Program-made: the position numbers and the translations under genes
NCBI RefSeq assembly: GCF_002844195.1
Contig: NZ_PEND01000001.1
Location: 558,001 to 622,000 of the forward strand
Origin: Halegenticoccus soli
GTDB taxonomy: Archaea; Halobacteriota; Halobacteria; Halobacteriales; Haloferacaceae
Direction: 5' to 3'
DNA: 64,000 bases
Part shown: one piece after another, positions 1 to 64,000 of the stretch
Numbering within the stretch: position 1 is the first letter of the stretch
Layout: each line of letters begins with the position of its first letter
Notes under the pieces: generated by a model
What the model saw: only the letters and a program-made list of their open reading frames with translations
Databases searched by the model: none
What the model was told of the DNA's origin: nothing

Positions 1-379
1 CGAGCGTGTAGTCGCCGAGCCGCTGGACGTCGACGTCGGGGAACACGTCCCGTTCGGCGTCGATGGCGTAGCCGCCGAGGTTGGTGGCGAGGTCGGCGAT
101 GCGTTCGAGGTCGGTGATGATCTTGAACGAGGAGGCGATGAAGCGGAGGTCGCCCGCGACGGGCTGCTGGAGCGCGATGAGGTCGATGCAGTCCTGTTCG
201 AGGTCGAGGTACATCCGGTTGACCTCGCCGTCGCCCTGAATCACCTCCTCGGCGAGGCGCTCGTCCTTCTGTTCGAGCGCGTCGAGCCCCATCCGGAGGC
301 GTTCGGCGACGACTTCGCTCATGTACAGCACGTCGCTGCGGAGCGCAGAGAGTTTGGATTGATATTCGTTTCGCGGCAT
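1..379 (-). CDS. phoU: PhoU family phosphate-uptake regulator, 3' end cut by window edge
   Basis: The first about 126 residues of a PhoU-type protein. PhoU proteins are helical-bundle regulators that act with the Pst transporter to limit phosphate uptake. The segment reading LIALQQPVAGDLR followed by SSFKIITDLERIADLATN is the classic PhoU metal-binding core (E/D-x-x-x-D type). The ATG at 379 aligns with the start of the second phoU in the window (4193-4858). It is divergent from phoX, and a TATA-like stretch lies about 30 bases upstream. A 54-base block is identical to the other phoU (see findings). The C-terminal half lies beyond the left edge. Confidence 0.93.
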   Translation of the reverse strand, partial: MPRNEYQSKLSALRSDVLYMSEVVAERLRMGLDALEQKDERLAEEVIQGDGEVNRMYLDLEQDCIDLIALQQPVAGDLRFIASSFKIITDLERIADLATNLGGYAIDAERDVFPDVDVQRLGDYTL

Positions 380-401
380 GCTTCCGACTTCCGTCGGTCA
401 A

Positions 402-416
402 GCGTATGTATATTGT
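402..416 (-). promoter_or_regulatory. TATA-like element for phoU
   Basis: Read on the minus strand this is ACAATATACATAC, centred about 30 bases upstream of the phoU ATG. That is the usual distance for a leaderless haloarchaeal transcript. Confidence 0.45.
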
Positions 417-770
417 GTTCCTGGGGTGACAATGCGGCGAGGCGCGCCCGGGGCCTCCCTCCCGCACTCGGGCGCGTGGGCGTCGACTACCGGCGGGGTC
501 GACTCGAATCGGTCGGTGCGGGCCGGTCCGAAGATGTTCCCGATTCGGACGTTCTGCGCATCTATCAAACAGGTTGCCCGTGCTGTCGGACCGCGCGGCG
601 GTGCCACCGACCCGCGGCGAGAGTCGGAGCAACCCGCGGTGGCGCCTCGCCGTGGTCGTGTTTTTCGAATCGGGGTGCGCGGTCCCGCTCTCGCGTCGAT
701 CCGCGGCGTGCGTTTTATCTGTCAGATTGTTTCCTGTCCAAAACTCGAATAAATATCACTCAGTACGAGT

Positions 771-779
771 ATTATAAAC
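771..779 (+). promoter_or_regulatory. TATA-like element for phoX
   Basis: ATTATAAAC lies about 40 bases before the phoX ATG at 817, so transcription would start roughly 10-18 bases ahead of the start codon. The surrounding A/T-rich stretch stands out from the GC-rich background. Confidence 0.5.
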
Positions 780-816
780 TGTTATATGACGCTGAGATAG
801 TGCGTTGACTGCAGTC

Positions 817-3474
817 ATGGAATTCACCCGACGAAACCTGATGGAAGCGTCGCTGGCGGCGGCACTCGGCGCCAGCGTGGCCGGGGTGGCGAGCGCCGAG
901 CACGCCGAGGAGGTCGAAGAGACGGATACGCCGGGCGCACCGAGCGTCAGGGGGAATCTCAAGCGATTCTCGACGACCGCTTTCGGAGCCGAGGTGACGG
1001 GGCCGTTCGTGTTCGAGGACGGCGGACTCCTGTACAGCCTCCAGCACCCGAACGAGGACAATCCGGAGCCGTTCGACAGGGCGGGCGTCGGCTACTTCAG
1101 CGGCTTCCGGTTCGAACTGGACGGCAACAACGACGACTTCACCGAGGTGTCGACGCCCCAGACCAGAGACGAACAGGGCAGGGTCCGCTCGGGCAACGGC
1201 GAGTACGTGCTGCTCGCGCAGGGGCGGGATCCGATACGCGGCGGCGCGGAGCGGCTCGGCGTGACTCAGACGCCCGACGGCACCGACATCACGCAGGACA
1301 ACTTCGCGGGCACCCAGTACGGGGACGCCGCGACCAACCCCGACTGTAACCAGTTCGTCGCCACGAACGACGAGGGTACCGAGGGCTACCTCTTCACGAA
1401 CTGGGAGAACAGCCCCGGGAACGTCTCCCGGATTCCGATCAGCCGGGACGAGGACGGCGAGTGGGAGGCCGACCTGGAGAACGCGATCAACCTCGCGAAC
1501 ACTGAGCCGCTCCGCTCCCTGGGCGGCACGCGCATCAACTGCTACGGCAACCTCACGCCGTGGGGGACGATGGTCTCCTCCGAGGAGAACTACGCGCACC
1601 CGCGCGTCTCCCTCACGCACACGGTGGGCGACGTCGCGGAGGCCGGGTCCGGCGAGGGAATCGTCGCCGCCTGCCAGTTCTGGAACCGGCCGAACCCCTC
1701 GGAGATTCAGGAGGCGATCGACGGGTACTACGGCGACAGCTCCTGGTACATCCAGGGGTCCTGGGCGCTGACGGGCGTCGAGTTCCTCGCGTACTACCTC
1801 GGCGCGGAGCCGGTCGACCAGACCGACGACGGGAAGAACGACACGACCCCGATCGGCGACGTCTACCCGAACCCGTACCGCTACGGCTACCACGTCGACT
1901 TCCGCGAGCCGACCGCGGACCCGCCGCAGCCGGTCAAGTACTACGTGATGGGCCGGGCGTCCTGGGAGGCCCCGGACTTCCTGGGCGACGAACGGACCGT
2001 CTACGGCTGTTCGGACGGCGACAGCAAGGGCATCTACAAGTTCGTCGCCGACGAGCCGATCCCGAGCTACGACGACCCGATGGACCTCGAGGGGACCCTC
2101 TACGCTCCGAAGATCACCAACGACGCGGCGTCGGCCGCCGACTCCGGCCAGCGTAACTCCCCGGCGGACGTCAATCTCGAAATCGAGTGGATCGAGCTGG
2201 GTCACGCGAGCAACGCGGAGGCCGAGCGGTGGATCGCCGAGTACGACGACGTCACCCAGGTGCACTACCTCGAAGCGCACGCCGAGACCGACTGGCGGGA
2301 GGACCTCGACGCGGCGCTGGAAGAGGCCGACAGGGAAGTCATCGAGAACGGCAACCGGAACTACGTCACCAACGAGGAGATCCTCGAGTGGGCCGAGCAG
2401 TGGGAAGAGAACGGTCCGCGGGGCGTCGACGAGGAGCTCCGGAAGGTTCCGTTCCTCGAAACCCGCGCGGCCGCCAAGGAGATCGGCGCGTCGATCGAGT
2501 TCAACAAGGCCGAGGGCGTCGACAGCATCGACGGCGCCGGGCCCGGCGACTTCGTCTACTTCGGCATCTCCGAGTTCAACGACGACATGGCCGACGACAC
2601 CGGCGACATCCAGATGGACCGCGTCGACGGCGGCGTCGTCTACCGCGCCGAGCTGGAGCCCGATTACAACGTCTCGACGCTCGAACCGGTCATCGTCGGC
2701 CCCGACTTCACCGACTCGCCCGCGGACGCGGACGACGCGCTCCGCAACGTCGACAACGTCTACGTGATGGACGACGGCCGCGTCCTCTGCTGTGAGGACG
2801 GCTTCGGCGGCCCCGCGCGGTCGTACCCCAACGACGGGCTGTACGTCTACCAGCCGAACGTCCTGGTCGACGTCGACTCGCTGGCCGTGGCGAACGGCAG
2901 CACCGCGAGCGCGGACCTGACGGCGTCGTCCCTGCCGGCCGGCGTCTCCGGCGGCTGCGTCACCGTCACCGTCTCCGACCCCGAGGTGGCGGCGATCACG
3001 GACGTCGCCTTCTCCGACGAACTCACGCCCACCGAGAGCACCGTCTCCGAAGACGGGTCGTCGGCGAAACTCCGGTTCGCCGACGCGGAGAAGAACGTCC
3101 AGCCCGGCGCGATGGACGTCGTCATCGCGTCGCTCGAACTCCGCGCCCGCGGGATGGGGACGACCGACCTCGTCGTCGATGTCGACCGGCTGGACGACGA
3201 AGACGGCGACGCCATCGACGCCGAAGCCCGGAGCGGCGTGCTCGTCACCGGCCCGCCGGCCGTGGACGGCGAGAACGCCCCCACGGACCCCGACGGCGAC
3301 GGCCGCTACGAGGACGTGAACGGGAACGGTCGGCTCGACCGCGACGACATCGTCACGCTGTTCGAGCAGTTCGACTCGGACAGCGTCCGGCTGAACGCCT
3401 CCGCGTTCGACTTCAACGAGAACGGCCGACTCGACTTCGACGACATCGTCAGCCTCTACGAGGAACTCGACTGA
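817..3474 (+). CDS. phoX: PhoX-family (DUF839) alkaline phosphatase with C-terminal dockerin
   Basis: An 885-residue secreted protein. The N-terminus has a Tat signal (FTRRNLMEAS, a hydrophobic stretch, then an Ala-rich cleavage region ending near ASA), so it should be exported folded. Residues about 40-680 resemble the PhoX/DUF839 family of calcium- and iron-dependent phosphatases that release phosphate from organic esters. Residues about 685-800 form a beta-rich cohesin-like segment. The last about 65 residues contain two calcium-loop motifs (DPDGDGRYEDVNGNGRLD and FDFNENGRLD), as in haloarchaeal dockerin modules. The start at 817 is preferred over TTG at 805. Position beside phoU and pst genes supports a role in phosphate scavenging. 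Confidence 0.9.
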   Translation: MEFTRRNLMEASLAAALGASVAGVASAEHAEEVEETDTPGAPSVRGNLKRFSTTAFGAEVTGPFVFEDGGLLYSLQHPNEDNPEPFDRAGVGYFSGFRFELDGNNDDFTEVSTPQTRDEQGRVRSGNGEYVLLAQGRDPIRGGAERLGVTQTPDGTDITQDNFAGTQYGDAATNPDCNQFVATNDEGTEGYLFTNWENSPGNVSRIPISRDEDGEWEADLENAINLANTEPLRSLGGTRINCYGNLTPWGTMVSSEENYAHPRVSLTHTVGDVAEAGSGEGIVAACQFWNRPNPSEIQEAIDGYYGDSSWYIQGSWALTGVEFLAYYLGAEPVDQTDDGKNDTTPIGDVYPNPYRYGYHVDFREPTADPPQPVKYYVMGRASWEAPDFLGDERTVYGCSDGDSKGIYKFVADEPIPSYDDPMDLEGTLYAPKITNDAASAADSGQRNSPADVNLEIEWIELGHASNAEAERWIAEYDDVTQVHYLEAHAETDWREDLDAALEEADREVIENGNRNYVTNEEILEWAEQWEENGPRGVDEELRKVPFLETRAAAKEIGASIEFNKAEGVDSIDGAGPGDFVYFGISEFNDDMADDTGDIQMDRVDGGVVYRAELEPDYNVSTLEPVIVGPDFTDSPADADDALRNVDNVYVMDDGRVLCCEDGFGGPARSYPNDGLYVYQPNVLVDVDSLAVANGSTASADLTASSLPAGVSGGCVTVTVSDPEVAAITDVAFSDELTPTESTVSEDGSSAKLRFADAEKNVQPGAMDVVIASLELRARGMGTTDLVVDVDRLDDEDGDAIDAEARSGVLVTGPPAVDGENAPTDPDGDGRYEDVNGNGRLDRDDIVTLFEQFDSDSVRLNASAFDFNENGRLDFDDIVSLYEELD

Positions 3475-3658
3475 GGCGGGCCGGCGGACGGCACGCCGCT
3501 CGCGCTCTCCGCCGGGCATCGTCCCATTCGCCGCCGAACTCGACCGCCGCTCGCTCGACGCACCGCTCGTCCGAGGGCCGTCGCAGCACGCGACGCACCG
3601 CTCTCGAATCGCCACCCACCGACTACCACGAACCGTCACCCACCGAACCACACGACAC

Positions 3659-4084
3659 ATGTCACGATCCAACAAGCAGACCGCGAACAGGCGGAGCGAA
3701 TCGACGTTCCGCGAGTACATCCTCGGCGTGCGAATCGTCGAGTCCGCGTCGCCGGACGGCGGCGCAGTGTATCGGTTCGAGGCGCCCGAACACCGGGGCC
3801 TCACGTTCGAGAACCCCGACCTGGCCGAGCTGTACGCCGATGTCTACTTCGACGTCAACGGCTTCGAGGAGGCCGGCACGGGGGAGCGCGGCGTCCCCCC
3901 AGCGATCATCCAGGCCGGACGGGACACGCTGGCCGCGTACTTCCTCACCCAGCCCCACACGGACGTCTACTGGGTCGCCTCCTTCTACGGGGAGAAACCG
4001 GAGAAGATCGAGCGGTACGCCTCCCGCGTCCGCAAGCGCGCGAAGAAGATCCGGGACGGCGCGAGAGAGCGCGGCCTGGAGTAG
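3659..4084 (+). CDS. Conserved-looking haloarchaeal protein of unknown function
   Basis: A 141-residue soluble protein that I do not recognise. The central part is acidic with the tyrosine- and phenylalanine-rich segment LAELYADVYFDVNGFEE. The C-terminal 30 residues are a basic helix (RYASRVRKRAKKIRDGARE). There is no signal peptide or membrane segment. Codon use and acidity match neighbouring genes. It lies between phoX and the pst operon and is followed by a hairpin with a T-run, so it is probably a single-gene unit. A phosphate-related job can be guessed only from location. Confidence 0.75.
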   Translation: MSRSNKQTANRRSESTFREYILGVRIVESASPDGGAVYRFEAPEHRGLTFENPDLAELYADVYFDVNGFEEAGTGERGVPPAIIQAGRDTLAAYFLTQPHTDVYWVASFYGEKPEKIERYASRVRKRAKKIRDGARERGLE

Positions 4085-4107
4085 CGTCGAGGAGTCGTCC
4101 CGCGAGC

Positions 4108-4134
4108 GACCGCGGGGAGCGAGCGGTCTTTTTT
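4108..4134 (+). terminator. Hairpin followed by T6
   Basis: A perfect 6-base inverted repeat (GACCGC, 9-base loop, GCGGTC) is followed directly by six T residues, 24 bases after the stop of the 141-aa gene. The T-run is a credible archaeal terminator. It also separates this transcript from the convergent pst operon. Confidence 0.6.
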
Positions 4135-4192
4135 GGTCGAGCGTTTTGCGCCGAGCGGCGTGCGAAGCGCGCCCGAGGCGGAAAAGGGTCGT

Positions 4193-4858
4193 CTAGTAGA
4201 TGAGCTCGTCGTCGTTCTCGATCATGTAGAGGGTGCGCGCGGCGATGTTGACCGCGTGGTCGCCGACGCGCTCGACGTCGCGGACCGTCAGGAGAAATCG
4301 ATTGACGTCGGCGAAAAGCGCCTCGTCGAACGCCGTCGCCTCGGTCTCGACCAGCTCGCGGATGACGATCTCGCCGACGCGCTCGCAGAGGCCGTCGAGC
4401 TCGTCGTCCCGCTCGGCGACCCGCCGACACGCCTCGGCGTCGTCGCGGGCGTACGCCGACAGCGCCTCGTCGAGCATCTCGACCGCCAGCGCGCCGAGGT
4501 CCTGCAAGTTGACCGTTGGGAACACCTCCCGCTCGCGCGAGAGCAGGTAGCTACAGAGGTTGGTGGCGAGGTCGGCGATGCGTTCGAGGTCGGTGATGAT
4601 CTTGAACGACGCGACCACGGTCCGGAGGTCGCCGGCGAGCGGCTGCTGGAGGGCGATCAGGTCGACGCACCGCCCTTCGAGGTCGAGGTACGCCTCGTTG
4701 ATCTCGTGGTCGGTCTCGACGATGGTCCGCGCGCGGGGGCGGTCGCGGTCTTCGAGCGCCTTGAGCGCCTTTTCGAGCCTGGTGACGACGGCCTCACCCA
4801 GGTGGAGAACGTCTTCGCGGAGCGCCGAAAGCTCGCGGCGGTACTCGTCGCGAGCCAC
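4193..4858 (-). CDS. phoU: Phosphate-uptake regulator PhoU
   Basis: A 221-residue, full-length two-domain PhoU. The repeated helical-bundle motifs are visible: ASFKIITDLERIADLATN in the first half and TVRDVERVGDHAVNIA in the second, both carrying the conserved metal-site acids. It is the last gene of pstSCAB-phoU; its ATG lies 6 bases after the pstB stop, so co-translation is likely. PhoU links phosphate transport to signalling and prevents phosphate overload. Part of it is identical in DNA sequence to the phoU at the left edge. Confidence 0.95.
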   Translation of the reverse strand: MARDEYRRELSALREDVLHLGEAVVTRLEKALKALEDRDRPRARTIVETDHEINEAYLDLEGRCVDLIALQQPLAGDLRTVVASFKIITDLERIADLATNLCSYLLSREREVFPTVNLQDLGALAVEMLDEALSAYARDDAEACRRVAERDDELDGLCERVGEIVIRELVETEATAFDEALFADVNRFLLTVRDVERVGDHAVNIAARTLYMIENDDELIY

Positions 4859-4864
4859 GGGGCG

Positions 4865-5740
4865 TCACCCGAACTTGCCGGTGATGTAGTCTTCGACCCG
4901 CTGGCTCTCGGGGTTCTCGAAGATCTTCTGGGTCTCGTCGAACTCGACGAGCTCGCCGCCGGTGAGGAACACCGCCGTCTTGTCGCTGATCCGGGCCGCC
5001 TGCTGCATGTTGTGCGTGACGATGACGACCGTGTACTCCTCGGCGAGGTCGGCGATGAGGTCCTCGATCTGGGAGGTGGCGACGGGGTCGAGCGCGCTCG
5101 CGGGCTCGTCCATGAGAATGACGTCCGGATCGACGGCGATGGCGCGCGCGATGCAGAGCCGCTGTTGCTGCCCGCCGGAGAGTTCGAGGCCGGACTCGTC
5201 GAGGCGATCCTTCACCTCGTCCCAGAGCGCGGCTCCCTTGAGCGCGTTCTCGACTTTCTCGTCCATGTTCTGCGTCTTTCCCTGAACCCGCAGCCCGTAG
5301 GCGACGTTGTCGTAGATGCTCTTGGGGAACGGGTTGGGAGACTGAAACACCATCCCGATGCGGCGGCGGAGGGCGACGGAATCGACGTCCTCGTCGTAGA
5401 CGTTCTTGCCCTCGAAGTAGAGCTCGCCATCAACGCGGCAGGAGTCGATGAGGTCGTTCATCCGGTTGATGCAGCGGAGGAACGTCGACTTCCCGCACCC
5501 CGACGGGCCGATCATCGCAGTCACTTGCTTTTTCGGTATCTCGATGTCGATGTCCCGCAGGGCCTGATCGTCGCCGTAGTACACGTCGAGGTTCCGCGCT
5601 TCGACAACCGTTTCGTCGTGTATCGTTCGACGTCGCTTTGAATCCGTGTCGATCGCCTCCGACCCGGGCGCGGGCGAAACGAGCGGCTCGTTTTCCGTGT
5701 CGGCGTCCGAGTCGGATGTAGTCATGTTGTCTTGTGTCAT
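4865..5740 (-). CDS. pstB: Phosphate ABC transporter ATP-binding protein PstB
   Basis: A 291-residue ABC ATPase that powers phosphate import on the cytoplasmic face of the membrane. Walker A is GPSGCGKST at residues 78-86; the signature is LSGGQQQRL; Walker B and D-loop read [13 protein letters not shown]; the H-loop is VTHN. An acidic extension of about 45 residues precedes the ABC domain, as often in haloarchaea. The ATG at 5740 has a GGAGG Shine-Dalgarno 9 bases upstream. A second in-frame ATG at 5725 would shorten it by 5 residues. It is 3 bases after the pstA stop. Confidence 0.97.
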
Positions 5741-5743
5741 TGG

Positions 5744-7366
5744 TTACGTCCTCCGCTGATATTTGTTCCGGATGAGAATTGCGGCCGCGTTCATCGAGAG
5801 CAGGACGACGAGGAGGGTGACGACGCCCGCCGCCATGACGCCGTACTGGAACTCGTGGGCCGGCTTGCCGACCCAGGCGTAGATCTGCCGCGGCATGGCG
5901 CTGAACAGATCGAAAAAGCCGTTCGGCGGGGTGTACACGGTCGCCGCCGCCCCGATCATGAGAAGCGGGGCGGTTTCGCCGATGGCGCGACCAAACCCGA
6001 GGATACTGCCGGTGAGAATCCCCGGGAGCGCCTCCGGCAGCACGACCCGACGGATGGTCTGCCACTGGGTGGCGCCCATCCCGTACGAGGCCTCCCGCAT
6101 GGAATCCGGAACCGCCCGGATGGCCTCCTGCGCCGCGATGATGATGATCGGCAGGATGAGCAGGCCGATGGTCAACCCGCCGACGATCACGATCCCCGGA
6201 CGCAGGCCCCCCCAGTGGACGAACAGCGCGAGCCCGAGCAGCCCGTACACGATGGACGGAACGCCGGCGAGGTTGCCGATGTTGATCTGGACGAGCTTTA
6301 CGATCGCTCCTAGAGCACCGTCATTGGGGGCGTACTCCTCCAGATAGAGCGCCGCACCGACTCCAATCGGGAACGACGCGGCCGCCACGACGACCATCAT
6401 CAGAATCGAACCGATGAGGGCCGGATAGATGCCGGCCTCTTCGGGGAAGCGCGAGTCGGCGCTCGTGAGAAAGCCGTAGTCGAGCCATGAGTCGGGGCCG
6501 GCGAACCCGAGCGTGTCGACCAGGAACGCCCCGAGAAGTATGCCGACGACGACCACGAGCGGGAACAGCAGTCCGACGGGTCGCTCGCGCTCCCGAAGGA
6601 CGCTTTCGACGTAGAGCGCGGTCGGTACGCCGGCGAACGTGAACAGGACGACCCAGATCTCGGGTTCGATACCGACCGCCGAGACGGCGAGGCCGCCGCC
6701 GGCCGCCGCGGCGAACACGAGCGCCGCGGCGGTGAGCCCGGCGCGATCGCTCGACCGTCGACGCGCGACCACGAGCCCCGCGAGCGCGGCCCCCGCCGCG
6801 CCGAAAGTCAGCAAGTAGATGAGCCACGGAGTCGGTACGACGGGGAGGTTCACGACGCCGAAGTAGACCGCCGGGGCCACCGCCCCGAGGGAACCGACGA
6901 TGACGAGCAGGTGTTCGAGGAAGCCCGGCGCCGGACGAATCCGGCGGTGGCTCTTGATGACGACGGCGGCGGCGAGCACCGCCAGGACGAACGCCAGCCA
7001 CGCGACGACGCTGAGCACGTCGATGAACAGGAGCAACACGCCCGATCCGAGCAGCAGCCCGAAGAAGGGGATGCCGAGGGCGGTCGCGGCGACCCAGCTT
7101 TCGCCGTCACCTCGGGCGACGTAGTAGCCGAACAGCGCCAGCGAGGGGAGAACGAGCGTCAGGAAGAAGACGAGGTGCCACCGGGGATCGGCCGTCGCGG
7201 GCCTGAACGCGTCGTTCGCGACGTACACGAGGAGTCCGAACACCGTGAGGATCGCGAAGAGCGTGGCGCCGAGGCAGGTCGCCGCGAAGACCCGACCGGG
7301 CAGGCGGCTAATCTGCCCGGTGTCGCCAAACCACGACTGATCTCGCGTGCCGCTTTCGGTCGCCAT
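5744..7366 (-). CDS. pstA: Phosphate ABC transporter permease PstA, with long extra membrane region
   Basis: A 540-residue permease. The C-terminal half (about 290-540) is a standard PstA domain with the binding-protein-dependent transport loop (EAIRAVPDSMREASYGMGAT, then GFGRAIGETAPLL). The N-terminal half adds several hydrophobic helices not present in bacterial PstA. I chose the ATG at 7366 because a strong GGAGGTG lies 8 bases upstream, although the frame stays open to 7459, inside pstC. It is operonic with pstC upstream and pstB downstream. Confidence 0.94.
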   Translation of the reverse strand: MATESGTRDQSWFGDTGQISRLPGRVFAATCLGATLFAILTVFGLLVYVANDAFRPATADPRWHLVFFLTLVLPSLALFGYYVARGDGESWVAATALGIPFFGLLLGSGVLLLFIDVLSVVAWLAFVLAVLAAAVVIKSHRRIRPAPGFLEHLLVIVGSLGAVAPAVYFGVVNLPVVPTPWLIYLLTFGAAGAALAGLVVARRRSSDRAGLTAAALVFAAAAGGGLAVSAVGIEPEIWVVLFTFAGVPTALYVESVLRERERPVGLLFPLVVVVGILLGAFLVDTLGFAGPDSWLDYGFLTSADSRFPEEAGIYPALIGSILMMVVVAAASFPIGVGAALYLEEYAPNDGALGAIVKLVQINIGNLAGVPSIVYGLLGLALFVHWGGLRPGIVIVGGLTIGLLILPIIIIAAQEAIRAVPDSMREASYGMGATQWQTIRRVVLPEALPGILTGSILGFGRAIGETAPLLMIGAAATVYTPPNGFFDLFSAMPRQIYAWVGKPAHEFQYGVMAAGVVTLLVVLLSMNAAAILIRNKYQRRT

Positions 7367-7412
7367 CAGCGCGACACCTCCGCGCTCGCGATCGGAGCAT
7401 TCGTCCGAGCCC

Positions 7413-8333
7413 TCATTGGTACTCCTCCCGATACCGCTCTGCGATGATCCTGCTTGCAAGGTTCATGAGGAACGTGATAGTGAACAGGGTGAGTCCGATG
7501 GCGAACATCGACTTGTAGGCCACCGTGCCGCCGGCGATGTCCGTCGTGATGAGCTGGACCATCGCCGCGGTCATGACCTCCAGCGATTCGAACGGGTTCG
7601 GAAACAGCCGCGGACGCATCCCCGCGGCCACGACGACGATCATCGTCTCGCCGATGGCGCGCGACAGCGCGAGGATGAATGACGAGAAGATCCCGGAGAT
7701 CGCGGCGGGAATGACGATGCCGGTGGACACTTCGAACTTCGTCGCCCCGAGTCCGTACCCCGCCTGCCGGAGCGAGTCGGGAACGGCGCTCATCGCGTCC
7801 TCGCTCAGACTCGACACCATCGGGATGATCATGATCCCGACCATGAGGGAGGCGCTCAGGGCGTTGAACGTGCTCAGCGGCAGGCCGACGGATCGGAGCG
7901 CCGGCGTGAGGTACGCGAGCGCGAAGTACCCGTAGACGACCGTCGGGATCCCGGCGAGGATCTCGAGCGCCGGCTTGATGACAGAGCGCGTGCTCTCGCT
8001 CGCGTACTCGCTCAGGTACGCCGCGGAGGCGACTCCGACCGGGATTGCAACCAGCGCCGACATCACGGTGACGAACAGCGTCCCGGCGACGAGCGGGAGC
8101 ACGCCGAACTCCTGGCCGATCTTCGGACTCCATTCGGTGCCGAGGAAGAAGTCCGCCGGCGTGACCTCGGTGAAGAAGCTGAGTGCGTCGAACAGCAGGG
8201 TCGCGATGATCGCGCCCGTGACGAACACGGAGAGCGCCGCGCACGCGAACAGGGTCCATTTGATGGCCTGCTCCTGCGCCGTGCGAACCCCCGATCCGCC
8301 GACGAAATCTGGCGTTCTCGTTTCCTGACTCAT
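7413..8333 (-). CDS. pstC: Phosphate ABC transporter permease PstC
   Basis: A 306-residue inner permease with about six membrane segments. The conserved permease loop reads AVPDSLRQAGYGLGAT and is followed by ALSRAIGETMIVV, matching PstC and pairing with the same motif in PstA. Length is normal for the family. It forms the translocation channel with PstA and is driven by PstB. It lies 113 bases after pstS with no obvious hairpin in the gap. Confidence 0.96.
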   Translation of the reverse strand: MSQETRTPDFVGGSGVRTAQEQAIKWTLFACAALSVFVTGAIIATLLFDALSFFTEVTPADFFLGTEWSPKIGQEFGVLPLVAGTLFVTVMSALVAIPVGVASAAYLSEYASESTRSVIKPALEILAGIPTVVYGYFALAYLTPALRSVGLPLSTFNALSASLMVGIMIIPMVSSLSEDAMSAVPDSLRQAGYGLGATKFEVSTGIVIPAAISGIFSSFILALSRAIGETMIVVVAAGMRPRLFPNPFESLEVMTAAMVQLITTDIAGGTVAYKSMFAIGLTLFTITFLMNLASRIIAERYREEYQ

Positions 8334-8446
8334 CTTGTGGTTGGTGTGTGGTGCTTCATGAAAAGCAGCGTGATTTCGCCGCTGTGGCCGTTCCTTGGTT
8401 GACGCTTATCCACCCGTTTCGAAGGCCCACGGACGTTGTGACGCCG

Positions 8447-9475
8447 TCAGTTGCCGCTAGCCGCCTGTTCGAGCTTCTGGAGGTTCTTGTCGCGCTGCTC
8501 CGCGCTCGAGGGGACGTACCCGACCTTCTTCACCAGATCCGTTTCGGCCTTGTTCAGGTAGAATTCCAGGAACGCTTCGACCTGCGGCTTCTCCTGGATC
8601 GAGGATTTCGCCCCGTAGATGAACAGCGGACGCGCCATCGGATAGTCGCCGCTCTTCGCATTGTCGAGGCTGGGTGCGGTGCAGGTACCGCTGTCGTCCT
8701 TCTTGATCTTCAGCGCCTTGACGGCGTCCTTGTTCTCCTCGTAGTAGGCGTACCCGAAGAAGCCCATCGCGGTCTCCGAACCCTGGATACCCTGGATGAT
8801 CGTGTTGTCGTCCTCGGTCGGCTCGTAGTCCTCGCGCATCGCGCCCGACTCGCCGATGACGTTCTCCGTGAACCAGTCGAACGTCCCCGAGGAGGACGCC
8901 GGGCCGTACAGCTCGAACTCCTTGTCCGGCCACTCGGGGTTGACGTCGCTCCACTTCTGAGCGCCGTTGGGCTCCCAGATCTGCTTGAGCTGGTCGAAGC
9001 TCATGCAGTCGACCCAGTCCGCGTTCTTGTTGACCGCGACCGTCAGCGCGTCGCCGGCGATCTGGAACTCGACGGGCTCGACGTCGTTGCTGGAGCACTG
9101 TTCGACCTCGCTGTCCTTGATCGGGCGCGAGGCGCCGTTGATGTCGGCGTTCCCGGGACAGAAGTGGTTCTTGAACCCGCCACCGCTCCCGGTCGAGTCG
9201 ACCGTGACGTTGACGTTGGAGTGCTGCTTCTGGAACTCCTCAGCCATCGCCTGGGAGACCGGGTAGACGGTACTGCTCCCTTTGATGATGACATCGCCGG
9301 AGAGGTCTTCACCGCCGTTGCCGCTGCCACTGTCGTCCCCACCGCTGTTGTCGCCGCCGCCGTTGTCGCCGCCGGTGTTCTCCGTACAACCGGCGAGCCC
9401 TACGGCTCCGACAGCACCTGAGGCGATTAGGAACTTCCGCCGGGACACGTGATCCTGCGACGTCTTTCGCGTCAT
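8447..9475 (-). CDS. pstS: Phosphate-binding lipoprotein PstS
   Basis: A 342-residue substrate-binding protein. The start has a Tat motif (VSRRKFLIASGA) leading into a lipobox ending LAGC, so it is probably exported by Tat and lipid-anchored outside the membrane. A Gly/Asp/Ser-rich linker follows the cysteine. The phosphate-binding fold is indicated by IKGSSTVYPV near the start and GSGGGFKNHF, both PstS-type anion-binding loops. The ATG at 9475 is preferred to the GTG one codon earlier. It is the first gene of the pst operon. Confidence 0.95.
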   Translation of the reverse strand: MTRKTSQDHVSRRKFLIASGAVGAVGLAGCTENTGGDNGGGDNSGGDDSGSGNGGEDLSGDVIIKGSSTVYPVSQAMAEEFQKQHSNVNVTVDSTGSGGGFKNHFCPGNADINGASRPIKDSEVEQCSSNDVEPVEFQIAGDALTVAVNKNADWVDCMSFDQLKQIWEPNGAQKWSDVNPEWPDKEFELYGPASSSGTFDWFTENVIGESGAMREDYEPTEDDNTIIQGIQGSETAMGFFGYAYYEENKDAVKALKIKKDDSGTCTAPSLDNAKSGDYPMARPLFIYGAKSSIQEKPQVEAFLEFYLNKAETDLVKKVGYVPSSAEQRDKNLQKLEQAASGN

Positions 9476-9495
9476 CACCTGTGTGTGGCCGATTT

Positions 9496-9504
9496 GATCA
9501 TAAA
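9496..9504 (-). promoter_or_regulatory. TATA-like element for pstS
   Basis: TTTATGATC on the minus strand is centred 25 bases before the pstS ATG, fitting a leaderless transcript. A second A/T element (ACTATATAGTTG, around 9518-9529) lies farther upstream and may belong to an alternative promoter or regulator site. Confidence 0.5.
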
Positions 9505-9595
9505 TACACTGCTATGACAACTATATAGTGTTCTGTACTGGTACGTTGTGTTCGGTCGACAGTGACGTATCAACCGAGAAGACCGCCGCAGTCAT

Positions 9596-9611
9596 CCGAT
9601 TTTCGAATCGG
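9596..9611. repeat. 6-base perfect inverted repeat with TTCG loop
   Basis: CCGATT and AATCGG flank a TTCG tetraloop. As RNA this is a very stable hairpin; as DNA it is a candidate palindromic operator about 120 bases upstream of pstS. Confidence 0.6.
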
Positions 9612-9910
9612 GATTCGCTGCAATAATCCTGAATGTAACTCGTGGTACCGTGCCACATGGGGAATCTATGTGGATGGCGAGACCGGTACCCGTTTCGTAG
9701 ACTCAGTATATATGGATCGCTCTCCTTCGAAATAAACGGGGGGCTCCCGGCGTCCGGTACGGACCTCTTCGGACGCGTGGCGCGGTACTTCCCCGAACGA
9801 ACGCCCGTCCGTCCCCCGTCCGTGGCCGTCGATTTGTCCCGAACGATGCGCGCACCTTCCCGTCTCGCGCGCGGCGACGGGCGGGCGCCTCCGCGCGGAG
9901 ATACCGCTAG

Positions 9911-9936
9911 GTATATAGAAATAGCTAGTTTTATAG
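9911..9936 (+). promoter_or_regulatory. TATA-like elements for the AbrB-PhoU gene
   Basis: Two A/T boxes are present. TATATA at 9912-9917 is about 29 bases before an in-frame ATG at 9941. TTTATAG near 9930-9936 is about 27 bases before the favoured ATG at 9959. Either could direct a leaderless or very short-leader transcript. Confidence 0.45.
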
Positions 9937-9958
9937 TGGGATGAGGGGAGCTTCACAC

Positions 9959-10960
9959 ATGGCCGAAACGCGGAAGGTCCAGGTCACCGGCGGATCGACG
10001 TACACGGTGTCTATTCCGAAGGAGTGGGCGACGGAGAACGGCGTCAGCGCCGGCAGCACGGTCGAGTTCTACCCCGAGGGCGACTCGCTCTTTCTCACGC
10101 CGCAGACGGAGGACGAGCGAACGGAGGGGACGCTCGACATCTCCGATCTGGCGGGCGACGAGCTGACCCGGGCGGTGATGACGATGTACGTGAGCGGATT
10201 CGACATCATCGCGCTCGAGAACTCCCGCATCACGAACGACCAGCGCCGGACGATCCGGCAGGCCACCCAGAGTCTCGTCGGCCTCGAAGTCCTCGAGGAG
10301 ACGCGCGACCGGGTCGTCATCCGCGACCTCCTCGACTCCTCGGAGCTCTCGATCCACAACGCCGTCACCAGGATGCGGCTCATCTCGCTGTCGATGCTCG
10401 AGGACGCGATGGCGGCGCTCGCGGAGCTCGACACCGACATGGCCCGGGACGTGATCCAGCGCGACGACGACGTCGACCGCCTCTGGATGGTCGTCTCGCG
10501 CATCTTCCGGGCCACGCTCCGGACCCCCAAGGCCGCCGAGGAGCTCGGCCTCCCGCGGGAGGTCTGCTTCGACTACCACTCCAGCGCCCGCCAGCTGGAG
10601 CGCATCGCCGACCACGCGACGAAGATCGCGCACCTGACGCTCAACATCGAGGATCCGGTCCCCGAGGACGTCGTCGACGCGCTTTCGGAGCTCCACGCGG
10701 ACGCCAAGGCGGTCATCGACGGCGGCATGGACGCGCTTTTCACCGACGACAGCGTCGAGGCGACGCGGCTCGCGAACGCCGCCCGCGAGTCGGTCCAGGA
10801 GATCGACGAGCACGCCCGCGCGATCGACGAGCTCCTCCGGGAACTCGACCCGGCCCGCGCGCAGATGCTCGGCCTCATCGTCGACTCGGTCTCCCGCAGC
10901 GCCGACTACGGCGGCAACATCGCCGAGACGGCGCTGCAGAAGGCCGCGCCGACCCCCTGA
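9959..10960 (+). CDS. AbrB/SpoVT DNA-binding domain fused to PhoU domains
   Basis: A 333-residue fusion. Residues 1-50 form a swapped-hairpin AbrB/SpoVT DNA-binding domain (ETRKVQVTGGSTYTVSIPKE then EFYPEGDSLFL). The remainder is a two-repeat PhoU helical region (SARQLERIADHATKIAHL; SRSADYGGNIAETAL). This haloarchaeal architecture suggests a transcription factor that senses the Pst/phosphate state; it is divergent from pstS. The ATG at 9959 gives the typical METRKVQ-like start; an in-frame ATG at 9941 would add six residues. No DNA target is proven. Confidence 0.9.
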   Translation: MAETRKVQVTGGSTYTVSIPKEWATENGVSAGSTVEFYPEGDSLFLTPQTEDERTEGTLDISDLAGDELTRAVMTMYVSGFDIIALENSRITNDQRRTIRQATQSLVGLEVLEETRDRVVIRDLLDSSELSIHNAVTRMRLISLSMLEDAMAALAELDTDMARDVIQRDDDVDRLWMVVSRIFRATLRTPKAAEELGLPREVCFDYHSSARQLERIADHATKIAHLTLNIEDPVPEDVVDALSELHADAKAVIDGGMDALFTDDSVEATRLANAARESVQEIDEHARAIDELLRELDPARAQMLGLIVDSVSRSADYGGNIAETALQKAAPTP

Positions 10961-11088
10961 CGCGCCCCCCGGCCGCTCGGTCGTCCCGCCTTCAATCTCC
11001 CCGCTTTTCCCGTCAGCGCCGCCGAGAGTCCCCCGCGGCGGCACGTGGCCGACGAACTTTCGGACGGCGTCGACGTACGGGTGATCCG

Positions 11089-11193
11089 ATGAGTGGTCCG
11101 GGCGACGGTGCCTCTTCGGAGCGATCCGAGGGCGGAAGGCCCGACGCGGTCGAGCGCGCGCGCAACTGGTTGTGCTGGAGAGTGATCGGCTGA
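11089..11193 (+). other. Probable true N-terminus of the next gene, out of frame
   Basis: From an ATG with GGTGA five bases upstream, this frame encodes 28 hydrophilic residues ending ERARNWL, then would read CWRVIG and stop. Moving back one base at 11172 joins it smoothly to VLESDRLTVAGALALAL of the following membrane protein, giving RNWL-VLESD. The simplest reading is a single missing G (TTGGTG read as TTGTG). Confidence 0.6.
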
Positions 11194-12095
11194 CCGTCGC
11201 CGGAGCGCTGGCGCTCGCGCTCCTGCTTTTGATCGGGGCTCTCGTGGCCTCCGGCCTCGCCCCCCTTCGACGTTTTCAGTCGCTGTACTACGTCTTCGGC
11301 GGCCTCATCAGCGGCAACCTCACGCTCGTCACCGTCGTCGTCACGATCAACCAGCTTCTCCTCTCGCGCGAACTGGAGACGCCGGGGGAGCTCCGCTCCG
11401 AGATCGAAAGCGTCACCGACTACCGACGGGAGGTCGAGGATGCGGCCGGCCGGATCGCGCCCGCCCAGCCGCTCGGGTTTCTGGAGGTCCTCGTCGAGAA
11501 CACGCGGGAGGAGGCGCAGAACCTCGGCGGGCTCTCGTTCGACGGGATGAGCGAGGACGCCCACGAGGAGATCGAGGCTCTCGTGACGGACCTCACGGAC
11601 CACTTCGACGCCACGGACTCCCTCCTGAACGAGACGGACCCGAACACGTTCGACGTGCTGTCGGCCGTCCTCACGACGAACTACGCGAAGGACATCAACC
11701 GCATCCGCCGGTTGCGCTCGGCGTACGGCCACCAGTTTTCGGACGCGGTCACGGAGTCGACGGATCGACTCGTCGATCGGCTGCGGGACGTCGACGTCGC
11801 GCGGCAGTACTTCAAGTCGATCTACCTCCAGGAGGAGCTCTCGACGCTCTCGCGGGTGCTCATCTACGCCGGGCTTCCGGCGGAGGCGATCGCGGCGATC
11901 GCGCTCCTGCTTTTCACCGCCTCCGCCGGGACGGTTCTACCGTGGTTCGGGCTTCAGATCTTCGCCACGGTGGCGTTCGTCGTCGCGTTTCTGCCCCTCC
12001 TGGTGCTGTCCGCGTTCATCCTCCGAACCGCCACCGTCACGCAGCGCACCGCGGCGACCATTCCGTTCACGACGCCGGAGCAGGAGCACGCGTAG
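11172..12095 (+). CDS. Membrane protein of unknown function, likely 5' frameshift
   Basis: A 307-residue protein as read from GTG 11172. Membrane helices lie near residues 8-27 and 38-60, and a further pair lies near the C-terminus (about 228-290). Between them is a soluble, acidic, helix-rich region of about 170 residues. I do not recognise the family. The GTG has no good ribosome site, and an out-of-frame N-terminal extension immediately upstream (11089-11171) appears to belong to it, so the gene is either frameshifted or carries a one-base sequencing error. Confidence 0.75.
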   Translation: MLESDRLTVAGALALALLLLIGALVASGLAPLRRFQSLYYVFGGLISGNLTLVTVVVTINQLLLSRELETPGELRSEIESVTDYRREVEDAAGRIAPAQPLGFLEVLVENTREEAQNLGGLSFDGMSEDAHEEIEALVTDLTDHFDATDSLLNETDPNTFDVLSAVLTTNYAKDINRIRRLRSAYGHQFSDAVTESTDRLVDRLRDVDVARQYFKSIYLQEELSTLSRVLIYAGLPAEAIAAIALLLFTASAGTVLPWFGLQIFATVAFVVAFLPLLVLSAFILRTATVTQRTAATIPFTTPEQEHA

Positions 12096-12169
12096 CCCGA
12101 AGCCCGAGACGGCGATCGTCCGCGATCGCTTATCGACGTTCGATCCGGAAAACGGGAGAACTTGTTCGC

Positions 12170-12547
12170 TTACTCGTCGTCGACGAGGACGGCGTTGACC
12201 TGCCCGTCCTGTCCGGGGCGGGACGTGACGCGGGCGGTGCCGGCGCTGGTTTCGATGACCGCGCCCTTGGTGATGATGTTCCGGCGGACGTAGTTGATGT
12301 TGGAGGGGTTCTCGATCACGTTCTCGATCTCGGCCTCCGTGACTTCGCCGCCGTCCGCGACCTGCGCGACGTTGGTCGACAGCGCGCGGACCTTCTTGTC
12401 GGTGCCCCGGGAGTCGATGACGCGGAACCGCGGCTCGCCGACGGTCGTCTCGGTCGGCGAGCGGCCGAGCTGGTAGCGCTTCTTGTTCCGGAACGGCTTC
12501 AGCCGTCCGCCGGTTCGCTTCCGCTTGGAGCGTCCCTGGTCCTTCAT
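12170..12547 (-). CDS. rps8e: 30S ribosomal protein S8e
   Basis: A 125-residue archaeal/eukaryotic-type small-subunit protein. The start MKDQGRSKRKRTGGR is the conserved basic rRNA-binding N-terminus, followed by KKRYQLGR and the C-terminal segment NYVRRNIITKGAVIET typical of S8e. Full length. The ATG at 12547 matches family starts; the frame extends upstream but without S8e similarity. It is divergent from the DUF2240 gene. Confidence 0.96.
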   Translation of the reverse strand: MKDQGRSKRKRTGGRLKPFRNKKRYQLGRSPTETTVGEPRFRVIDSRGTDKKVRALSTNVAQVADGGEVTEAEIENVIENPSNINYVRRNIITKGAVIETSAGTARVTSRPGQDGQVNAVLVDDE

Positions 12548-12787
12548 ACCCGGTAGGACAGCCACGAAGTACTTGAATCGCTCGACTCGAACCGCGAGGC
12601 GCGCCGCCCGCGCCGTTCCGTCGAACCGCCGGTCGTCGTGCGTCCCGCCCGGCCCGCAGATCGTCGCGTGGATCCGCCGGTTTCGCGTCTCCCAGTCGGC
12701 CCGCGAGGGTCCGTCGGCCGGCGCGACTATCACGCTCGCGGGTCGTTCCGGTACGCTTTAGTGTCGGTCGGTCGCGCCGTACCGACG

Positions 12788-13246
12788 ATGAGTCTGGAGC
12801 GGGCCGTCGCAGCGCCGTTTCGACAGCGCGGCAAGAGTCGGATGGGCGAGGGGGAGTTCGTCGTCGCGCTCTCTCTGGACAACGACTGGTTCTCGCCGGA
12901 CCAGGCGAAGCGCCTCGTCGACGTGGCGGTCGGCCGCGACCTGCTCTCCCGGGACGGAAACACGCTCGCGGCCGAGTTCGACCCGGGCGAGGTCGAGGTT
13001 CCGCCGGACTTCGTTCCCGACGAGTCCGTCCTCCGCGAGCAGTCGACCTTCGAGCGGATACTGAACGCGCTGCTCGCCGCCGGCGTGGAAAAGCGGGACG
13101 CCGTCGCCGACATCAACCGACGGCAGCACGAACTCGGGGTGACGCTCGAAGCCGCCGCGGTCGTGTACGCGCGCAGTCGAGGGGTCGACGCGGGCGACGC
13201 GGCCGCGAGAGCCCGCCGCGAACTGCGAGCCGACGGGGAGACCTAA
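12788..13246 (+). CDS. DUF2240 family protein
   Basis: A 152-residue soluble protein resembling the archaeal DUF2240 family of unknown function. It opens with SLERAVAAPFRQRGKSRM and has the segment DNDWFSPDQAKRLVDVAV, which looks like a small winged-helix fold. The C-terminal half is a helical pair (DAVADINRRQHELGVTLEAA). The gene is divergent from rps8e and 24 bases before the next gene, so the two may be co-transcribed. Confidence 0.8.
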   Translation: MSLERAVAAPFRQRGKSRMGEGEFVVALSLDNDWFSPDQAKRLVDVAVGRDLLSRDGNTLAAEFDPGEVEVPPDFVPDESVLREQSTFERILNALLAAGVEKRDAVADINRRQHELGVTLEAAAVVYARSRGVDAGDAAARARRELRADGET

Positions 13247-13270
13247 GCGGCCGCCGCGAGTACCGTCTCC

Positions 13271-13693
13271 ATGGTTCGGGATCGGCTCACGGACGGCAAA
13301 CGCATCGCCCAGCTGCTCGCCTCGGAAATCGACGGCGGCGGCGGGGGGCTCGCCGACCTCTCCGTCGAGGACGCCCGCCCCGACGTCGAACCGACGGTCG
13401 ACGGGGCGCTCGCGTACGCGGTCGTGCGCGCCGCGGAGGGCGACGGAGACGGCGATGGCGGCGAGCGCCTCGCCGAAGTGTACGTCCAGCCCGACCGGGC
13501 TCGGATCGAACTGCTCGCGGGGCAGGCCGAGGGGGCCGAGGCCGCGGCGGATCGGGGCCTGCGCGTTCGCCCCAAGGCGGTCCGACCGCCGCGGACGCTC
13601 GTCTTCGTCGAGGACGGCGCGCAGGTCAAGTGGGCGCTACCGGCGTTCGAGGCGGCCGCGGCGGCGCTCGACGCCGACGGTCCGGTCGGCTGA
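13271..13693 (+). CDS. Hypothetical acidic protein
   Basis: A 140-residue soluble protein I do not recognise. It has an N-terminal amphipathic helix (RDRLTDGKRIAQLLASEI), a Gly-rich turn, a variable acidic loop (EGDGDGDGGE), and a beta-rich C-terminal half with the segment PPRTLVFVEDGAQVKWALP. The pattern fits a small domain companion to DUF2240, with which it probably shares a transcript. No catalytic motif is visible. Confidence 0.7.
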   Translation: MVRDRLTDGKRIAQLLASEIDGGGGGLADLSVEDARPDVEPTVDGALAYAVVRAAEGDGDGDGGERLAEVYVQPDRARIELLAGQAEGAEAAADRGLRVRPKAVRPPRTLVFVEDGAQVKWALPAFEAAAAALDADGPVG

Positions 13694-13728
13694 ACCCCGT
13701 CTCGGACTCGGCGAGCCGAGCGGCTGAG

Positions 13729-14661
13729 CTACGCTTCGGATCGCTCGACGAGGCGGAGATCGATTCCGAGGCTCCCGGCATCGACCCGTCCCACGCCGTC
13801 TTCGACGCCGCCCGAGAGTCCCCGTTCTTCGAGGAACGCCGCCGCGGTCGCCAGATCCGCGACCGCGACGACGAGCGCCTCGACGCCCGACTTCCGGCGC
13901 GGGACGAGTCGGATCGCGGGTCCGCCCCCCGGAAGCCGCCAGACGCCCCGCTCTCGCTCCTCGGCCGGGGCGAGCAGGCGGGTCCAGCGGCGGCGCGTCC
14001 GCTCGAAGTTCTCGACCCCGACGACGATCTCGGCGAGACCCTCGACGCCGAGCGGGCCGCCGCCGCGCTCGCGAAGCGCCCGCCGGCTCTCCTCGCGCTC
14101 GAACGCCTCGGAAAACGCGGGCTCGTACTCGACGAGGAACGCCATCCCGTTCGGGAACGCCCTGTCGAGCAGCGCCACGACGTCTCCCCGCGCCCCGCTG
14201 GGGCGCGATTTCGCGAACGACTCCGGCAGCGCCCGGAGGAGGGCGAAAACGCCCCGCTGCCACAGGTTGTCGTCGAGGAGTCCCCCGAGGTAGACGGCGT
14301 TCCAGAGGTGGTCGAGAGTGCCGTCCCACCCGCGCCGGACGTACGGGACGACGCCGCTGTGGCGGACGTTCCGAGCCGCGAGGCGGCGCTCGCTCGTCCG
14401 GAGGTCGCCGTCGGGAGCGAACGCGATCCCGTAGAGGCGAGCGTTCGCTCCGCCGGTCCGCCCGAACGTCGGCCCGAAGCGGACGAGTTCGACGTCGACG
14501 TTGCCGAACGAGACGCCCGCGCTGGCGAACGCGGGGTGCGACGCGAGCGGCCACGGCGACGGCAGGTCGAACGCCCCGGTGAGAATCGAGTACAGGGGCT
14601 CGTGGCGATCGACCCTGACGAGGACGTGGTCGACGCCGGCGACGACGGGGTCGGAGTCCAT
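13729..14661 (-). CDS. Glyoxalase-like (VOC superfamily) protein
   Basis: A 310-residue protein with two predicted beta-alpha-beta-beta-beta units, as in glyoxalase/dioxygenase folds. The first starts at VAGVDHVLVRVDRHEPLY and the second at LAEIVVGVENFERTRRRW. The family uses paired modules to bind a metal and act on small metabolites; the exact reaction cannot be told here. The ATG at 14661 is chosen because upstream in-frame sequence is arginine-rich and unlike coding DNA of this genome. Divergent from nurA. Confidence 0.75.
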   Translation of the reverse strand: MDSDPVVAGVDHVLVRVDRHEPLYSILTGAFDLPSPWPLASHPAFASAGVSFGNVDVELVRFGPTFGRTGGANARLYGIAFAPDGDLRTSERRLAARNVRHSGVVPYVRRGWDGTLDHLWNAVYLGGLLDDNLWQRGVFALLRALPESFAKSRPSGARGDVVALLDRAFPNGMAFLVEYEPAFSEAFEREESRRALRERGGGPLGVEGLAEIVVGVENFERTRRRWTRLLAPAEERERGVWRLPGGGPAIRLVPRRKSGVEALVVAVADLATAAAFLEERGLSGGVEDGVGRVDAGSLGIDLRLVERSEA

Positions 14662-14822
14662 GCGATCTCTCGCGGGCGAATCCGGGGATGCCTTTCGTTT
14701 TCGCCCGGTCGCGGTCGGCTTCGCGCTCCGGCCGTCCCGCGTCCGATCGCGGGCGCGGAGCGCCCCGCCTCGACGATCGCGGACCCCCACTCTTTTAGCC
14801 GGCTCCGTCCGGTGTGCCCGGT

Positions 14823-16067
14823 ATGACTCTCGACCCGGTCCACGTCGACGGCATCGCGCTGCTCGCGAGCGCGATCGCGGACAACGTCGACAGCGGCGAC
14901 CACGCCGACCTCGCGCGGACGACCTGGGACGAGTGGCTCGACCCGCTCCGGAAGGACGGCAGGAAGGTGATCGAACCGCTCGGCGAAAAGCGCCTCCGGG
15001 CCGTCGGCGTCGAGGACGCCGCGCTCACCGACGCGCCGTTCCCGACCGTCCACGGGCTCGATTCGGGGACGATCAACCCCACGACGTTCAAGAACGGCCT
15101 CGTGCTCGACGTGGCCCAGGCGGCGATGGCGAGCGTCCCGTCTGACCTGGACCTCCACCGGTCGCGGAGCCTCGTGGCGACCGTCCACGCGAACGACGTG
15201 ACGATCCGGTTCCCGGCCGACTGGACCACGTACGACGAGGGGTACAGCCGCCGCCGCATCCTGCACGCCCCCCGCGTCAACCGGTACGCCGGCGAGGTCG
15301 TCCACGAGCTGGCGCTGTATCTCGCCGAGAGCGAGCACGCGCTGGTCCACGCGAACACCGTCAGGGACCTCCTGTTTCTCGACGGCCCGCTGTACCCGAA
15401 CCGCCTGCTCAACTGGCAGGACCGCGACGCCGAACTCAGGAACCTGGCCTCGGAGGCCAAACCGCGCAGCATCGTCGAGCGGTACGTGCGCCTCGTCGAG
15501 CAGTTCGTCTCCAACGACGTCCCGCTCGTCGGATTCATCAAGACTCCCGCGGCGAGACACATCACGCAGACGCTGCGGGAGAAGGGGGTCGACGCGCCGT
15601 GGGTGAACGACGCCGTCCTCTTCCGCCGCCTGCTCGAGCGCCGCGAGGACGGCGAGCGGCTGACGGACGATCTCACCTTCACCTCGTGGTTCGTCTCCCG
15701 CGGCGGGTCCGACCGCACCCTCGCCGCCGGCGGGGACGCGTTGGGCATCGAACGGAGGCTCGACCCCGAGCGCTACGAGGTGACGTTCTTCGCCCTCTAC
15801 GACCCCCGGAGCGACCTCCTGTACCGCGTCGAGGCGCCGTACGCGTTCACGCGGGACCCCGAGACGCGGCGCGCGCTGACCACGCAGGTGTTGCACGACG
15901 TCGCCTCCGCGCGCGGCCCGCCGCCGGCCGTCGCCAAGGCGGACGAACTGGCACGCATCAGCGCCCACGAGAAGGCGGCCCTCCGGCGGAAACTGGAGGA
16001 CAGGTTCGACTCCGAGTACGTCCGGACGTACGACGACGAGCGCTGGGGCGACGGCGCGGAGTACTGA
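14823..16067 (+). CDS. nurA: DNA double-strand-break nuclease NurA
   Basis: A 414-residue NurA-family 5'-3' nuclease. The motif GLDSGT (Asp at about residue 80) and the later FLDGPLYPNR supply the RNase H-like catalytic acids, and the C-terminal segment IKTPAARHITQTLR is typical. NurA is activated by the HerA translocase to resect DNA ends for homologous repair, and herA lies 636 bases downstream. The ATG at 14823 follows a promoter-like CTCTTTTAG around 14793. Length is normal for haloarchaeal NurA. Confidence 0.93.
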   Translation: MTLDPVHVDGIALLASAIADNVDSGDHADLARTTWDEWLDPLRKDGRKVIEPLGEKRLRAVGVEDAALTDAPFPTVHGLDSGTINPTTFKNGLVLDVAQAAMASVPSDLDLHRSRSLVATVHANDVTIRFPADWTTYDEGYSRRRILHAPRVNRYAGEVVHELALYLAESEHALVHANTVRDLLFLDGPLYPNRLLNWQDRDAELRNLASEAKPRSIVERYVRLVEQFVSNDVPLVGFIKTPAARHITQTLREKGVDAPWVNDAVLFRRLLERREDGERLTDDLTFTSWFVSRGGSDRTLAAGGDALGIERRLDPERYEVTFFALYDPRSDLLYRVEAPYAFTRDPETRRALTTQVLHDVASARGPPPAVAKADELARISAHEKAALRRKLEDRFDSEYVRTYDDERWGDGAEY

Positions 16068-16170
16068 GCGCTCCCACGGACGCCGTCGCGGCGAGCGGAC
16101 GGGCGAAAAGCGAGGCGGTTCGGCTGCGAGCGGTTGGGGGATTCGTCGGGGGCGGCCGCTACTCTCCGCG

Positions 16171-16515
16171 CTACGCCTGTTCTCCCGGGTGGTCTTTCAC
16201 GACCTCGATATCGACCTCCGCTTCCGAGACGCCGACGCGGGCGAACTGCGTCCTGATGTGCTCCTTCGCCGCCTCGATCGCCTGGGCTCGGGTGTCGAAC
16301 CCGCGGGGCATCGGCGACTCGAAGGCGATGCGAATCTCCTTTCCGTTGACTTCCGTCGGAGAGCCCCCCGATTCGACCTGGTAGAACTCGTCGCACACCC
16401 AGACGTACGGGGCGTCCTCGTCTGGCGCGCCTCGGAACGACGGGGCCGTCTCACCGCGTTCGTAGATCGTGCCGGTGAGTTCCGTCCCGGCGCCGCGGCC
16501 GCGGACTAGCAACAT
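16171..16515 (-). CDS. Small uncharacterised protein between nurA and herA
   Basis: A 114-residue protein on the opposite strand to its neighbours. The N-terminal half is beta-rich (LVRGRGAGTELTGTIYERGE) and contains the aromatic segment YVWVCDEFYQVESGG. The C-terminal half is helical with QAIEAAKEHIRTQFARVGV. The frame extends far upstream, but the ATG at 16515 is where haloarchaeal-like composition begins. No function is assigned; the location inside the nurA-herA interval is the only clue. Confidence 0.8.
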   Translation of the reverse strand: MLLVRGRGAGTELTGTIYERGETAPSFRGAPDEDAPYVWVCDEFYQVESGGSPTEVNGKEIRIAFESPMPRGFDTRAQAIEAAKEHIRTQFARVGVSEAEVDIEVVKDHPGEQA

Positions 16516-16702
16516 AACCTTGCCTACGGTACCGAACGTAAAAAGGAATGTGAGACGGCCGAGCGACGGCCGTGCGACATCCGTTCGAGGCTCGATCGAC
16601 GCCGGAACGACACTCGATCGACGTCCGGCCGCCGCTGCCGATTCCGGAGCCCGCTCCCTCCGAGGGGAAAGGCGTTTGTCGGGGGGCTCCGTCGTCCGCG
16701 GT

Positions 16703-18535
16703 ATGACCCTCGAAGACTTCACGGACTTCTCCGGCGACGGCGACGCGGAAGCGGACGCCGACGCGGAGGACGAAGGCCAGGAGAGGGGCGAGAGCGGCGT
16801 CGAGCCGTCCGGCGACGGCGCGTCGGACAGCTTCCAGCGGCTGGCGGTTGAGCCCGCCGGTCGGGACCGCGGCATCGGCACCATCTCGGTGTCCCAGGGG
16901 CTCCGCGTCGCGGAGGACGGCCGGGACACCGAGCTCCGGGCGTTCGTCACCGCCGGCAACCGCGAGTCCGTCCGCCTCGGCACGTACCTGCTCGTCCCGT
17001 ACCCGGACGACGAGGCGCTCTTCTGCCGGATCACGGCGCTCGAATACGCCCAGGAGTTCCAGGCGGACGACGCGACCGAGATCCACGCCCGCCGGATGAT
17101 GCGCCGCGACGACTTCGAGGAGCGCGACTACAAGTTCATGGCGTCGCTCGATCCCGTCGCCGTCCTCTACCGCGAGGGCGGGGAGCTGAAACGGCGGATG
17201 ACCGACCGCGTCCCCAAGCCGGGGGCGACCGTGACGGAGGCGACGGAGGCGGAGCAGATCAAGACCGGGTTGAAGATCCCCGAGGACGGGGTCTTCCTCG
17301 GCCACCTCTCCGTCGGCGGCGAGACGGTCCGGACGGCGGCCGAACCGCCGACCATCGACTACCGGCTCAAGGACGATTACGCCGACGGCGACCCGCTCGT
17401 GTTCCGGCACGCGCTCGTCGCCGGCGGCACGGGGTCGGGCAAGACGCACGCGTCGAAGAACATCCTGCGGCAGTACCTCTCCCCGGATCGGACCTACGAG
17501 ATGGACGACGGGCGGGCGGCGCGGGCGGCGGTCGTGCAGTTCGACCCGCAGGACGAGTACGCGCAGATGCACGACGACAACCCCGCCGTGACCGCCGAGG
17601 ACGCCCGCCGGCTCGAACGCGAGGGCGTCGCCCACGGCGGCCACGACGACACCGTCGCGCTGATCCCCGAAGTCGCGGACGCGACCTACCCCGGAACGGG
17701 CCACCGCGCGGAGCAGGTGCCCTTCACCATCCCGTTTTCGATGGTGCGGCGGCGGCCGTGGCTCGTCGCGGGCGCGAGCCTGAACGACAACCAGTACAAC
17801 GCCCTGACGCTGCTTCTCGACCGGTTCTTCGAGAGCTACGGGCGCGAGGGGACGTACCGGCAGTTCGTGACCTTCCTCGACGATCCGGCGCTGCGGGAGG
17901 AGCTGGACGAGTCCGGCCGCGTCCACGAGGCGACCTACGACGCGGTGATGCGGAAGACGCGGACCCGCGCGGCGAACCTGGTGTTCGATCAGGACGCGCG
18001 CCCCGTCACGGACCTCGTCCACGAACTCGTCCGCCCCGGCGGGCTCTCGGTGGTGCCGACGTACCACATCAGCGACAGCCGGGCGACCGAGATCGTCGTC
18101 CTCGCCGTCGCCAGCCTGCTCATCGACGAGAAGCTCTCGAACGACCCCGCCCACGACCGCATCAAGGAGACGCCCCTCGTCGTCGGGATGGACGAGGCGC
18201 ACAACTTCCTCGCCGACGCCGAGAGCGTCCAGGCCCGGAACGTGATCCGCAAGTTCACCGAGGCGGCGAAGCAGGGCCGAAAGGAGCGGCTGGGGCTCTT
18301 TCTCATCACGCAGGACCCCCAGGACATCGCCGAACCCGTGTTCAAGCAGATCAACACGAAGATCGTCCTGAACCTCGGCGACGAGGACGCGATAAAGAGC
18401 GTCAACATCCCGCCGAACCTGGAGGACAAGGTGCCGTACATGGAGAAGGGCCAGATGGTCGTCTACTCGCCGGACAACTCCGAGCCGGTCGAACTCGTCG
18501 GCCTCTCGAAGTGTCTGACTCGGCACGGCGAGTGA
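16703..18535 (+). CDS. herA: HerA-type DNA translocase/helicase
   Basis: A 610-residue ATPase of the HerA/FtsK class (DUF87). An acidic N-terminal extension of about 40 residues is followed by the beta-barrel HAS-like domain and a RecA-type motor with Walker A GGTGSGKT at residues 241-248. Walker B is VVGMDEAHNF, and the sensor segment is LGLFLITQDPQDIAEPV. HerA hexamers drive NurA during end resection. The ATG at 16703 excludes upstream frame lacking family features. Confidence 0.93.
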   Translation: MTLEDFTDFSGDGDAEADADAEDEGQERGESGVEPSGDGASDSFQRLAVEPAGRDRGIGTISVSQGLRVAEDGRDTELRAFVTAGNRESVRLGTYLLVPYPDDEALFCRITALEYAQEFQADDATEIHARRMMRRDDFEERDYKFMASLDPVAVLYREGGELKRRMTDRVPKPGATVTEATEAEQIKTGLKIPEDGVFLGHLSVGGETVRTAAEPPTIDYRLKDDYADGDPLVFRHALVAGGTGSGKTHASKNILRQYLSPDRTYEMDDGRAARAAVVQFDPQDEYAQMHDDNPAVTAEDARRLEREGVAHGGHDDTVALIPEVADATYPGTGHRAEQVPFTIPFSMVRRRPWLVAGASLNDNQYNALTLLLDRFFESYGREGTYRQFVTFLDDPALREELDESGRVHEATYDAVMRKTRTRAANLVFDQDARPVTDLVHELVRPGGLSVVPTYHISDSRATEIVVLAVASLLIDEKLSNDPAHDRIKETPLVVGMDEAHNFLADAESVQARNVIRKFTEAAKQGRKERLGLFLITQDPQDIAEPVFKQINTKIVLNLGDEDAIKSVNIPPNLEDKVPYMEKGQMVVYSPDNSEPVELVGLSKCLTRHGE

Positions 18536-18600
18536 CTCCGTACCGCTTCCCGTAGTTTCGTGCGCCGTCGACGTATCTCACCGTGTGAACGATGAGCATG

Positions 18601-18611
18601 CTATTTAATAC
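18601..18611 (+). promoter_or_regulatory. TATA-like element for the UspA gene
   Basis: CTATTTAATAC is centred about 27 bases upstream of the ATG at 18633, so the transcript is expected to be leaderless. Confidence 0.55.
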
Positions 18612-18632
18612 AGGGAGATCGTAGTGTCGGGT

Positions 18633-19058
18633 ATGATCCGTCGGATCCTGATTCCCGTGGACGGTTCGCCGCCGTCGAAGCGAGCGGTCGAGTTCGCCGT
18701 CGACGAGTGGCCGGACGCCGAGTTCACGCTCCTGCACGTGATCAACCCCGTGGAGGCGGGGTACAGTCCGAGCGCCGGCGTCCCGAGCGGGGCCGAGGAA
18801 TGGTACGAGGGCGCGCGAGCGGAGTCGGAGTCGATTCTGACGGGGACGGCGTCGGAGTTTCCCCCCGAGGCGACGATCGAGACGACGTCGGAGGTCGGGC
18901 GGCCCTCGCAGACGATCGTCGAGGTCGCCGAAGAGGAGGGCTTCGACCTCGTCGTCGTGGGAAGCCATGGCCGAAAGGGGGTCTCGCGCATCCTCCTCGG
19001 GAGCGTCGCCGAGTCGGTGGTCCGCAACTCGACCGTCCCGGTGACCGTGGTCAGGTGA
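18633..19058 (+). CDS. Universal stress protein, UspA family
   Basis: A 141-residue single-domain UspA protein. The start IRRILIPVDGSPPSKRAVEF and the C-terminal nucleotide motif GSHGRKGVSRILLGSVAESV (G-x2-G-x9-G-S/T pattern) indicate an ATP-binding member. Its role is stress adaptation; no specific partner is visible. The start is fixed by the TATA-like element at 18601-18611. A second, longer UspA lies at 50333-50821. Confidence 0.92.
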   Translation: MIRRILIPVDGSPPSKRAVEFAVDEWPDAEFTLLHVINPVEAGYSPSAGVPSGAEEWYEGARAESESILTGTASEFPPEATIETTSEVGRPSQTIVEVAEEEGFDLVVVGSHGRKGVSRILLGSVAESVVRNSTVPVTVVR

Positions 19059-19146
19059 ACGCGGCGGCGCGTTCCGTCGCCGACACCCCCCGTCCGCGCT
19101 TTCCGCCACCCGCACCGTTATCCACGTCGGTCGGCGACTCCCCGGC

Positions 19147-20217
19147 ATGGAGATCGATCCGTTCGGCCTCGAACGCTGGTTCGCCGAGTACGAACACGGG
19201 GCGGAGATCATGCTCGCCGAGAGCGGCATCCGGTCGCTCCCCGCCGACCGATTCGACACCGATCCCGGCGAACTGGACTACGTCATCCCGACCGACGGCG
19301 ACCCGGACCTCCGGGCGACCATCGCGGACCGGTACGGCCGGGAGCCCGAGGAGATCGTCTGCACCTGCGGGGCTCAGGAGGCGAACTTCCTCGCGTTCCT
19401 CTCGCTCATGCGCGGCGAGGACGCCCACGCCGTGGTCGTCACGCCGACGTACCAGGCGCTTCACTCGGTACCGGGCGCCTTCGGCGACGTGACGACCGTG
19501 CCGCTGGAGCCGCCGGAGTGGACGCTCGACGCGGACGCGGTGGCGGACGCCCTCCGCCCCGAAACGCGGGTCGTCGTCCTCAACAATCCGAACAATCCCA
19601 CCGGGCGGTACCACGGCGAGGAGACCGTCCGGGCGCTGTACGACCTCGCAACCGACAACGACGCGTACCTGCTCTGCGACGAGGTGTACCGGCTCCTCGC
19701 GGAGGATCCGCTGCCGCCGGTCGCGAGCGTGGGCCCCCGCGGCCTCTCCACGTCGAGCGTGACGAAGGCGCACGGGCTCGCCGGCCTCCGGTTCGGCTGG
19801 CTCGCCGGGGACCGGGAGATCGTCGACGGGGCCCGGCGGTGGAAGGATTACACCACCATCTCGCCGCCGCTGTTCGGCCAGCACGTCGCGGCGCAGGCGC
19901 TCGGGGCGCGGGAGGAGGCGATCCTCTCGGAGAATCGGGCGCTCGCGGCGGAGCACCGCCGCATCGTCGGCGAGTTCGTCGACGAACGCGGCCTCGACTG
20001 GCTCGAACCCGTCGGCGTCAACGGGTTCGTCACGGTCCCGGACCCGTTCGAGACGGGCGAGGCGTTCTGCCGGCGGGTGGTCGAAGCGGAGAGCGTCGTG
20101 CTCGCGCCGGGCGACCTGTTCGGCTTCCCCGACTACTTCCGGATCGGATTCGGCCTGCCGACCGAGGAGCTCGAAGCGGGCCTTCGGCGCGTGAGCCGGG
20201 TGATCGAGCGAGCGTGA
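19147..20217 (+). CDS. Class I/II PLP-dependent aminotransferase
   Basis: A 356-residue fold-type I aminotransferase. Signature features are NNPNNPTG (146-153), CDEVYR (177-182) and the PLP-binding lysine in SSVTKAHGLAGLRFGW (about K207). The late segment FRIGFG carries the substrate-carboxylate arginine. The N-terminus is short, as in the subgroup that includes capreomycidine-synthase-like enzymes. The substrate cannot be inferred. It sits directly upstream of the aIF5A gene, but a separate promoter precedes eif5A. Confidence 0.88.
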   Translation: MEIDPFGLERWFAEYEHGAEIMLAESGIRSLPADRFDTDPGELDYVIPTDGDPDLRATIADRYGREPEEIVCTCGAQEANFLAFLSLMRGEDAHAVVVTPTYQALHSVPGAFGDVTTVPLEPPEWTLDADAVADALRPETRVVVLNNPNNPTGRYHGEETVRALYDLATDNDAYLLCDEVYRLLAEDPLPPVASVGPRGLSTSSVTKAHGLAGLRFGWLAGDREIVDGARRWKDYTTISPPLFGQHVAAQALGAREEAILSENRALAAEHRRIVGEFVDERGLDWLEPVGVNGFVTVPDPFETGEAFCRRVVEAESVVLAPGDLFGFPDYFRIGFGLPTEELEAGLRRVSRVIERA

Positions 20218-20294
20218 GCGCGGTTCGAGGGTGCGATCGACGCCGGGGTCGACGAGCCGGGCGACGGGAGCCGCTTCGCTCGCTTTCCAAACCG

Positions 20295-20300
20295 TTTATA
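20295..20300 (+). promoter_or_regulatory. TATA-like element for eif5A
   Basis: TTTATA is centred about 27 bases upstream of the eif5A ATG at 20325. It supports a leaderless transcript that would include the abutting agmatinase gene. Confidence 0.6.
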
Positions 20301-20324
20301 CGACCGCCTCGGTAATCCGGACGT

Positions 20325-20699
20325 ATGGCGAAAGAGCAGAAACAGGTTCGCGAACTTCAGGAGGGCAGCTACGTGATGATGGACGACGCTGCCTGCAAGA
20401 TCAACTCCTACAGCACGGCCAAGCCGGGCAAGCACGGGAGCGCGAAGGCCCGCATCGAGGGCCGCGGCGTCTTCGACGAGAAGAAGCGGAGCCTGTCGCA
20501 GCCGGTCGACGCGAAGGTCTGGGTCCCGATCATCGACCGCAAACAGGGGCAGGTCGTGAGCGTCACCGGCGACGACGCGCAGGTGATGGACCTCGACACC
20601 TACGAGACGTTCACGATGCGGATGCCCGACGGAGTCGACCTCTCGCCGGAAGACGAGATCGAGTACCTCGAGTACGAGGGCCAGCGGAAGATCGTCTAG
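20325..20699 (+). CDS. eif5A: Translation factor aIF5A
   Basis: A 124-residue archaeal IF5A, the homologue of bacterial EF-P, which relieves ribosome stalling. The modification loop [12 protein letters not shown] contains the lysine that becomes (deoxy)hypusine (about K36). The N-terminal SH3-like and C-terminal OB domains are full length. Agmatinase starts one base after its stop codon, and a deoxyhypusine synthase lies about 2.2 kb downstream, so the factor and its modification enzymes are grouped. Confidence 0.97.
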
Positions 20700-21545
20700 A
20701 TGTTCCCGGGAGCGACCGCCGACCGCGACGCGGCCGACTACGTGGTCGTCGGCGCTCCCCTGGACGTCTCGACCACGTTCCAGCCCGGGACTCGCTTCGG
20801 CCCCGATCGGATCCGGCTGTTCGCGGAAACGTTCGACGACTACGACCGAAGGACCGACCGATTCTTCACCGATCTGGGGGTCCACGACGCGGGCGACGTC
20901 CGCGCGTGGGACGACGCCCCCGAGTACATCGAGTTCCTGAGCGGCGCGCTCCGCGACGTCGTCCGGGACGGCGGGATGCCGCTCGTCCTCGGCGGCGAGC
21001 ACACCGTTTCGGCGGCGGGGGTTCGGGCCGTCGAGCCGGACGTGTTCGTCTGCCTCGACGCGCACCTCGATCTCAGGAGCGAGTACGACGGCAACGAGTG
21101 GAGCCACGCGACGGTGACCCGGCGGATCCTCGACGGCGATCCGCCCGCCGACGGGACCGGCGTCGCCGACGAGGCGATCGTCCTCGGCGCGCGGACCGGC
21201 TCCCCCGAGGAGTGGGAGCGCGCCGACGCGGGCGACGTGACCGTCGTCCCCCCGGAGGGCGTCCGAGACTGGCTCGCCGAGCCGCCGGATTTCGACGACC
21301 GCTCCGTGTACCTGAGCGTCGACATCGACGGTGCGGACCCCGGGTTCGCACCCGGAACGGGGACGATGGAGCCGTTCGGGCTGACCCCGCGTGAGATGCG
21401 CGACGTCGTCCGGACCGTCGCACCCCGCGCGGGGGGATTCGACGTCGTCGAGGTGAACGACCGCGACGACGGCCAGGCCGCGGCGCTCGCCGGAAAGCTC
21501 CTCCGGGAGTTCGTGTTCGCGCACGCGTCGGGAGCAGACAGGTAG
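20700..21545 (+). CDS. speB: Agmatinase / ureohydrolase family protein
   Basis: A 281-residue Mn-dependent ureohydrolase. The metal ligands are in GGEHTV, DAHLDL and SVDIDGADPGFAPGTG. The last has the agmatinase-type D-x-D-x-x-D pattern, with PG in place of the usual PA. Its ATG abuts the eif5A TAG with no gap, so the genes are co-transcribed. In Haloferax a neighbouring agmatinase is implicated in agmatine-based hypusination of aIF5A; the same role is likely here. A plain polyamine role (agmatine to putrescine and urea) is the alternative. Confidence 0.92.
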   Translation: MFPGATADRDAADYVVVGAPLDVSTTFQPGTRFGPDRIRLFAETFDDYDRRTDRFFTDLGVHDAGDVRAWDDAPEYIEFLSGALRDVVRDGGMPLVLGGEHTVSAAGVRAVEPDVFVCLDAHLDLRSEYDGNEWSHATVTRRILDGDPPADGTGVADEAIVLGARTGSPEEWERADAGDVTVVPPEGVRDWLAEPPDFDDRSVYLSVDIDGADPGFAPGTGTMEPFGLTPREMRDVVRTVAPRAGGFDVVEVNDRDDGQAAALAGKLLREFVFAHASGADR

Positions 21546-21625
21546 ACCGCGCGCTCGGGCCGACGCGACCGGCGGGGCGCCCGAGAACCGTCGCGCCGAA
21601 GAAACGAGCGGACCGGGCGGGGGCG

Positions 21626-21733
21626 CTACGCCCTGATTCGCCGCAGCAGACGCCGTCCTTTGCGAACGATGCGCCGTCGCGCGCGCCGCGGGAGGCGGCG
21701 CCACGCGAACCAGGTTTTTCGCAGCTTGCCCAT
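21626..21733 (-). CDS. 35-residue arginine-rich mini-protein
   Basis: A very small ORF between agmatinase and NIF3, on the opposite strand. It begins MGKLRKTWFAWRRLP and continues as an arginine/lysine-rich helix ending RRIRA. It has 14 Arg and 3 Lys in 35 residues and no acidic residue, the reverse of this proteome. A Shine-Dalgarno-like GGTGA is 6 bases before the ATG. Two tryptophans sit in the N-terminal part. It could bind RNA or ribosomes, or be a chance ORF in GC-rich DNA. No family is recognised. Confidence 0.5.
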   Translation of the reverse strand: MGKLRKTWFAWRRLPRRARRRIVRKGRRLLRRIRA

Positions 21734-21832
21734 CGTGAATCACCCTGTTGACGCTCGGTTCCGGAACCGGGGTCGGCTCCGGACGTACCACTCGTCCGCC
21801 GCCTTTCTTAACCCTGGTGGCGATTCACCGGT

Positions 21833-22600
21833 ATGGAGCTCACAGACATCTGCGCGCGGTACGACGACCGGCTTCGAACGGAGGACTACGCCGATCTCGA
21901 CGCCAGCGCGAACGGCCTCCAGATCGGGCCCGATCGCGGCGAGGTCGACCGCGTCGCCTTCGCGGTGGACGCCGCCGTCGCCACGATCGAGGCGGCGATC
22001 GAGGCCGACGCCGATCTGCTCGTCGCTCATCACGGCCTGTCGTGGGGCGGCTTCGAGCGCGTGACGGGGGGGACGTATCGCCGGATTGCGCCGCTGATAG
22101 AGGGCGACCTCGCGCTCTACGTCTCGCACCTCCCCCTCGACGGTCACCAGGAACTCGGAAACGCGGCCGGACTGGCCGACCTGCTCGAGCTGACGGACCG
22201 GCAGCCGTTCGGCCGGCTGGGTCCGGAGCACGTCGGTCAGCGCGGCCGAGCTGGCGATTCCTATTCCGTTCCGGCGCTCGCGACGCTGCTGGATCGGGAA
22301 CTCGATCACGGCGCCCGCGGCGTTCAGGTGCTCGACTTCGGCCCCGAAGAGATCGAAGACGTGGCGGTCGCCACCGGAAGCGGCGTCGACTGGCTGGACG
22401 AGGCGGCGGCGGCCGGCGTCGACGCGCTCGTCACGGGCGAGGGGAAACAGCAGGCGTACCACGAAGCCCGAGAGGCCGGGCTCAACGTCTTTCTCGCCGG
22501 ACACTACGCGACGGAGACGTTCGGCGTTCGAGCGTTACAGGCGCTCGCGGAGGAGTGGGGGCTGGAGACGACGTTCGTCGACCACCCGACCGGGCTGTAG
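21833..22600 (+). CDS. NIF3-like dinuclear metal-centre protein
   Basis: A 255-residue NIF3/YbgI family protein. Metal-site motifs are LLVAHHGLSWGG near the start, YVSHLPLDGHQELGNA in the middle, and VTGEGKQQAYHEARE plus LAGHYATETFG near the C-terminus. Length matches the short form lacking the PII-like insertion. Family members hydrolyse cyclic or nucleotide substrates, and the exact function is unsettled. Sometimes annotated as GTP cyclohydrolase type 2; that is not demonstrated. Confidence 0.9.
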   Translation: MELTDICARYDDRLRTEDYADLDASANGLQIGPDRGEVDRVAFAVDAAVATIEAAIEADADLLVAHHGLSWGGFERVTGGTYRRIAPLIEGDLALYVSHLPLDGHQELGNAAGLADLLELTDRQPFGRLGPEHVGQRGRAGDSYSVPALATLLDRELDHGARGVQVLDFGPEEIEDVAVATGSGVDWLDEAAAAGVDALVTGEGKQQAYHEAREAGLNVFLAGHYATETFGVRALQALAEEWGLETTFVDHPTGL

Positions 22601-22869
22601 CGAGTCTCGGCCGAACGGCGGTGTGTGGCTGCGCGGACGTCACTCCGCGTGTTAGCGGGCTAGCAGACGGCACGTCGAGCGCGCGACGGGGTGTGCCGTA
22701 CTCCCGCGGACCGCGCCGCGGCGACGGATCAGCTCACGGAAGGTGCTGGCCTCGTCTTCGTACGTAAATGCACGGACAGGACGGGGGACAGGTTGGTGGG
22801 GAAGCGAGGGGTGGGACCGCTCGATTCGGGATCGCGCCCTTCAAACCGCTTCCGGACGCACCTCCTCCA

Positions 22870-23952
22870 ATGAGCGACGACCACGAGTACGAACCGCCGC
22901 GGCGGGAGGAGTTCAGCCACGACCCGATCGACCACGCCGAAGTCCGCGGGGGAATGACGGTCGGCGAACTCGCCGCCGAGTACGGGAACGCGGGCATCGG
23001 CGCGGCGAAGGTTCACGAGGCGGTCGACATCTACGCGGAGATGCTCGACCCCGACGTGACGTGTTTCCTCTCGCTCGCGGGCGCGATGGTGCCGGCGGGG
23101 ATGCGGCGAGTCGTCTCCGATCTCGTTCGCGACGGGTACGTCGACGCGCTCGTCACCACCGGGGCGAACCTCACCCACGACGCCATCGAGGCGATCGGCG
23201 GCAAGCACCACCACGGGCGCGTCGGCCCGAACGAGGCTCGTCACGGTACTCCCCGCTCCGACTCGTCCGACTCGTCCGACGGTTCGCACGAACGCGAGGG
23301 GATGACCCCCCGCGAGTTCGACGAGGCGCTGCGCGACGAGGAGGTCGACCGGATCTACAACGTCTACCTCCCGCAGGAGCACTTCGCGCTGTTCGAGTCG
23401 CACCTCCGCTCCGAGGTGTTCCCGCCGCTGGAGGGGGACGGCGCGGTGAGCATCGCTCGGCTGACGCGCGAGCTCGGACGGGCCAACGCCGAGGTGAACG
23501 AGCGGGAGGGCGTGGCGGAGGATCCCGGAATCGCCGCCGCGGCGTACGAGTGCGACGTCCCCGTCTACTGTCCGGCGGTTCAGGATTCCGTGCTCGGCCT
23601 GCAGGCGTGGATGTACTCGCAGACGTCCGCCTTCACGCTCGACGCGCTGCAGGACATGACGCCGCTCACGGACCTGGCGTTCGAGGCCGAAACGGCGGGC
23701 TGTCTGCTCGTCGGCGGCGGCGTCCCGAAGAACTTCACGCTGCAGACGATGCTCGTCACGCCCGGCGCCTACGACTACGCCGTGCAGATCACGATGGATC
23801 CGGACGCGACCGGCGGCCTCTCGGGCGCGACCCTCGACGAGGCGCGCTCGTGGGGGAAACTGGAGAAGGACGCGCGGAACGCCACCGTGGTCGGCGACGC
23901 GACGATCTTGCTGCCGCTGCTCGTCGCCGCCGCGCGCGAACGCGTCGAGTAG
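22870..23952 (+). CDS. dys: Deoxyhypusine synthase
   Basis: A 360-residue NAD-dependent enzyme that modifies the aIF5A lysine. Recognisable blocks are LSLAGAMVPAGMRR, LVTTGANLTHDAIEAIGG, VPVYCPAVQDSVLG and LVGGGVPKNFTLQ, the last with the catalytic lysine (about K287). Residues about 120-148 form a serine/aspartate-rich insertion coded by a 9-base repeat. The ATG at 22870 is the first that gives a normal N-terminus; the open frame upstream has no family similarity. aIF5A and agmatinase lie nearby. Confidence 0.94.
   Translation: MSDDHEYEPPRREEFSHDPIDHAEVRGGMTVGELAAEYGNAGIGAAKVHEAVDIYAEMLDPDVTCFLSLAGAMVPAGMRRVVSDLVRDGYVDALVTTGANLTHDAIEAIGGKHHHGRVGPNEARHGTPRSDSSDSSDGSHEREGMTPREFDEALRDEEVDRIYNVYLPQEHFALFESHLRSEVFPPLEGDGAVSIARLTRELGRANAEVNEREGVAEDPGIAAAAYECDVPVYCPAVQDSVLGLQAWMYSQTSAFTLDALQDMTPLTDLAFEAETAGCLLVGGGVPKNFTLQTMLVTPGAYDYAVQITMDPDATGGLSGATLDEARSWGKLEKDARNATVVGDATILLPLLVAAARERVE
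23257..23282 (+). repeat. 9-base tandem repeat inside the deoxyhypusine synthase gene
   Basis: The unit TCCGACTCG is present about 2.9 times and encodes a short Ser-Asp-Ser run. It lies in the part of the protein that interrupts the conserved Rossmann core, so copy-number change would be tolerated without a frameshift. Confidence 0.75.
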
Positions 23953-24166
23953 GTGGTCCGCCGGATCGCCGGCCGGAACTCGAAGACCGGAATCGCCCGA
24001 AAGGGTGATGAACCGACGGTTCGGATCACGGACTGATTTATGGTGCGTTTAGCGAAGGAGGTCGAGCCCGTTCCGGTCGCACGTATGGCGCGTCAGCGCA
24101 GTCATCCGGGCGAATCGACCGGCGGCTTCGACCGCTCCCGTGCGACGCGATCGCGGGGGGAGTGAA

Positions 24167-25621
24167 ATGCGGAACGTCGCGCTCATCGTCCTCGACACGG
24201 TTCGAAAGGACACCTTCGACGAGCGCGCGCCGCGGCTGCGGGCGCTGTCGGACACGTCCTTCGAGCAGTGTCGCGCGGCGAGTTCCTGGAGCACGCCGAG
24301 CCACACGAGCATCTTCACCGGCCGGTTGCCCTCCGAGCACGGCGTCCACTCGGAGAGCTTCGACGCCTCGTTCAGCTTCGCGCGCTTCGACGCCGACGAG
24401 ACGTTCCTCGGCGACCTGCCCGAGCACCGCCGCATCGGGCTGAGCGCGAACTCCTACGTCAATCGCGCGTTCGACTTCGACGCGCTCTTCGACGAGTTCT
24501 ACGACTTCTCGATCGGCTCGCACACTAACGAGACGCTGTTCACCGAGGGGCTCGCGGTCCAAGAGTACATGGAGTCGGCCGACGAACCGAACCCGGCGAA
24601 GCGGTATCTCGGCTTCCTCCGCGCGTGCCTGGACCACGAGCGTCCGGCGAAGAGCCTCGCGAACGGCGTCTGGTCGCAGGTTAACCACCGCGTAAAGACG
24701 CTTCCCGTGCCGGAGTTCGTCGACGACGGCGCGAAGAACATCTCCGCGACGGCGACCGAACGGGCCGAGGCGGTCGACGAGCCGGTCTTCCTCTTCGCCA
24801 ACTTCATGGACGCCCACACGCCGCTGCGCAACCTCATCCAGTACGACCAGTCGCTCCACTCCGCTCCGAACTCGTGGAGTTCGAACGAGCTCGACAAGTG
24901 GGAGCTCAACAAGGAGGGGCTGGCGACCGAGGAGTACGCGCGGAACTACCGCGAGCTGTACGCCGCCGCGGTCGACTATCTCGACCGGATCGTCTCCCGG
25001 CTCGTCGTGGAGCTGCAGGCGAAAACCGACCGGGAGTGGTCGTTCGTGATCGTCTCGGACCACGGGCACAACCTCGGATACGAGGCCGACGACGGGCTGT
25101 TCCACCACACCGGAAGCATGACCGAAGGGGTGATGCACACGCCGTGCGAGATCGTCGGCGCGCCGGAGGGCTACCCGACGCGCGTGACGGAGTACGTCTC
25201 GCAGCTCGAACTCGGCGAGCTCCTCGTCCGGCTGGCGAACGGTGACCCGTACGCGGACGACCTCGCGGCGGACCACGTCGTCGCCGAGACGATCGGTCTG
25301 CTCGGCCACGGCGACCGGACGTGGGGCCGGGAGTTCACCGACGAGGAGTACGACTTTTGGAACCGGATGATCAGGGTCGCCTACGAGGGGGAGACGAAGC
25401 TCGAATGGGACTCCCTCGGGCGCTGTATCGAGTACGATCTCGACCCCGAGAGGCCCTCCTGGCAGCGGGAGGTCGCGACGCACGGCGGCCCGCCGCCGGA
25501 GGTGACCGCGCTGTTCGAAATCGGGCTCCGGGAGTACAAGGAGGCCGCCGCGGCGGGCGAGCAGGACCTGGAGTTCGACGAGTCGGTCGAAGAACAGCTG
25601 AAAGAGCTCGGGTACCTCTGA
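24167..25621 (+). CDS. Sulfatase-like member of the alkaline phosphatase superfamily
   Basis: A 484-residue protein. The start NVALIVLDTVRKDTF has the first metal aspartate, and SDHGHNLG carries the late metal ligands, both typical of sulfatases and phosphoglycerol transferases. The nucleophile region reads SSWSTPSHTSIFTG, so the C/S-x-P-x-R sulfatase signature lacks its arginine (His instead). It may therefore be a phosphatase-like or transferase variant. A GGGGGGAG ribosome site precedes the ATG. Three bases separate it from the next gene, so the pair is an operon. Confidence 0.85.
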   Translation: MRNVALIVLDTVRKDTFDERAPRLRALSDTSFEQCRAASSWSTPSHTSIFTGRLPSEHGVHSESFDASFSFARFDADETFLGDLPEHRRIGLSANSYVNRAFDFDALFDEFYDFSIGSHTNETLFTEGLAVQEYMESADEPNPAKRYLGFLRACLDHERPAKSLANGVWSQVNHRVKTLPVPEFVDDGAKNISATATERAEAVDEPVFLFANFMDAHTPLRNLIQYDQSLHSAPNSWSSNELDKWELNKEGLATEEYARNYRELYAAAVDYLDRIVSRLVVELQAKTDREWSFVIVSDHGHNLGYEADDGLFHHTGSMTEGVMHTPCEIVGAPEGYPTRVTEYVSQLELGELLVRLANGDPYADDLAADHVVAETIGLLGHGDRTWGREFTDEEYDFWNRMIRVAYEGETKLEWDSLGRCIEYDLDPERPSWQREVATHGGPPPEVTALFEIGLREYKEAAAAGEQDLEFDESVEEQLKELGYL

Positions 25622-25624
25622 CCG

Positions 25625-27559
25625 ATGGTCGGCCTGTGCGGCGTCGTCGGGAGCGACGACGACCTCCCGTCGGCGTTCGTCGACGCGATCCGATGGCGCG
25701 ACGGGGAGGCGTCCTTCTCGTACGCCGACGACCGGGTTGAGATCCACGGCTCGTTTCACCCGCTGCTCGTCGACGACCAGCCCGTCCGCGCCGACGGGGG
25801 GGACGTCGACATCTGGGTCTGGGGCGACGTCTACGGCTACCAGACCGGGTCGGGCCACGTCCCGCGCGACAACGGCCCCGACGGGAGCGCGGACTTCTGC
25901 GCCGAGCTGTACGAGGCGCTCGGGACGGCGTTCGTCTCGGGGCTGAACGGCGACTTCGCGCTCCTCGTCCGCGACCGGGACGCGGGGACGCTGTCGTTCG
26001 CCACCGACCGCCTCGCCACGCGCCCGATCTTTCGCGCCCGCCTCCCCGACGGCGGGCTGCTCTTCACGTCGAACTTGCAGTCGCTGGTGCACCACCCGGA
26101 GTTCGACGTTTCGTTCGACCGCGGGTACCTCGCCGAGTACTTCCACCTCCGCCGCGTCTACGGCGTGAAAACGCCGATCTCGGGGGTCGAGGAGTTTCCC
26201 CCGGCCTCGGTCGTCACCGCGGATCTCGACACGCTCTCGACGGCGACGGACACCTACTGGCGGCCGACGTACGACCCCGTCGACCGGCCGTTCCCGGACG
26301 TCGTCGACGAGCTCGCCGGGACGTTCGAACGCGTGCTGAGCGAGTGGACCTCCGACGACCTCGATTACGGGCTCCTGTTGAGCGGCGGCAGCGACTCCCG
26401 CCTCGTGCAGGCGGCCGTCGACCAGCCGCTCACGTCGTTCCACAACGCCGACTGGCTAAGCAGGGAGGCCCGGACCGCCCGCCGGGCGGCCGCCGTCAAC
26501 GGCGACGAGTTCCGGTTTCTGGAGCGCGACCCGGAGTACGACGCCCGACTGCTCGAAACGTCTCCGGCCATCTCGAACTTCAGCGGCTGGTTCGACCAGG
26601 CGTACTTCACCGGCTTCGAGGACGAGATCGCCTCCGATGTGGACGTCCTCGTTTCGGGGCTCTACGCCGACATGCTGTTCGCCGGCGGGCCGCTCGCGAC
26701 TCGCCGCCTCGATCTCGGATCGATCGGGACCGTCACGCTGCCCGTGGGTCGCGGCGTCGACGGCGTCGAGGAGTACGTCCGGGCGCAGACGAAAGACGCG
26801 GTCGAGCCGCTTCCGTACTTCGGGGCCGACCGATCGCTCGCGCAGGTCCTCCGGGCGAACGTCCGCCGGACCGACGCCGGCGTCGAGAGCCACGGCGTCA
26901 CGTACCCGTCGGTGCGCGACCTCGTCATGTACGGCGACTACTACCCGATGGGCGCGGACACGGACGCGATCTTCTCGCGGAGCCTGATGCAGCTGTGCCC
27001 CTACCGGACGCCGTTTCTCGACAACCGGATGATCGACCTCCACCGGACGATCCCGGTCAAGTACTTCCTCCGGCGGAATCTCATCAACGCGGCGGTGGAG
27101 CGACTCGACCCCGACCTGGCGGAGATTCCTCACGCCCGGACCGGCGTCCCGCTCAAGTACCCGTTCGTCGCGGACTACCTCGGGGACAACCTCACCGGGT
27201 TCTGGCGGAAGCACGTCTCGGAGGAGGAGCCCCCGGAACCGTACCTCGATCACGCGCCGTGGCCCGACCGCTGCGAACTGCTCCGCGCGCGGGAGTTCGC
27301 CGAGGAGACGATCCGCCGGACGGCGGACCTCCAGCGCGGCCTGCCGTTCCTCGATCACGAGGGCGCGCTCCGGTGCTACCGCGACCACGAGGGCGGCGAG
27401 AACAACATGACCGCGCTCTACTCCCTGTTGACGTTCCTGAACACGCCCGTCGCGAGAGCGGCCGCCGAGGGAGACGGATCCGACGCCGATTCGACGGACG
27501 TCGCGGCGGTTCCGGACGCGGCGACGGACGGCGGATCCGGCGGAGACGGGCGGACGTGA
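25625..27559 (+). CDS. Asparagine-synthase-like amidotransferase
   Basis: A 644-residue protein of asparagine-synthase architecture. Residues 1-190 resemble a class II glutaminase domain, and residues about 225-600 a PP-loop synthetase domain with LLLSGGSDSRLV (ATP-binding SGG-D at 253-258). The N-terminal MVGLCGVVG places cysteine at position 5, not at 2 where the mature nucleophile should lie, so glutaminase activity is doubtful. The last 45 residues are a disordered acidic tail. It is co-transcribed with the sulfatase-like gene. The two may modify a surface glycan or small metabolite. Confidence 0.88.
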   Translation: MVGLCGVVGSDDDLPSAFVDAIRWRDGEASFSYADDRVEIHGSFHPLLVDDQPVRADGGDVDIWVWGDVYGYQTGSGHVPRDNGPDGSADFCAELYEALGTAFVSGLNGDFALLVRDRDAGTLSFATDRLATRPIFRARLPDGGLLFTSNLQSLVHHPEFDVSFDRGYLAEYFHLRRVYGVKTPISGVEEFPPASVVTADLDTLSTATDTYWRPTYDPVDRPFPDVVDELAGTFERVLSEWTSDDLDYGLLLSGGSDSRLVQAAVDQPLTSFHNADWLSREARTARRAAAVNGDEFRFLERDPEYDARLLETSPAISNFSGWFDQAYFTGFEDEIASDVDVLVSGLYADMLFAGGPLATRRLDLGSIGTVTLPVGRGVDGVEEYVRAQTKDAVEPLPYFGADRSLAQVLRANVRRTDAGVESHGVTYPSVRDLVMYGDYYPMGADTDAIFSRSLMQLCPYRTPFLDNRMIDLHRTIPVKYFLRRNLINAAVERLDPDLAEIPHARTGVPLKYPFVADYLGDNLTGFWRKHVSEEEPPEPYLDHAPWPDRCELLRAREFAEETIRRTADLQRGLPFLDHEGALRCYRDHEGGENNMTALYSLLTFLNTPVARAAAEGDGSDADSTDVAAVPDAATDGGSGGDGRT

Positions 27560-27712
27560 TGCGGCCGTGCGGGACGCGGTCGGTCGCGCGGCCGGTTTCG
27601 TCGCCCGGTTCGCGAGCGGAACGGATTTTTGCCGGCGGCGGGTAGTCGTCGATGGCCGATGACGATCGTACCGCTCCGAGTCGGGGTGGCGCTCGACGGT
27701 GACGAGCCCTAT

Positions 27713-27799
27713 GAGTGCCGAGGCCACCGATTTTACGGATAGACGGTGTCTCTCGTGGCATCTGTCGATGGCCACGGTATCCATAGGCCCCGGTCACGT
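27713..27799 (+). repeat. Direct repeat copy 1, at left end of the toxin-antitoxin patch
   Basis: An 87-base copy. The first 41 bases (beginning GAGTGCCGAGGCCACCGATT) are almost identical to copy 2, the middle diverges, and the last about 30 bases (TGGCCACGGTA... CGGTCACGT) match again. It starts about 150 bases after the asparagine-synthase-like gene and ends 65 bases before a small antitoxin-like gene. The inner motif CCG-ATTTTA-CGG is palindromic at its ends. The rest of the 27560-27863 gap shows nothing else. Confidence 0.85.
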
Positions 27800-27863
27800 G
27801 GTACTCAACCACGACTGACCGGTCGAACACGAATTTATGAACGTTGCCGGTCAAGCACGGTGT

Positions 27864-28115
27864 ATGGCTGCCGAACTTTCCGACCGGGTTCGAGAAATCG
27901 CGGAGGCTCACGGCCTTCCCGAGTTCGAAGTCTTCGAGCAGGCTCTCGAACGCGGACTCGAAGACTTCTGGGAAGATATCGTACTCGCACAGTACCTGAA
28001 CGGGGAACTCGACCGCGGGGGAGCTATCGAACGCGTCGGCCGGACGAAAGTCGAGCGCGCAGGAAAGGAGCGAGCGGTCGTCGAGGAAGACGTCGACTGG
28101 GGCCTGAATCCGTGA
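27864..28115 (+). CDS. Small antitoxin-like protein, partner not evident
   Basis: An 83-residue, highly charged helical protein. It has EIAEAHGLPEFEVFEQALER in the first half and AIERVGRTKVERAGKERAV with an EEDVDWGLNP tail. The composition is that of small haloarchaeal antitoxin-like proteins. The A/T-rich GAATTTATG stretch at 27831-27839 lies about 29 bases upstream of ATG 27864 and fixes the start as leaderless; an earlier ATG at 27837 lies within that box. No toxin gene abuts it, and the next pair has its own promoter. Confidence 0.75.
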   Translation: MAAELSDRVREIAEAHGLPEFEVFEQALERGLEDFWEDIVLAQYLNGELDRGGAIERVGRTKVERAGKERAVVEEDVDWGLNP

Positions 28116-28143
28116 CCGCCGCTGAAGGGACCCAGGACCGCGT

Positions 28144-28152
28144 TTTTAATAC
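28144..28152 (+). promoter_or_regulatory. TATA-like element for the DUF433/DUF5615 pair
   Basis: A TTTTTAATAC-type box is centred about 28 bases upstream of the ATG at 28176. Confidence 0.55.
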
Positions 28153-28175
28153 CGATAGCGTGCGAATACGGAGAT

Positions 28176-28400
28176 ATGAGCATCGTTCGGGACCCCGAGC
28201 ACAGTGACAGTGCACCGACCATCGAGGGGACCGGCATTCGAGTGAAAGACGTCGCGATTGCTTACGAACACAGCGGGTACGACCCCGACGAGATTACCCA
28301 GCTGTATCCGGATCTCTCGCTCGGTGAGGTTCACCGTGCGCTTGCGTATTATTACGATCACATCGACGACTTCCGATCGGTAGAGCCGGCTCAGGCATGA
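28176..28400 (+). CDS. DUF433 family antitoxin
   Basis: A 74-residue protein matching the DUF433 helix-turn-helix family. The typical blocks are IEGTGIRVKDVAIAYEHSGY and PDEITQLYPDLSLGEVHRAL. DUF433 proteins are commonly the DNA-binding antitoxin encoded before a DUF5615 PIN-like toxin, as here. Its stop overlaps the toxin start by ATGA, giving translational coupling. It probably also represses the shared promoter. Confidence 0.9.
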   Translation: MSIVRDPEHSDSAPTIEGTGIRVKDVAIAYEHSGYDPDEITQLYPDLSLGEVHRALAYYYDHIDDFRSVEPAQA

Positions 28401-28720
28401 GACCGCTATACTGTGACGAGAGTATCTGGATTCCCGTCGCGGACGGTCTCCGCCGTCGTGGCTGGACAGTTCACACCGCTCGTGACGAAGAGCGGTTGGG
28501 CGATCCCGACCGAGAGCACCTCTCGTATGCATTCGAAAACGACTGGATTCTGGTGACGTTCGACGACGACTTCCTCTCGCTCGTCGAAGGCTCCGGACTC
28601 GAACACGCGGGGATTATCTACGTTCAGCAGGCTGGACGAGATATCGGAGACGTCGTGAAGGCGGTCGATGCACACCTCGACAATCGAGAGGAAGACGATC
28701 GCGGAATCCACTACTGCTGA
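28397..28720 (+). CDS. DUF5615 PIN-like toxin
   Basis: A 107-residue protein of the DUF5615 (Mut7-C-like PIN) family, predicted to be an RNase toxin. Acidic active-site candidates are in LYCDESIWIP near the start and VTFDDDFLSL in the middle. It overlaps the DUF433 antitoxin by four bases. Length is usual for the family, and there is no sign of truncation. The RNA target is unknown. Confidence 0.9.
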   Translation: MRPLYCDESIWIPVADGLRRRGWTVHTARDEERLGDPDREHLSYAFENDWILVTFDDDFLSLVEGSGLEHAGIIYVQQAGRDIGDVVKAVDAHLDNREEDDRGIHYC

Positions 28721-28791
28721 CCGGTCGGCGAAAAGATGGCTGCCCTTTCTGGAGGGATACTGTGGATTCAGATCACGTCACAAGCGCAGTA

Positions 28792-28809
28792 ACCCCAGAT
28801 TCCTGGGGT
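28792..28809. repeat. 7-base perfect inverted repeat
   Basis: ACCCCAG and CTGGGGT enclose a 4-base loop, 71 bases after the DUF5615 toxin stop. There is no T-run behind it, so a simple terminator is not certain. It lies in A/T-rich DNA before repeat copy 2 and could also be a foldback left by a mobile element. Otherwise the 28721-28919 stretch has no supported gene. Confidence 0.6.
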
Positions 28810-28919
28810 AGATGTCGAAACACGTCGTCTTTGATGAACAGTTGAGTAAAACTGAATTACGGCCTGTGCGTGCTCGATAGTGTCTCTAATCGACCAATTA
28901 TGGACAGCAGATAAGTCGT

Positions 28920-29007
28920 GAGTGCCGAGGCCACCGATTTTACGGATAGACGGCGTCTCTGGAAGTATCCGGTTCTGGCCACGGTAGACAGAGGCCACCG
29001 GTCACGT
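28920..29007 (+). repeat. Direct repeat copy 2, between the two toxin-antitoxin pairs
   Basis: An 88-base copy matching copy 1 across the first 41 and last about 30 bases with a diverged middle. It follows the DUF433/DUF5615 pair and precedes vapBC. Small frame changes between copies argue against a protein-coding role. Confidence 0.85.
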
Positions 29008-29088
29008 CGCACGCAACCGTCACGCGGAATCGGACGCAGGCGACCGACGGAACGAGCGATCCGAACCGCGACCGAAGGTTGATAAACT

Positions 29089-29106
29089 CGTATACGCGAG
29101 TATACG
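29089..29106 (+). promoter_or_regulatory. Perfect palindrome in the vapB promoter, likely operator
   Basis: CGTATAC and GTATACG surround GCGA, ending 5 bases before the vapB ATG. The A/T-rich GATAAAC just upstream can act as the TATA box. An operator here fits autorepression by VapB or VapBC. Confidence 0.65.
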
Positions 29107-29111
29107 GCAAT

Positions 29112-29342
29112 ATGAGCAAATCGGTTCGCGTCTCCGAAGAGTTCCACGAGTTCGTGAAAGCGCACAAACGGGAGGACGAGACGATGGAAGAGACGCTCCG
29201 TCGCCTCATCGGAGGGCCGCACCCGGAGGACGTCGCCGGTATACTCTCGTCCGAGACAGCGGCGCTCATGCGGGACCGTCTGGAGGAAAAGCGGAAATCC
29301 GATGTCGAAGGGAAGCGCGAACTCCGGGGACGATTCGAGTGA
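29112..29342 (+). CDS. vapB: VapB-type antitoxin
   Basis: A 76-residue antitoxin. The N-terminus SKSVRVSEEFHEFVKAHKR is a ribbon-helix-helix DNA-binding motif; the central TMEETLRRLIG helix and the charged C-terminal helix would wrap the toxin. It lies just downstream of a perfect palindrome. The toxin start overlaps its stop. It is paired with vapC. Confidence 0.92.
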   Translation: MSKSVRVSEEFHEFVKAHKREDETMEETLRRLIGGPHPEDVAGILSSETAALMRDRLEEKRKSDVEGKRELRGRFE

Positions 29343-29731
29343 TCCTCGACACCTCGTTCCTGATCGACCTCTTCGACGGCCGGCGCGGTGCGTTCGAAAA
29401 AGGAACCGAGCTTTCCGAGGCCCAGACCGTACAGCGCGTTCCCGCACCGGTCGTCATGGAACTCACCTACGGTGCCGAGTTCGGCGACGAGGGAGAACGG
29501 AGGAACGTCCAGAACGCGCTCAGAATGTATCCGGTCGTCGAACAGGACGAGACGATCGCTCGCCGCGCCGGACAGTTGCTCGCACGGGCCGACCGGAAGG
29601 CCGGCGGTGAGAGCGGCATCGACAAGGTCGATCCGGTGGTCGGGGCAGTCTCGGATATCTACGACGAGCCTGTCCTCACTGCCAACGTCGAGGATTTCGA
29701 AGCCCTCGGCGTCGACGTGGAGACGTACTGA
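29339..29731 (+). CDS. vapC: VapC-type PIN-domain toxin
   Basis: A 130-residue PIN-domain RNase. Catalytic acids are seen in ILDTSFLIDLFDG, VMELTYG, GIDKVDPVVGAV and ANVEDFEALGV, the normal PIN order. The start is GTG at 29339, which overlaps the vapB stop (GTGA). All active-site acids are present, so it should be functional and held in check by VapB. Confidence 0.92.
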   Translation: MILDTSFLIDLFDGRRGAFEKGTELSEAQTVQRVPAPVVMELTYGAEFGDEGERRNVQNALRMYPVVEQDETIARRAGQLLARADRKAGGESGIDKVDPVVGAVSDIYDEPVLTANVEDFEALGVDVETY

Positions 29732-29754
29732 AACGCGGACAGACCCCGAGTTGC

Positions 29755-29787
29755 GAGTGCCGAGGTCATCGATTTTACGGATAGACG
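29755..29787 (+). repeat. Direct repeat copy 3, right end of the patch
   Basis: A shorter 33-base copy of the repeat core, with two differences from copies 1 and 2 (GGTCATCG for GGCCACCG). It starts 24 bases after the vapC stop. The three copies thus bracket both toxin-antitoxin units. The following 238 bases to the SHOCT gene contain nothing I can name. Confidence 0.8.
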
Positions 29788-30025
29788 ACGTAATGAGTGG
29801 GATCTTCTCTATTCGCTCCGCTAGCTATCCCGATAACTTCCGGGGACGGACCGTTCTATCACCCCGTCGACGGGCGCTGGATGCTTCGAATGTTCGGCCT
29901 GCACTGACGCCGGTTCGTCACGTCGCGTTCGACTCGTCCCGGTCGACAGCGGCGCGCTCTCGTTCTTCGCTACCGTCGTCCGGGGCAAACGAAACCCGTC
30001 GAACGGACGCGGACCTCGACGAACC

Positions 30026-30388
30026 CTACTCTCCGGCCCGAAGCCGCTCACGGCGCTCCTCGTACTCCTGGTCCGAGAGCTCCCCGCGAGCGTAGGCCAG
30101 TCGGAGCGCTTCGAGCGCCGGGTCGCCGGAGCGACCGGCGTCGGCGCGACCGACGAGGCCGCGGTAGAGGAAGTACCCGATCCCCACGAGGACGACGAGC
30201 CAGACGAGCATCATCCCGACCCCCCACAGCGGCGAGAGCCCCGTCGTTCCGCCGGGGCCCCACCACCAGCCCATCATTCCCATCATGGGCATCGCGAACA
30301 CCATCATTAACAGCGGGAACAGCACGACGACGCCGAGAACGACGAGGACGACGCGAAGGAGGTTATCCTCGGTGTCAGTAGTTGCCAT
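30026..30388 (-). CDS. SHOCT-domain membrane protein
   Basis: A 120-residue protein with two membrane segments (about 10-45 and 55-78) separated by a methionine-, tryptophan- and glycine-rich loop. A short C-terminal SHOCT domain includes LRLAYARGELSDQEYEERRE. SHOCT tails occur on many small prokaryotic membrane proteins and probably mediate oligomerisation. The ATG at 30388 gives a normal acidic N-terminus. No partner is evident. Confidence 0.85.
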   Translation of the reverse strand: MATTDTEDNLLRVVLVVLGVVVLFPLLMMVFAMPMMGMMGWWWGPGGTTGLSPLWGVGMMLVWLVVLVGIGYFLYRGLVGRADAGRSGDPALEALRLAYARGELSDQEYEERRERLRAGE

Positions 30389-30655
30389 GTGATATCGTTG
30401 GACGCCCGGATTTAATCCGATTGTGCTTCGGTATCGTCCGCGAACTGGGTCCGGAAGTTCCGATTTCGCCGCTCGGTTCCCCCGTTCGCCTCATCTTCGA
30501 ACGTCGTCGCCGGGCGGTCACTGTTCACCCGCCCCGAGCCTCGACTCCGGGCGTGATCGGACGCGGCGCTCGGCCGCTCGGTTGGTAGAGCGAAAAGAGA
30601 CTCACCCGCTATGGACACATGACCTAAGGACCTCCCGACCGGATATCACGGCCCC

Positions 30656-31453
30656 ATGAACGAAACGACAGCCGAGACGGGGCTCCGGGGCGTCGACGTC
30701 GCCGGCCCGCCCGACGCACAGCCGATCGTGTTCGTCCACGGATCGGTCTTCACGCGGAAGATGTGGGCGCCGCAGCGCCGAGCGCTGTCGGAGGAGTTTC
30801 GGATCGCCGCGCCGGACCTGCCCGGCCACGGCGCGCGCGCCGACGGTCCGTTCGAGTTCGGGCCCGCCGTGGAGCTGCTCGACGAGACCGTCGAGACGAC
30901 GGCCGACGGGAACGCGCTCGTGGTGGGCCTCTCGCTCGGCGGATACGTGGCGACGGAGTACGCGCGTCGGCACCCCGACAAGGTCGACGGGCTGGTGATC
31001 TCGGGGAGCAGCGCCAACCCGGTCGACGGGATGGAGCTCGTCACGCGTGTCGTCGGCGGTACGGCGCGTCTGGCGACGAGGAGCGACCTCGTCGAACGGG
31101 GCGTCCGGCGGTACGCCGAGCGATGGGTCCGAAAGCGGGACCTCCCGCCGGACGTCGCGGAGGAGATCATCGGCTCCGGGTTCTACCCCAGGGAGTTCGG
31201 GAACGCGGGGCCGTACCTCGCCGGGCGGGACTTCCGGTCCGCGTTCGCCGCCTACCCCGGGCCGTCGCTCGTGCTCAACGGCGAGCGGGACCTCGTCATG
31301 AGACGGGGCGAAGAGGACCACGCCGCGGCCGCACGCGACGCGCGCGTCGAGGTGATCGACGGCGTCGGCCACGTCTGTAACCTCCACCGACCGAGGGCGT
31401 ACACGGCCGCCGTGCGGAACTTCGGCCGTCAGGCGGTCGCGACGCGCGGGTGA
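30656..31453 (+). CDS. Alpha/beta hydrolase
   Basis: A 265-residue single-domain alpha/beta hydrolase. The oxyanion region is IVFVHGSVFTRKMW, the nucleophile elbow GLSLGGYVA (Ser about 93), the acid is probably in LNGERDLVM, and the histidine in DGVGHVCNLHRP. The substrate is unknown; the closest style is esterase or lactonase. Its 3' end runs convergently into a short-chain dehydrogenase remnant. Confidence 0.88.
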   Translation: MNETTAETGLRGVDVAGPPDAQPIVFVHGSVFTRKMWAPQRRALSEEFRIAAPDLPGHGARADGPFEFGPAVELLDETVETTADGNALVVGLSLGGYVATEYARRHPDKVDGLVISGSSANPVDGMELVTRVVGGTARLATRSDLVERGVRRYAERWVRKRDLPPDVAEEIIGSGFYPREFGNAGPYLAGRDFRSAFAAYPGPSLVLNGERDLVMRRGEEDHAAAARDARVEVIDGVGHVCNLHRPRAYTAAVRNFGRQAVATRG

Positions 31454-31571
31454 GGCGGTCGTAGAGGTCGGTGTACGCCGCCTCGTGATCGGCGTCGACG
31501 AGCTCGTCGCGCACGCGGTCGTAAAAGTCGGTCGCCACGACCGTCGGTTTGACGATGACGACGTCTATCCC
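31447..31571 (-). pseudogene. Remnant of a short-chain dehydrogenase
   Basis: On the minus strand an open stretch encodes GIDVVIVKPTVVATDFYDRV and then an acidic helix with TDLYDRLTRA. This matches the region after the catalytic Tyr/Lys of SDR enzymes: compare GIDVVLIEPGPVETRF and EWFDRLY in the intact SDR at 54200-55021. The NAD-binding and catalytic parts are missing; an in-frame stop is 25 bases upstream and the 3' side runs into the hydrolase gene. It is therefore a decayed fragment. Confidence 0.6.
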
Positions 31572-31613
31572 GGTCTGCGGTGCCGTTCCCGGCGCTCAGA
31601 CGGGGAGCTATCG

Positions 31614-31961
31614 TCACCACTCTCCGTCCGGCCCCACCGGGTCGCGCGTCTCGCAGTGGGGACACCTGTTTCGATACCGTTCGAGGTCCCGGCCGCAGAC
31701 GCGACAGGCGTACTCGGTCTCCGCCGAATCCGCGATCCCTCCGGGGGACGAAGCGCCCCGACGGGTGAAAAACCCCGACCGGAGGGCGAAGGCACCGGCG
31801 AGGACGAGAATCCCGCCGGCGACGACTACGAGGAGCGGAACGTCTCCCGCGCCGGGGATCGCCAGCGCCTCCCGGGAGTCGCCCCCGCGAAGAACCCGCC
31901 TTCCGACCGCGAAAACCGCAAAGAGGAGCAACAGCCGATAGGGACCCAATCGGGCCGGCAT
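31614..31961 (-). CDS. Membrane protein with C-terminal zinc ribbon
   Basis: A 115-residue protein with two hydrophobic helices (about 7-25 and 43-62). A cytoplasmic C-terminal ribbon reads CRVCGRDLERYRNRCPHCE, a C-x2-C...C-x2-C zinc site. I do not recognise a family beyond this. The ATG at 31961 is chosen over GTG at 31973. It is divergent from the RDD-family gene. Confidence 0.75.
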   Translation of the reverse strand: MPARLGPYRLLLLFAVFAVGRRVLRGGDSREALAIPGAGDVPLLVVVAGGILVLAGAFALRSGFFTRRGASSPGGIADSAETEYACRVCGRDLERYRNRCPHCETRDPVGPDGEW

Positions 31962-32079
31962 CCCCCTACGCACTGTGGCACCTCGACGTCACACCGACGA
32001 TTGGGGACGGGCGGCGATAAGACTTCGGAGTCGCGCGATTCCGAACACGTATACGTCGGCGGGCGACCTCCGTACGCGT

Positions 32080-32511
32080 ATGGAATCGACGACGCCCGGA
32101 GGTGAGATGGAAGTCGCGTCGGTCCGGCGGCGGGTGTTCGCGTACCTCGTGGACCTCGTTCTCGTCGGCGGCGGGGTCTACGCCGTCGCGGCTCGGCGCG
32201 ACCGATCGGTCGCGGTTCGAGCGCTCGCGTTCGGGCTGCTCGCTACGGTCGTCGGGTCGGCGTACCACGTCGTTCTGGAGGGACGCGGCGGACAGACGGT
32301 CGGGAAGAGGGTCGCCGGTATCGCCGTCGTCGGGGGAGACGGGTCCCGCTGCAACTACGCCGCGGCGGCGAGCAGGACGGCCCTGCGCTTCGTCGACGCG
32401 CTCCCGTTCGCGTACCTCGTCGGGTTTCTCAGCATCTCCCTCACCGGACGACGACAGCGAATCGGGGATCTCGTCGCGAACACGGTCGTGGTTCGATCCC
32501 GCGGCGGGTGA
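32080..32511 (+). CDS. RDD-family membrane protein
   Basis: A 143-residue RDD protein. The first helix carries the RRRVFAYLVDLVLVGGG signature, and the loop GRGGQTVGKRVAGIAVVG is typical. The C-terminal RRQRIGDLVANTVVV closes the family pattern. RDD proteins are small multi-helix membrane proteins of uncertain transport function; some act as ion exchangers in salt stress. The ATG at 32080 is the first consistent with the signature. Confidence 0.88.
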   Translation: MESTTPGGEMEVASVRRRVFAYLVDLVLVGGGVYAVAARRDRSVAVRALAFGLLATVVGSAYHVVLEGRGGQTVGKRVAGIAVVGGDGSRCNYAAAASRTALRFVDALPFAYLVGFLSISLTGRRQRIGDLVANTVVVRSRGG

Positions 32512-32648
32512 GCGGACGGCGGGTCGAAGAGCCAGTTACGAGACGGGCCGCCCCCGCGATAGTGCCCGAATCGCCGGGACGCGTCCGCTTTCGATGAAGG
32601 CCCGGACGGAGTACTCGATCCCCGCGACGAATCAGGAACCATAACCCG

Positions 32649-33590
32649 ATGGACGGCGAACCGCGACAGGTGCGAAGTCGCTACTCGGCCGCCGGTCTGT
32701 TCGTCCTTCTCGCGACGCTGTGGGGGCTCACATTCCCCGCGATCAGCGTCGGGCTCCGGTCGCTGGAGCCGGTGCTGTTCGCCGCGTTCAGGTACGACAT
32801 CGCGGCCGTACTGCTCGTCGGATACGGAGTCGCCCGCACGACCGACTGGTACCCCAGCGCGGAGCGGGACCTGGCGGCGGTGCTCGCCGGCGGCGTCTTT
32901 CTCGTCGCGGGCAACGTCTTCCTGTTCGTCGGCCAGCAGACGGTCCCGTCCGGCGTCGCGGCGGTCATGCAGAGTCTGGTCCCCATCGCGACGACGCTGT
33001 GGGCGCTGGGTATCCTCCCCGAAGAGCGGGTTTCGGCGTCGGGCGCGTTCGGAATCCTGCTCGGGTTCGTCGGCGTCGGCCTCGTCGTCCGCCCGGACCC
33101 GAGCAACCTCCTCGCCGGGGACACGCTCGGAAAACTGCTCGTCCTCGGCCAGGTCGCCTCCGTCTCGCTCGGCGGCGTTCTCGTTCAGCGCTCGCGTCCG
33201 ATGCTCGACCGGGCCGCCCTCTCCGGTTGGTCGATGGCGGTCGGCGGGGTCATCCTCCACGCGGCGAGCCTCTCGGTGGGCGAACCGTTCTCGCTGCCGG
33301 CCACGCTGACCGCGCAGGCAGCGGTGGTCTACCTCGGCGTCTTCGCCACGGCCGTCGCGTTCTACATCTACTACACGCTGCTTGACGTTCGCGGCGCGCT
33401 GGAGACGAGCCTCGTCGCGTATCTCGTTCCCGTCGTCGCCACGGTCGCCGGCGTCGTCTTCCTCGGCGAGCGGGTGACCGCCCTCACGCTCGTCGGGTTT
33501 CTCGTCGTTTTCGCGGGGTTCGTCGCGCTCAAACGACGCGCCATCGCCGACCTCGTCGCCGGATCGACCCCGTCCGCGTCGAGTGAGTAG
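32649..33590 (+). CDS. EamA/DMT-superfamily transporter
   Basis: A 313-residue protein with about ten membrane helices arranged as two EamA repeats. The first repeat includes LWGLTFPAISVGLRSLEPVL and the second ATAVAFYIYYTLLDVRGA. Members export metabolites such as amino acids or sugars; the substrate cannot be judged here. No regulator is adjacent. Confidence 0.9.
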   Translation: MDGEPRQVRSRYSAAGLFVLLATLWGLTFPAISVGLRSLEPVLFAAFRYDIAAVLLVGYGVARTTDWYPSAERDLAAVLAGGVFLVAGNVFLFVGQQTVPSGVAAVMQSLVPIATTLWALGILPEERVSASGAFGILLGFVGVGLVVRPDPSNLLAGDTLGKLLVLGQVASVSLGGVLVQRSRPMLDRAALSGWSMAVGGVILHAASLSVGEPFSLPATLTAQAAVVYLGVFATAVAFYIYYTLLDVRGALETSLVAYLVPVVATVAGVVFLGERVTALTLVGFLVVFAGFVALKRRAIADLVAGSTPSASSE

Positions 33591-33825
33591 TGCCGTCCGA
33601 GTCCGGACCGTCCGTCGAGGCGACAGAAGGATATCGCGCCCGTCTCCGCGTGCTCGGTTCGTCGGGCGCGTCGTCCCTCCCGTCGAACGGGAATCGGGCG
33701 GGACCGAATCGACCGCCGGCGACGGCGTTCGCCCGTATATGCGAGTCTCGATAACGGGTACCACTCTAGGTCATCTAGCTCCATTAACCACCACCGCTTT
33801 GTGGTCCACCCGACGACCACCACCT

Positions 33826-34269
33826 ATGAGCGACGAGCCGCCACAGACACCTCCCCCGACGCGAAAGTCGACCCTCTTCTGCCAGGTCTGTCGACACGCG
33901 AGCCTCGTCGACGGCGACTGGCGACTCCGTTCCGCGGCGGACGGGACCGTCCGTTACGTCTGTCCCGAGTGCGAACACGTGATAGCCGAGCGACCGTCGT
34001 TCGGGGATGAGAAGGCGACCGACGGGCGGGGGACCGACCGCGACTGGGATCGCGAGGAGGGCGCGGCGGCCGCGGTACCGTCGCCGGCGACGCTCTTCGA
34101 CCCGGCGCGGTGGGGCGTTCGGTCGCCGTTCGTCGCGGTCTGGGCGACGTACGCCGGCCTGGGAGCCCCCGCGAGGGCGGCGACGGTAGCGTACCTCTCT
34201 CTCGTCACGTACAGCGCGCATCTGGTGACGGGTCGGCGCGTCACTCCGCGAAACCGGCGCGGTGGCTGA
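33826..34269 (+). CDS. Zinc-ribbon protein of unknown function
   Basis: A 147-residue protein. A zinc ribbon lies at the N-terminus (FCQVCRHASLVDGDW and YVCPECEHVI), followed by an acidic linker and a weakly hydrophobic C-terminal segment (VAVWATYAGLGAPARAATVA) that may sit in or on the membrane. I do not recognise the family. The open frame begins upstream, but composition supports the ATG at 33826. Confidence 0.7.
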   Translation: MSDEPPQTPPPTRKSTLFCQVCRHASLVDGDWRLRSAADGTVRYVCPECEHVIAERPSFGDEKATDGRGTDRDWDREEGAAAAVPSPATLFDPARWGVRSPFVAVWATYAGLGAPARAATVAYLSLVTYSAHLVTGRRVTPRNRRGG

Positions 34270-34477
34270 CACCGGCGAACCCACGACGGGTCGTCCGAGG
34301 GGGCGACGGTACGTCGGGTAGCGTCCCCGCTACCGGACCGCCGCCGGGGCGATCCGACGCTTTCGACGGCTCTACGCACTCGCTATCTCGCTTCGGCTCC
34401 GGCCGACGATCTCCGGCTACCGCTGGCGGATGACCGCAGTCGACGAACCCGACGAGGAAGCCTCGTCCCCGGGAAAA

Positions 34478-34771
34478 TTACTGAATGTGACCTTCGCGGC
34501 GGAGCTGGTCCGCGTCCTGACCGGTGTAGCGCCACTCGATGTTGGCCTTCTCGTCCTGCCAGTCCCACGGTTCGACGAGGACGACGTCGCCCTCGTTGAT
34601 CCAGGTCCGGTACTTCATCCTGCCGGGGATCCGCCCCATCCGCTCCTCGCCGTCCTCGCAGCGGACGCGGACGTGGTTCCCGCCGTTGTGTTCGGTTACG
34701 ACCGCGAACAGCTCGTCCTTGTTGGGCATTCGGAGGTTCCGACGCCCCGTTTCTTCGCTCACATCCCTCAT
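34478..34771 (-). CDS. eif1A: Translation initiation factor aIF1A
   Basis: A 97-residue OB-fold factor of archaeal translation initiation. Family blocks are [35 protein letters not shown] and [20 protein letters not shown]. The ATG at 34771 matches usual starts, and a TATA-like ATAACTTAAA is centred about 22 bases upstream. An in-frame ATG at 34786 lies within that box. A single-gene unit, convergent with the zinc-ribbon gene. Confidence 0.95.
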
Positions 34772-34930
34772 ATGCGGTGCGCCCATTTAAGTTATCGGAG
34801 ACTCGCGGTACCGTTTGTCACGCCGGTCGGACCGGCGTCTTCGGGGAACCGACGCGCCGACGGATTCGGCCGACGCGGGAGGTCGAATCGGCGGGCGTAG
34901 AGTTTTGTGTTCGCCACCCCGTGACACGCT

Positions 34931-35830
34931 ATGGACACCCGACCGCTCGGAGAGACGGGCCACGAGAGCTCGATCCTCACGTTCGGCGCTATCGCGCTCG
35001 ACTTCCTCGATCAGGAGGACGCTGATCGGATGGTCGAAGACGTCCTCGCCGCCGGCGTCAACCACTTCGACGTCGCGCCGACGTACGGCGACGCCGAACT
35101 GAAACTCGCGCCCAAGCTGAACGAACGCCGCGACGAGATATTTCTGGGCTGCAAGACCCAGGAGCGCACCTACTACGGCGCGTGGGGCGAGCTCCACCGC
35201 TCGCTCGATCGCCTCGGCGTCGACCACATCGACCTGTACCAGTTCCACGCGCTCACCCGGTACGACGAACTCGACGCCGTCACCGGCGAGTACCGGCCGG
35301 AGATGGCGCAGGATCACGACGAGGGCGCGCTCGCGGCGTTCAAGGAGGCGAAAGACGAGGGGATCATCGGTCACATCGGCCTGACGAGCCACGGCGACCC
35401 GAGCGTCGTTCGGACGGCGATAAAGCGCATTCCGGAATTGGAGACGGTGATGTTTCCGTTCAACTACACGCTGGACGCCAAGGAGGGGCCGGAGTACGAC
35501 TACCGCTCGGTCCTCGACTTCGCGCGCGAGCGCGGCCTCGGCACGCTCTGCATCAAGGCGTTCGCCGAGCGACCGTGGCCCGAGAGCGTTCCCGAGGGCG
35601 AACGACCCTACGGCACCTGGTACCAGCCCTACGACACGCCCGAGGAGATCGAAGCGTGCCTCCGCTACGCGCTCTCACAGGGGATGACCTCCGTTCCGAG
35701 CGCGGGAGACCCCCAACTCGTCCCGGCGATCCTGGAGGCCGCGCGGACGTACGAGGAGATGGACGCCGACGAGCAGGAACGCCTCCGCGAGTCCGCGCGG
35801 GACGCGGATTCGCCCGTCCCCAGCCCGTGA
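34931..35830 (+). CDS. Aldo/keto reductase
   Basis: A 299-residue NADP-type reductase with a TIM-barrel fold. The catalytic tetrad is visible: Asp and Tyr in FDVAPTYGDAE, Lys in FLGCKT and His in DLYQFHAL. Late barrel segments (GTLCIKAFAERPW, GMTSVPSAGD) complete the cofactor site. Substrate unknown. It is transcribed away from eif1A. Confidence 0.92.
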   Translation: MDTRPLGETGHESSILTFGAIALDFLDQEDADRMVEDVLAAGVNHFDVAPTYGDAELKLAPKLNERRDEIFLGCKTQERTYYGAWGELHRSLDRLGVDHIDLYQFHALTRYDELDAVTGEYRPEMAQDHDEGALAAFKEAKDEGIIGHIGLTSHGDPSVVRTAIKRIPELETVMFPFNYTLDAKEGPEYDYRSVLDFARERGLGTLCIKAFAERPWPESVPEGERPYGTWYQPYDTPEEIEACLRYALSQGMTSVPSAGDPQLVPAILEAARTYEEMDADEQERLRESARDADSPVPSP

Positions 35831-35887
35831 CGCCCGCCCCCCGTCCGCGAGTGCGGCCGGTCGGCGGGAAAGGCGTCCGCGCGTCGG

Positions 35888-36298
35888 TCAGGACGAGCTC
35901 GGCGCCTCGGCGTGCGAGAGGTACGACGTGAGGTCCGTCGTCGTGATCATGCCGATCACCCCCTCCGTCTCGTCGACGACCGGCACGTGATGGAACCCGT
36001 GTTCGATCATCGCGTCCGCGACGTCGGTGATCGGTGCGTTCGCCGTGGTCGTGACGACGTCCGTGCTCATGTACGCCGCCACCGTCTCGTCGGACCGCGA
36101 CCGCCCCTCGGCGGCGATCCGAACGAAGTCGGTCGCGGTCAGGATCCCCTCTAGACGGTCCTGCGCGCCCGCGACGACGACCGATCCGATGCCGTGCTCC
36201 AGCATCGTCTCCGCCGCGCGTTGCACCGGCGTGTCCGGGGAAACGGTCCGCACGGGAGAACTCATGAGGCGACCGACGAAGACGTCCGTATCTGTCAT
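35888..36298 (-). CDS. Tandem CBS-domain protein
   Basis: A 136-residue protein of two CBS domains (about 8-63 and 77-130), each with the hydrophobic motif GSVVVAG or HHVPVVDE and the IGMITTTDL-type ending. Such Bateman modules bind adenosine nucleotides or SAM and act as energy sensors. The downstream neighbour on the same strand is the E1-alpha gene (upstream in transcription), so they may be co-expressed. Confidence 0.92.
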   Translation of the reverse strand: MTDTDVFVGRLMSSPVRTVSPDTPVQRAAETMLEHGIGSVVVAGAQDRLEGILTATDFVRIAAEGRSRSDETVAAYMSTDVVTTTANAPITDVADAMIEHGFHHVPVVDETEGVIGMITTTDLTSYLSHAEAPSSS

Positions 36299-36417
36299 AC
36301 GTCGCTCACGAACGCGACACTGATAAGAGTTGTCGTGAGGGCGCTCGCCGAGCGCCGTCCGCCGGTCGTCGAACAACCGGACGAACGGCCGCGGGCGACC
36401 GGACCGACGCGACGACG

Positions 36418-37536
36418 TTACTCGTCCCCGCGGCGGATCGCGTCCCCGTACTCCCCGTAGAGTCGTCGGAAGGAGTCCCGCTGCTCGCGGAGGCCGTCCG
36501 TCATCTCGGCGAAGACGTGCTCGAACATCTCGTCGGGGTTCGCCTCGTAGTTCTCGACCCGTTCGACCGCGCGCGAGAGCGTCGCCTCGATCTCGTCTTC
36601 GATCTCGTCGACGCGTTCGTCGTCGAGCCGTCCCGTGTCGCGCAGGAACGATTCGAACCGCGCGATCGGATCCTTCGCCTTCCAGCGTTCGACCTCCGCC
36701 TCGTCGCGGTACGCCGACGGATCGTCGGCGGTCGTGTGCGCGCCGAAGCGGTACTGCACGGCTTCGACGAGCGTCGGTCGGCGCTGTCCGTCCCCCGGAT
36801 TCCGCGCTTTCTCGCGTGCGGCCCGGACGACCGCGTACGTCGCGAGCGGGTCCATCCCGTCGACTCGGACGCCCTCGAACCCGTAGGCGACGGCTTTCTG
36901 CGCGAAGGTTTCGCTCGCGGTCTGCCGCTCGGCGGGGGTCGAGATGGCCCACCCGTTGTTGTTGCAGACGAACACCGCCGGGACGTCGAACACGCCGGCG
37001 AAGTTCATCGCCTCGTGGAAGTCCCCTTCGCTCGTCGCGCCGTCGCCGAAGTGCGCGACGGCCACGCGGTCGTCGCCTTCGAGCTTCGCCGCCCACGCCG
37101 CGCCGACCACGTGCGGAAGGTGGTCGCCGATGGTGATGTTGAGCGGGAGCACGTTGAGGTCCGCGAGCGCCTCGTTGCCGCGCTCGTGGCCCGCCCAGTA
37201 GAGCAGGTACTCCCACGGGAACCCCCGCGCGACGACCGCGCCGTGCTCGCGATACTGGTAGGAGATGAGGTCCTCGTCGTCGAGGGCGTACGTCGATCCG
37301 ATCTGCGACCCCTCCTGCCCGGCGAGCGACGAGTAGGTGCCGATGCGGCCCTGCCGCTGGAGGCTTATCGCCCGCTCGTCGAACCGCCGACAGAACCGCA
37401 TGTCGCGGTACATCGAACGCAGCGTCTCGTCGTCGAGCTCCGGTACGACGTCCGGCGCGACGACCGTTCCGTCGGCGTCGAGAATCCGCACCGGCTCCTC
37501 CGCACCGCCCGTCAGCAGGTCGCGCGCCCCCGTCAT
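36418..37536 (-). CDS. pdhA: 2-oxoacid dehydrogenase E1 alpha subunit, without adjacent E1 beta
   Basis: A 372-residue thiamin-diphosphate-dependent E1 alpha subunit. The ThDP motif runs from GDG at 164-166 to NN at about 192-194 (GDGATSEGDFHEAMNFAG... CNNNGWAIS). Nearby IGTYSSLAGQEGSQIG and EAVQYRFGAHTTADD (phosphorylation-loop region) are also family features. It normally pairs with an E1 beta gene, but none is adjacent on either side. Pyruvate or branched-chain specificity cannot be told. The ATG at 37536 has a TATA-like CATATGAAA region about 32 bases upstream. Confidence 0.88.
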   Translation of the reverse strand: MTGARDLLTGGAEEPVRILDADGTVVAPDVVPELDDETLRSMYRDMRFCRRFDERAISLQRQGRIGTYSSLAGQEGSQIGSTYALDDEDLISYQYREHGAVVARGFPWEYLLYWAGHERGNEALADLNVLPLNITIGDHLPHVVGAAWAAKLEGDDRVAVAHFGDGATSEGDFHEAMNFAGVFDVPAVFVCNNNGWAISTPAERQTASETFAQKAVAYGFEGVRVDGMDPLATYAVVRAAREKARNPGDGQRRPTLVEAVQYRFGAHTTADDPSAYRDEAEVERWKAKDPIARFESFLRDTGRLDDERVDEIEDEIEATLSRAVERVENYEANPDEMFEHVFAEMTDGLREQRDSFRRLYGEYGDAIRRGDE

Positions 37537-37982
37537 GTGTTCGCTTCTCAAAGCGGCGAGCGGACATATGAAACGTCGGGTTGCGCCGCCCGGTCGTGTT
37601 CGGATACGCAGTCGCCGCGAGGAGTTCCATCGGGGACCACCAGAAAGCCCTCGTCCTTTCAATCTACCAGGCTGACGGCTGAGCGACTCCACGAAACCGC
37701 CGGCGGTAACGTCCGTCTCTGAACAGTGCCGCGCCGCCCGCTCTCGTCCGCATCGCGGCGGCGCTCGCTCGCCGCGACGCGGACCGATCCGCATCGTCGC
37801 GACGCGCCTTCCGGTGCGGCCGGCGCGACCGGTGCGACGGTTCCGAGAGGACAGCGGTCGGCCGTTCGCCGGGCGAGATCTCTCCGCGCCGTCCGTTCGA
37901 GTCGAATTAAATCACTTTTTAATTAACCGAATAGATTCGGCCGAAGCGATAAATCTCGATCTGTGATACCAAGTGGCACAAC
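37537..37982. other. Divergent intergenic region with A/T-rich promoter and short palindromes
   Basis: No gene is supported in 446 bases. The last 90 bases before the Tat gene are A/T-rich: AATTAA and TTAATT arms around 37904-37923, and a 5-base palindrome CCGAA-TAGA-TTCGG at 37927-37940. A TATA-like GATAAATC lies about 33 bases before ATG 37983. Confidence 0.5.
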
Positions 37983-38903
37983 ATGCGCAAGACCGAACGC
38001 GAGCCGACCGGGATCGCGCGGCGCTCCGTGCTGCAGGGGGTCGCCGCCCTCGGCGGGCTGGGGATGGTACCGGCGAGCGCCGTCGCCGAGGCGGGCGCGG
38101 CGACGGATCCGCACACGAAAGACACATACCGCGCCGTCGCGGACGCGATCGTCCCGTCGACGCCGGAGCTGGCCTCCGAACTGGGGGAGGCGCACGAACC
38201 GGGCGCGCTGGCGATCGACCTCGAAGAGTACCTCATCTGGTCGTTCAACAACTTCCACGAGGTGCACGTCGGACTCGTCGACGGCGCGCTCGACACGCTG
38301 GTGCGCGCCGCCGATCTCGACGCCGACGTCGGGGTCGTGATCCGGTTCGAGGTGAACACGGGCGTCCTCTCGGGCGAGTTCGAAGTCGTCGTCGAAACCG
38401 AGGGCGGGACGTTCGAGCGGACGCGGGCGAACTACCCCTACGCGGAGGCCGTCGCGCTCGCCCTCGACGTGGTCGCCGCCGAGTTCGTCGCGCGGGGGAA
38501 GAACAGGCGCGAGCCGAGCCTCAACGAGCGATTCCCCGCGGGCGGCGTGTTCACCAAACTCGCGCCTCGCGATCGGCTTCGGGTCGTCGAGTCGATCATC
38601 GAGGGGAGCGTCGTCGACGAACTCGACGACGCGCTCGACGACCTCCTCCCGCACGTCGGCATCCTCAAGTTCGTCTCGTTCGGCCTGAACGCGTTCGTCC
38701 AGTTCGGCTACTACAGCGAGTGGTCGGGGTACGGCGAGACGAAAACCGACCCGCCGAACGAGCGAGTCCTCCGGCGGGAGGTCCAGAGCCACGCCCAGAC
38801 CGGCTATCCGGGACCGTCGCCGGGGTACGCGGCCCTCCGGGACTTCCCGGGCGACGGCGTGTTCGAACTGAACGAGGACGGATTCGCGGAGAACGAGTAC
38901 TGA
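37983..38903 (+). CDS. Gluconate 2-dehydrogenase subunit 3-like Tat protein
   Basis: A 306-residue protein with a clear Tat signal (ARRSVLQGVAALGGLGM). The body includes DTYRAVADAIVPSTPEL, as in the small gamma subunit that accompanies membrane-bound gluconate, fructose and sorbitol dehydrogenases. In those systems the small subunit carries the folded FAD subunit across the membrane by Tat. The adjacent GMC gene, 2 bases after the stop, supplies the catalytic subunit. No cytochrome c subunit is seen. Confidence 0.85.
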   Translation: MRKTEREPTGIARRSVLQGVAALGGLGMVPASAVAEAGAATDPHTKDTYRAVADAIVPSTPELASELGEAHEPGALAIDLEEYLIWSFNNFHEVHVGLVDGALDTLVRAADLDADVGVVIRFEVNTGVLSGEFEVVVETEGGTFERTRANYPYAEAVALALDVVAAEFVARGKNRREPSLNERFPAGGVFTKLAPRDRLRVVESIIEGSVVDELDDALDDLLPHVGILKFVSFGLNAFVQFGYYSEWSGYGETKTDPPNERVLRREVQSHAQTGYPGPSPGYAALRDFPGDGVFELNEDGFAENEY

Positions 38904-38905
38904 CC

Positions 38906-40636
38906 ATGGCCGAATCGAAACACGACGTCGTCGTCGTCGGCGCGGGCGGCGACGGTCCGGCGCTGGCGTGGAAACTCGGGCAGTACGGGCTCGACGTGCT
39001 GGTTCTCGAAGCCGGACCCTGGCACGGGAACGAAAAGTGGGAGCGCCCCCACGAGGAGCCCGGCGCGACGCAGAGCTCCGACCCCGCCGACCTGAACGGG
39101 CGGCTGATGGACGAGCAGCTCAACCGCCGCGAGCAGGCGACGAACGACCCCGTGGCGGGGAAGCTCCGGGTCGGCCCGGCCGATCGGAGCCGGGCGCCCT
39201 GGTTCCGAAACCAGCCGCAGAACATGTTCATCTGGCAGGTCGCCGCCGTCGGCGGGACGACGATCCACTACTTCGGGAACCACCCCCGGTCCTATCCGCT
39301 CGCCATCGACGAGCAGGGCCACTGGCCGATCGACTACGCGGACCTCGTCCCGTACTACCAGCTGCTCGAAGCGGAGCTCCCGGTCCTGCCGGCCCCGACG
39401 ACGGACAAGGAGGCCCTCTTCTACCACGGCGCGGCGGAGGCGGGGTACGAGCTCCTCGACGAGAAGAACGTCGTCGCGGAGGGGTACCGCCCGCAGCCGA
39501 ACGCGATCGCCCACCCCGACGAGAAGCTCCGCGTCGAGAACAACTACGAGGGCGACTTCACCTACCCGGACGTGGAGGGGTCCACGCTCTCGGGCCACCA
39601 CTTCCAGGGCGGGTCGCTGCCGCTCGACGCGCCCGTCAGGGAGAAGGCGCGCAAGTCGAGCAACGTGAGCTGGGTCCCGCGGGCGCTGGACACGGGGAAC
39701 GTGACAATCCGGCCGAACACCTTCGTCACGAACGTCGTGACGGAGGGGATCCTCGGGGCGCCCGCGGCGACCGGCTTCGAGTACCGGGACACGTGGACCG
39801 GCGAGACCGGGACGATCGACGCGGAGGTCGTCGTCATGGCCGGCGGCTGCATCGAGACGCCCCGGCTGTGGCTCAACTCCGATCTGCCCGAAAACGAGTG
39901 GGTCGGAAAGGGCCTCACCACGCACTGGTTCGACTGGGTCGTGGGCGTGTTCGACGAGGAGGCCATCCGGGAGGCGATCGGTTCGGACACCGTCCGCCCC
40001 TACGTCGGGCAGAACTCCGCGGCGCGGTTCGACAAGCCGGGCGTCGGCGGCCTCGAGAGCATCGGCATGAGTCCGGCGCTGTCGGCGTTCGCGCACTACG
40101 CGTTCAGCCGGGCCGGCTACAACTTCGACACCGTCGTCGACGACGACGCGCCGTGGGACACCCGCGGTCGCCTCAACGACGCGAACCTGAAGCGGAAGAT
40201 GGCGGACTACGAGCGGACGATCGGGGTCCTGGTGCTCACTGACGACCTCCCGCGGAAGAACAACGGCGTCGAACTCGACCCGGCGTTCGAGGACGAGCAC
40301 GGGCCGGTGCCGCTCGTCCAGTGGGAGCCGCACCCCGACGACGACGAAAAGCGCGACGAGCTCGCCGAGGTCGCGGCCGACATCCTCCGGGGCGCGGGGG
40401 CGCACCACGTCCACCGGTCGGACTGGCCGCCTCTGCTCTTGCACATGCAGAGCTCGATGCGGATGGGGAAGGTCGTCGACGAGAACTGCGAGGCGTACGA
40501 CGTCGACCGGCTCTTCGTCGGCGACCACAGCGCGATGGCCAACGGGGGCGGCGGGCCGAACCCCACGCACACGGGGCAGGCGCTCGCGCTGCGGACGGCT
40601 GACAGGATCGTGGAGCTGTACTTCTCCGACCGCTGA
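38906..40636 (+). CDS. GMC-family FAD oxidoreductase
   Basis: A 576-residue flavoprotein. The FAD motif is DVVVVGAGGDGPALAWKL followed by LVLEAGPW. The central GGTTIHYFGNHPRSY and the C-terminal NPTHTGQALALRTADRI are typical of the gluconate/choline-type dehydrogenases. It lacks its own signal peptide and is translationally close to the Tat subunit, so it probably travels with it. The substrate is a sugar or polyol by analogy only. Confidence 0.9.
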   Translation: MAESKHDVVVVGAGGDGPALAWKLGQYGLDVLVLEAGPWHGNEKWERPHEEPGATQSSDPADLNGRLMDEQLNRREQATNDPVAGKLRVGPADRSRAPWFRNQPQNMFIWQVAAVGGTTIHYFGNHPRSYPLAIDEQGHWPIDYADLVPYYQLLEAELPVLPAPTTDKEALFYHGAAEAGYELLDEKNVVAEGYRPQPNAIAHPDEKLRVENNYEGDFTYPDVEGSTLSGHHFQGGSLPLDAPVREKARKSSNVSWVPRALDTGNVTIRPNTFVTNVVTEGILGAPAATGFEYRDTWTGETGTIDAEVVVMAGGCIETPRLWLNSDLPENEWVGKGLTTHWFDWVVGVFDEEAIREAIGSDTVRPYVGQNSAARFDKPGVGGLESIGMSPALSAFAHYAFSRAGYNFDTVVDDDAPWDTRGRLNDANLKRKMADYERTIGVLVLTDDLPRKNNGVELDPAFEDEHGPVPLVQWEPHPDDDEKRDELAEVAADILRGAGAHHVHRSDWPPLLLHMQSSMRMGKVVDENCEAYDVDRLFVGDHSAMANGGGGPNPTHTGQALALRTADRIVELYFSDR

Positions 40637-40701
40637 CCGGCCGGCGCGCTCCCCGCTCGGTATCGCCTTCGACCGCTCTCCGAGACGATCGGCATTCGAC
40701 G

Positions 40702-42207
40702 ATGTTTCGAGACGATATACCCGAACTCGACACGAACCGACCACGCCCCTCGCACGCCGACGCGGACGCCCGAGCCGTCGCCGCGCTCCGCCGGGGCGAC
40801 GCCCGGACGGCGATCGACCGCCTCACCGAACTGCTCGACGAGGACCCGGACCGCGTCGCCGCGCTCGTCGTTCGCGGCCGCGCCCGCCTCGCCGCCGGGG
40901 AACTCGACCGCGCCCTCGACGACCTCGATAGAGCGCTCGAACTCGACCCGGAGCGCGCCGAGACCCACGTCGACCGCGGGAACGCGCTCGCCGAGCGCGG
41001 CGAGTACGGCCGCGCCGTCGAGTCGTACGACCGCGCGATCGAACTCGACCCGGCGAACGCGCGGGCGCACCACAACCGCGGCAGCGCGTACGTCGCCTTC
41101 GGCGACGCGCGGGAGGTGATGGCGAACTACGACCGCGCCGTCGAACTGGACCCGGCGGACGCCGAGGCGCACTACAAGCGGGGCACCGCGCTCGCGCTCG
41201 CGGGCGACCACGACGCGGCGATCGACGCGTTCGACTGCGCGGTCGAGCACGAACCGGCGCACTCGCAGGCGTACAACGCGCGGGGCGTCTCCAGGTGCGA
41301 AACCTCGGGACCGGCCGACGCGCTCGCCGACTACGCGCGGGCGATCGACGCCGACCCGACGAACGCGGACGCCTACTACAACCGGGCGATCGCCCGCGCC
41401 CGCCTCGGGCGGGTCGACGGCTCGAACGACGACCTCGACCGGGCGATCGAACTCGATCCCTCGTACGCCGACGCGTACCTCGAACGGGGGAACGCCTACG
41501 CGAAGCAGGGCAGCCACGAGCGGGCGATCGAGGACTTCGCCCGCGCGGCCGAGGACGACCCGTCGGATCCGAGACCCCGGTTCAATCTCGGCGCGTCCCG
41601 CGAGGCGGTCGGCGACCCCGAGGGCGCGATCGAGTCGTACCGGGCGGCGCTCGACCGGGCGACGAAGCTCCCGGACCGCGGTCGCCGCGTCCACGGCGCG
41701 CTGGCGGCGCTTCACCTCGACCGCGGCGATCGGGAGCGACACGAGCGCCACCGGTTTCGGTACGCGCTCCTCGCGTTCGTCCGGCGGGACGTCTGGGCCG
41801 GGTTCTCGGCCGCGGCGCGGACGCTCGACTCCGGGATCGAGGCCGGCGTCGAGCGGTCGGACAGGCGGCGCAGGGCGGCCGTTCTCGTCCTGCTCGGCGG
41901 GTGGTTCGCCGACCGCGCCGGTCGGTACCGGCTTCCCGAGATCGAGGCGGTCCGCGATTCCGCGCGCGAGATAGTCGAGGAGGAGTCGGCGAAACTGTCC
42001 GGGGAGAGCGCGCTCCTGCGGGATATCAGCGGCGGGGGGCGGGAGCGGATTTCCGCTCGACGGGTCGAAGCCGCGCTCGACCGCGCGGGGGCGATCGACG
42101 TCGACGCCGCCGTCGAATCCGACGACGGGGAGGCGCTGTACGTCCGGGCCGCGGGAGAGCTTCTCGAACACCTCCGGGTGTACGTCGATGTCGACGGGGA
42201 GCGGTGA
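40702..42207 (+). CDS. TPR-repeat protein
   Basis: A 501-residue protein. The first about 330 residues are at least eight tetratricopeptide repeats with the A-W/Y-x-N/R-G-x3-x-x-G pattern, for example DRGNALAERGEYGRAVESYD and YNRAIARARLGRVDGSNDDL. The last 170 residues are helical and charged without a recognised motif. TPR arrays mediate protein-protein contacts. The partner is unknown, and no operon neighbour suggests one. Confidence 0.88.
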   Translation: MFRDDIPELDTNRPRPSHADADARAVAALRRGDARTAIDRLTELLDEDPDRVAALVVRGRARLAAGELDRALDDLDRALELDPERAETHVDRGNALAERGEYGRAVESYDRAIELDPANARAHHNRGSAYVAFGDAREVMANYDRAVELDPADAEAHYKRGTALALAGDHDAAIDAFDCAVEHEPAHSQAYNARGVSRCETSGPADALADYARAIDADPTNADAYYNRAIARARLGRVDGSNDDLDRAIELDPSYADAYLERGNAYAKQGSHERAIEDFARAAEDDPSDPRPRFNLGASREAVGDPEGAIESYRAALDRATKLPDRGRRVHGALAALHLDRGDRERHERHRFRYALLAFVRRDVWAGFSAAARTLDSGIEAGVERSDRRRRAAVLVLLGGWFADRAGRYRLPEIEAVRDSAREIVEEESAKLSGESALLRDISGGGRERISARRVEAALDRAGAIDVDAAVESDDGEALYVRAAGELLEHLRVYVDVDGER

Positions 42208-42235
42208 CGCGTCAAAGCGGGGGGGGGCGGGGCGG

Positions 42236-42889
42236 TCACCGCCGAAGTTGCGACAGCACCCGCGATTCGACCTTCCGGAGGTGTTCGTTGACGGTGCTCG
42301 GCGCGCACCCCAGCCGCCGCGCGATCTCCTGGTGGGTGGTCCGCCGGGGGATCTCGTAGTAACCCATCTCCAGCGCGGTCTCGACGACCTCCAGCTGGCG
42401 GTCCGTCAGCTTCGAGCGGACGTACCTGCTGTCCGAGTGGTACTGACCGACCTGCTCGATCGAGACGTCGACGGAGTCGGGTATCCCCTCGACCGCGCGC
42501 CGGAGCGTCTCGTGGGAGCCGATGAGCGTCGTCCGCAGTCCGCCGCGCCCGGTGAAGACGATCGGCGTGTCGATCATGAGCGCGTGCTCCTGAAAGAGCA
42601 TCATGAGCGACCCGGCCGGTTCGCCGGGCCGCACGTGGACGTAGAGGTGAAACGCGTCTGCCTCCGTGTAGAGCACGTCGTGGGCGATGAGGTCCTCGTG
42701 CGCTCCGAGGGCGTCCGCGAGGCGCTCGCGGTCGCCCCGAACGCTGTAAACCATCACCCCCGTTCCGTTGGAGAAGGCGTTGACGTACAGAAGCGCCTGC
42801 CGCTCGATCGTCGGTCGAGCCGCGAGCATCCTGTCGACCGGGTGGATGCCCCCTTCCGCCGGGCGTAGCGTGACGGTGAAGTACTTCAT
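42236..42889 (-). CDS. HTH-10 (bacterio-opsin activator-type) regulator
   Basis: A 217-residue haloarchaeal regulator. The N-terminal about 150 residues form a sensor-like domain, and the C-terminus carries the HTH-10 domain (LTDRQLEVVETALEMGYYEI then THQEIARRLGCAPSTVNEHL). The gene is divergent from an alpha/beta hydrolase with a tandem repeat and an inverted repeat in the gap, so autoregulation or control of the hydrolase is plausible. The ATG at 42889 is chosen because upstream frame is arginine-rich. Confidence 0.9.
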   Translation of the reverse strand: MKYFTVTLRPAEGGIHPVDRMLAARPTIERQALLYVNAFSNGTGVMVYSVRGDRERLADALGAHEDLIAHDVLYTEADAFHLYVHVRPGEPAGSLMMLFQEHALMIDTPIVFTGRGGLRTTLIGSHETLRRAVEGIPDSVDVSIEQVGQYHSDSRYVRSKLTDRQLEVVETALEMGYYEIPRRTTHQEIARRLGCAPSTVNEHLRKVESRVLSQLRR

Positions 42890-42956
42890 CGGACAGTCGG
42901 AACCTCCGGGACGGGCATTCTGTAGCCGGTACCGCCGCGAGGGCGTCGCGTCCGTC

Positions 42957-43063
42957 CGTTCGATCGGACGACGCCGGTTTTCGCGTTCGACACGACGCCG
43001 CCTTCCGCGTTCGGCACGACGACGCCGACTTTCGCCCGTTCGATGCGACGACGCCGGCCGTCG
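42957..43063. repeat. Four imperfect tandem copies of a 24-27 base unit
   Basis: Units begin at 42957, 42984, 43008 and 43037 and share CGTTCG, then CGACGACGCCG, then a TTTCG- or GTCG-type ending. They lie between the HTH regulator and the hydrolase. The frames through it are arginine-rich, so I treat it as non-coding. Possibly repeated regulator sites or slippage-prone DNA. No other gene is seen in 42890-43230. Confidence 0.7.
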
Positions 43064-43133
43064 CCCGGTTCGTCGGGTACCGACGTGCAACGACGTGCGC
43101 GGAATAAAATCTATTCGAACGAGAGTTACCATT

Positions 43134-43159
43134 AGGGAGTACAGTTAAGTAAACTCCCT
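43134..43159. promoter_or_regulatory. Perfect inverted repeat AGGGAGT/ACTCCCT, possible operator
   Basis: Two 7-base arms flank a 12-base A/T-rich centre (ACAGTTAAGTAA). It lies 72 bases upstream of the alpha/beta hydrolase start and could overlap a promoter. The divergent HTH-10 regulator is a candidate binder. Confidence 0.5.
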
Positions 43160-43230
43160 CACCCTCCTCGGTCGAACTCGCGGGCGGTGGCGCTCCGAAG
43201 CGTTATCGTCCCGATGCGTGTACGGATCGC

Positions 43231-44430
43231 ATGCGCGTCCACTTCGACGATCCGACATTCGACTACCAGACGCTCAGGGCGATCTCCTACGGCACCTACG
43301 GCGGCGCCGAGCCGGGGGAGTGCCTCGCGACGGTCGAGCGGATCGACGAAGGCGACTTCGAGGCCTGGCACGCGGAGTGGCGGCGGACCGCAGATCGAGT
43401 CGCGGCCCTCGCCGAGGACGCCCGCGGGGACGGGCGCGACGAGACGGCCCGGGGCGCGTTTCTCAGGGCGCACAACTACTACCGGACGGCGGAGTTCTTC
43501 CTCACGGGCGACGACGCGAGGCGCGCGCCGACGTACGAGCGGAGCAGGGAGGCGTTCCGGCGCGCGCTCGACCTGCTCGGCGCGCCGGTCCGCCGGGTCG
43601 AGATTCCCTACGAGGGCGCCGCGCTGCCGGGCTACCTGTTCGAACCCGAAGCGGACGGCCGTGACGGGCCGCGGTCGACGGTCGTCTGCGTCGGCGGGTT
43701 CGACTCCGTGGCGGAGGAGCTGTACCTCCTCTGCGGCGTCCCGGCCGCCCTGGAGCGGGGGTACGCGTGTCTGCTCTTCGACGGCCCGGGACAGGGCGCG
43801 CCGCTCCGGTTCGGGGGACTCAACGCTCGACCGGACTGGGAGGCGGTCGGCGGGCCGGTCCTCGACTTCGTCGCGGATCTACCGGCGGTCGATCCGGAGC
43901 GCATCGCGCTCGTCGGCGCGAGCATGGGCGGCTACTACGCGCCGCGGATCGCCGCGTTCGACGACCGCGTCGCGGCCTGCGTCGCGTTCGACCACTGCTT
44001 CGATCTCTGGTCCGCGGCCGCCTACGGGCAAGAGCGGACCGCGGCGCTCGTCGCCCGCGCGCCGGACGCCTTCGTGAACGCGCTCGCCTCCCTCGGTGCG
44101 CGGTTCGATCCCGGCGCACGCTGGCGGCTCGAAAACTCTCGCTGGGTGTTCGGGACCGACGCGGCCGGGCTCCGCGAGACGCTCCGGGAGTACTCGCTTC
44201 GAGGCGTCGCGGACCGGATCGCCTGCCCGACGCTCGCGCTCGCGGGGGAGGACGACCACCTGATCCCGCTGCCCCTCGTCTACGAGTTCGCCGACGCCGT
44301 GGCCGGGCCGACGACGGTCCGGGTGTTCACGGCCGAGGAGGGCGCGGGCGAGCACTGCCAGCTCGGGAACCTCTCGCTCGCCCACGGCGCGATCTACGAC
44401 TGGCTGGACGAGGTTCTCTCGGCGGGGTGA
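43231..44430 (+). CDS. Alpha/beta hydrolase of the FrsA/dihydropseudooxynicotine-hydrolase type
   Basis: A 399-residue protein with an N-terminal helical lid domain (about 1-135, containing LRAHNYYRTAEFFLTG) and a C-terminal hydrolase core. The core has VVCVGGFDSVAEE, the nucleophile elbow VGASMGGYYA, the acid in ALAGEDDHLIP and the histidine in GAGEHCQLG. This layout fits FrsA-like C-C or ester hydrolases. Substrate unknown. Confidence 0.87.
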   Translation: MRVHFDDPTFDYQTLRAISYGTYGGAEPGECLATVERIDEGDFEAWHAEWRRTADRVAALAEDARGDGRDETARGAFLRAHNYYRTAEFFLTGDDARRAPTYERSREAFRRALDLLGAPVRRVEIPYEGAALPGYLFEPEADGRDGPRSTVVCVGGFDSVAEELYLLCGVPAALERGYACLLFDGPGQGAPLRFGGLNARPDWEAVGGPVLDFVADLPAVDPERIALVGASMGGYYAPRIAAFDDRVAACVAFDHCFDLWSAAAYGQERTAALVARAPDAFVNALASLGARFDPGARWRLENSRWVFGTDAAGLRETLREYSLRGVADRIACPTLALAGEDDHLIPLPLVYEFADAVAGPTTVRVFTAEEGAGEHCQLGNLSLAHGAIYDWLDEVLSAG

Positions 44431-44497
44431 GGACGGACGAGGGGCGGGCGTCGAACCGCCGGACGCCTTTTCTACGCGGGCGACCGTAGCGTCCGCC

Positions 44498-44674
44498 ATG
44501 ATCGCCCTCTCGGAGGACGGGACGACCGTCCGCTGTGCGAGCTACGGGGCCGTCGAGACCGGCGTCGCCCTCTGCGCCGACGAGGATCGGGGTGCCGACG
44601 GAGAAAAACGCGGGAAACGAGGCGTTCGGGCGGCTCTCGTTCCCGGTGACGACGCGGAGGGTCCGAACCCATGA
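44498..44674 (+). CDS. 58-residue small protein coupled to the bicupin gene
   Basis: A short ORF starting MIALSEDGTTVRCASYGAVE and ending GDDAEGPNP. It contains two Cys in the first half. Its TGA overlaps the next start codon as ATGA, a strong sign that it is translated and coupled to the bicupin. The composition (acidic, Cys-containing) suits this proteome. I do not recognise the family. Confidence 0.65.
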   Translation: MIALSEDGTTVRCASYGAVETGVALCADEDRGADGEKRGKRGVRAALVPGDDAEGPNP

Positions 44675-45447
44675 CCGGCGATCCCGACGTGAGCGTCGTC
44701 GGCCCGGGCGACGTCGAATCGCGAGCCGCGTCCGTCGCGGGCAGGACGCGGGAGACCGTCTTCGAGGCGGACGAGGCGCTCCTGGCGCGGATTCGTCTGC
44801 CCGGCGGCGGCGAATCGGAGTGGCACGCACACGGCGAGCGCGAGGCGTACGGCGTCGTCGTCGAGGGTCGCGCTCGGATCGAGTACGGACCCGACCGCGC
44901 GGACGCGATCGACGTCGGGGTCGGCGAGTTCTTCCGCGTTCCGGCGGGAGTCGTCCACCGCGACGCGAACCCGAGCGACGACGAGTGCGTCGCCCTCGTG
45001 GCGTTCGTCGGGCCCGGCGACGGGGCGGTCGACGTCGCCGCCGAGGAACCGCCGTCGGAGGCGTCCCACCCGGCTCCGCGGGCGGCGGGCGAGGACGACC
45101 TCGTCCCGACCGCGCGGCTCAAAAACCTGACCCGCCTGACGCCGTTCCCGGACGCGCCCGTCCAGCAGGTTCGGGGCCACGCGAGCGGGCGCGTCGAGTC
45201 CGACTGGCACCACCACGGCGACAACGACGTCTTCGGCCACGTCCTCGCCGGCGAGGGGTACGTGGAGTGGGGCCCCGGCCCGGACGAGCGAAAGCTGGCT
45301 CGCGCGGGCGAGTTCTTCCGCGTTCCGGCGGGGGTCGTCCACCGCGACGTGAACCCGAGCGACGACGAGCAGGAATACGTGCTCTGGCTCACCGGCTCCG
45401 AGCCGCGGACGGTACGCGTCGACGGGCCGGAATCCGGGAGCGACTGA
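44671..45447 (+). CDS. Bicupin protein
   Basis: A 258-residue protein of two cupin barrels. The first has ESEWHAHGEREAYGVVVEGR and the second ESDWHHHGDNDVFGHVLAGE, each with the His-x-His metal site. Both end in near-identical GEFFRVPAGVVHRD. Cupins are metal enzymes or sensors; the reaction here is unknown. The two halves are so alike in DNA as to suggest recent duplication or gene conversion. Confidence 0.9.
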   Translation: MTGDPDVSVVGPGDVESRAASVAGRTRETVFEADEALLARIRLPGGGESEWHAHGEREAYGVVVEGRARIEYGPDRADAIDVGVGEFFRVPAGVVHRDANPSDDECVALVAFVGPGDGAVDVAAEEPPSEASHPAPRAAGEDDLVPTARLKNLTRLTPFPDAPVQQVRGHASGRVESDWHHHGDNDVFGHVLAGEGYVEWGPGPDERKLARAGEFFRVPAGVVHRDVNPSDDEQEYVLWLTGSEPRTVRVDGPESGSD

Positions 45448-45455
45448 CCCGGCAG

Positions 45456-46055
45456 TCACCGACGGCGCACCGTCCCGGCCGCCTCCCGGAGCGGTCCCGA
45501 GGACGGCTCCCCGCCGTCGAGCCGCGCCTGGTGCTCCATGACCAACTCCTGGACTTCCCGCGGATACCTCGCGTAGTCCGCGATCGGCCCGTACAGCCCG
45601 ATAGTGTCGTGCAACCGTTCGTCGTCCGGATCCGAGCGGTACGCGACGAACGCCGCGGCGAAGGGGACGAGCGTGAACAGGTAAATCGCCATCCACACGA
45701 GCGCGATTCCCGCGAACAGGGTCGGCGACAGGTCGACGCTCCCGAGGAGGACGAACACGGCGAGAAAGAGACACAGCGAGGCGCTGCCGACGGAGACGAA
45801 CGCCCACCGTCGCAGTTCGGGTCCCCGGCCGAGCGTCCGGATCGGGACGGACTCGGAGTACTGGAGGACGACCTGGAGGGCGATGGCCAGCGCGGGCAGC
45901 AGCAGCGCCACGAGTTCGAGCACGGTGAGGACGACGTCCACCCGTTCGTGATCGACGGGGATTCCGCCCTCCAGCAGGAACCCCCTGAGCGCGATCAGGA
46001 GCACCGCCGGTACCGCCGCGATCAACCACCGCCTCGAAACCGTCGGTCCCCTCAT
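45456..46055 (-). CDS. Membrane protein of unknown function
   Basis: A 199-residue protein with four predicted membrane helices (about 9-24, 40-58, 82-104 and 108-130) and a cytoplasmic acidic C-terminal tail. No family is recognised. The ATG at 46055 has GGTGA about 6 bases upstream; an in-frame GTG at 46064 overlaps that site. Convergent with the bicupin gene. Confidence 0.8.
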   Translation of the reverse strand: MRGPTVSRRWLIAAVPAVLLIALRGFLLEGGIPVDHERVDVVLTVLELVALLLPALAIALQVVLQYSESVPIRTLGRGPELRRWAFVSVGSASLCLFLAVFVLLGSVDLSPTLFAGIALVWMAIYLFTLVPFAAAFVAYRSDPDDERLHDTIGLYGPIADYARYPREVQELVMEHQARLDGGEPSSGPLREAAGTVRRR

Positions 46056-46166
46056 CTCCGTCACCTTACGGTCACTACCGCGCTCACGGCTATATCTTCG
46101 CTGGAGGGCGCACCGATCGGGCTCCTCCGGCCTGCGGCGACACCTCTGAGAGCCGGTACCGCAGTC

Positions 46167-46556
46167 TCAGTACAGCCGGCACGTCGCGGATCCGACCGCT
46201 ATCCGGACGAGCGCGTTCTCGGCGTAGGCCGTCTCGCCGGCGCCGTACTTGGCGTTGATCCGCCGGGCGGCCGCCCGCGTCTCCCCCTCGTCCTCGACGA
46301 CCGTCGCCGTTCCCTGGATCGCGACCATCCACTCGGTCCGACCCCCGGTGTCCTTCTGGATCGAGAGGGCGACCCGCGGGTTCCGCCGGACGTTCGCCAG
46401 CTTCCGCCCCGACGTGAGAATCTCGACGGTCCCGTCCGCGTAGTCGTACCACACGGGCGCGACGTGGGGGCGGTCGTCCACGCTCGTCGCCAGGTGAGCC
46501 ATTACCCGCGCGTCGGCTATCAGTTCTTCCACCTCGGGCGGCACCGTGTGGGACAT
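46167..46556 (-). CDS. Pyridoxamine 5'-phosphate oxidase-like flavin-binding protein
   Basis: A 129-residue split-barrel protein. MAHLATSVDDRPHVAPVWYD and KLANVRRNPRVALSIQKD are the usual flavin/F420-binding blocks of small PPOX-like oxidoreductases. It is probably a homodimeric FMN- or F420-dependent reductase; the substrate cannot be inferred. The ATG at 46556 matches family length. Divergent from the UPF0282 gene. Confidence 0.9.
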   Translation of the reverse strand: MSHTVPPEVEELIADARVMAHLATSVDDRPHVAPVWYDYADGTVEILTSGRKLANVRRNPRVALSIQKDTGGRTEWMVAIQGTATVVEDEGETRAAARRINAKYGAGETAYAENALVRIAVGSATCRLY

Positions 46557-46725
46557 GTTCCGACGGTCGTCTCAGAGCGCGAAAAGCGTTTTCGCCCCCG
46601 GCGGGGAATCGGGTCGAACTCCCGGGAGACGCGGACTGTCGGCGGCCGATCGACGCGGCCGGGGGACGTATCCGACGCCGGTCCGTAGGTGCGGCGGACG
46701 GACCGTGACCCGAACGCCGCCATCC

Positions 46726-47778
46726 GTGAGGCACGCCGACCTATCGTTCACTCCGGTCTGGAGCGACTCGCTCGGGGCGAAGACGACCTGCTGCTACGTC
46801 GAGACGCCCGACCTCTCGATCTGTGTCGACCCCGGCGTCGCCGCGATGCAGCCCTCCTATCCGCTGTCGGCCGCCGAGAAAGCGCGCCGCGAGCGGGAGG
46901 CTCGACGGGAGATCGAACGGGCGGCGTCGCGGGCGGATCACGTCGCGATCTCCCACTACCACTACGATCACTACCTGCCGGATCCCTCGCTGTACCGGGA
47001 CGCGGAACTCTGGCTCAAGGATCCGAACCGCTGGATCAACGATTCGCAGCGCGAGCGGGCCGGGGAGTTCCTCGCCGCGCTCGCGGCCGATCGCGGCGTC
47101 GAGCTGACGGAGACGCCGCCGCGACAGCGGGCGTTCGACGACCCGCTCTCCGACCTCCCGCACGCGACGGGGAAGGACTTCGGCGGCTATCAGGCCCGCA
47201 GGGAGGAGCTGCTCGAAACGTGGCGCGGGAGGTTCCGCGGCCGCGCGGAGCGGTGGGCGACGGAGCCGTGGGTCGAGGAGCCCCCCTTCGCCCGGTTCGC
47301 GGACGGGCGCTCGTTCGAGCGGGGCGGGACGCGCGTCCGGTTCCACGGACCGCTGTTCCACGGGATCGAGTACGCGAGCACCGGGTGGGTGTTCGCGACC
47401 GTCGTCGAGACTCCGGAGGCGAAGTTCGTCCACTCGTCCGACCTCGAAGGGCCCGTCGTCGAGGACTACGCGGACTGGCTGGTCGAGGAGGACCCCGACC
47501 TCGTCTTCCTCGACGGCCCCGCGACGTACCTGCTCGGCTACGTGGTCAACCGAACGAACCTCCGTCGATCCGTCGACAACGCCCGGCGGATCGTTCGGGA
47601 GGCGGAGCCCGAGCTGCTCGTCTGGGATCACCACCTGCTCCGGGACCGGCGCTACCGGGAGCGAACGTCGTCGTTCTGGGAGCTGGCGTCGGAGGGGTAC
47701 GACGTCCGGACCGTCGCCGAGCTCCGCGGCGTCGACCCGCTCGTCGACCGGCTCTCGGAATCCGACGGCGGGGCGTGA
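46726..47778 (+). CDS. UPF0282 metallo-beta-lactamase-fold protein
   Basis: A 350-residue archaeal hydrolase-fold protein of the UPF0282 group. The metal site is SHYHYDHYLP, with further ligands in VHSSDLEGP and LLVWDHHLLRDRRYR. The opening FTPVWSDSLGAKTTCCYVET and VDPGVAAMQPSYPLS are typical of this family. The start is GTG at 46726, which gives a normal N-terminus; GTG 46705 would add seven residues. A nuclease-like role is often assumed but not shown. Confidence 0.88.
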   Translation: MRHADLSFTPVWSDSLGAKTTCCYVETPDLSICVDPGVAAMQPSYPLSAAEKARREREARREIERAASRADHVAISHYHYDHYLPDPSLYRDAELWLKDPNRWINDSQRERAGEFLAALAADRGVELTETPPRQRAFDDPLSDLPHATGKDFGGYQARREELLETWRGRFRGRAERWATEPWVEEPPFARFADGRSFERGGTRVRFHGPLFHGIEYASTGWVFATVVETPEAKFVHSSDLEGPVVEDYADWLVEEDPDLVFLDGPATYLLGYVVNRTNLRRSVDNARRIVREAEPELLVWDHHLLRDRRYRERTSSFWELASEGYDVRTVAELRGVDPLVDRLSESDGGA

Positions 47779-47838
47779 CCGCGGCGGTGTCCTCCCGTCA
47801 CCCGCACCGGCCGCCGGTGCGCACTCGCGCCGCGCGAG

Positions 47839-48201
47839 TCAGGCGTCGAACGTCCCCGGCGCGGCGACGGCGACGGAGCGAGTGCCCTCGACGCGGATTT
47901 CGTACCCTCGGGTCCAGAATGTCAGGCGTCCGCCCGAACGGGGCGTCCCGTCGTACCTGTCCCCGAATATCGCGTCCAGCGCGTCGGCGTTGATCGCGTC
48001 GAACACCGGATCCATCTCCGTTGGATCGAGGCCCTCCGCGCGGGCGACCGCCATCGCAACCGCCTCGCTGACGGATTCGTGCTCGTCGATCTCACGCCGG
48101 ACCAGGGCGGTCGACTCTCCGTTCGCTGCGCTGCGCTCCGTTCCGTCGCGTCCGCCGTTCGGATTCGGTGTGGCGTGCGCTCGTTCGTCGTCTGTTTCCA
48201 T
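47839..48201 (-). CDS. HalOD1 output-domain protein
   Basis: A 120-residue protein. After a disordered acidic N-terminus of about 40 residues comes a HalOD1 domain (SVSEAVAMAVARAEGLDPTE, then GGRLTFWTRGYEIRVEGTRS). HalOD1 is a haloarchaea-specific output domain usually attached to signalling proteins; here it stands alone. It is on the same strand as, and downstream of, an HTH regulator. Confidence 0.9.
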   Translation of the reverse strand: METDDERAHATPNPNGGRDGTERSAANGESTALVRREIDEHESVSEAVAMAVARAEGLDPTEMDPVFDAINADALDAIFGDRYDGTPRSGGRLTFWTRGYEIRVEGTRSVAVAAPGTFDA

Positions 48202-48288
48202 GGTTGGCAGAACCGAACCGGGGCGATCCCCCGGCCGGACGTCTCACGGGGTACAGTTCCGCTTCCACCCTGTTGGACCTATCCGTTC

Positions 48289-48302
48289 ACCCCTGAAGGG
48301 GT
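48289..48302. repeat. 6-base palindrome with 2-base loop
   Basis: ACCCCT-GA-AGGGGT lies 88 bases upstream of the HalOD1 start and about 27 bases past the end of the HTH gene. It may be an operator or part of the HTH terminator. Confidence 0.45.
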
Positions 48303-48329
48303 TCATGTACTCGACGTCGTTCCTCGGCG

Positions 48330-48989
48330 TCAGTGCGTCACCGGTCGCTCCGCGAGGCCGGTGTGTTCGATCAGCGCGGACTGCGCCCGCCGGATCCGCC
48401 CCGCGACGGCCCGGGGCGAGATGCCGAGCGCCCGGGCCAGTTCGTCGAGGGTCGCGCCGCGGGGCTCGTCGAAGTACCCCTCCCGGTATGCGACCGCCAT
48501 CGCCTCGCGCTGTTCGGGCGTCAGTCCGTACCCGCGCTCCCGCCGCGGCTCCGGCGACGTCGACACCCGACGGAGGTCGATCGGGACGCCGTGTTCGCGG
48601 CAGAACTCCTTGAACGCGCTCGCCGCGTCGGCGTCGCCGAAGCGCACCTCGAACGTCCACTCCACGCAGGTCGCCCTGGCTTCCAGAATCGTGCCGTCGG
48701 TCCGCGTGATCCCGCGCAGCGTCCCCGCCGCGTCCCGGTTCCACTCGGCCGAGTACAGCGCGCCGTCCTCGACGCGCTGGATGGGGGTGAGCCGATCGAT
48801 GGCGGGCTCTTCGCGCGCCGACGCCTCGAACGCGCCCGTATCGTCGCCCCAGACCCAGAAGAACGGCATCACGGTGTTCTCGGTCGGGATCACCCGATCC
48901 AGTTCGAGCGTCATGTCGGGGTCGCCCCCGAGCGATCGTCCCAGCGCGCACGCCTGCGCGGGAACGCAGAACGTAACGACGACGGTCAT
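48330..48989 (-). CDS. HTH-10 (bacterio-opsin activator-type) regulator
   Basis: A 219-residue regulator with an N-terminal sensor-like beta region (TVMPFFWVWGDDTGAFEASA) and a C-terminal HTH-10 domain (YGLTPEQREAMAVAYREGYF, then TLDELARALGISPRAVAGRI). The TATA-like TAGTATATGG about 25 bases upstream fixes the leaderless start at ATG 48989; the in-frame ATG at 49013 lies inside that box. It may control the HalOD1 gene downstream. Confidence 0.9.
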   Translation of the reverse strand: MTVVVTFCVPAQACALGRSLGGDPDMTLELDRVIPTENTVMPFFWVWGDDTGAFEASAREEPAIDRLTPIQRVEDGALYSAEWNRDAAGTLRGITRTDGTILEARATCVEWTFEVRFGDADAASAFKEFCREHGVPIDLRRVSTSPEPRRERGYGLTPEQREAMAVAYREGYFDEPRGATLDELARALGISPRAVAGRIRRAQSALIEHTGLAERPVTH

Positions 48990-49008
48990 ACCTCTATCTA
49001 CGTCCGAC

Positions 49009-49018
49009 GCCATATACT
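49009..49018 (-). promoter_or_regulatory. TATA-like element for the HTH-10 gene
   Basis: On the minus strand this reads TAGTATATGG, centred about 25 bases before ATG 48989. Confidence 0.55.
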
Positions 49019-49081
49019 ATTATTTGCGAACGCGGCTGTGTTACCGTCGTCCCTGACTGTGGCTTCTCCCGATCCGCCCCG

Positions 49082-50164
49082 TCACCCCTCCCCCGGCGCG
49101 CGCTCGTCGCGCTCGCCGCCCCGCCCTTCGATGATCCCGCCGCGCCGGTTGGACCGGACGTCGTTGTTCGAGAGGCGGTTGTCGCGGGAGTCGAGGAGGA
49201 CGATCCCGCGCAGGTTGTCGGCGACGGTGTTGCCGACGATCGCGTTGCCGTCGCTGGAGATCAGGAGGATCCCCTCGGCGCGGCTGTCGGTGACGACGTT
49301 GTCGGCGACGGTGTTGTTCGCGCTGAACCGGAGCCGGATCCCGACGGCGTTCCCGGCGGCGGTGTTGTTCGAGAGCGTGTTGTTCTCCGAGCCGTCCGCG
49401 AGCATCACCCCGTAGAAGCGGTTTGAGAGCCTGTTGTCCGCGAGGACGTTGTCGTCGGCGGCGGACAGCCACGCCCCGGCGATCCGGTTGCCCTCGGCGG
49501 CGGTGCCGCGGACCGCGTTCCCGTCCGCGGAGACGAGCGCGAGGCCCATCTGGTTCCCGCGGACGGCGTTGTTCGAGAGCTCGTTGCCGCCCGCGCCGCC
49601 GACGAGGTGGATCCCGAACAGCGCGTTCGACGCGGCGGTGTTGTTCGACAGCCGGTTGCCGTCGCTCTCGTCGGCCACCTCGACGCCGTGGACGGCGTTC
49701 CCCCGGGCGACGTTGTCGACGAGGTCGTTGCCGCTCGAATTGACGAGGAGGACGCCGATCCGGTTGTCCGCCGTCGTCGTTCCGGCGATCCGACCGCCGT
49801 CGGCGCTGACGTAGCGGACGCCGTCGTCCCAGCCGGTGACCTCGACGTTCCTGACTGTCACGTTCGAGACGGGGCGCTCCCACGACCCGGCGACGATCCC
49901 CGCCGTGCCGAACGACCCGACGCCGTCGACGCGGTGGCCCCCTCCGTCCAAGACCACGTCGCTCGTCCGGATTCTGATGCACCGGCCGGCCTCGGCGTCC
50001 TCGATGTCGGCTGTGAGCTCGTACCGACCGGGTTCCGTGATCTCGGTGCAGGAGTCGATCCCGGCGTCGCTCTGCCCGGCGTCGGGGGGAACGACGGACT
50101 GGCACCCGGCCAGGAGCAGGAGCGCGCACGCGACCGCGGCCGCGAGGGGACGATCGATCTGCAT
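49082..50164 (-). CDS. NosD-like parallel beta-helix lipoprotein
   Basis: A 360-residue surface protein. The signal peptide ends with a lipobox (LLLLAGC), so it is a probable lipoprotein. From about residue 75 on it is a regular beta-helix, each turn carrying motifs such as GNELSNNAVRGN or NNTLSNNTAAGN, at least ten turns. NosD-type helices bind sugars or act in copper delivery to nitrous oxide reductase, but no nos gene is nearby. Function is open. Confidence 0.85.
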   Translation of the reverse strand: MQIDRPLAAAVACALLLLAGCQSVVPPDAGQSDAGIDSCTEITEPGRYELTADIEDAEAGRCIRIRTSDVVLDGGGHRVDGVGSFGTAGIVAGSWERPVSNVTVRNVEVTGWDDGVRYVSADGGRIAGTTTADNRIGVLLVNSSGNDLVDNVARGNAVHGVEVADESDGNRLSNNTAASNALFGIHLVGGAGGNELSNNAVRGNQMGLALVSADGNAVRGTAAEGNRIAGAWLSAADDNVLADNRLSNRFYGVMLADGSENNTLSNNTAAGNAVGIRLRFSANNTVADNVVTDSRAEGILLISSDGNAIVGNTVADNLRGIVLLDSRDNRLSNNDVRSNRRGGIIEGRGGERDERAPGEG

Positions 50165-50332
50165 GTGCCGAGGGTTCGATTCCGCGGCCCTTGGTCGTTC
50201 GTGTCGGGCCGCGTCGTTCGCGTCCCGTCGGACGCGGCTCGTCGACCGCCTCCGAGCGGAGCGACCGGCGCGGCGTTTCGGTTCGCCGACCGGCGGGGCG
50301 GGCGAGACGGCGTTCGCTCCCCTCCGCTCGAA

Positions 50333-50821
50333 TCAGGTGATGTACCGCCGCTGTTCCTCGGGAACGTCCTCTTCGAGGGCGTCGACCGCGGATTCGCTCA
50401 TCCGCACCGTGAGAACGGGCACGCGAGCGTTTCGAACGACCTCCTCCGCCACGCTCCCGAGGATCCGGTGGGCCTCTCCCGACCGCCCGTGCGTCCCCAT
50501 GACGATGAGGTCGACCCCGCTCTCGTCGGCGTACGAGAGGATCTCCTCGTGCGGTATCCCGTGACGGACTTCCCCCTTCACCTCGACGCCGAGCGCCTCG
50601 GCCCGCTCGGCGATCCGGTCAACCGCGTCCGCCCCCGCCCGTTGGAGCGCCCGCGCGACCTGCTCCTGCATCTCCTCGGGGAGCGCGCCGTAGGTCCTGA
50701 CGTCGACGACGTAGAGCGCGTGGACCGTCGCGCCGGCTATCTCCGCCTGAGACAAACACTGACGGAGCGCGATCGTCGTGCCCGCGCTCCCGTCCGTCGG
50801 GAAGAGTATGTCGTCGTACAT
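50333..50821 (-). CDS. Universal stress protein, UspA family
   Basis: A 162-residue UspA protein. It starts YDDILFPTDGSAGTTIALRQ, and the nucleotide motif is GTHGRSGEAHRILGSVAEEV. A 20-residue acidic tail follows. The TATA-like CTTATACC is about 35 bases upstream of the start. No operon partner. Confidence 0.92.
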   Translation of the reverse strand: MYDDILFPTDGSAGTTIALRQCLSQAEIAGATVHALYVVDVRTYGALPEEMQEQVARALQRAGADAVDRIAERAEALGVEVKGEVRHGIPHEEILSYADESGVDLIVMGTHGRSGEAHRILGSVAEEVVRNARVPVLTVRMSESAVDALEEDVPEEQRRYIT

Positions 50822-50943
50822 CCGATTCGGCGCGTGCTCACCCGTGTCGTACTAGGCGGTATAAGGGATAAGTACAGCGGCGGTGCGTTCGCCGCCGGCC
50901 GACCGGCGGGGGGAGACCGGGCGTCGGGAGCCGCGGAAGGCGC

Positions 50944-52128
50944 TCACCGCTCGTGGGCCGTGAACTCGCCGACCTCGTATCCGAGCGCCAGCGCGCCGGT
51001 GACGGCGATACCGAGCGCCCCGAACCGCAGGAGCGCCGTGAAGCCGGTCGTGACCGCGCGCTCCGCGGGTCGCTGCACGAGCGTCTGCTCTGCGACCCGC
51101 GAGACGAAGGTGAGCGGGACCCCGCTTTTCGCGCTCAGCAGCTCGTACGACGGCGTCAGGGCCGCGGTGAGAAAGACCGAGACCAGCAGCACGACGATGA
51201 GAACGGCCAGTTCCACCCGGACCGACCGCACGAACCACTCCACCGCCCGGCGCGGATCGGGGCCGGCGGGACGCCCGTAGACGAGGAGCCCCGGCAGTCG
51301 GCGGGCGAGACCGCCGTCGTCGGTCCCGTCGGCCGCCCGGAGGATCCGGCGGTGGAGGACGACGCGGTTGAGCCCCCCGAGCCCCGCCGCGACAAGGACG
51401 AGCGCGATTTTGATCGACAGGACGATTCCGTACGTGGTCGAGTGGAGCGCGTCCACGGCGGGCACGTGCCAGGCGACGATCACCGTGCCGGTGGCGAACG
51501 CGAGCGTGACGCCGGCGACCGCGACCATCGAGAACCGCCGGATGAGACCCGCCGCGACCCGGCTCAGGTCTCTGTGCCACTCCTCGGGGAGCAGCGACGG
51601 GAGCGCCGCGACGACGACGAGCCCGCCGACCCACAGCGCCGCCCCGGTCATGTGGCCGAACTTCATCAGGATCGCGGTCGACGCGTCCGAGACGGCGGTC
51701 GAGTGACTCCGCCAGCAGAGCGCGAGAAGCGCGAGAAGGGACCCGCCGAGGACCGATCCGAGCCAGTACCGCAGTCGAAGCCGCTCCGGGCGGCGGGACC
51801 TGATCGCGGTTGCCCCGCCGAGGGCGAGGATCGCGCCCGATTGAACGACCCAGGCGCGCCCCGGCTCGGTCACGAGCGTCCAACGGAGCGGGTCGACCGG
51901 CTGCGGGGCGGACGCCGCCCGAAAGAGGGCGAGCCCCGTCGCCGACGACAGCGCGGCGACGAGCGACCAGCCGACGAGCCGCACGGCGACGCGCTCGGCC
52001 CTCCCGGCGTCGATTCCGCGTTTCCGCATCTCGGGAAACACCACGAACTGGAAGGTGGCGGTCGCGCCGATCAGGACCATCAGTGCCGTCACCAGCACGC
52101 CCCGGAGAGCTGGTTCGACGGGACTCAT
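50944..52128 (-). CDS. CopD-domain membrane protein
   Basis: A 394-residue multi-span membrane protein with about eight helices. The central KFGHMTGAALWVGGLVVVAA is the CopD copper-resistance motif with its conserved His and Trp. Such proteins are thought to move or handle copper in the membrane. It is a single gene here; no CopC partner is seen, although a NosD-like lipoprotein is nearby. Confidence 0.86.
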   Translation of the reverse strand: MSPVEPALRGVLVTALMVLIGATATFQFVVFPEMRKRGIDAGRAERVAVRLVGWSLVAALSSATGLALFRAASAPQPVDPLRWTLVTEPGRAWVVQSGAILALGGATAIRSRRPERLRLRYWLGSVLGGSLLALLALCWRSHSTAVSDASTAILMKFGHMTGAALWVGGLVVVAALPSLLPEEWHRDLSRVAAGLIRRFSMVAVAGVTLAFATGTVIVAWHVPAVDALHSTTYGIVLSIKIALVLVAAGLGGLNRVVLHRRILRAADGTDDGGLARRLPGLLVYGRPAGPDPRRAVEWFVRSVRVELAVLIVVLLVSVFLTAALTPSYELLSAKSGVPLTFVSRVAEQTLVQRPAERAVTTGFTALLRFGALGIAVTGALALGYEVGEFTAHER

Positions 52129-52537
52129 TCCGCCCGTTCCACCTCCGGCGAGCTTCCGCGTCCCGGGGCGGTGCGTGCGTGATCGTTCGACGCTGTCGCC
52201 CGGCCGTCCTCGTCCGCAACCGGGCTCGAATCGCGCGATTTTGGTACGATCCTAGTAGGCTTCTGTGGCATGCTCGGAGGGTCGCTCTCGGGGCCTCTCA
52301 CTTTATCTGGCGACACCGGGTTTCCGCCCGTAGAACGGTTTCGGGCGCTTCACGCCGTTTCGAGGGGAGACACGCGTTTCGACCCTCGAAACACGTTCGT
52401 CGAGTCCGACGCGTCACCGGGTTCTCGACTCGCGGTCGACGGCGAGCAGTCGGGGATCCGCCCGCCCCGGCACCGCCAATCGAAGCGGGGAGCGGAACAC
52501 CGGGAGCCTCTTGGACGCGGGCGGCGTACCGCGGCGC
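52129..52537. other. Intergenic region with nested GTTTCG palindromes
   Basis: No supported gene. The second half contains several GTTTCG/CGAAAC motifs, including the 10-base inverted repeat at 52357-52392. The first half has a weak promoter for the CopD gene. Confidence 0.45.
52357..52392. repeat. 10-base perfect inverted repeat
   Basis: GTTTCGAGGG and CCCTCGAAAC flank 16 bases that contain a further GTTTCGA. It lies about 150 bases upstream of the ERCC4 nuclease gene. Large enough to be a regulatory palindrome or a foldback remnant. Confidence 0.6.
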
Positions 52538-53191
52538 ATGCGCGTCTCGGTGAGGGTCGACGATCGGGAGCCGCCATCGCTCGTCGAGGAGGTCCGCGCC
52601 CACCCGGACGTCGAGGACGTGACCGTCGTGCGCCTCCCGGCGGGCGACGTCGCGGTCGACGGCGTCGGGTTCGAGCGGAAGACGCTCCGCGATTACGTCT
52701 CCTCTGCGTTCGCGCGCTCCGGGACCGACCTCCGGGAGCAGATCGAGCGGCTGAACGCGCGGTACGGGTACTCCTACGTGCTCGTCGAGGCTGACCTCTC
52801 CGACACCGAGACGATTCGATCGGGCGTCTCTCCGGCCTCGATCCGGGGATCGATGGCGTCGATCACCGCCCGCACCGGAACGCCGGTGATCCCCTGTTCC
52901 GACCGGCGGCTGCTCGTCGACTTCGCCGTCCGCCTCGGTCGGAAGCACCTCGAAGACCCCTCCGAACGCCGGCTGAACGGCGGCGCGGTGACCGACCCCC
53001 GCGAACCGACGCCCAAGCGGATGTACGGCTGCATCGACGGCGTCGGTCCCGAGATCGCCACGACGCTGTACGAGGCGTACCCGACCGTCGAATCCCTGCT
53101 CGCCGCCGCGCCGGAGGAGTTGATGCGTATCGAGGGCATCGGTCCGAAACGCGCCCGGACGATCCACGCGGCGTTTCGAACCGCCGAGTGA
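52538..53191 (+). CDS. ERCC4-domain nuclease with helix-hairpin-helix
   Basis: A 217-residue XPF/ERCC4-type nuclease lacking the helicase part. The active site is VRVDDREPP, then the ERK motif in GVGFERKTLRDYV (about 46-52). A C-terminal (HhH)2 region includes GCIDGVGPEIATTLYEAY and IEGIGPKRARTIHAAF. Such short XPFs cut branched DNA as dimers. The ATG at 52538 starts directly at the fold. A role in repair is inferred from the domain only. Confidence 0.92.
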   Translation: MRVSVRVDDREPPSLVEEVRAHPDVEDVTVVRLPAGDVAVDGVGFERKTLRDYVSSAFARSGTDLREQIERLNARYGYSYVLVEADLSDTETIRSGVSPASIRGSMASITARTGTPVIPCSDRRLLVDFAVRLGRKHLEDPSERRLNGGAVTDPREPTPKRMYGCIDGVGPEIATTLYEAYPTVESLLAAAPEELMRIEGIGPKRARTIHAAFRTAE

Positions 53192-53346
53192 CCGTCGGAC
53201 TCGCCCGCGGCGAGCGCGAGACGCGCGATCTCCGATCCGCTCGGGGCGAGCGACGAGGCCCCGTGCGCCCTCGACGACGGTTCGGTTGCTGCTAGCACGC
53301 GTGTAACGGGATTCACGGTCCCGGCGTTCGTACTCGTCGACAACAG

Positions 53347-54171
53347 ATGCCGACGATACAGACCGCGGACGGCGCCGGAGAACTTCACTACGAGAGCCGC
53401 GGCGACGGTCCGGCGGTGGTGTTCGTCCACGGCGGGTGGATGAGCGGCGAGATGTGGGACGCGCAGGTCCGGCACTTCTCCGACCGGTACCGGGTCGTGA
53501 CGATGGACCTCCTGGGGCACGGCGGAAACGGGGCGACGGAGAGGGAGACCTACTCGGTCGACGGGTTCGCCGACGACGTTCGGCTGCTCCTCGACGAGCT
53601 TTCGATCGACTCGGCGCACGTCTGCGGCCTCTCGCTCGGGAGCCTGGTAGCGCAGTCGTACGCGATTACCCACCCCGACGACGTCCGCGGGCTCGTCCTC
53701 TCCGGCACCATGCGGACGTTCCCCCCGCTGCCGATAACGTCCCTGCAGCAGCGGTTCCTCTTCCCGAAGCTCTGGCTCCGGACGGGGATCAGAACGCTCG
53801 GCCCGAGCGCGTACTTCGCCGGGCTGCTGCAGTGGATCCGGACCGCGGAGGGGCGACCCTGGCTCGCGCTCGACGGCGACGCCCGGGCGTACGCGATGGA
53901 GGAGGTCGGACGCTTCACGACCGACGAGTTCATCAAGGTGTTCGACTCGCTGTACGAGTTCGAACCGCGCGACGCCTCCGACATCGCCGCGCCGACGCTG
54001 ATCGTCCACGGCGACCACGAGGCGAGCACGCTCGTCTCCCAGTCGAAACAGCTCGAAGGGACGATTCCGGACGCCTCGCGCGTGACGATAGACAGCGCGG
54101 GTCACCTGGCGAACATGGACCGGCCCGAGGCGTTCAACCGGGAGCTCGACCGGTTCTTCGGCGCGATTTAG
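53347..54171 (+). CDS. Alpha/beta hydrolase
   Basis: A 274-residue single-domain hydrolase. Features: VVFVHGGWMSGEMW (oxyanion), CGLSLGSLVAQ (Ser about 96), VHGDHEAS (acid) and DSAGHLANMDRP (His). It resembles MhpC-type hydrolases. Its 3' end is convergent with the SDR gene, the same arrangement as at 30656-31571. Confidence 0.9.
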   Translation: MPTIQTADGAGELHYESRGDGPAVVFVHGGWMSGEMWDAQVRHFSDRYRVVTMDLLGHGGNGATERETYSVDGFADDVRLLLDELSIDSAHVCGLSLGSLVAQSYAITHPDDVRGLVLSGTMRTFPPLPITSLQQRFLFPKLWLRTGIRTLGPSAYFAGLLQWIRTAEGRPWLALDGDARAYAMEEVGRFTTDEFIKVFDSLYEFEPRDASDIAAPTLIVHGDHEASTLVSQSKQLEGTIPDASRVTIDSAGHLANMDRPEAFNRELDRFFGAI

Positions 54172-54199
54172 GCCTGATCGACGCGTCCCGCTCGTCGCC

Positions 54200-55021
54200 T
54201 CAGAGCAGGCGCTGGAGCAGGCTGAACGCCTTGTCGCGGACCCTGGTCGGAACGACGACCCCGAGCGGGAGCACTTTTCCGTAGGGCCCGAGCCGGTACC
54301 GGGTGCCGGGATTCGGGTCGCTCGCCGCGTCGGCGATGACCGACGCGACGTCCTCCGGTTGGATCGCGCCTGGGGCCCTGTCGATCGTCCTGCGGCTGCT
54401 GTAGAGCCTGTCGAACCACTCGTACGCCCCCGTCCGCTCCCGGTCGTCCTTCCGTCGGAGCGCCGTCTCGCCGAAGCGCGTCTCGACCGGCCCGGGCTCG
54501 ATCAGCACGACGTCGATCCCGTGGTTCGCCACCTCCGCCCTGAGCGCGTCGCTCATCCCTTCGAGCGCGAACTTCGAGCCGCAGTACGCGCCCTGCCCGA
54601 TCATCGCCGTCCGGCCGTAGACGCTCGACACGTTGACGATCGTTCCCCCGCCGCGACGGCGCATCGACGGAAGGACGGCTCTCGTGACCCGGTGCGGGCC
54701 GAAGGCGTTGACCTCGAACTGCTCTCTGAGACGATCGATCGGTAGCTCCTCCAGGGGGCCGATCTGCCCGTACCCCGCGTTGTTGACAAGGCAGTCGACG
54801 CAACCGGCGTCGTCGACGACGTGCTCGACGGCACCTTCCACGCTCGCGTCGTCCGTCACGTCGAGCTCGACCGCCTCGCACCCGAGCGCTTCGAGGTCGG
54901 ACAGCTCACCCGGATCGGGATCCGTCGCGTACACGTCCCACCCTCGCTCCCGGAAGGTTCTGGCCGTCTCGTGGCCGATACCCGACGAACAGCCGGTGAT
55001 CACGACCGCGTCTCTCGCCAT
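54200..55021 (-). CDS. Short-chain dehydrogenase/reductase
   Basis: A 273-residue classical SDR. The cofactor motif is TGCSSGIG (9-16), followed by LVNNAGYGQIG, and the catalytic Tyr-x3-Lys is in GAYCGSKFAL (about Y146/K150). The acidic residue after the second strand (ATDPDPGE) suggests NAD rather than NADP. Substrate unknown. A fragment of a relative lies at 31447-31571. Confidence 0.93.
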   Translation of the reverse strand: MARDAVVITGCSSGIGHETARTFRERGWDVYATDPDPGELSDLEALGCEAVELDVTDDASVEGAVEHVVDDAGCVDCLVNNAGYGQIGPLEELPIDRLREQFEVNAFGPHRVTRAVLPSMRRRGGGTIVNVSSVYGRTAMIGQGAYCGSKFALEGMSDALRAEVANHGIDVVLIEPGPVETRFGETALRRKDDRERTGAYEWFDRLYSSRRTIDRAPGAIQPEDVASVIADAASDPNPGTRYRLGPYGKVLPLGVVVPTRVRDKAFSLLQRLL

Positions 55022-55212
55022 ACCGCTCGTTCGGACCCGCGACAGTTAATCGCCGGTACCGCCGGAACCCGAGACAGTCGTTCCCCGTAACCGGTTCGTG
55101 CGACGTTTGGACCCCAGTTTTCATTGAGTATCACCCCGATACTATCGACGGGTGTACCGGGCCGCCCGCCGCGGCGCGACCGCGCTCGGCCGAACCAACC
55201 AGGTGGGAACCG

Positions 55213-56202
55213 ATGAACCCGACGTCCACGAGACCGATCGATGAGAGCGCGGTCGACCGAACGCGCGGTCCCGGGGGGCGGACCGACGAGCCCGACATTC
55301 CCCCCTCAGGTCGGCTCTCGCGGTTGGCCTCCGCTCGACTCTCGAGGTCGATCGGAGCGCAGCCGTTCGTCCCGCCCGTCTTCGCGCCGACGACGGAAAC
55401 CGAGCGGGGTCGCCTCCTGGACGAGTATCCGTACGTCCGCGTCGGCGACGGTCCGCGGACGCTCGTCGTCCTCCCCGGGTTCGGCGACGCGATGTTCGAC
55501 GGCGACTACCCCCCGGCCGCCGCCTGGGCGCTCGGTGCGTACTACCGTCGGCTCGCCGACGAGTACGCGGTCTACCTCCTGAGCCGTCCGCGCGGGCTTC
55601 CGGAGGGGCAGACGATCGGCGAGATGGCGGACGGTCACGCCCGCGTGTTCGAGGAGGCGCTCGGTCCGGCCTCCGTGCTCGGCCTCTCGATGGGCGGGAT
55701 GATCGCACAGCGGTTCGCCGCCCGCCGTCCGGACCTGGTCGAACGGCTCGTGCTGGGCGTCACGGGCGGCCGCGTGGACGAGGAGGGCCGCCCGATCGTC
55801 CGCCGGATGGAGCGGGACGCCCGCGAGCGCGACTGGTTCTCGATCCGCGCCGAGCTGGCGAGGCGCATGTTCTCGGACTGGCGGCGGTTCCTGTACCCGC
55901 CGATGATCCAGTCCGCCGGGCGTTTCGTCCTCCCGCGGCCGGCCGTGGCGTCGGACGTGTGGGTGTCGCTGCGGGCCATCCTCGAGTACGACGGGACCGA
56001 TGAACTCGGGGAGATCGAGGTTCCGACGCTCGTCGTCGTCGGGACGGACGACGTCTTCTTCCCGGAGCGCACGCTGCGGGAGACGGCGGAGGGGATCCCG
56101 GACGCGGAGCTGCACCTGATTCGCGGCGCGAAACACGGCGCGTTCCACGAGCGGAAACGCGAGTTCGACGCGAGGGTGGCGGCGTTCCTCGACGCGCGGT
56201 GA
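55213..56202 (+). CDS. Alpha/beta hydrolase
   Basis: A 329-residue hydrolase with a disordered N-terminus of about 55 residues. The core has LVVLPGFGDAMFDGDYPPAA, LGLSMGGMIAQ (nucleophile), VVVGTDDVFFP (acid) and RGAKHGAFHE (His). The family resembles esterases or epoxide-hydrolase-like enzymes. The in-frame ATG at 55213 is retained, but the true start may be near 55400. Confidence 0.85.
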   Translation: MNPTSTRPIDESAVDRTRGPGGRTDEPDIPPSGRLSRLASARLSRSIGAQPFVPPVFAPTTETERGRLLDEYPYVRVGDGPRTLVVLPGFGDAMFDGDYPPAAAWALGAYYRRLADEYAVYLLSRPRGLPEGQTIGEMADGHARVFEEALGPASVLGLSMGGMIAQRFAARRPDLVERLVLGVTGGRVDEEGRPIVRRMERDARERDWFSIRAELARRMFSDWRRFLYPPMIQSAGRFVLPRPAVASDVWVSLRAILEYDGTDELGEIEVPTLVVVGTDDVFFPERTLRETAEGIPDAELHLIRGAKHGAFHERKREFDARVAAFLDAR

Positions 56203-56235
56203 GGCGGCGGGTTCGCGACCCGCGACCGCACCCGG

Positions 56236-57336
56236 CTACGACCGCCGCGCGAACCACTCGCAGACTCTCGGCCACCACTTCTCGTGCGCCTCCCGCGAGA
56301 CCGACAGGCCGACGTGCCCGGTCGGAAACTCGATGACCTCCGTGTCCTCGCTCGCGACGGCGTCGAGGAAGGGGAGGCTGGACTCGGCGGGGACGAACTG
56401 GTCGTCCCGGCCGACGATCAAGAGCACCGGCGCGTCGACGTTCGAGAGGTCGACCCGGCGGCCGCTCACCGTCAGCTCGTTCTCCATCAGCGCGTTCTCG
56501 CGGATCAGCTCGTCGACGAACTGCCGGTACACCTCCCCGGTCACGTCCGGGCCGTCGGCGCTCCAGAGGAGCCGCCGGGCGAAGTGTTCGACGTACTCCT
56601 CGTCGTCGAAGCGGTCCCACAGCCGCAGCGGGTTCGCGACGGCGTACTCGACCGGCTTGCGCAGTCCGAACCCCAGATCGAGCAGCGGAGCCGGCACGTT
56701 GCCGAGCGCGTCCCTGAACCGGGAGGCGTCCTGCCGCTCTACGATCCCTTTGAGCCGGAACACCCCGCCGTCGACGTTGTAGTCGAGCGGCGGCCCCTGC
56801 AGCCCCAGCGTCGCGACTTTTTCGGGGTACAGCGCCGCGTACATCGCGCACAGCGGCGCGCCGGTCGAGTACCCGACGAGGTGAACCCCGTCGGCCCCCG
56901 TCTCCTCGCGGGCGGCGTCGACGCAGTTGTCGAGGTAGCGACCGACGTAGTCGTCCAGCCCGACGTGCGCGTCGAGTCTCGACGGGTAGCCCCAGTCGAT
57001 CAGGTACACGTCGAAGCCCCGTTCGAGGAACCGGCGGATCACGCTCCGATCCGGTTCGAGGTCGACGATGAACGGCCGGTTGACGAACGCGTAGGCGTAC
57101 AGCACCGGCACGTCGCGCCGCTCCGCCGCGTCGGACTCGTACCGCCGGAGCGCGAGCTTGTTCTCCGCGTGAACGACCTCGTGCGGCGTCTCCTCGATCT
57201 CGACGGTCGCCATCCGGCGGAGCCGATCGGGGACGAGGGTCGCCTTCTCGGCGTCCGCCGCCGCCCTCTTCCACGCCTGTCGCTGCAGGGAAAACGGATT
57301 CGAGCTCGGGCTAGGGTTAGGATTCGTGGGACTCAT
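56236..57336 (-). CDS. PHA synthase (PhaC)-like alpha/beta hydrolase with serine nucleophile
   Basis: A 366-residue protein closely following class III PhaC layout: DVYLIDWGYPS, VGRYLDNCVDAA, RRVDLSNVDAPVLLIVGRDD and PTGHVGLSVSREAHEKWWPR. The lipase-box nucleophile, normally Cys in PhaC (G-x-C-x-G), is serine here: GYSTG at 155-159. It could be an esterase, a depolymerase-like paralogue or a weak synthase. No phaE or granule gene is adjacent. Confidence 0.85.
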   Translation of the reverse strand: MSPTNPNPSPSSNPFSLQRQAWKRAAADAEKATLVPDRLRRMATVEIEETPHEVVHAENKLALRRYESDAAERRDVPVLYAYAFVNRPFIVDLEPDRSVIRRFLERGFDVYLIDWGYPSRLDAHVGLDDYVGRYLDNCVDAAREETGADGVHLVGYSTGAPLCAMYAALYPEKVATLGLQGPPLDYNVDGGVFRLKGIVERQDASRFRDALGNVPAPLLDLGFGLRKPVEYAVANPLRLWDRFDDEEYVEHFARRLLWSADGPDVTGEVYRQFVDELIRENALMENELTVSGRRVDLSNVDAPVLLIVGRDDQFVPAESSLPFLDAVASEDTEVIEFPTGHVGLSVSREAHEKWWPRVCEWFARRS

Positions 57337-57450
57337 AGCTGGGTACTCGGTGGAACCGCTAGGTACGGGCGGCGGGTGCTTGAACGTGGACCCGACCGTC
57401 GGAAGACCGGAACCTCCCGCCTCGATCACGGTTCGCCGAATCTGAAAGTC

Positions 57451-57492
57451 GGCGCTTCGAGCCGATCCGACGGCGCTTCGCGCCGATCCGCC
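57451..57492 (+). repeat. Two tandem 21-base units upstream of the KTSC gene
   Basis: GGCGCTTCGAGCCGATCCGAC followed by GGCGCTTCGCGCCGATCCGCC, two differences. Located about 40 bases ahead of ATG 57530; may be a regulator site or chance slippage. Confidence 0.55.
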
Positions 57493-57529
57493 GGAGCGTT
57501 GAGGGCGACGAAGCGCGTACCCGGGGACG

Positions 57530-57877
57530 ATGAAGGCAGTCACCGAGAGCGGCCGGGAGATCGAGTGCGCGGAGATCGAAGAGAGCGCCCACGGCGTCGA
57601 CCTCTACGACGCCGAGCGGAATCGTGTGGGGTACGTGCCCTACGACCGACTCGCGTACGTCGCCGAGATCCGGACGCCGGTCGAGTCGAGCAGCCTCAAG
57701 AGCGTCGGGTACGACCCCGACGACGAGACGCTCGAGATCGAATTCCACAGCGGCGGGGTCTACCGGTACCGCGACGTGCCGCGGCGGGTGTACCAGGAGC
57801 TCCTCAGCGCGTCGTCGCACGGATCGTACTTCCACGAACACGTCCGGGGGCAGTACGACTACCGCCGGCTCAGGTAA
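57530..57877 (+). CDS. KTSC-domain protein
   Basis: A 115-residue protein whose C-terminal half is a KTSC domain: SSLKSVGYDPDDETLEIEFH, then GVYRYRDVPRRVYQELLS and the final GSYFHEHVRGQY. KTSC is a small domain of unknown role, sometimes linked to lysyl-tRNA synthetase-like or phage proteins. The N-terminal half is acidic with no recognised motif. Confidence 0.88.
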   Translation: MKAVTESGREIECAEIEESAHGVDLYDAERNRVGYVPYDRLAYVAEIRTPVESSSLKSVGYDPDDETLEIEFHSGGVYRYRDVPRRVYQELLSASSHGSYFHEHVRGQYDYRRLR

Positions 57878-57946
57878 ACGCGCCCCGGTCGACACCCGAC
57901 CGCCGAAAGCGGCCCCTCGCGGTCGGCGGCGGCCCGTCCGCGGATC

Positions 57947-59254
57947 TCAGGCCGCCCCCCGCCTGTCGAGTTCCTCGATCAGCCGGTCGGCCAGCGACTG
58001 TAGCGACTCGTCCGGTAGCTCTCCGAGGTTCGCGGCGATCTCCTCCACCGCCTCGTCCGCCCGCTCGGCGTCAGTCGGCTCCCCGGTTTCTTCGGCCTTC
58101 TCGGCCTCCTCGACCTCCTCGGCCCTTCCCGCCTCTTCTGACTCGTCCGGCCCGGCCGACTCGTCCGCGCGGTCCTCCCCCACCGGTCCGTCTGTCCCCT
58201 CCGCGTCTTCCGCCTCCTCCCCGTCCTCTGCCTCCTCCCCGGCGCCTTCCGCTTCTTCATCGGCGGGCTCGTCGGCCTCGGCGCTCTCTGCCGACTCGCC
58301 GCCCTCGTCGGACTTTTCGTCCTCCCTCGACTCCCGGCCCTCTTCCGCCTCGCCGGCCGCCTCTCCGGTCGCTTTTTCCCCGGCCACCTCCCGCTCTTCG
58401 CCCGGTTCGCTCTCCTCTTCGGCCGTCTTCGCCTCCCCCGACTCTTCCGATTCCTCGGACTCTCCCGACTCCTCCGATTCCTCGGCCTCTTGCCCCTCCG
58501 CTTCCGTCTCTTCGGATTCCTCTTCGTCTCCACTCCGTTCGGCATCCCCTTCACCTTCCGCGCCCTGGTCCTCCCGCTCGTCCGCGTCGGTCGCTTCCCC
58601 CTCCCCCGATCGATCTTCGTCCGCCGATCGGTCGGCCGCAGTTCCGGATTCGGATTCGGTTTCGGATTCGCCGTCCGTCCCGTCCTCGCCGACGCCTTCG
58701 ATGAGGATCCGCTTCGCCTCCCGCGCGCCCGTCTCGACGGTGTCTCGGAGCTGCTCCGCCTCCGATTCGCCCTCGTCGCTCCCCGGTTCGAGGAACTCCG
58801 TCAGTTCGGTGTCCCCGTCCGACTCGACGAGCGAACCGATTGCCTCGCCCAGCGTCTCGCCGAGCCGCCGACCGACGGCCTCGCCGAGCGCCCGGCCGAG
58901 CGCGGCGCCGATCGACCGCGCGGCGGAGTCGAGCGTCCCGTCGTCCCCCGCGTCGGCCGCTCGTTCGTCGGATCCGCCCGCCGCCTCGGTTCCGTCGCGG
59001 CCGAACGCGGAGGACGCGTACGCCGCGAGTCGGCGGCCGACGGCCTCGCCGATCTCCGCGCCGAGCGCGTCGCCGAGGGTCCGTCCGAGGCGGCCGCCGA
59101 ACTCGCGGCCGAACGTCTCCCAGAAGATCGCGGTGTCGGGTCCCTCCTCCAGGTCGAGTTCCTCCGAGATCCCTTCGAGGTCGGACCTCGCTCGTTCGAG
59201 TAGTTCAACGACGCTGCCTCCGCCGGTCGGCGTTTTGAGATTCTGATCGCTCAT
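57947..59254 (-). CDS. Protein with two glycine-zipper helices and a long acidic disordered region
   Basis: A 435-residue protein I do not recognise. Residues about 45-80 and 105-145 are helices with Gly every fourth residue (GRLGRTLGDALGAEIGEAVG and GRALGEAVGRRLGETLGEAI). Residues about 175-395 are almost entirely Glu, Asp, Ser, Gly and Ala, in EES/EEA-type runs. The last about 35 residues are helical (ESLQSLADRLIEELDRRG). GGTGA lies 5-6 bases before ATG 59254. The gene precedes gvpO in the same direction of the map, with gvpO upstream in transcription, and could form or regulate a protein shell or membrane patch. This is inference. Confidence 0.75.
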   Translation of the reverse strand: MSDQNLKTPTGGGSVVELLERARSDLEGISEELDLEEGPDTAIFWETFGREFGGRLGRTLGDALGAEIGEAVGRRLAAYASSAFGRDGTEAAGGSDERAADAGDDGTLDSAARSIGAALGRALGEAVGRRLGETLGEAIGSLVESDGDTELTEFLEPGSDEGESEAEQLRDTVETGAREAKRILIEGVGEDGTDGESETESESGTAADRSADEDRSGEGEATDADEREDQGAEGEGDAERSGDEEESEETEAEGQEAEESEESGESEESEESGEAKTAEEESEPGEEREVAGEKATGEAAGEAEEGRESREDEKSDEGGESAESAEADEPADEEAEGAGEEAEDGEEAEDAEGTDGPVGEDRADESAGPDESEEAGRAEEVEEAEKAEETGEPTDAERADEAVEEIAANLGELPDESLQSLADRLIEELDRRGAA

Positions 59255-59370
59255 GGCGTTCACCTTACTTCCGGTCCGCAGCCACGCGTCACGCGGGCGG
59301 GTCCTCGCCGCAACGGTCCTCGCAGCAACGGTCCTCGCCCGCCACGGCCCTCAAGCGCGCCGCGGCGGCG

Positions 59371-59757
59371 CTACGTCGGTTCGCGCTTCCGCCTGTCGAA
59401 CTCGCTCCGGCGGTACCGCTCGACCCGGCGGAACTCGTCGACGCTTCCCGACTCGTCGACCCGGAGGTCGTACCGACCGAGGATGTCCTGCGTGTCGGGC
59501 ACCGATCGGCGTTCGATCACCTCGACGCCGACCGTCCAGCCGCCGTCGCCGGGGCTGACCTCGACGATCCCGTCGACGGGCCGCCGCAGTATCTTCTCGG
59601 CCGTGTCCCGGACCGCCTCGCGCACGGCGCGGACGTCGGCCGGCTTCGCGCCCCCTCTCGCGCCTTCGAGCGCGTCCGTGAGGCGCTCACGGGTCTCGCC
59701 GAGTGACTGTTCCCGCTCCGGTTCGGCGTCGGATGTGGACTCGGCCACGCGTTTCAC
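59371..59757 (-). CDS. gvpO: Gas vesicle protein GvpO homologue
   Basis: A 128-residue protein with the GvpO core: VDGIVEVSPGDGGWTVGVEV, then PDTQDILGRYDLRVDE and VERYRRSEFDR. An N-terminal helical charged region precedes it. In haloarchaea gvpO belongs to gas vesicle clusters, but no gvpA, gvpC, gvpN or accessory gvp gene is in this window. The start GTG 59757 lies about 28 bases after a weak TATA-like element; GTG 59748 is an alternative. Confidence 0.82.
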   Translation of the reverse strand: MKRVAESTSDAEPEREQSLGETRERLTDALEGARGGAKPADVRAVREAVRDTAEKILRRPVDGIVEVSPGDGGWTVGVEVIERRSVPDTQDILGRYDLRVDESGSVDEFRRVERYRRSEFDRRKREPT

Positions 59758-59889
59758 CCACCTGAGTCGTCGGTCCGGACGGTCATAATCGTTCTTCAGG
59801 TAGGAATATTGGATTTTCACCCGTAAGTCGATGAAAGTTGCGGGGCGGGCGGAACGCATTCGTCGTTCGCGGCCGAACGTGCGGGTGAC

Positions 59890-60129
59890 ATGACCGCGGA
59901 GTTCTCGGACGAGCAGGTGGGAAAGCGCGTGATCGACCGGCGCGGAAACGTGATCGGCACCGTGAGCGAGGTCCGGGACGGCGAACTGTACGTCGAGCTC
60001 GGCCCGGACGCCGACAGGGAGACGCTGGACGACCTCGGGTGGGGGCGGATCGTCAACCAGGAGGTGCACCACCTGGAGGCGCGGTTCGTCACGGACACGA
60101 CGGACGAGACGGTTCGACTGCGGGTGTAG
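59890..60129 (+). CDS. PRC-barrel domain protein
   Basis: A 79-residue stand-alone PRC barrel. EQVGKRVIDRRGNVIGTVSE and the following strands match the fold. PRC barrels occur in RimM, the photosynthetic reaction centre and small archaeal proteins; here the role is unknown. It is divergent from gvpO. Confidence 0.9.
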   Translation: MTAEFSDEQVGKRVIDRRGNVIGTVSEVRDGELYVELGPDADRETLDDLGWGRIVNQEVHHLEARFVTDTTDETVRLRV

Positions 60130-60218
60130 TTGCTCGGCGGCCGGGCGGCGCGCTCGGCGGCGATCGGCGACGGCCGCCGAGAGTCGGCTTTACGTTCGCC
60201 GCGCCCCGACGTCCGGGC

Positions 60219-60866
60219 ATGCTCGTCCTCGGAGACGCGCACGCCGACGACCCGGAGAAGCGCCGGGCGCTCCTCGCCGCCTACCGCGACGCCGGCGAGG
60301 CGATCGCGCTGCAGCTGGGCGATCTGCTCCACTACGAGGTGCCCGTCCCCACGTGGTTCATCGCGGGGAACAACGAGGACTTCGACGCCGTCGAGGCGCT
60401 GAGGCGCGGCGACGCCGCGCTCGACGGCGGGGCGAACCGCCCGCGGCTGTTGGCCAGCACGGCGGTCGATCTGGAGGGCGTCCGCGTGGCGGGCCTCTCC
60501 GGAAACTACGCTCCGACCCAGTACGACCGTCCTCGATCGGAGCTGTCTGGCGACCGCCGCCGACACTTCACCCGCGAGGACGTCGAACGGGCGAAGGCGC
60601 TCGACGACGTGGACGTCCTCCTCGTTCACGAAGCGCCGCACGGACTGCTCTCGTTCGGCTACGATCCTGGCTGCGAGCCGGTCGACGAACTCCTGTCGGC
60701 GCTGGAGCCGGCCCTCTGTCTCGTCGGACACTACCACCGGCACGCCGAGGCGACGATCGGCGGGATCCGCGTCGTCAGCCTCGCGCCGGCCTGGGAGCGC
60801 TACTACGTGCTCGACCCGGCGACGCTCGCGCTCGAACGGTACGAGACCCCCGCGGACGGGGAGTGA
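60219..60866 (+). CDS. Metallophosphoesterase
   Basis: A 215-residue calcineurin-like phosphoesterase. Metal motifs occur in the usual order: GDAHADD, QLGDLLHY, IAGNNEDFD, VHEAPHG and VGHYHRHAEA. It would hydrolyse a phosphate ester or phosphodiester; the substrate is unknown. The ATG at 60219 starts right at the fold. Confidence 0.9.
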   Translation: MLVLGDAHADDPEKRRALLAAYRDAGEAIALQLGDLLHYEVPVPTWFIAGNNEDFDAVEALRRGDAALDGGANRPRLLASTAVDLEGVRVAGLSGNYAPTQYDRPRSELSGDRRRHFTREDVERAKALDDVDVLLVHEAPHGLLSFGYDPGCEPVDELLSALEPALCLVGHYHRHAEATIGGIRVVSLAPAWERYYVLDPATLALERYETPADGE

Positions 60867-60981
60867 ACGCGGACGATCAGCCCGTTCGGACGATCGTCAG
60901 TCCGGACGACCGTTCGGTTCGAACGACGGTGCCCGCGGCGGACGTGTCTCTCCGCCGAACGACGGAACGATTTACTCGCTG

Positions 60982-62034
60982 GTGACCGTACGCCGTCGCG
61001 TGCTGCGACGCGAGTTCCTGTCTGGCGTGATCGGCTCCGCTGCCGGCTCCGCCGCGCTTTTCGACCCCGACCCCGATCCGAGCCGCCGAACGTACCGGAA
61101 CCCCGTCTTCGGGGAGGTGTTCGCCGATCCGACCGTCGTCCGCGCGGACGACGGGACGTTCTACGCGTACGCGACGTACAACGACTGGGGGCAGCCCTGG
61201 CGGCGGCCGCTGGTCCCGATCGCCCGCTCCGAAACGCTCGTCGAGTGGGAGCGCGCGGGCGAGGCGTTCGCGGAGAAACCGGGTTGGACCGGGGACGACG
61301 GGCTGTGGGCCCCCGACATCGCTCGTCTCGCGGGCAGGTACGTGCTCTACTACGCCGTCGCGCAGTTCGGCGAGCGGAATCCGGCCATCGGCGTCGCCGT
61401 CTCCGACTCGCCGGCCGGGCCGTTCGAGGACCGCGGCCCCCTCCTCCGGAGCGCCGAGATCGGCGTCCCCAACACCATCGATCCGGAACTCCTCGTCGAC
61501 GACGGCGTCCCGTACCTGTTCTTCGGGAGCCACCGGGGCATCTACGGCGTCCGACTCGCGCCCGGCGGGCTGTCGCTCGCCGGCGAGCCGTTTCAGATCG
61601 CCGGTAGGGGCGTCGAAGCGGCGTGTCTCGTCCGCCGAAACGGTCGGTACTACTTCTTCGGCTCGCGGGGCACCTGCTGTGAGGGCGCTGAGAGCACCTA
61701 CCGCGTCGTCGTCGGTCGGGCGCCCTCGCTCCGCGGCCCGTACCGGAACCGCGCCGGCGAGCCGCTCAGCCGCGCGCCGGGGACGACGATCCTGCGCGGC
61801 GACGATACGTTCGCCGGTCCCGGTCACAACGCGATCGTTCGAGACGACGACGGCGCGGACTGGATCGTCTACCACGCCTACGAGCGAATGGACCCGTGGG
61901 CCGGCCCGATCCCGCGGCGAGTGCTCATGATCGACCGACTCCGCTGGGCCGACGGGTGGCCGACGGTCGCGGGACGCTCGCCAAGCGAGCGCGCGCGCCG
62001 GCCGGCGACGGGGTCGGGCGGCCTCTTCGGCTGA
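60982..62034 (+). CDS. GH43-type glycosidase-like secreted protein
   Basis: A 350-residue five-bladed beta-propeller protein of glycoside hydrolase family 43 type. The three acids have candidates in FADPTVVRADDG, TIDPELLVDDG and GVEAACLVRRNG. The N-terminus RRREF-type Tat motif (VLRREFLSGVIGS) suggests export. It may act on arabinan- or xylan-like side chains; this is family-level inference. The start is GTG 60982. Confidence 0.85.
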   Translation: MTVRRRVLRREFLSGVIGSAAGSAALFDPDPDPSRRTYRNPVFGEVFADPTVVRADDGTFYAYATYNDWGQPWRRPLVPIARSETLVEWERAGEAFAEKPGWTGDDGLWAPDIARLAGRYVLYYAVAQFGERNPAIGVAVSDSPAGPFEDRGPLLRSAEIGVPNTIDPELLVDDGVPYLFFGSHRGIYGVRLAPGGLSLAGEPFQIAGRGVEAACLVRRNGRYYFFGSRGTCCEGAESTYRVVVGRAPSLRGPYRNRAGEPLSRAPGTTILRGDDTFAGPGHNAIVRDDDGADWIVYHAYERMDPWAGPIPRRVLMIDRLRWADGWPTVAGRSPSERARRPATGSGGLFG

Positions 62035-62219
62035 GCGGCGGTGGCCGGCGAGTGGCCGACGAGGCCGCGGCGGTCTCGTCCCCGGAGGACCTCGCGGTTC
62101 CGGCGGCGGACGACGACCTCCTGGAGCGGACGCGGCGGGTCCAGGGGGCCGATACCCACCCGGGGCTGCGCCCCCGGCGGACGATCGGCGACGGCGGCCC
62201 CGGTCCAGTCCTGCCCCGT

Positions 62220-62675
62220 CTACTCCGACTCCTCGACGAGCCACCGGCCGATCGCCCGGCACAGCCGATCGACCGCCCGCTCCGGGGACACCTCGTCCGT
62301 GTCGATCGTCACGTCGGCGTCGGGTTCCTCGAAGCGGCGGTAGATGGCGCGGACGCCCCGTTCGTCGATCGGCTCCGCCCGCTCTTCGTTCCGCCGGAGG
62401 CAGGTCTCCAGGTCGGCCGCGAGGTAGACGACCTTCGCGTCGCCCAGGTCGCGGAACCGCTCCCGCCACTCGCGCCTGTAGAAGGTCCCGTCGAGGAGCC
62501 AGTTCGACCCCGGCGCGTCGGCGACCCGCTCCGACATCCGATCGTAGGGGCGCCGGGAGAAATCGTCCGAGTGGAGGAGTTCGAACGAGTGCCCGGCGGC
62601 GGCGAGCCGATCCCAGAGCCGCGTCGCGACGGTCGTCTTCCCCGACCCGGGCGGCCCGCACAGGACGACGATCAC
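62220..62675 (-). CDS. Small P-loop kinase-like protein
   Basis: A 151-residue P-loop protein. Walker A is GPPGSGKT (7-14), and LLHSDDFSRRPYDRM and LLDGTFYRREWR are typical of small zeta-toxin/adenylyl-sulfate-kinase or tRNA(Sec)-kinase-like ATPases. The substrate is unknown. The start is GTG at 62675. Bases 62035-62219 on the downstream side hold no gene. Confidence 0.85.
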   Translation of the reverse strand: MIVVLCGPPGSGKTTVATRLWDRLAAAGHSFELLHSDDFSRRPYDRMSERVADAPGSNWLLDGTFYRREWRERFRDLGDAKVVYLAADLETCLRRNEERAEPIDERGVRAIYRRFEEPDADVTIDTDEVSPERAVDRLCRAIGRWLVEESE

Positions 62676-62852
62676 GGTCGCCGACGCCTACGCGCGGGGC
62701 GCGCAAAAGTGACGCGGCGGCGGAGTTCGGTGCGGCTGATCGCCTGCGCGTCGTCGAACGGCCTCGCGCCAGCGCCGACTCGCAGAGCGCCGCCGTCGGC
62801 GAACTGCGCGGCGTGTCACCAGGACACATGACTAACGGGAATAATCCGATCC

Positions 62853-62860
62853 ATTTTAAT
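62853..62860 (+). promoter_or_regulatory. TATA-like element for the NhaC gene
   Basis: ATTTTAAT is centred about 28 bases upstream of ATG 62885. It supports that start over an in-frame ATG at 62828. Confidence 0.5.
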
Positions 62861-62884
62861 GCTCTCTGTGCATACGTGGCGGCG

Positions 62885-64000
62885 ATGGTTTCGAAAGACT
62901 TCGCGCCGCTCACGTTCGAGGAGCTCGATCCGGAGCGACGACCGTCGCTCCGCCTGGCGATCCTGCCGGTCGTCGCGCTCGTCGGGTTCCTCGGCGTCGG
63001 TTCGGCGGTGCTGGAACTCGATCCGCACGTGCCGCTGCTCTGGAGCATCGTGGCCGTCGCGGCCGTCGGCCGGTACGGGATCGGCCTGCCGTGGGAGGAC
63101 CTCTCCGACGGCGTCGCGCGGGGGTTGAACATGGGGCTGCAGGCGCTTCTCATCATCTTCACCATCTACGCGCTCATCGCCACCTGGGTGAGCGCGGGGA
63201 CGATTCCGGCCCTGATGTACTACGGACTCGGACTGCTGAGCCCCGCCGTGTTCCTGCCGGCGGCCGCGCTGCTCGCGGCCGTCGTGGCCTTCTCCATCGG
63301 CTCGTCGTGGACCACGGTCGGCACGCTCGGCGTCGCGTTCGTCGGCATCGGATCCGGGCTCGGCGTCCCGGCGCCGATGACCGTGGGGGCCGTCCTCTCC
63401 GGCGCCTACGCCGGGGACAAGCAGTCGCCGCTCTCGGACACGACGAACCTCGCCGCCGGGGTGACCAACACCGACCTGTACGACCACATCCGGGCGATGC
63501 GCGCCGGCACGGTCGCCGCCTTCGGGGTCGCCGTCCTCGCGTACGCCGCGCTCGGGCTCCGGGCCGCGGGCGGCGCTCCTCCGGGTCGCGTCGCGGAGAT
63601 CCAGACGGCCCTGGCGGGGACGTACGACCTCTCGCCGCTCGTGTTTCTCCCGCTCCTGGCGACGTTCGGGCTCGCGCTCCGGGGGTACCCGGCGCTCCCG
63701 TCGCTGGTCGCGGGCGTCTTCGCCGGGGTCGGGACGAGCATCGCCGTCCAGGGTCGATCGTTCGTCGACGCCTGGGGGGCGTTCATGTACGGGACGAGCC
63801 CCGAGACGGGCACAGACCTCGTCAACGAACTGCTCGCCAGCGGCGGCCTCACCGGGTCCGCCTGGACGATCACGGTCGTCGTCGCGGCGCTCGCGCTCGG
63901 CGGCCTCCTCGAACGGACCGGCGTGCTGGCCGTGCTCGCCCACCACCTCTCGAAGTCCGTGAGCGGCGTCGGCGGCCTCGTCGCCGGCACGGGGGCGGCG
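62885..64000 (+). CDS. nhaC: NhaC-family Na+/H+ antiporter, cut by right edge
   Basis: At least 372 residues of an NhaC antiporter. Motifs include FSIGSSWTTVGTLGVAF and SGAYAGDKQSPLSDTTNLAAG, the NhaC ion-binding region. The protein has about nine helices before the window ends, in frame and without a stop. NhaC exports sodium in exchange for protons, important in salt-in halophiles. The TATA-like box 28 bases upstream supports the ATG at 62885. Confidence 0.93.
   Translation, partial: MVSKDFAPLTFEELDPERRPSLRLAILPVVALVGFLGVGSAVLELDPHVPLLWSIVAVAAVGRYGIGLPWEDLSDGVARGLNMGLQALLIIFTIYALIATWVSAGTIPALMYYGLGLLSPAVFLPAAALLAAVVAFSIGSSWTTVGTLGVAFVGIGSGLGVPAPMTVGAVLSGAYAGDKQSPLSDTTNLAAGVTNTDLYDHIRAMRAGTVAAFGVAVLAYAALGLRAAGGAPPGRVAEIQTALAGTYDLSPLVFLPLLATFGLALRGYPALPSLVAGVFAGVGTSIAVQGRSFVDAWGAFMYGTSPETGTDLVNELLASGGLTGSAWTITVVVAALALGGLLERTGVLAVLAHHLSKSVSGVGGLVAGTGAA

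Follow-up and report, generated by a model that had tools for sequence, protein, structure and literature searches.

The gvpO2–zipper locus

The window that we analyzed, a 64,000-nucleotide (64-kb) stretch of the Halegenticoccus soli genome, carries two neighboring genes on its minus strand: gvpO2 (59371–59757), which encodes a 128-aa protein from a GTG start and is the second gvpO of this genome; and, directly downstream across a gap of 116 nt, a gene for a 435-aa protein (57947–59254; ATG at 59254) that we term the zipper protein. Sequence comparison establishes the identity of the former: it matches the Pfam GvpO family (PF05800) over profile positions 14–94 of 94 at 84.1 bits (E 7e-24), against a curated cut-off of 25 bits, and retains the PDTQDILGRY core, its AlphaFold2 model being of low confidence (mean pLDDT 64). 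Unlike Halobacterium GvpO, which follows gvpN, the window protein is a second copy outside a gvp cluster, forms a long branch and has the zipper gene as its partner. Since the gvp cluster on contig C4 of the same genome has its own gvpO, whose product is 47% identical to it, the window gene is by this comparison a divergent paralog, a duplicate GvpO.

Upstream of gvpO2 lies a promoter-like element, GAACGATTATRAYCGTCC (18 nt; 59777–59794, minus strand), whose TTATRA core precedes the GTG by about 26 nt, a spacing that suits a leaderless transcript. It recurs at equal distance upstream of gvpO2 in Halegenticoccus tardaugens (L079); a shared motif resembling it was sought near the gvpA cluster of H. 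soli itself and near the C6 cassette described below, and was found at neither. A promoter role for this element would be consistent with leaderless transcription of gvpO2, which agrees with Halobacterium, where gvpO gives the sole gvp transcript devoid of a 5'-UTR (PMC4390858).

The zipper protein has a distinctive architecture, all parts of which are encoded on the minus strand. Two perfect G-x3-G-x3 runs, GREFGGRLGRTLGDALGAEIGEAVG (residues 49–73; 59036–59110) and GAALGRALGEAVGRRLGETLGEAIG (residues 116–140; 58835–58909), are followed by an EAK-x-I-L helix (residues 168–186; 58697–58753), an acidic linker of 205 residues (191–395; 58070–58684) and a C-terminal helix motif, LGELPDESLQSLADRLIEELDRRGAA (57950–58039), within residues 406–435. 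The pattern GxxxGxxxGxxxG has eight overlapping matches against 0.12 expected, a count reached in none of 5000 shuffled sequences, and the linker has 46% D+E and 6% K+R; the net charge of the protein is −114. The description of two zipper helices and an acidic tail of some 200 residues given in the first-pass annotation of this DNA is therefore borne out. A shallow AlphaFold2 model of low confidence (mean pLDDT 49) places each zipper in a predicted helix some 42 residues long (residues 42–84, with pLDDT of about 65–78, and 104–145), and predicts a disordered linker with pLDDT below 50 over most of its length and C-terminal helices. That annotation had also envisaged insertion of the zipper helices into a membrane; the maximum 19-residue Kyte–Doolittle mean is as low as 0.6 (0.96 in the H. 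tardaugens protein), and membrane insertion is hence unlikely.

Pfam searches of the zipper protein recovered only Gly-zipper_Omp at 11 bits against a cut-off of 25. The GxxxG periodicity thus recalls the glycine-zipper families PF05433 and PF13488, to which it shows weak matches below the gathering cut-off (11 versus 25 bits); in contrast to them, it is not membrane-like and has the acidic linker and C-terminal motif in addition. Likewise, Pfam detected no Halo_GVPC repeats (PF05465), from which the protein differs in that its helices are built of GxxxG runs; its likeness to haloarchaeal GvpC lies in the proposed role only, that of an acidic, helix-rich partner on the outside with which GvpO makes contact.

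Further along the same strand (56236–57336) is a class III PhaC-like protein (TIGR01836, 298 bits, below the cut-off of 365) with a GYSTG motif, which places a serine where PHA synthases are expected to carry a cysteine; it may be a hydrolase instead of a synthase.

A gas-vesicle cluster elsewhere in the genome

The 64-kb window holds no gvpA-family gene and no complete gvp cluster (gvpA with gvpF, G, J, K, L and M). On C4, another contig of the same genome, by contrast, there are three gvpA-family genes and another gvpO, so the window gvpO, which had been described as an orphan, is one locally but not genome-wide. A search of the genome for gvpA and its companions, as the earlier reading had proposed, recovered on C4 an essentially complete cluster (L080) with Pfam matches for gvpA, F, G, H, J, K, L, M and O, where gvpA, J and M share a match to the Gas_vesicle family and were assigned by gene order. 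At the gvpI position is an acidic protein of 288 aa that has a basic tail and no Pfam match. GvpN had no match above cut-off in this cluster, and GvpC (PF05465) had none in the genome. As a separate observation, the C4 GvpO (L080, 10273–10935) has DUF5763 (58.9 bits) at its N-terminus, a domain that contains conserved cysteines and a histidine and is joined on by an acidic linker.

In lacking gvpC, the C4 cluster resembles the gvpC- and gvpDE-less clusters of Natrialba, Halopiger, Natrinema and Haladaptatus (PMC4390858; PMC3403918). Such GvpC- and GvpDE-less clusters were already known, several of the species having no visible vesicles (PMC4390858), and that of Natrialba magadii has an extended GvpI together with one additional gene (PMC3403918), the former paralleled by the enlarged GvpI-like gene on C4.

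Conservation of the pair

In H. tardaugens, gvpO2 and the zipper gene stand in identical order, 41 nt apart, and in both species a metallophosphoesterase gene and a 79-aa gene lie upstream of the pair; the zipper gene was thus present in both Halegenticoccus genomes compared. The proteins are 58% (GvpO2) and 47% (zipper) identical between the two species, and Nei–Gojobori estimates give dN 0.31 and dS 0.52 for gvpO2 (dN/dS about 0.6) and dN 0.42 and dS 1.12 for the zipper gene (dN/dS about 0.4).

A comparable arrangement occurs in another family. Every gvp locus examined in genus g40 has two gvpO genes, and in nine g40 loci a zipper gene comes directly after the second gvpO inside the gvp cluster, the pair being divergently transcribed from gvpA–gvpO1. 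The g40 and window zipper proteins have in common a GxxxG helix, which aligns with the second zipper helix of the window protein, an EAK-x-I-L helix (also kept in L079), an acidic linker and a C-terminal motif. An hhalign comparison of the two Halegenticoccus proteins with those of g40 gave 97.5% probability over the zipper and EAK helix, a value inflated by composition, as the comparison rests partly on low-complexity sequence. The C-terminal motif alone is therefore the better test: an HMM built from this motif in g40 proteins only, run against 350 ORFs, ranked the L079 zipper protein first (E 1.8e-7) and that of the window second (1.2e-6), with the next-best ORF at E 0.26. On this basis, we define a gas-vesicle-linked zipper family by a zipper helix, an EAK helix, an acidic linker and a C-terminal LSDEELQxLAxxLMDELExR; the window protein has all four marks, the EAK block being weak when scored alone (E 0.14–0.56).

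In a tree of 95 GvpO sequences, the two Halegenticoccus GvpO2 proteins form one clade (support 100/98). Constraining them and the g40 GvpO2 proteins to a single clade was not rejected (AU p 0.52), so the two sets are compatible with one origin or two. Genus comparisons thus establish both pairing and gene order; the pair is shared by two families, and the genomes concerned have gas-vesicle genes. The first-pass annotation had suggested that such pairs be sought in species without gas vesicles, and had named a complete gvp cluster elsewhere together with no conservation of the pair as evidence against its proposal; an essentially complete cluster is indeed present, and the pair is conserved.

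These comparisons bear on the idea, also raised there, that the locus is a relic of a gas-vesicle cluster, here taken as a former second cluster in decay. The presence of the same pair inside the g40 gvp clusters would accord with a pair left behind after the cluster had moved. Yet both frames are intact in two species at the identities given above, dN is below dS for both genes, the promoter-like element is conserved and a gvp cluster exists elsewhere in the genome; we accordingly regard decay as most improbable.

A different GvpO merits mention here. Four genomes of genus g5 (L082–L085) encode a second, short GvpO (105–111 aa) just before cysS and away from the gvp genes. It was considered as an orthologous orphan and rejected, having no zipper neighbor and falling on a separate long branch; it is another GvpO that left its cluster.

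The wider zipper/LDL set and its distribution

Four-gene cassettes combine two further zipper types with a protein that we term LDL (core LHLDLDGLFLDLLGLEVNLNPVTLDVSARPGENNLLGNLL) and a GvpI-like protein. One such cassette is on C6 of H. soli (L126, 5057–8202), comprising the LDL protein, a short zipper protein, a zipper protein with a SAP-like C-terminus and a GvpI-like protein with a basic tail. Representative zipper and LDL proteins reach no cut-off among Pfam and NCBIfam families. A first search with a single zipper protein as query gave mostly weak matches with some noise (e.g., L037, L040 and L045) and was useful only through the neighborhoods that it revealed.

We then surveyed 243 haloarchaeal genomes of the order, 103 of them with gvpA-family genes. 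LDL is found in 84 of the 243, and 82 of these 84 are gvpA-positive (Fisher 7e-42, a value that, like the others given here, overstates independence because the genomes are related); the two exceptions are a weak split match and a genome that is 70% complete. The five LDL query rows had been reached via the zipper protein and not picked for any link to gvp. Further, in genera g21, g52, g38 and g27, each with both gvpA-positive and gvpA-negative species, LDL is confined to the gvpA-positive ones. The window-type C-terminal motif was confidently detected in 25 genomes, every one gvpA-positive (Fisher 7e-11), of which 14 had supplied rows to the profile and 11 are independent. Specificity is lower for the zipper profile with the SAP-like end (A10; 81/90). 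Besides co-occurrence, genome comparison establishes physical linkage: window-type zipper genes lie 1.1–2.4 kb from gvpA in the 18 genomes measured, and LDL and zipper genes are found within or beside gvp clusters in other families (e.g., L091 and L131).

It had been proposed that the pair might form a distinct protein compartment or a system for shaping membranes, either of which would have borrowed a GvpO. The Halegenticoccus locus is unlinked to gvp, and four-gene zipper/LDL cassettes stand alone both on C6 and in family f7, which is in its favor; against this, LDL accompanies gvpA almost without exception, and the window-type zipper is restricted to gvpA-positive genomes and close to gvpA wherever the distance was measured. 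We hence give this proposal very little weight, whereas its premise that gvpO and the zipper gene belong together, with gas vesicles involved, is upheld.

Exclusion of GvpC

Comparative evidence likewise establishes an inverse relationship with GvpC. Among 80 gvpA-positive genomes, eight have a multi-repeat GvpC (two single marginal matches were not counted); LDL or the window-type zipper is present in none of these eight as against 65 of the 72 without GvpC (Fisher 2e-7, again among related genomes), leaving seven GvpC-less genomes with neither. At the genus level, for LDL only, the exclusion has p 9e-4, and in genus g38 both the GvpC type and the LDL type are present, in different species. 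As the GvpC-bearing clusters fall into a single GvpO clade (99/88), this exclusion may reflect a single split between two cluster lineages and not repeated replacement. Replacement of GvpN by the LDL cassette was also considered; this reading fails because the cassette accompanies GvpN in 46 genomes and is also found where GvpN is absent. Nor does GvpN distinguish the GvpC-bearing from the GvpC-less type.

Functional and evolutionary implications

In light of the above, the pair very likely serves gas vesicles in some accessory capacity. More specifically, it probably helps build or coat gas vesicles, since relatives of the zipper protein occur almost only with gas-vesicle genes and only in the absence of GvpC. 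We favor, as the likely explanation of the locus, a two-gene accessory module of a GvpC-less gas-vesicle system that was relocated away from the gvp cluster. Family f7, which retains GvpN and has its cassette unlinked to gvp, counts against this reading, as do the seven GvpC-less genomes with neither marker.

Briefly, we advance the following mechanism. The zipper helices might associate with one another and pack against the GvpA shell or nucleation complex, so as to coat or staple the vesicle shell; the acidic linker would keep the surface soluble in high salt; and the C-terminal helix might serve as a docking site. GvpO2 could bridge the zipper protein to GvpA, a link of the kind that Halobacterium GvpO is believed to make between GvpC and GvpA, and by this analogy would tether the zipper protein to the growing shell. 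A GvpC-like role for zipper proteins held in place by GvpO is, on this argument from analogy, a tentative suggestion somewhat short of even likelihood.

The main rival places the pair earlier: GvpO2 and the zipper protein could act as a soluble chaperone or nucleation scaffold before shell growth, preventing aggregation of the hydrophobic GvpA, J and M or setting where a vesicle starts. Halobacterium GvpO is required for gas-vesicle formation and binds monomeric GvpA, and a chaperone-like action has been suggested for it (PMC9372576); the strongly acidic zipper protein is not membrane-like, and the g40 pair adjoins gvpA and gvpO1, with transcription in the opposite direction. Alone, however, this does not explain why the zipper/LDL set is missing exactly where GvpC is present, and we consider it rather unlikely, though well ahead of decay or a separate compartment.

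If the accessory-module reading is extended, most gvp-bearing haloarchaea might possess a second, so far unrecognized gas-vesicle architecture, in which dispersed glycine-zipper/acidic and LDL proteins take the place of GvpC in reinforcing the vesicle from outside or in scaffolding its assembly, some of them held by a dedicated GvpO paralog; we offer this as a speculative generalization. No description of the zipper and LDL families was found in the literature searched, which took in few subscription papers. The papers on gvpC- and gvpDE-less clusters, as read, report the gap, the extended GvpI and one extra gene, and do not contain the zipper/LDL set. Hence, these families appear undescribed, while the gvpC gap itself was previously published.

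In Halobacterium, GvpO is indispensable, and it is still described as being of unknown function. The zipper/LDL set tracks GvpC-less clusters and so provides named candidates for their missing coat or scaffold. A second architecture of this kind might also account for the apparent silence of bare GvpC-less clusters as judged by the 11 classical genes alone, and the set would add to the parts available for engineering gas vesicles, which serve as ultrasound reporters and antigen carriers.

Finally, L130, L136 and L141 (genera g19 and g60) encode proteins of 443–621 aa that end in a zipper run, e.g., GQQLGEILGRRLGEMI; in L130 and L136 an LDL match falls in the same region as the zipper run, which suggests an LDL–zipper fusion.
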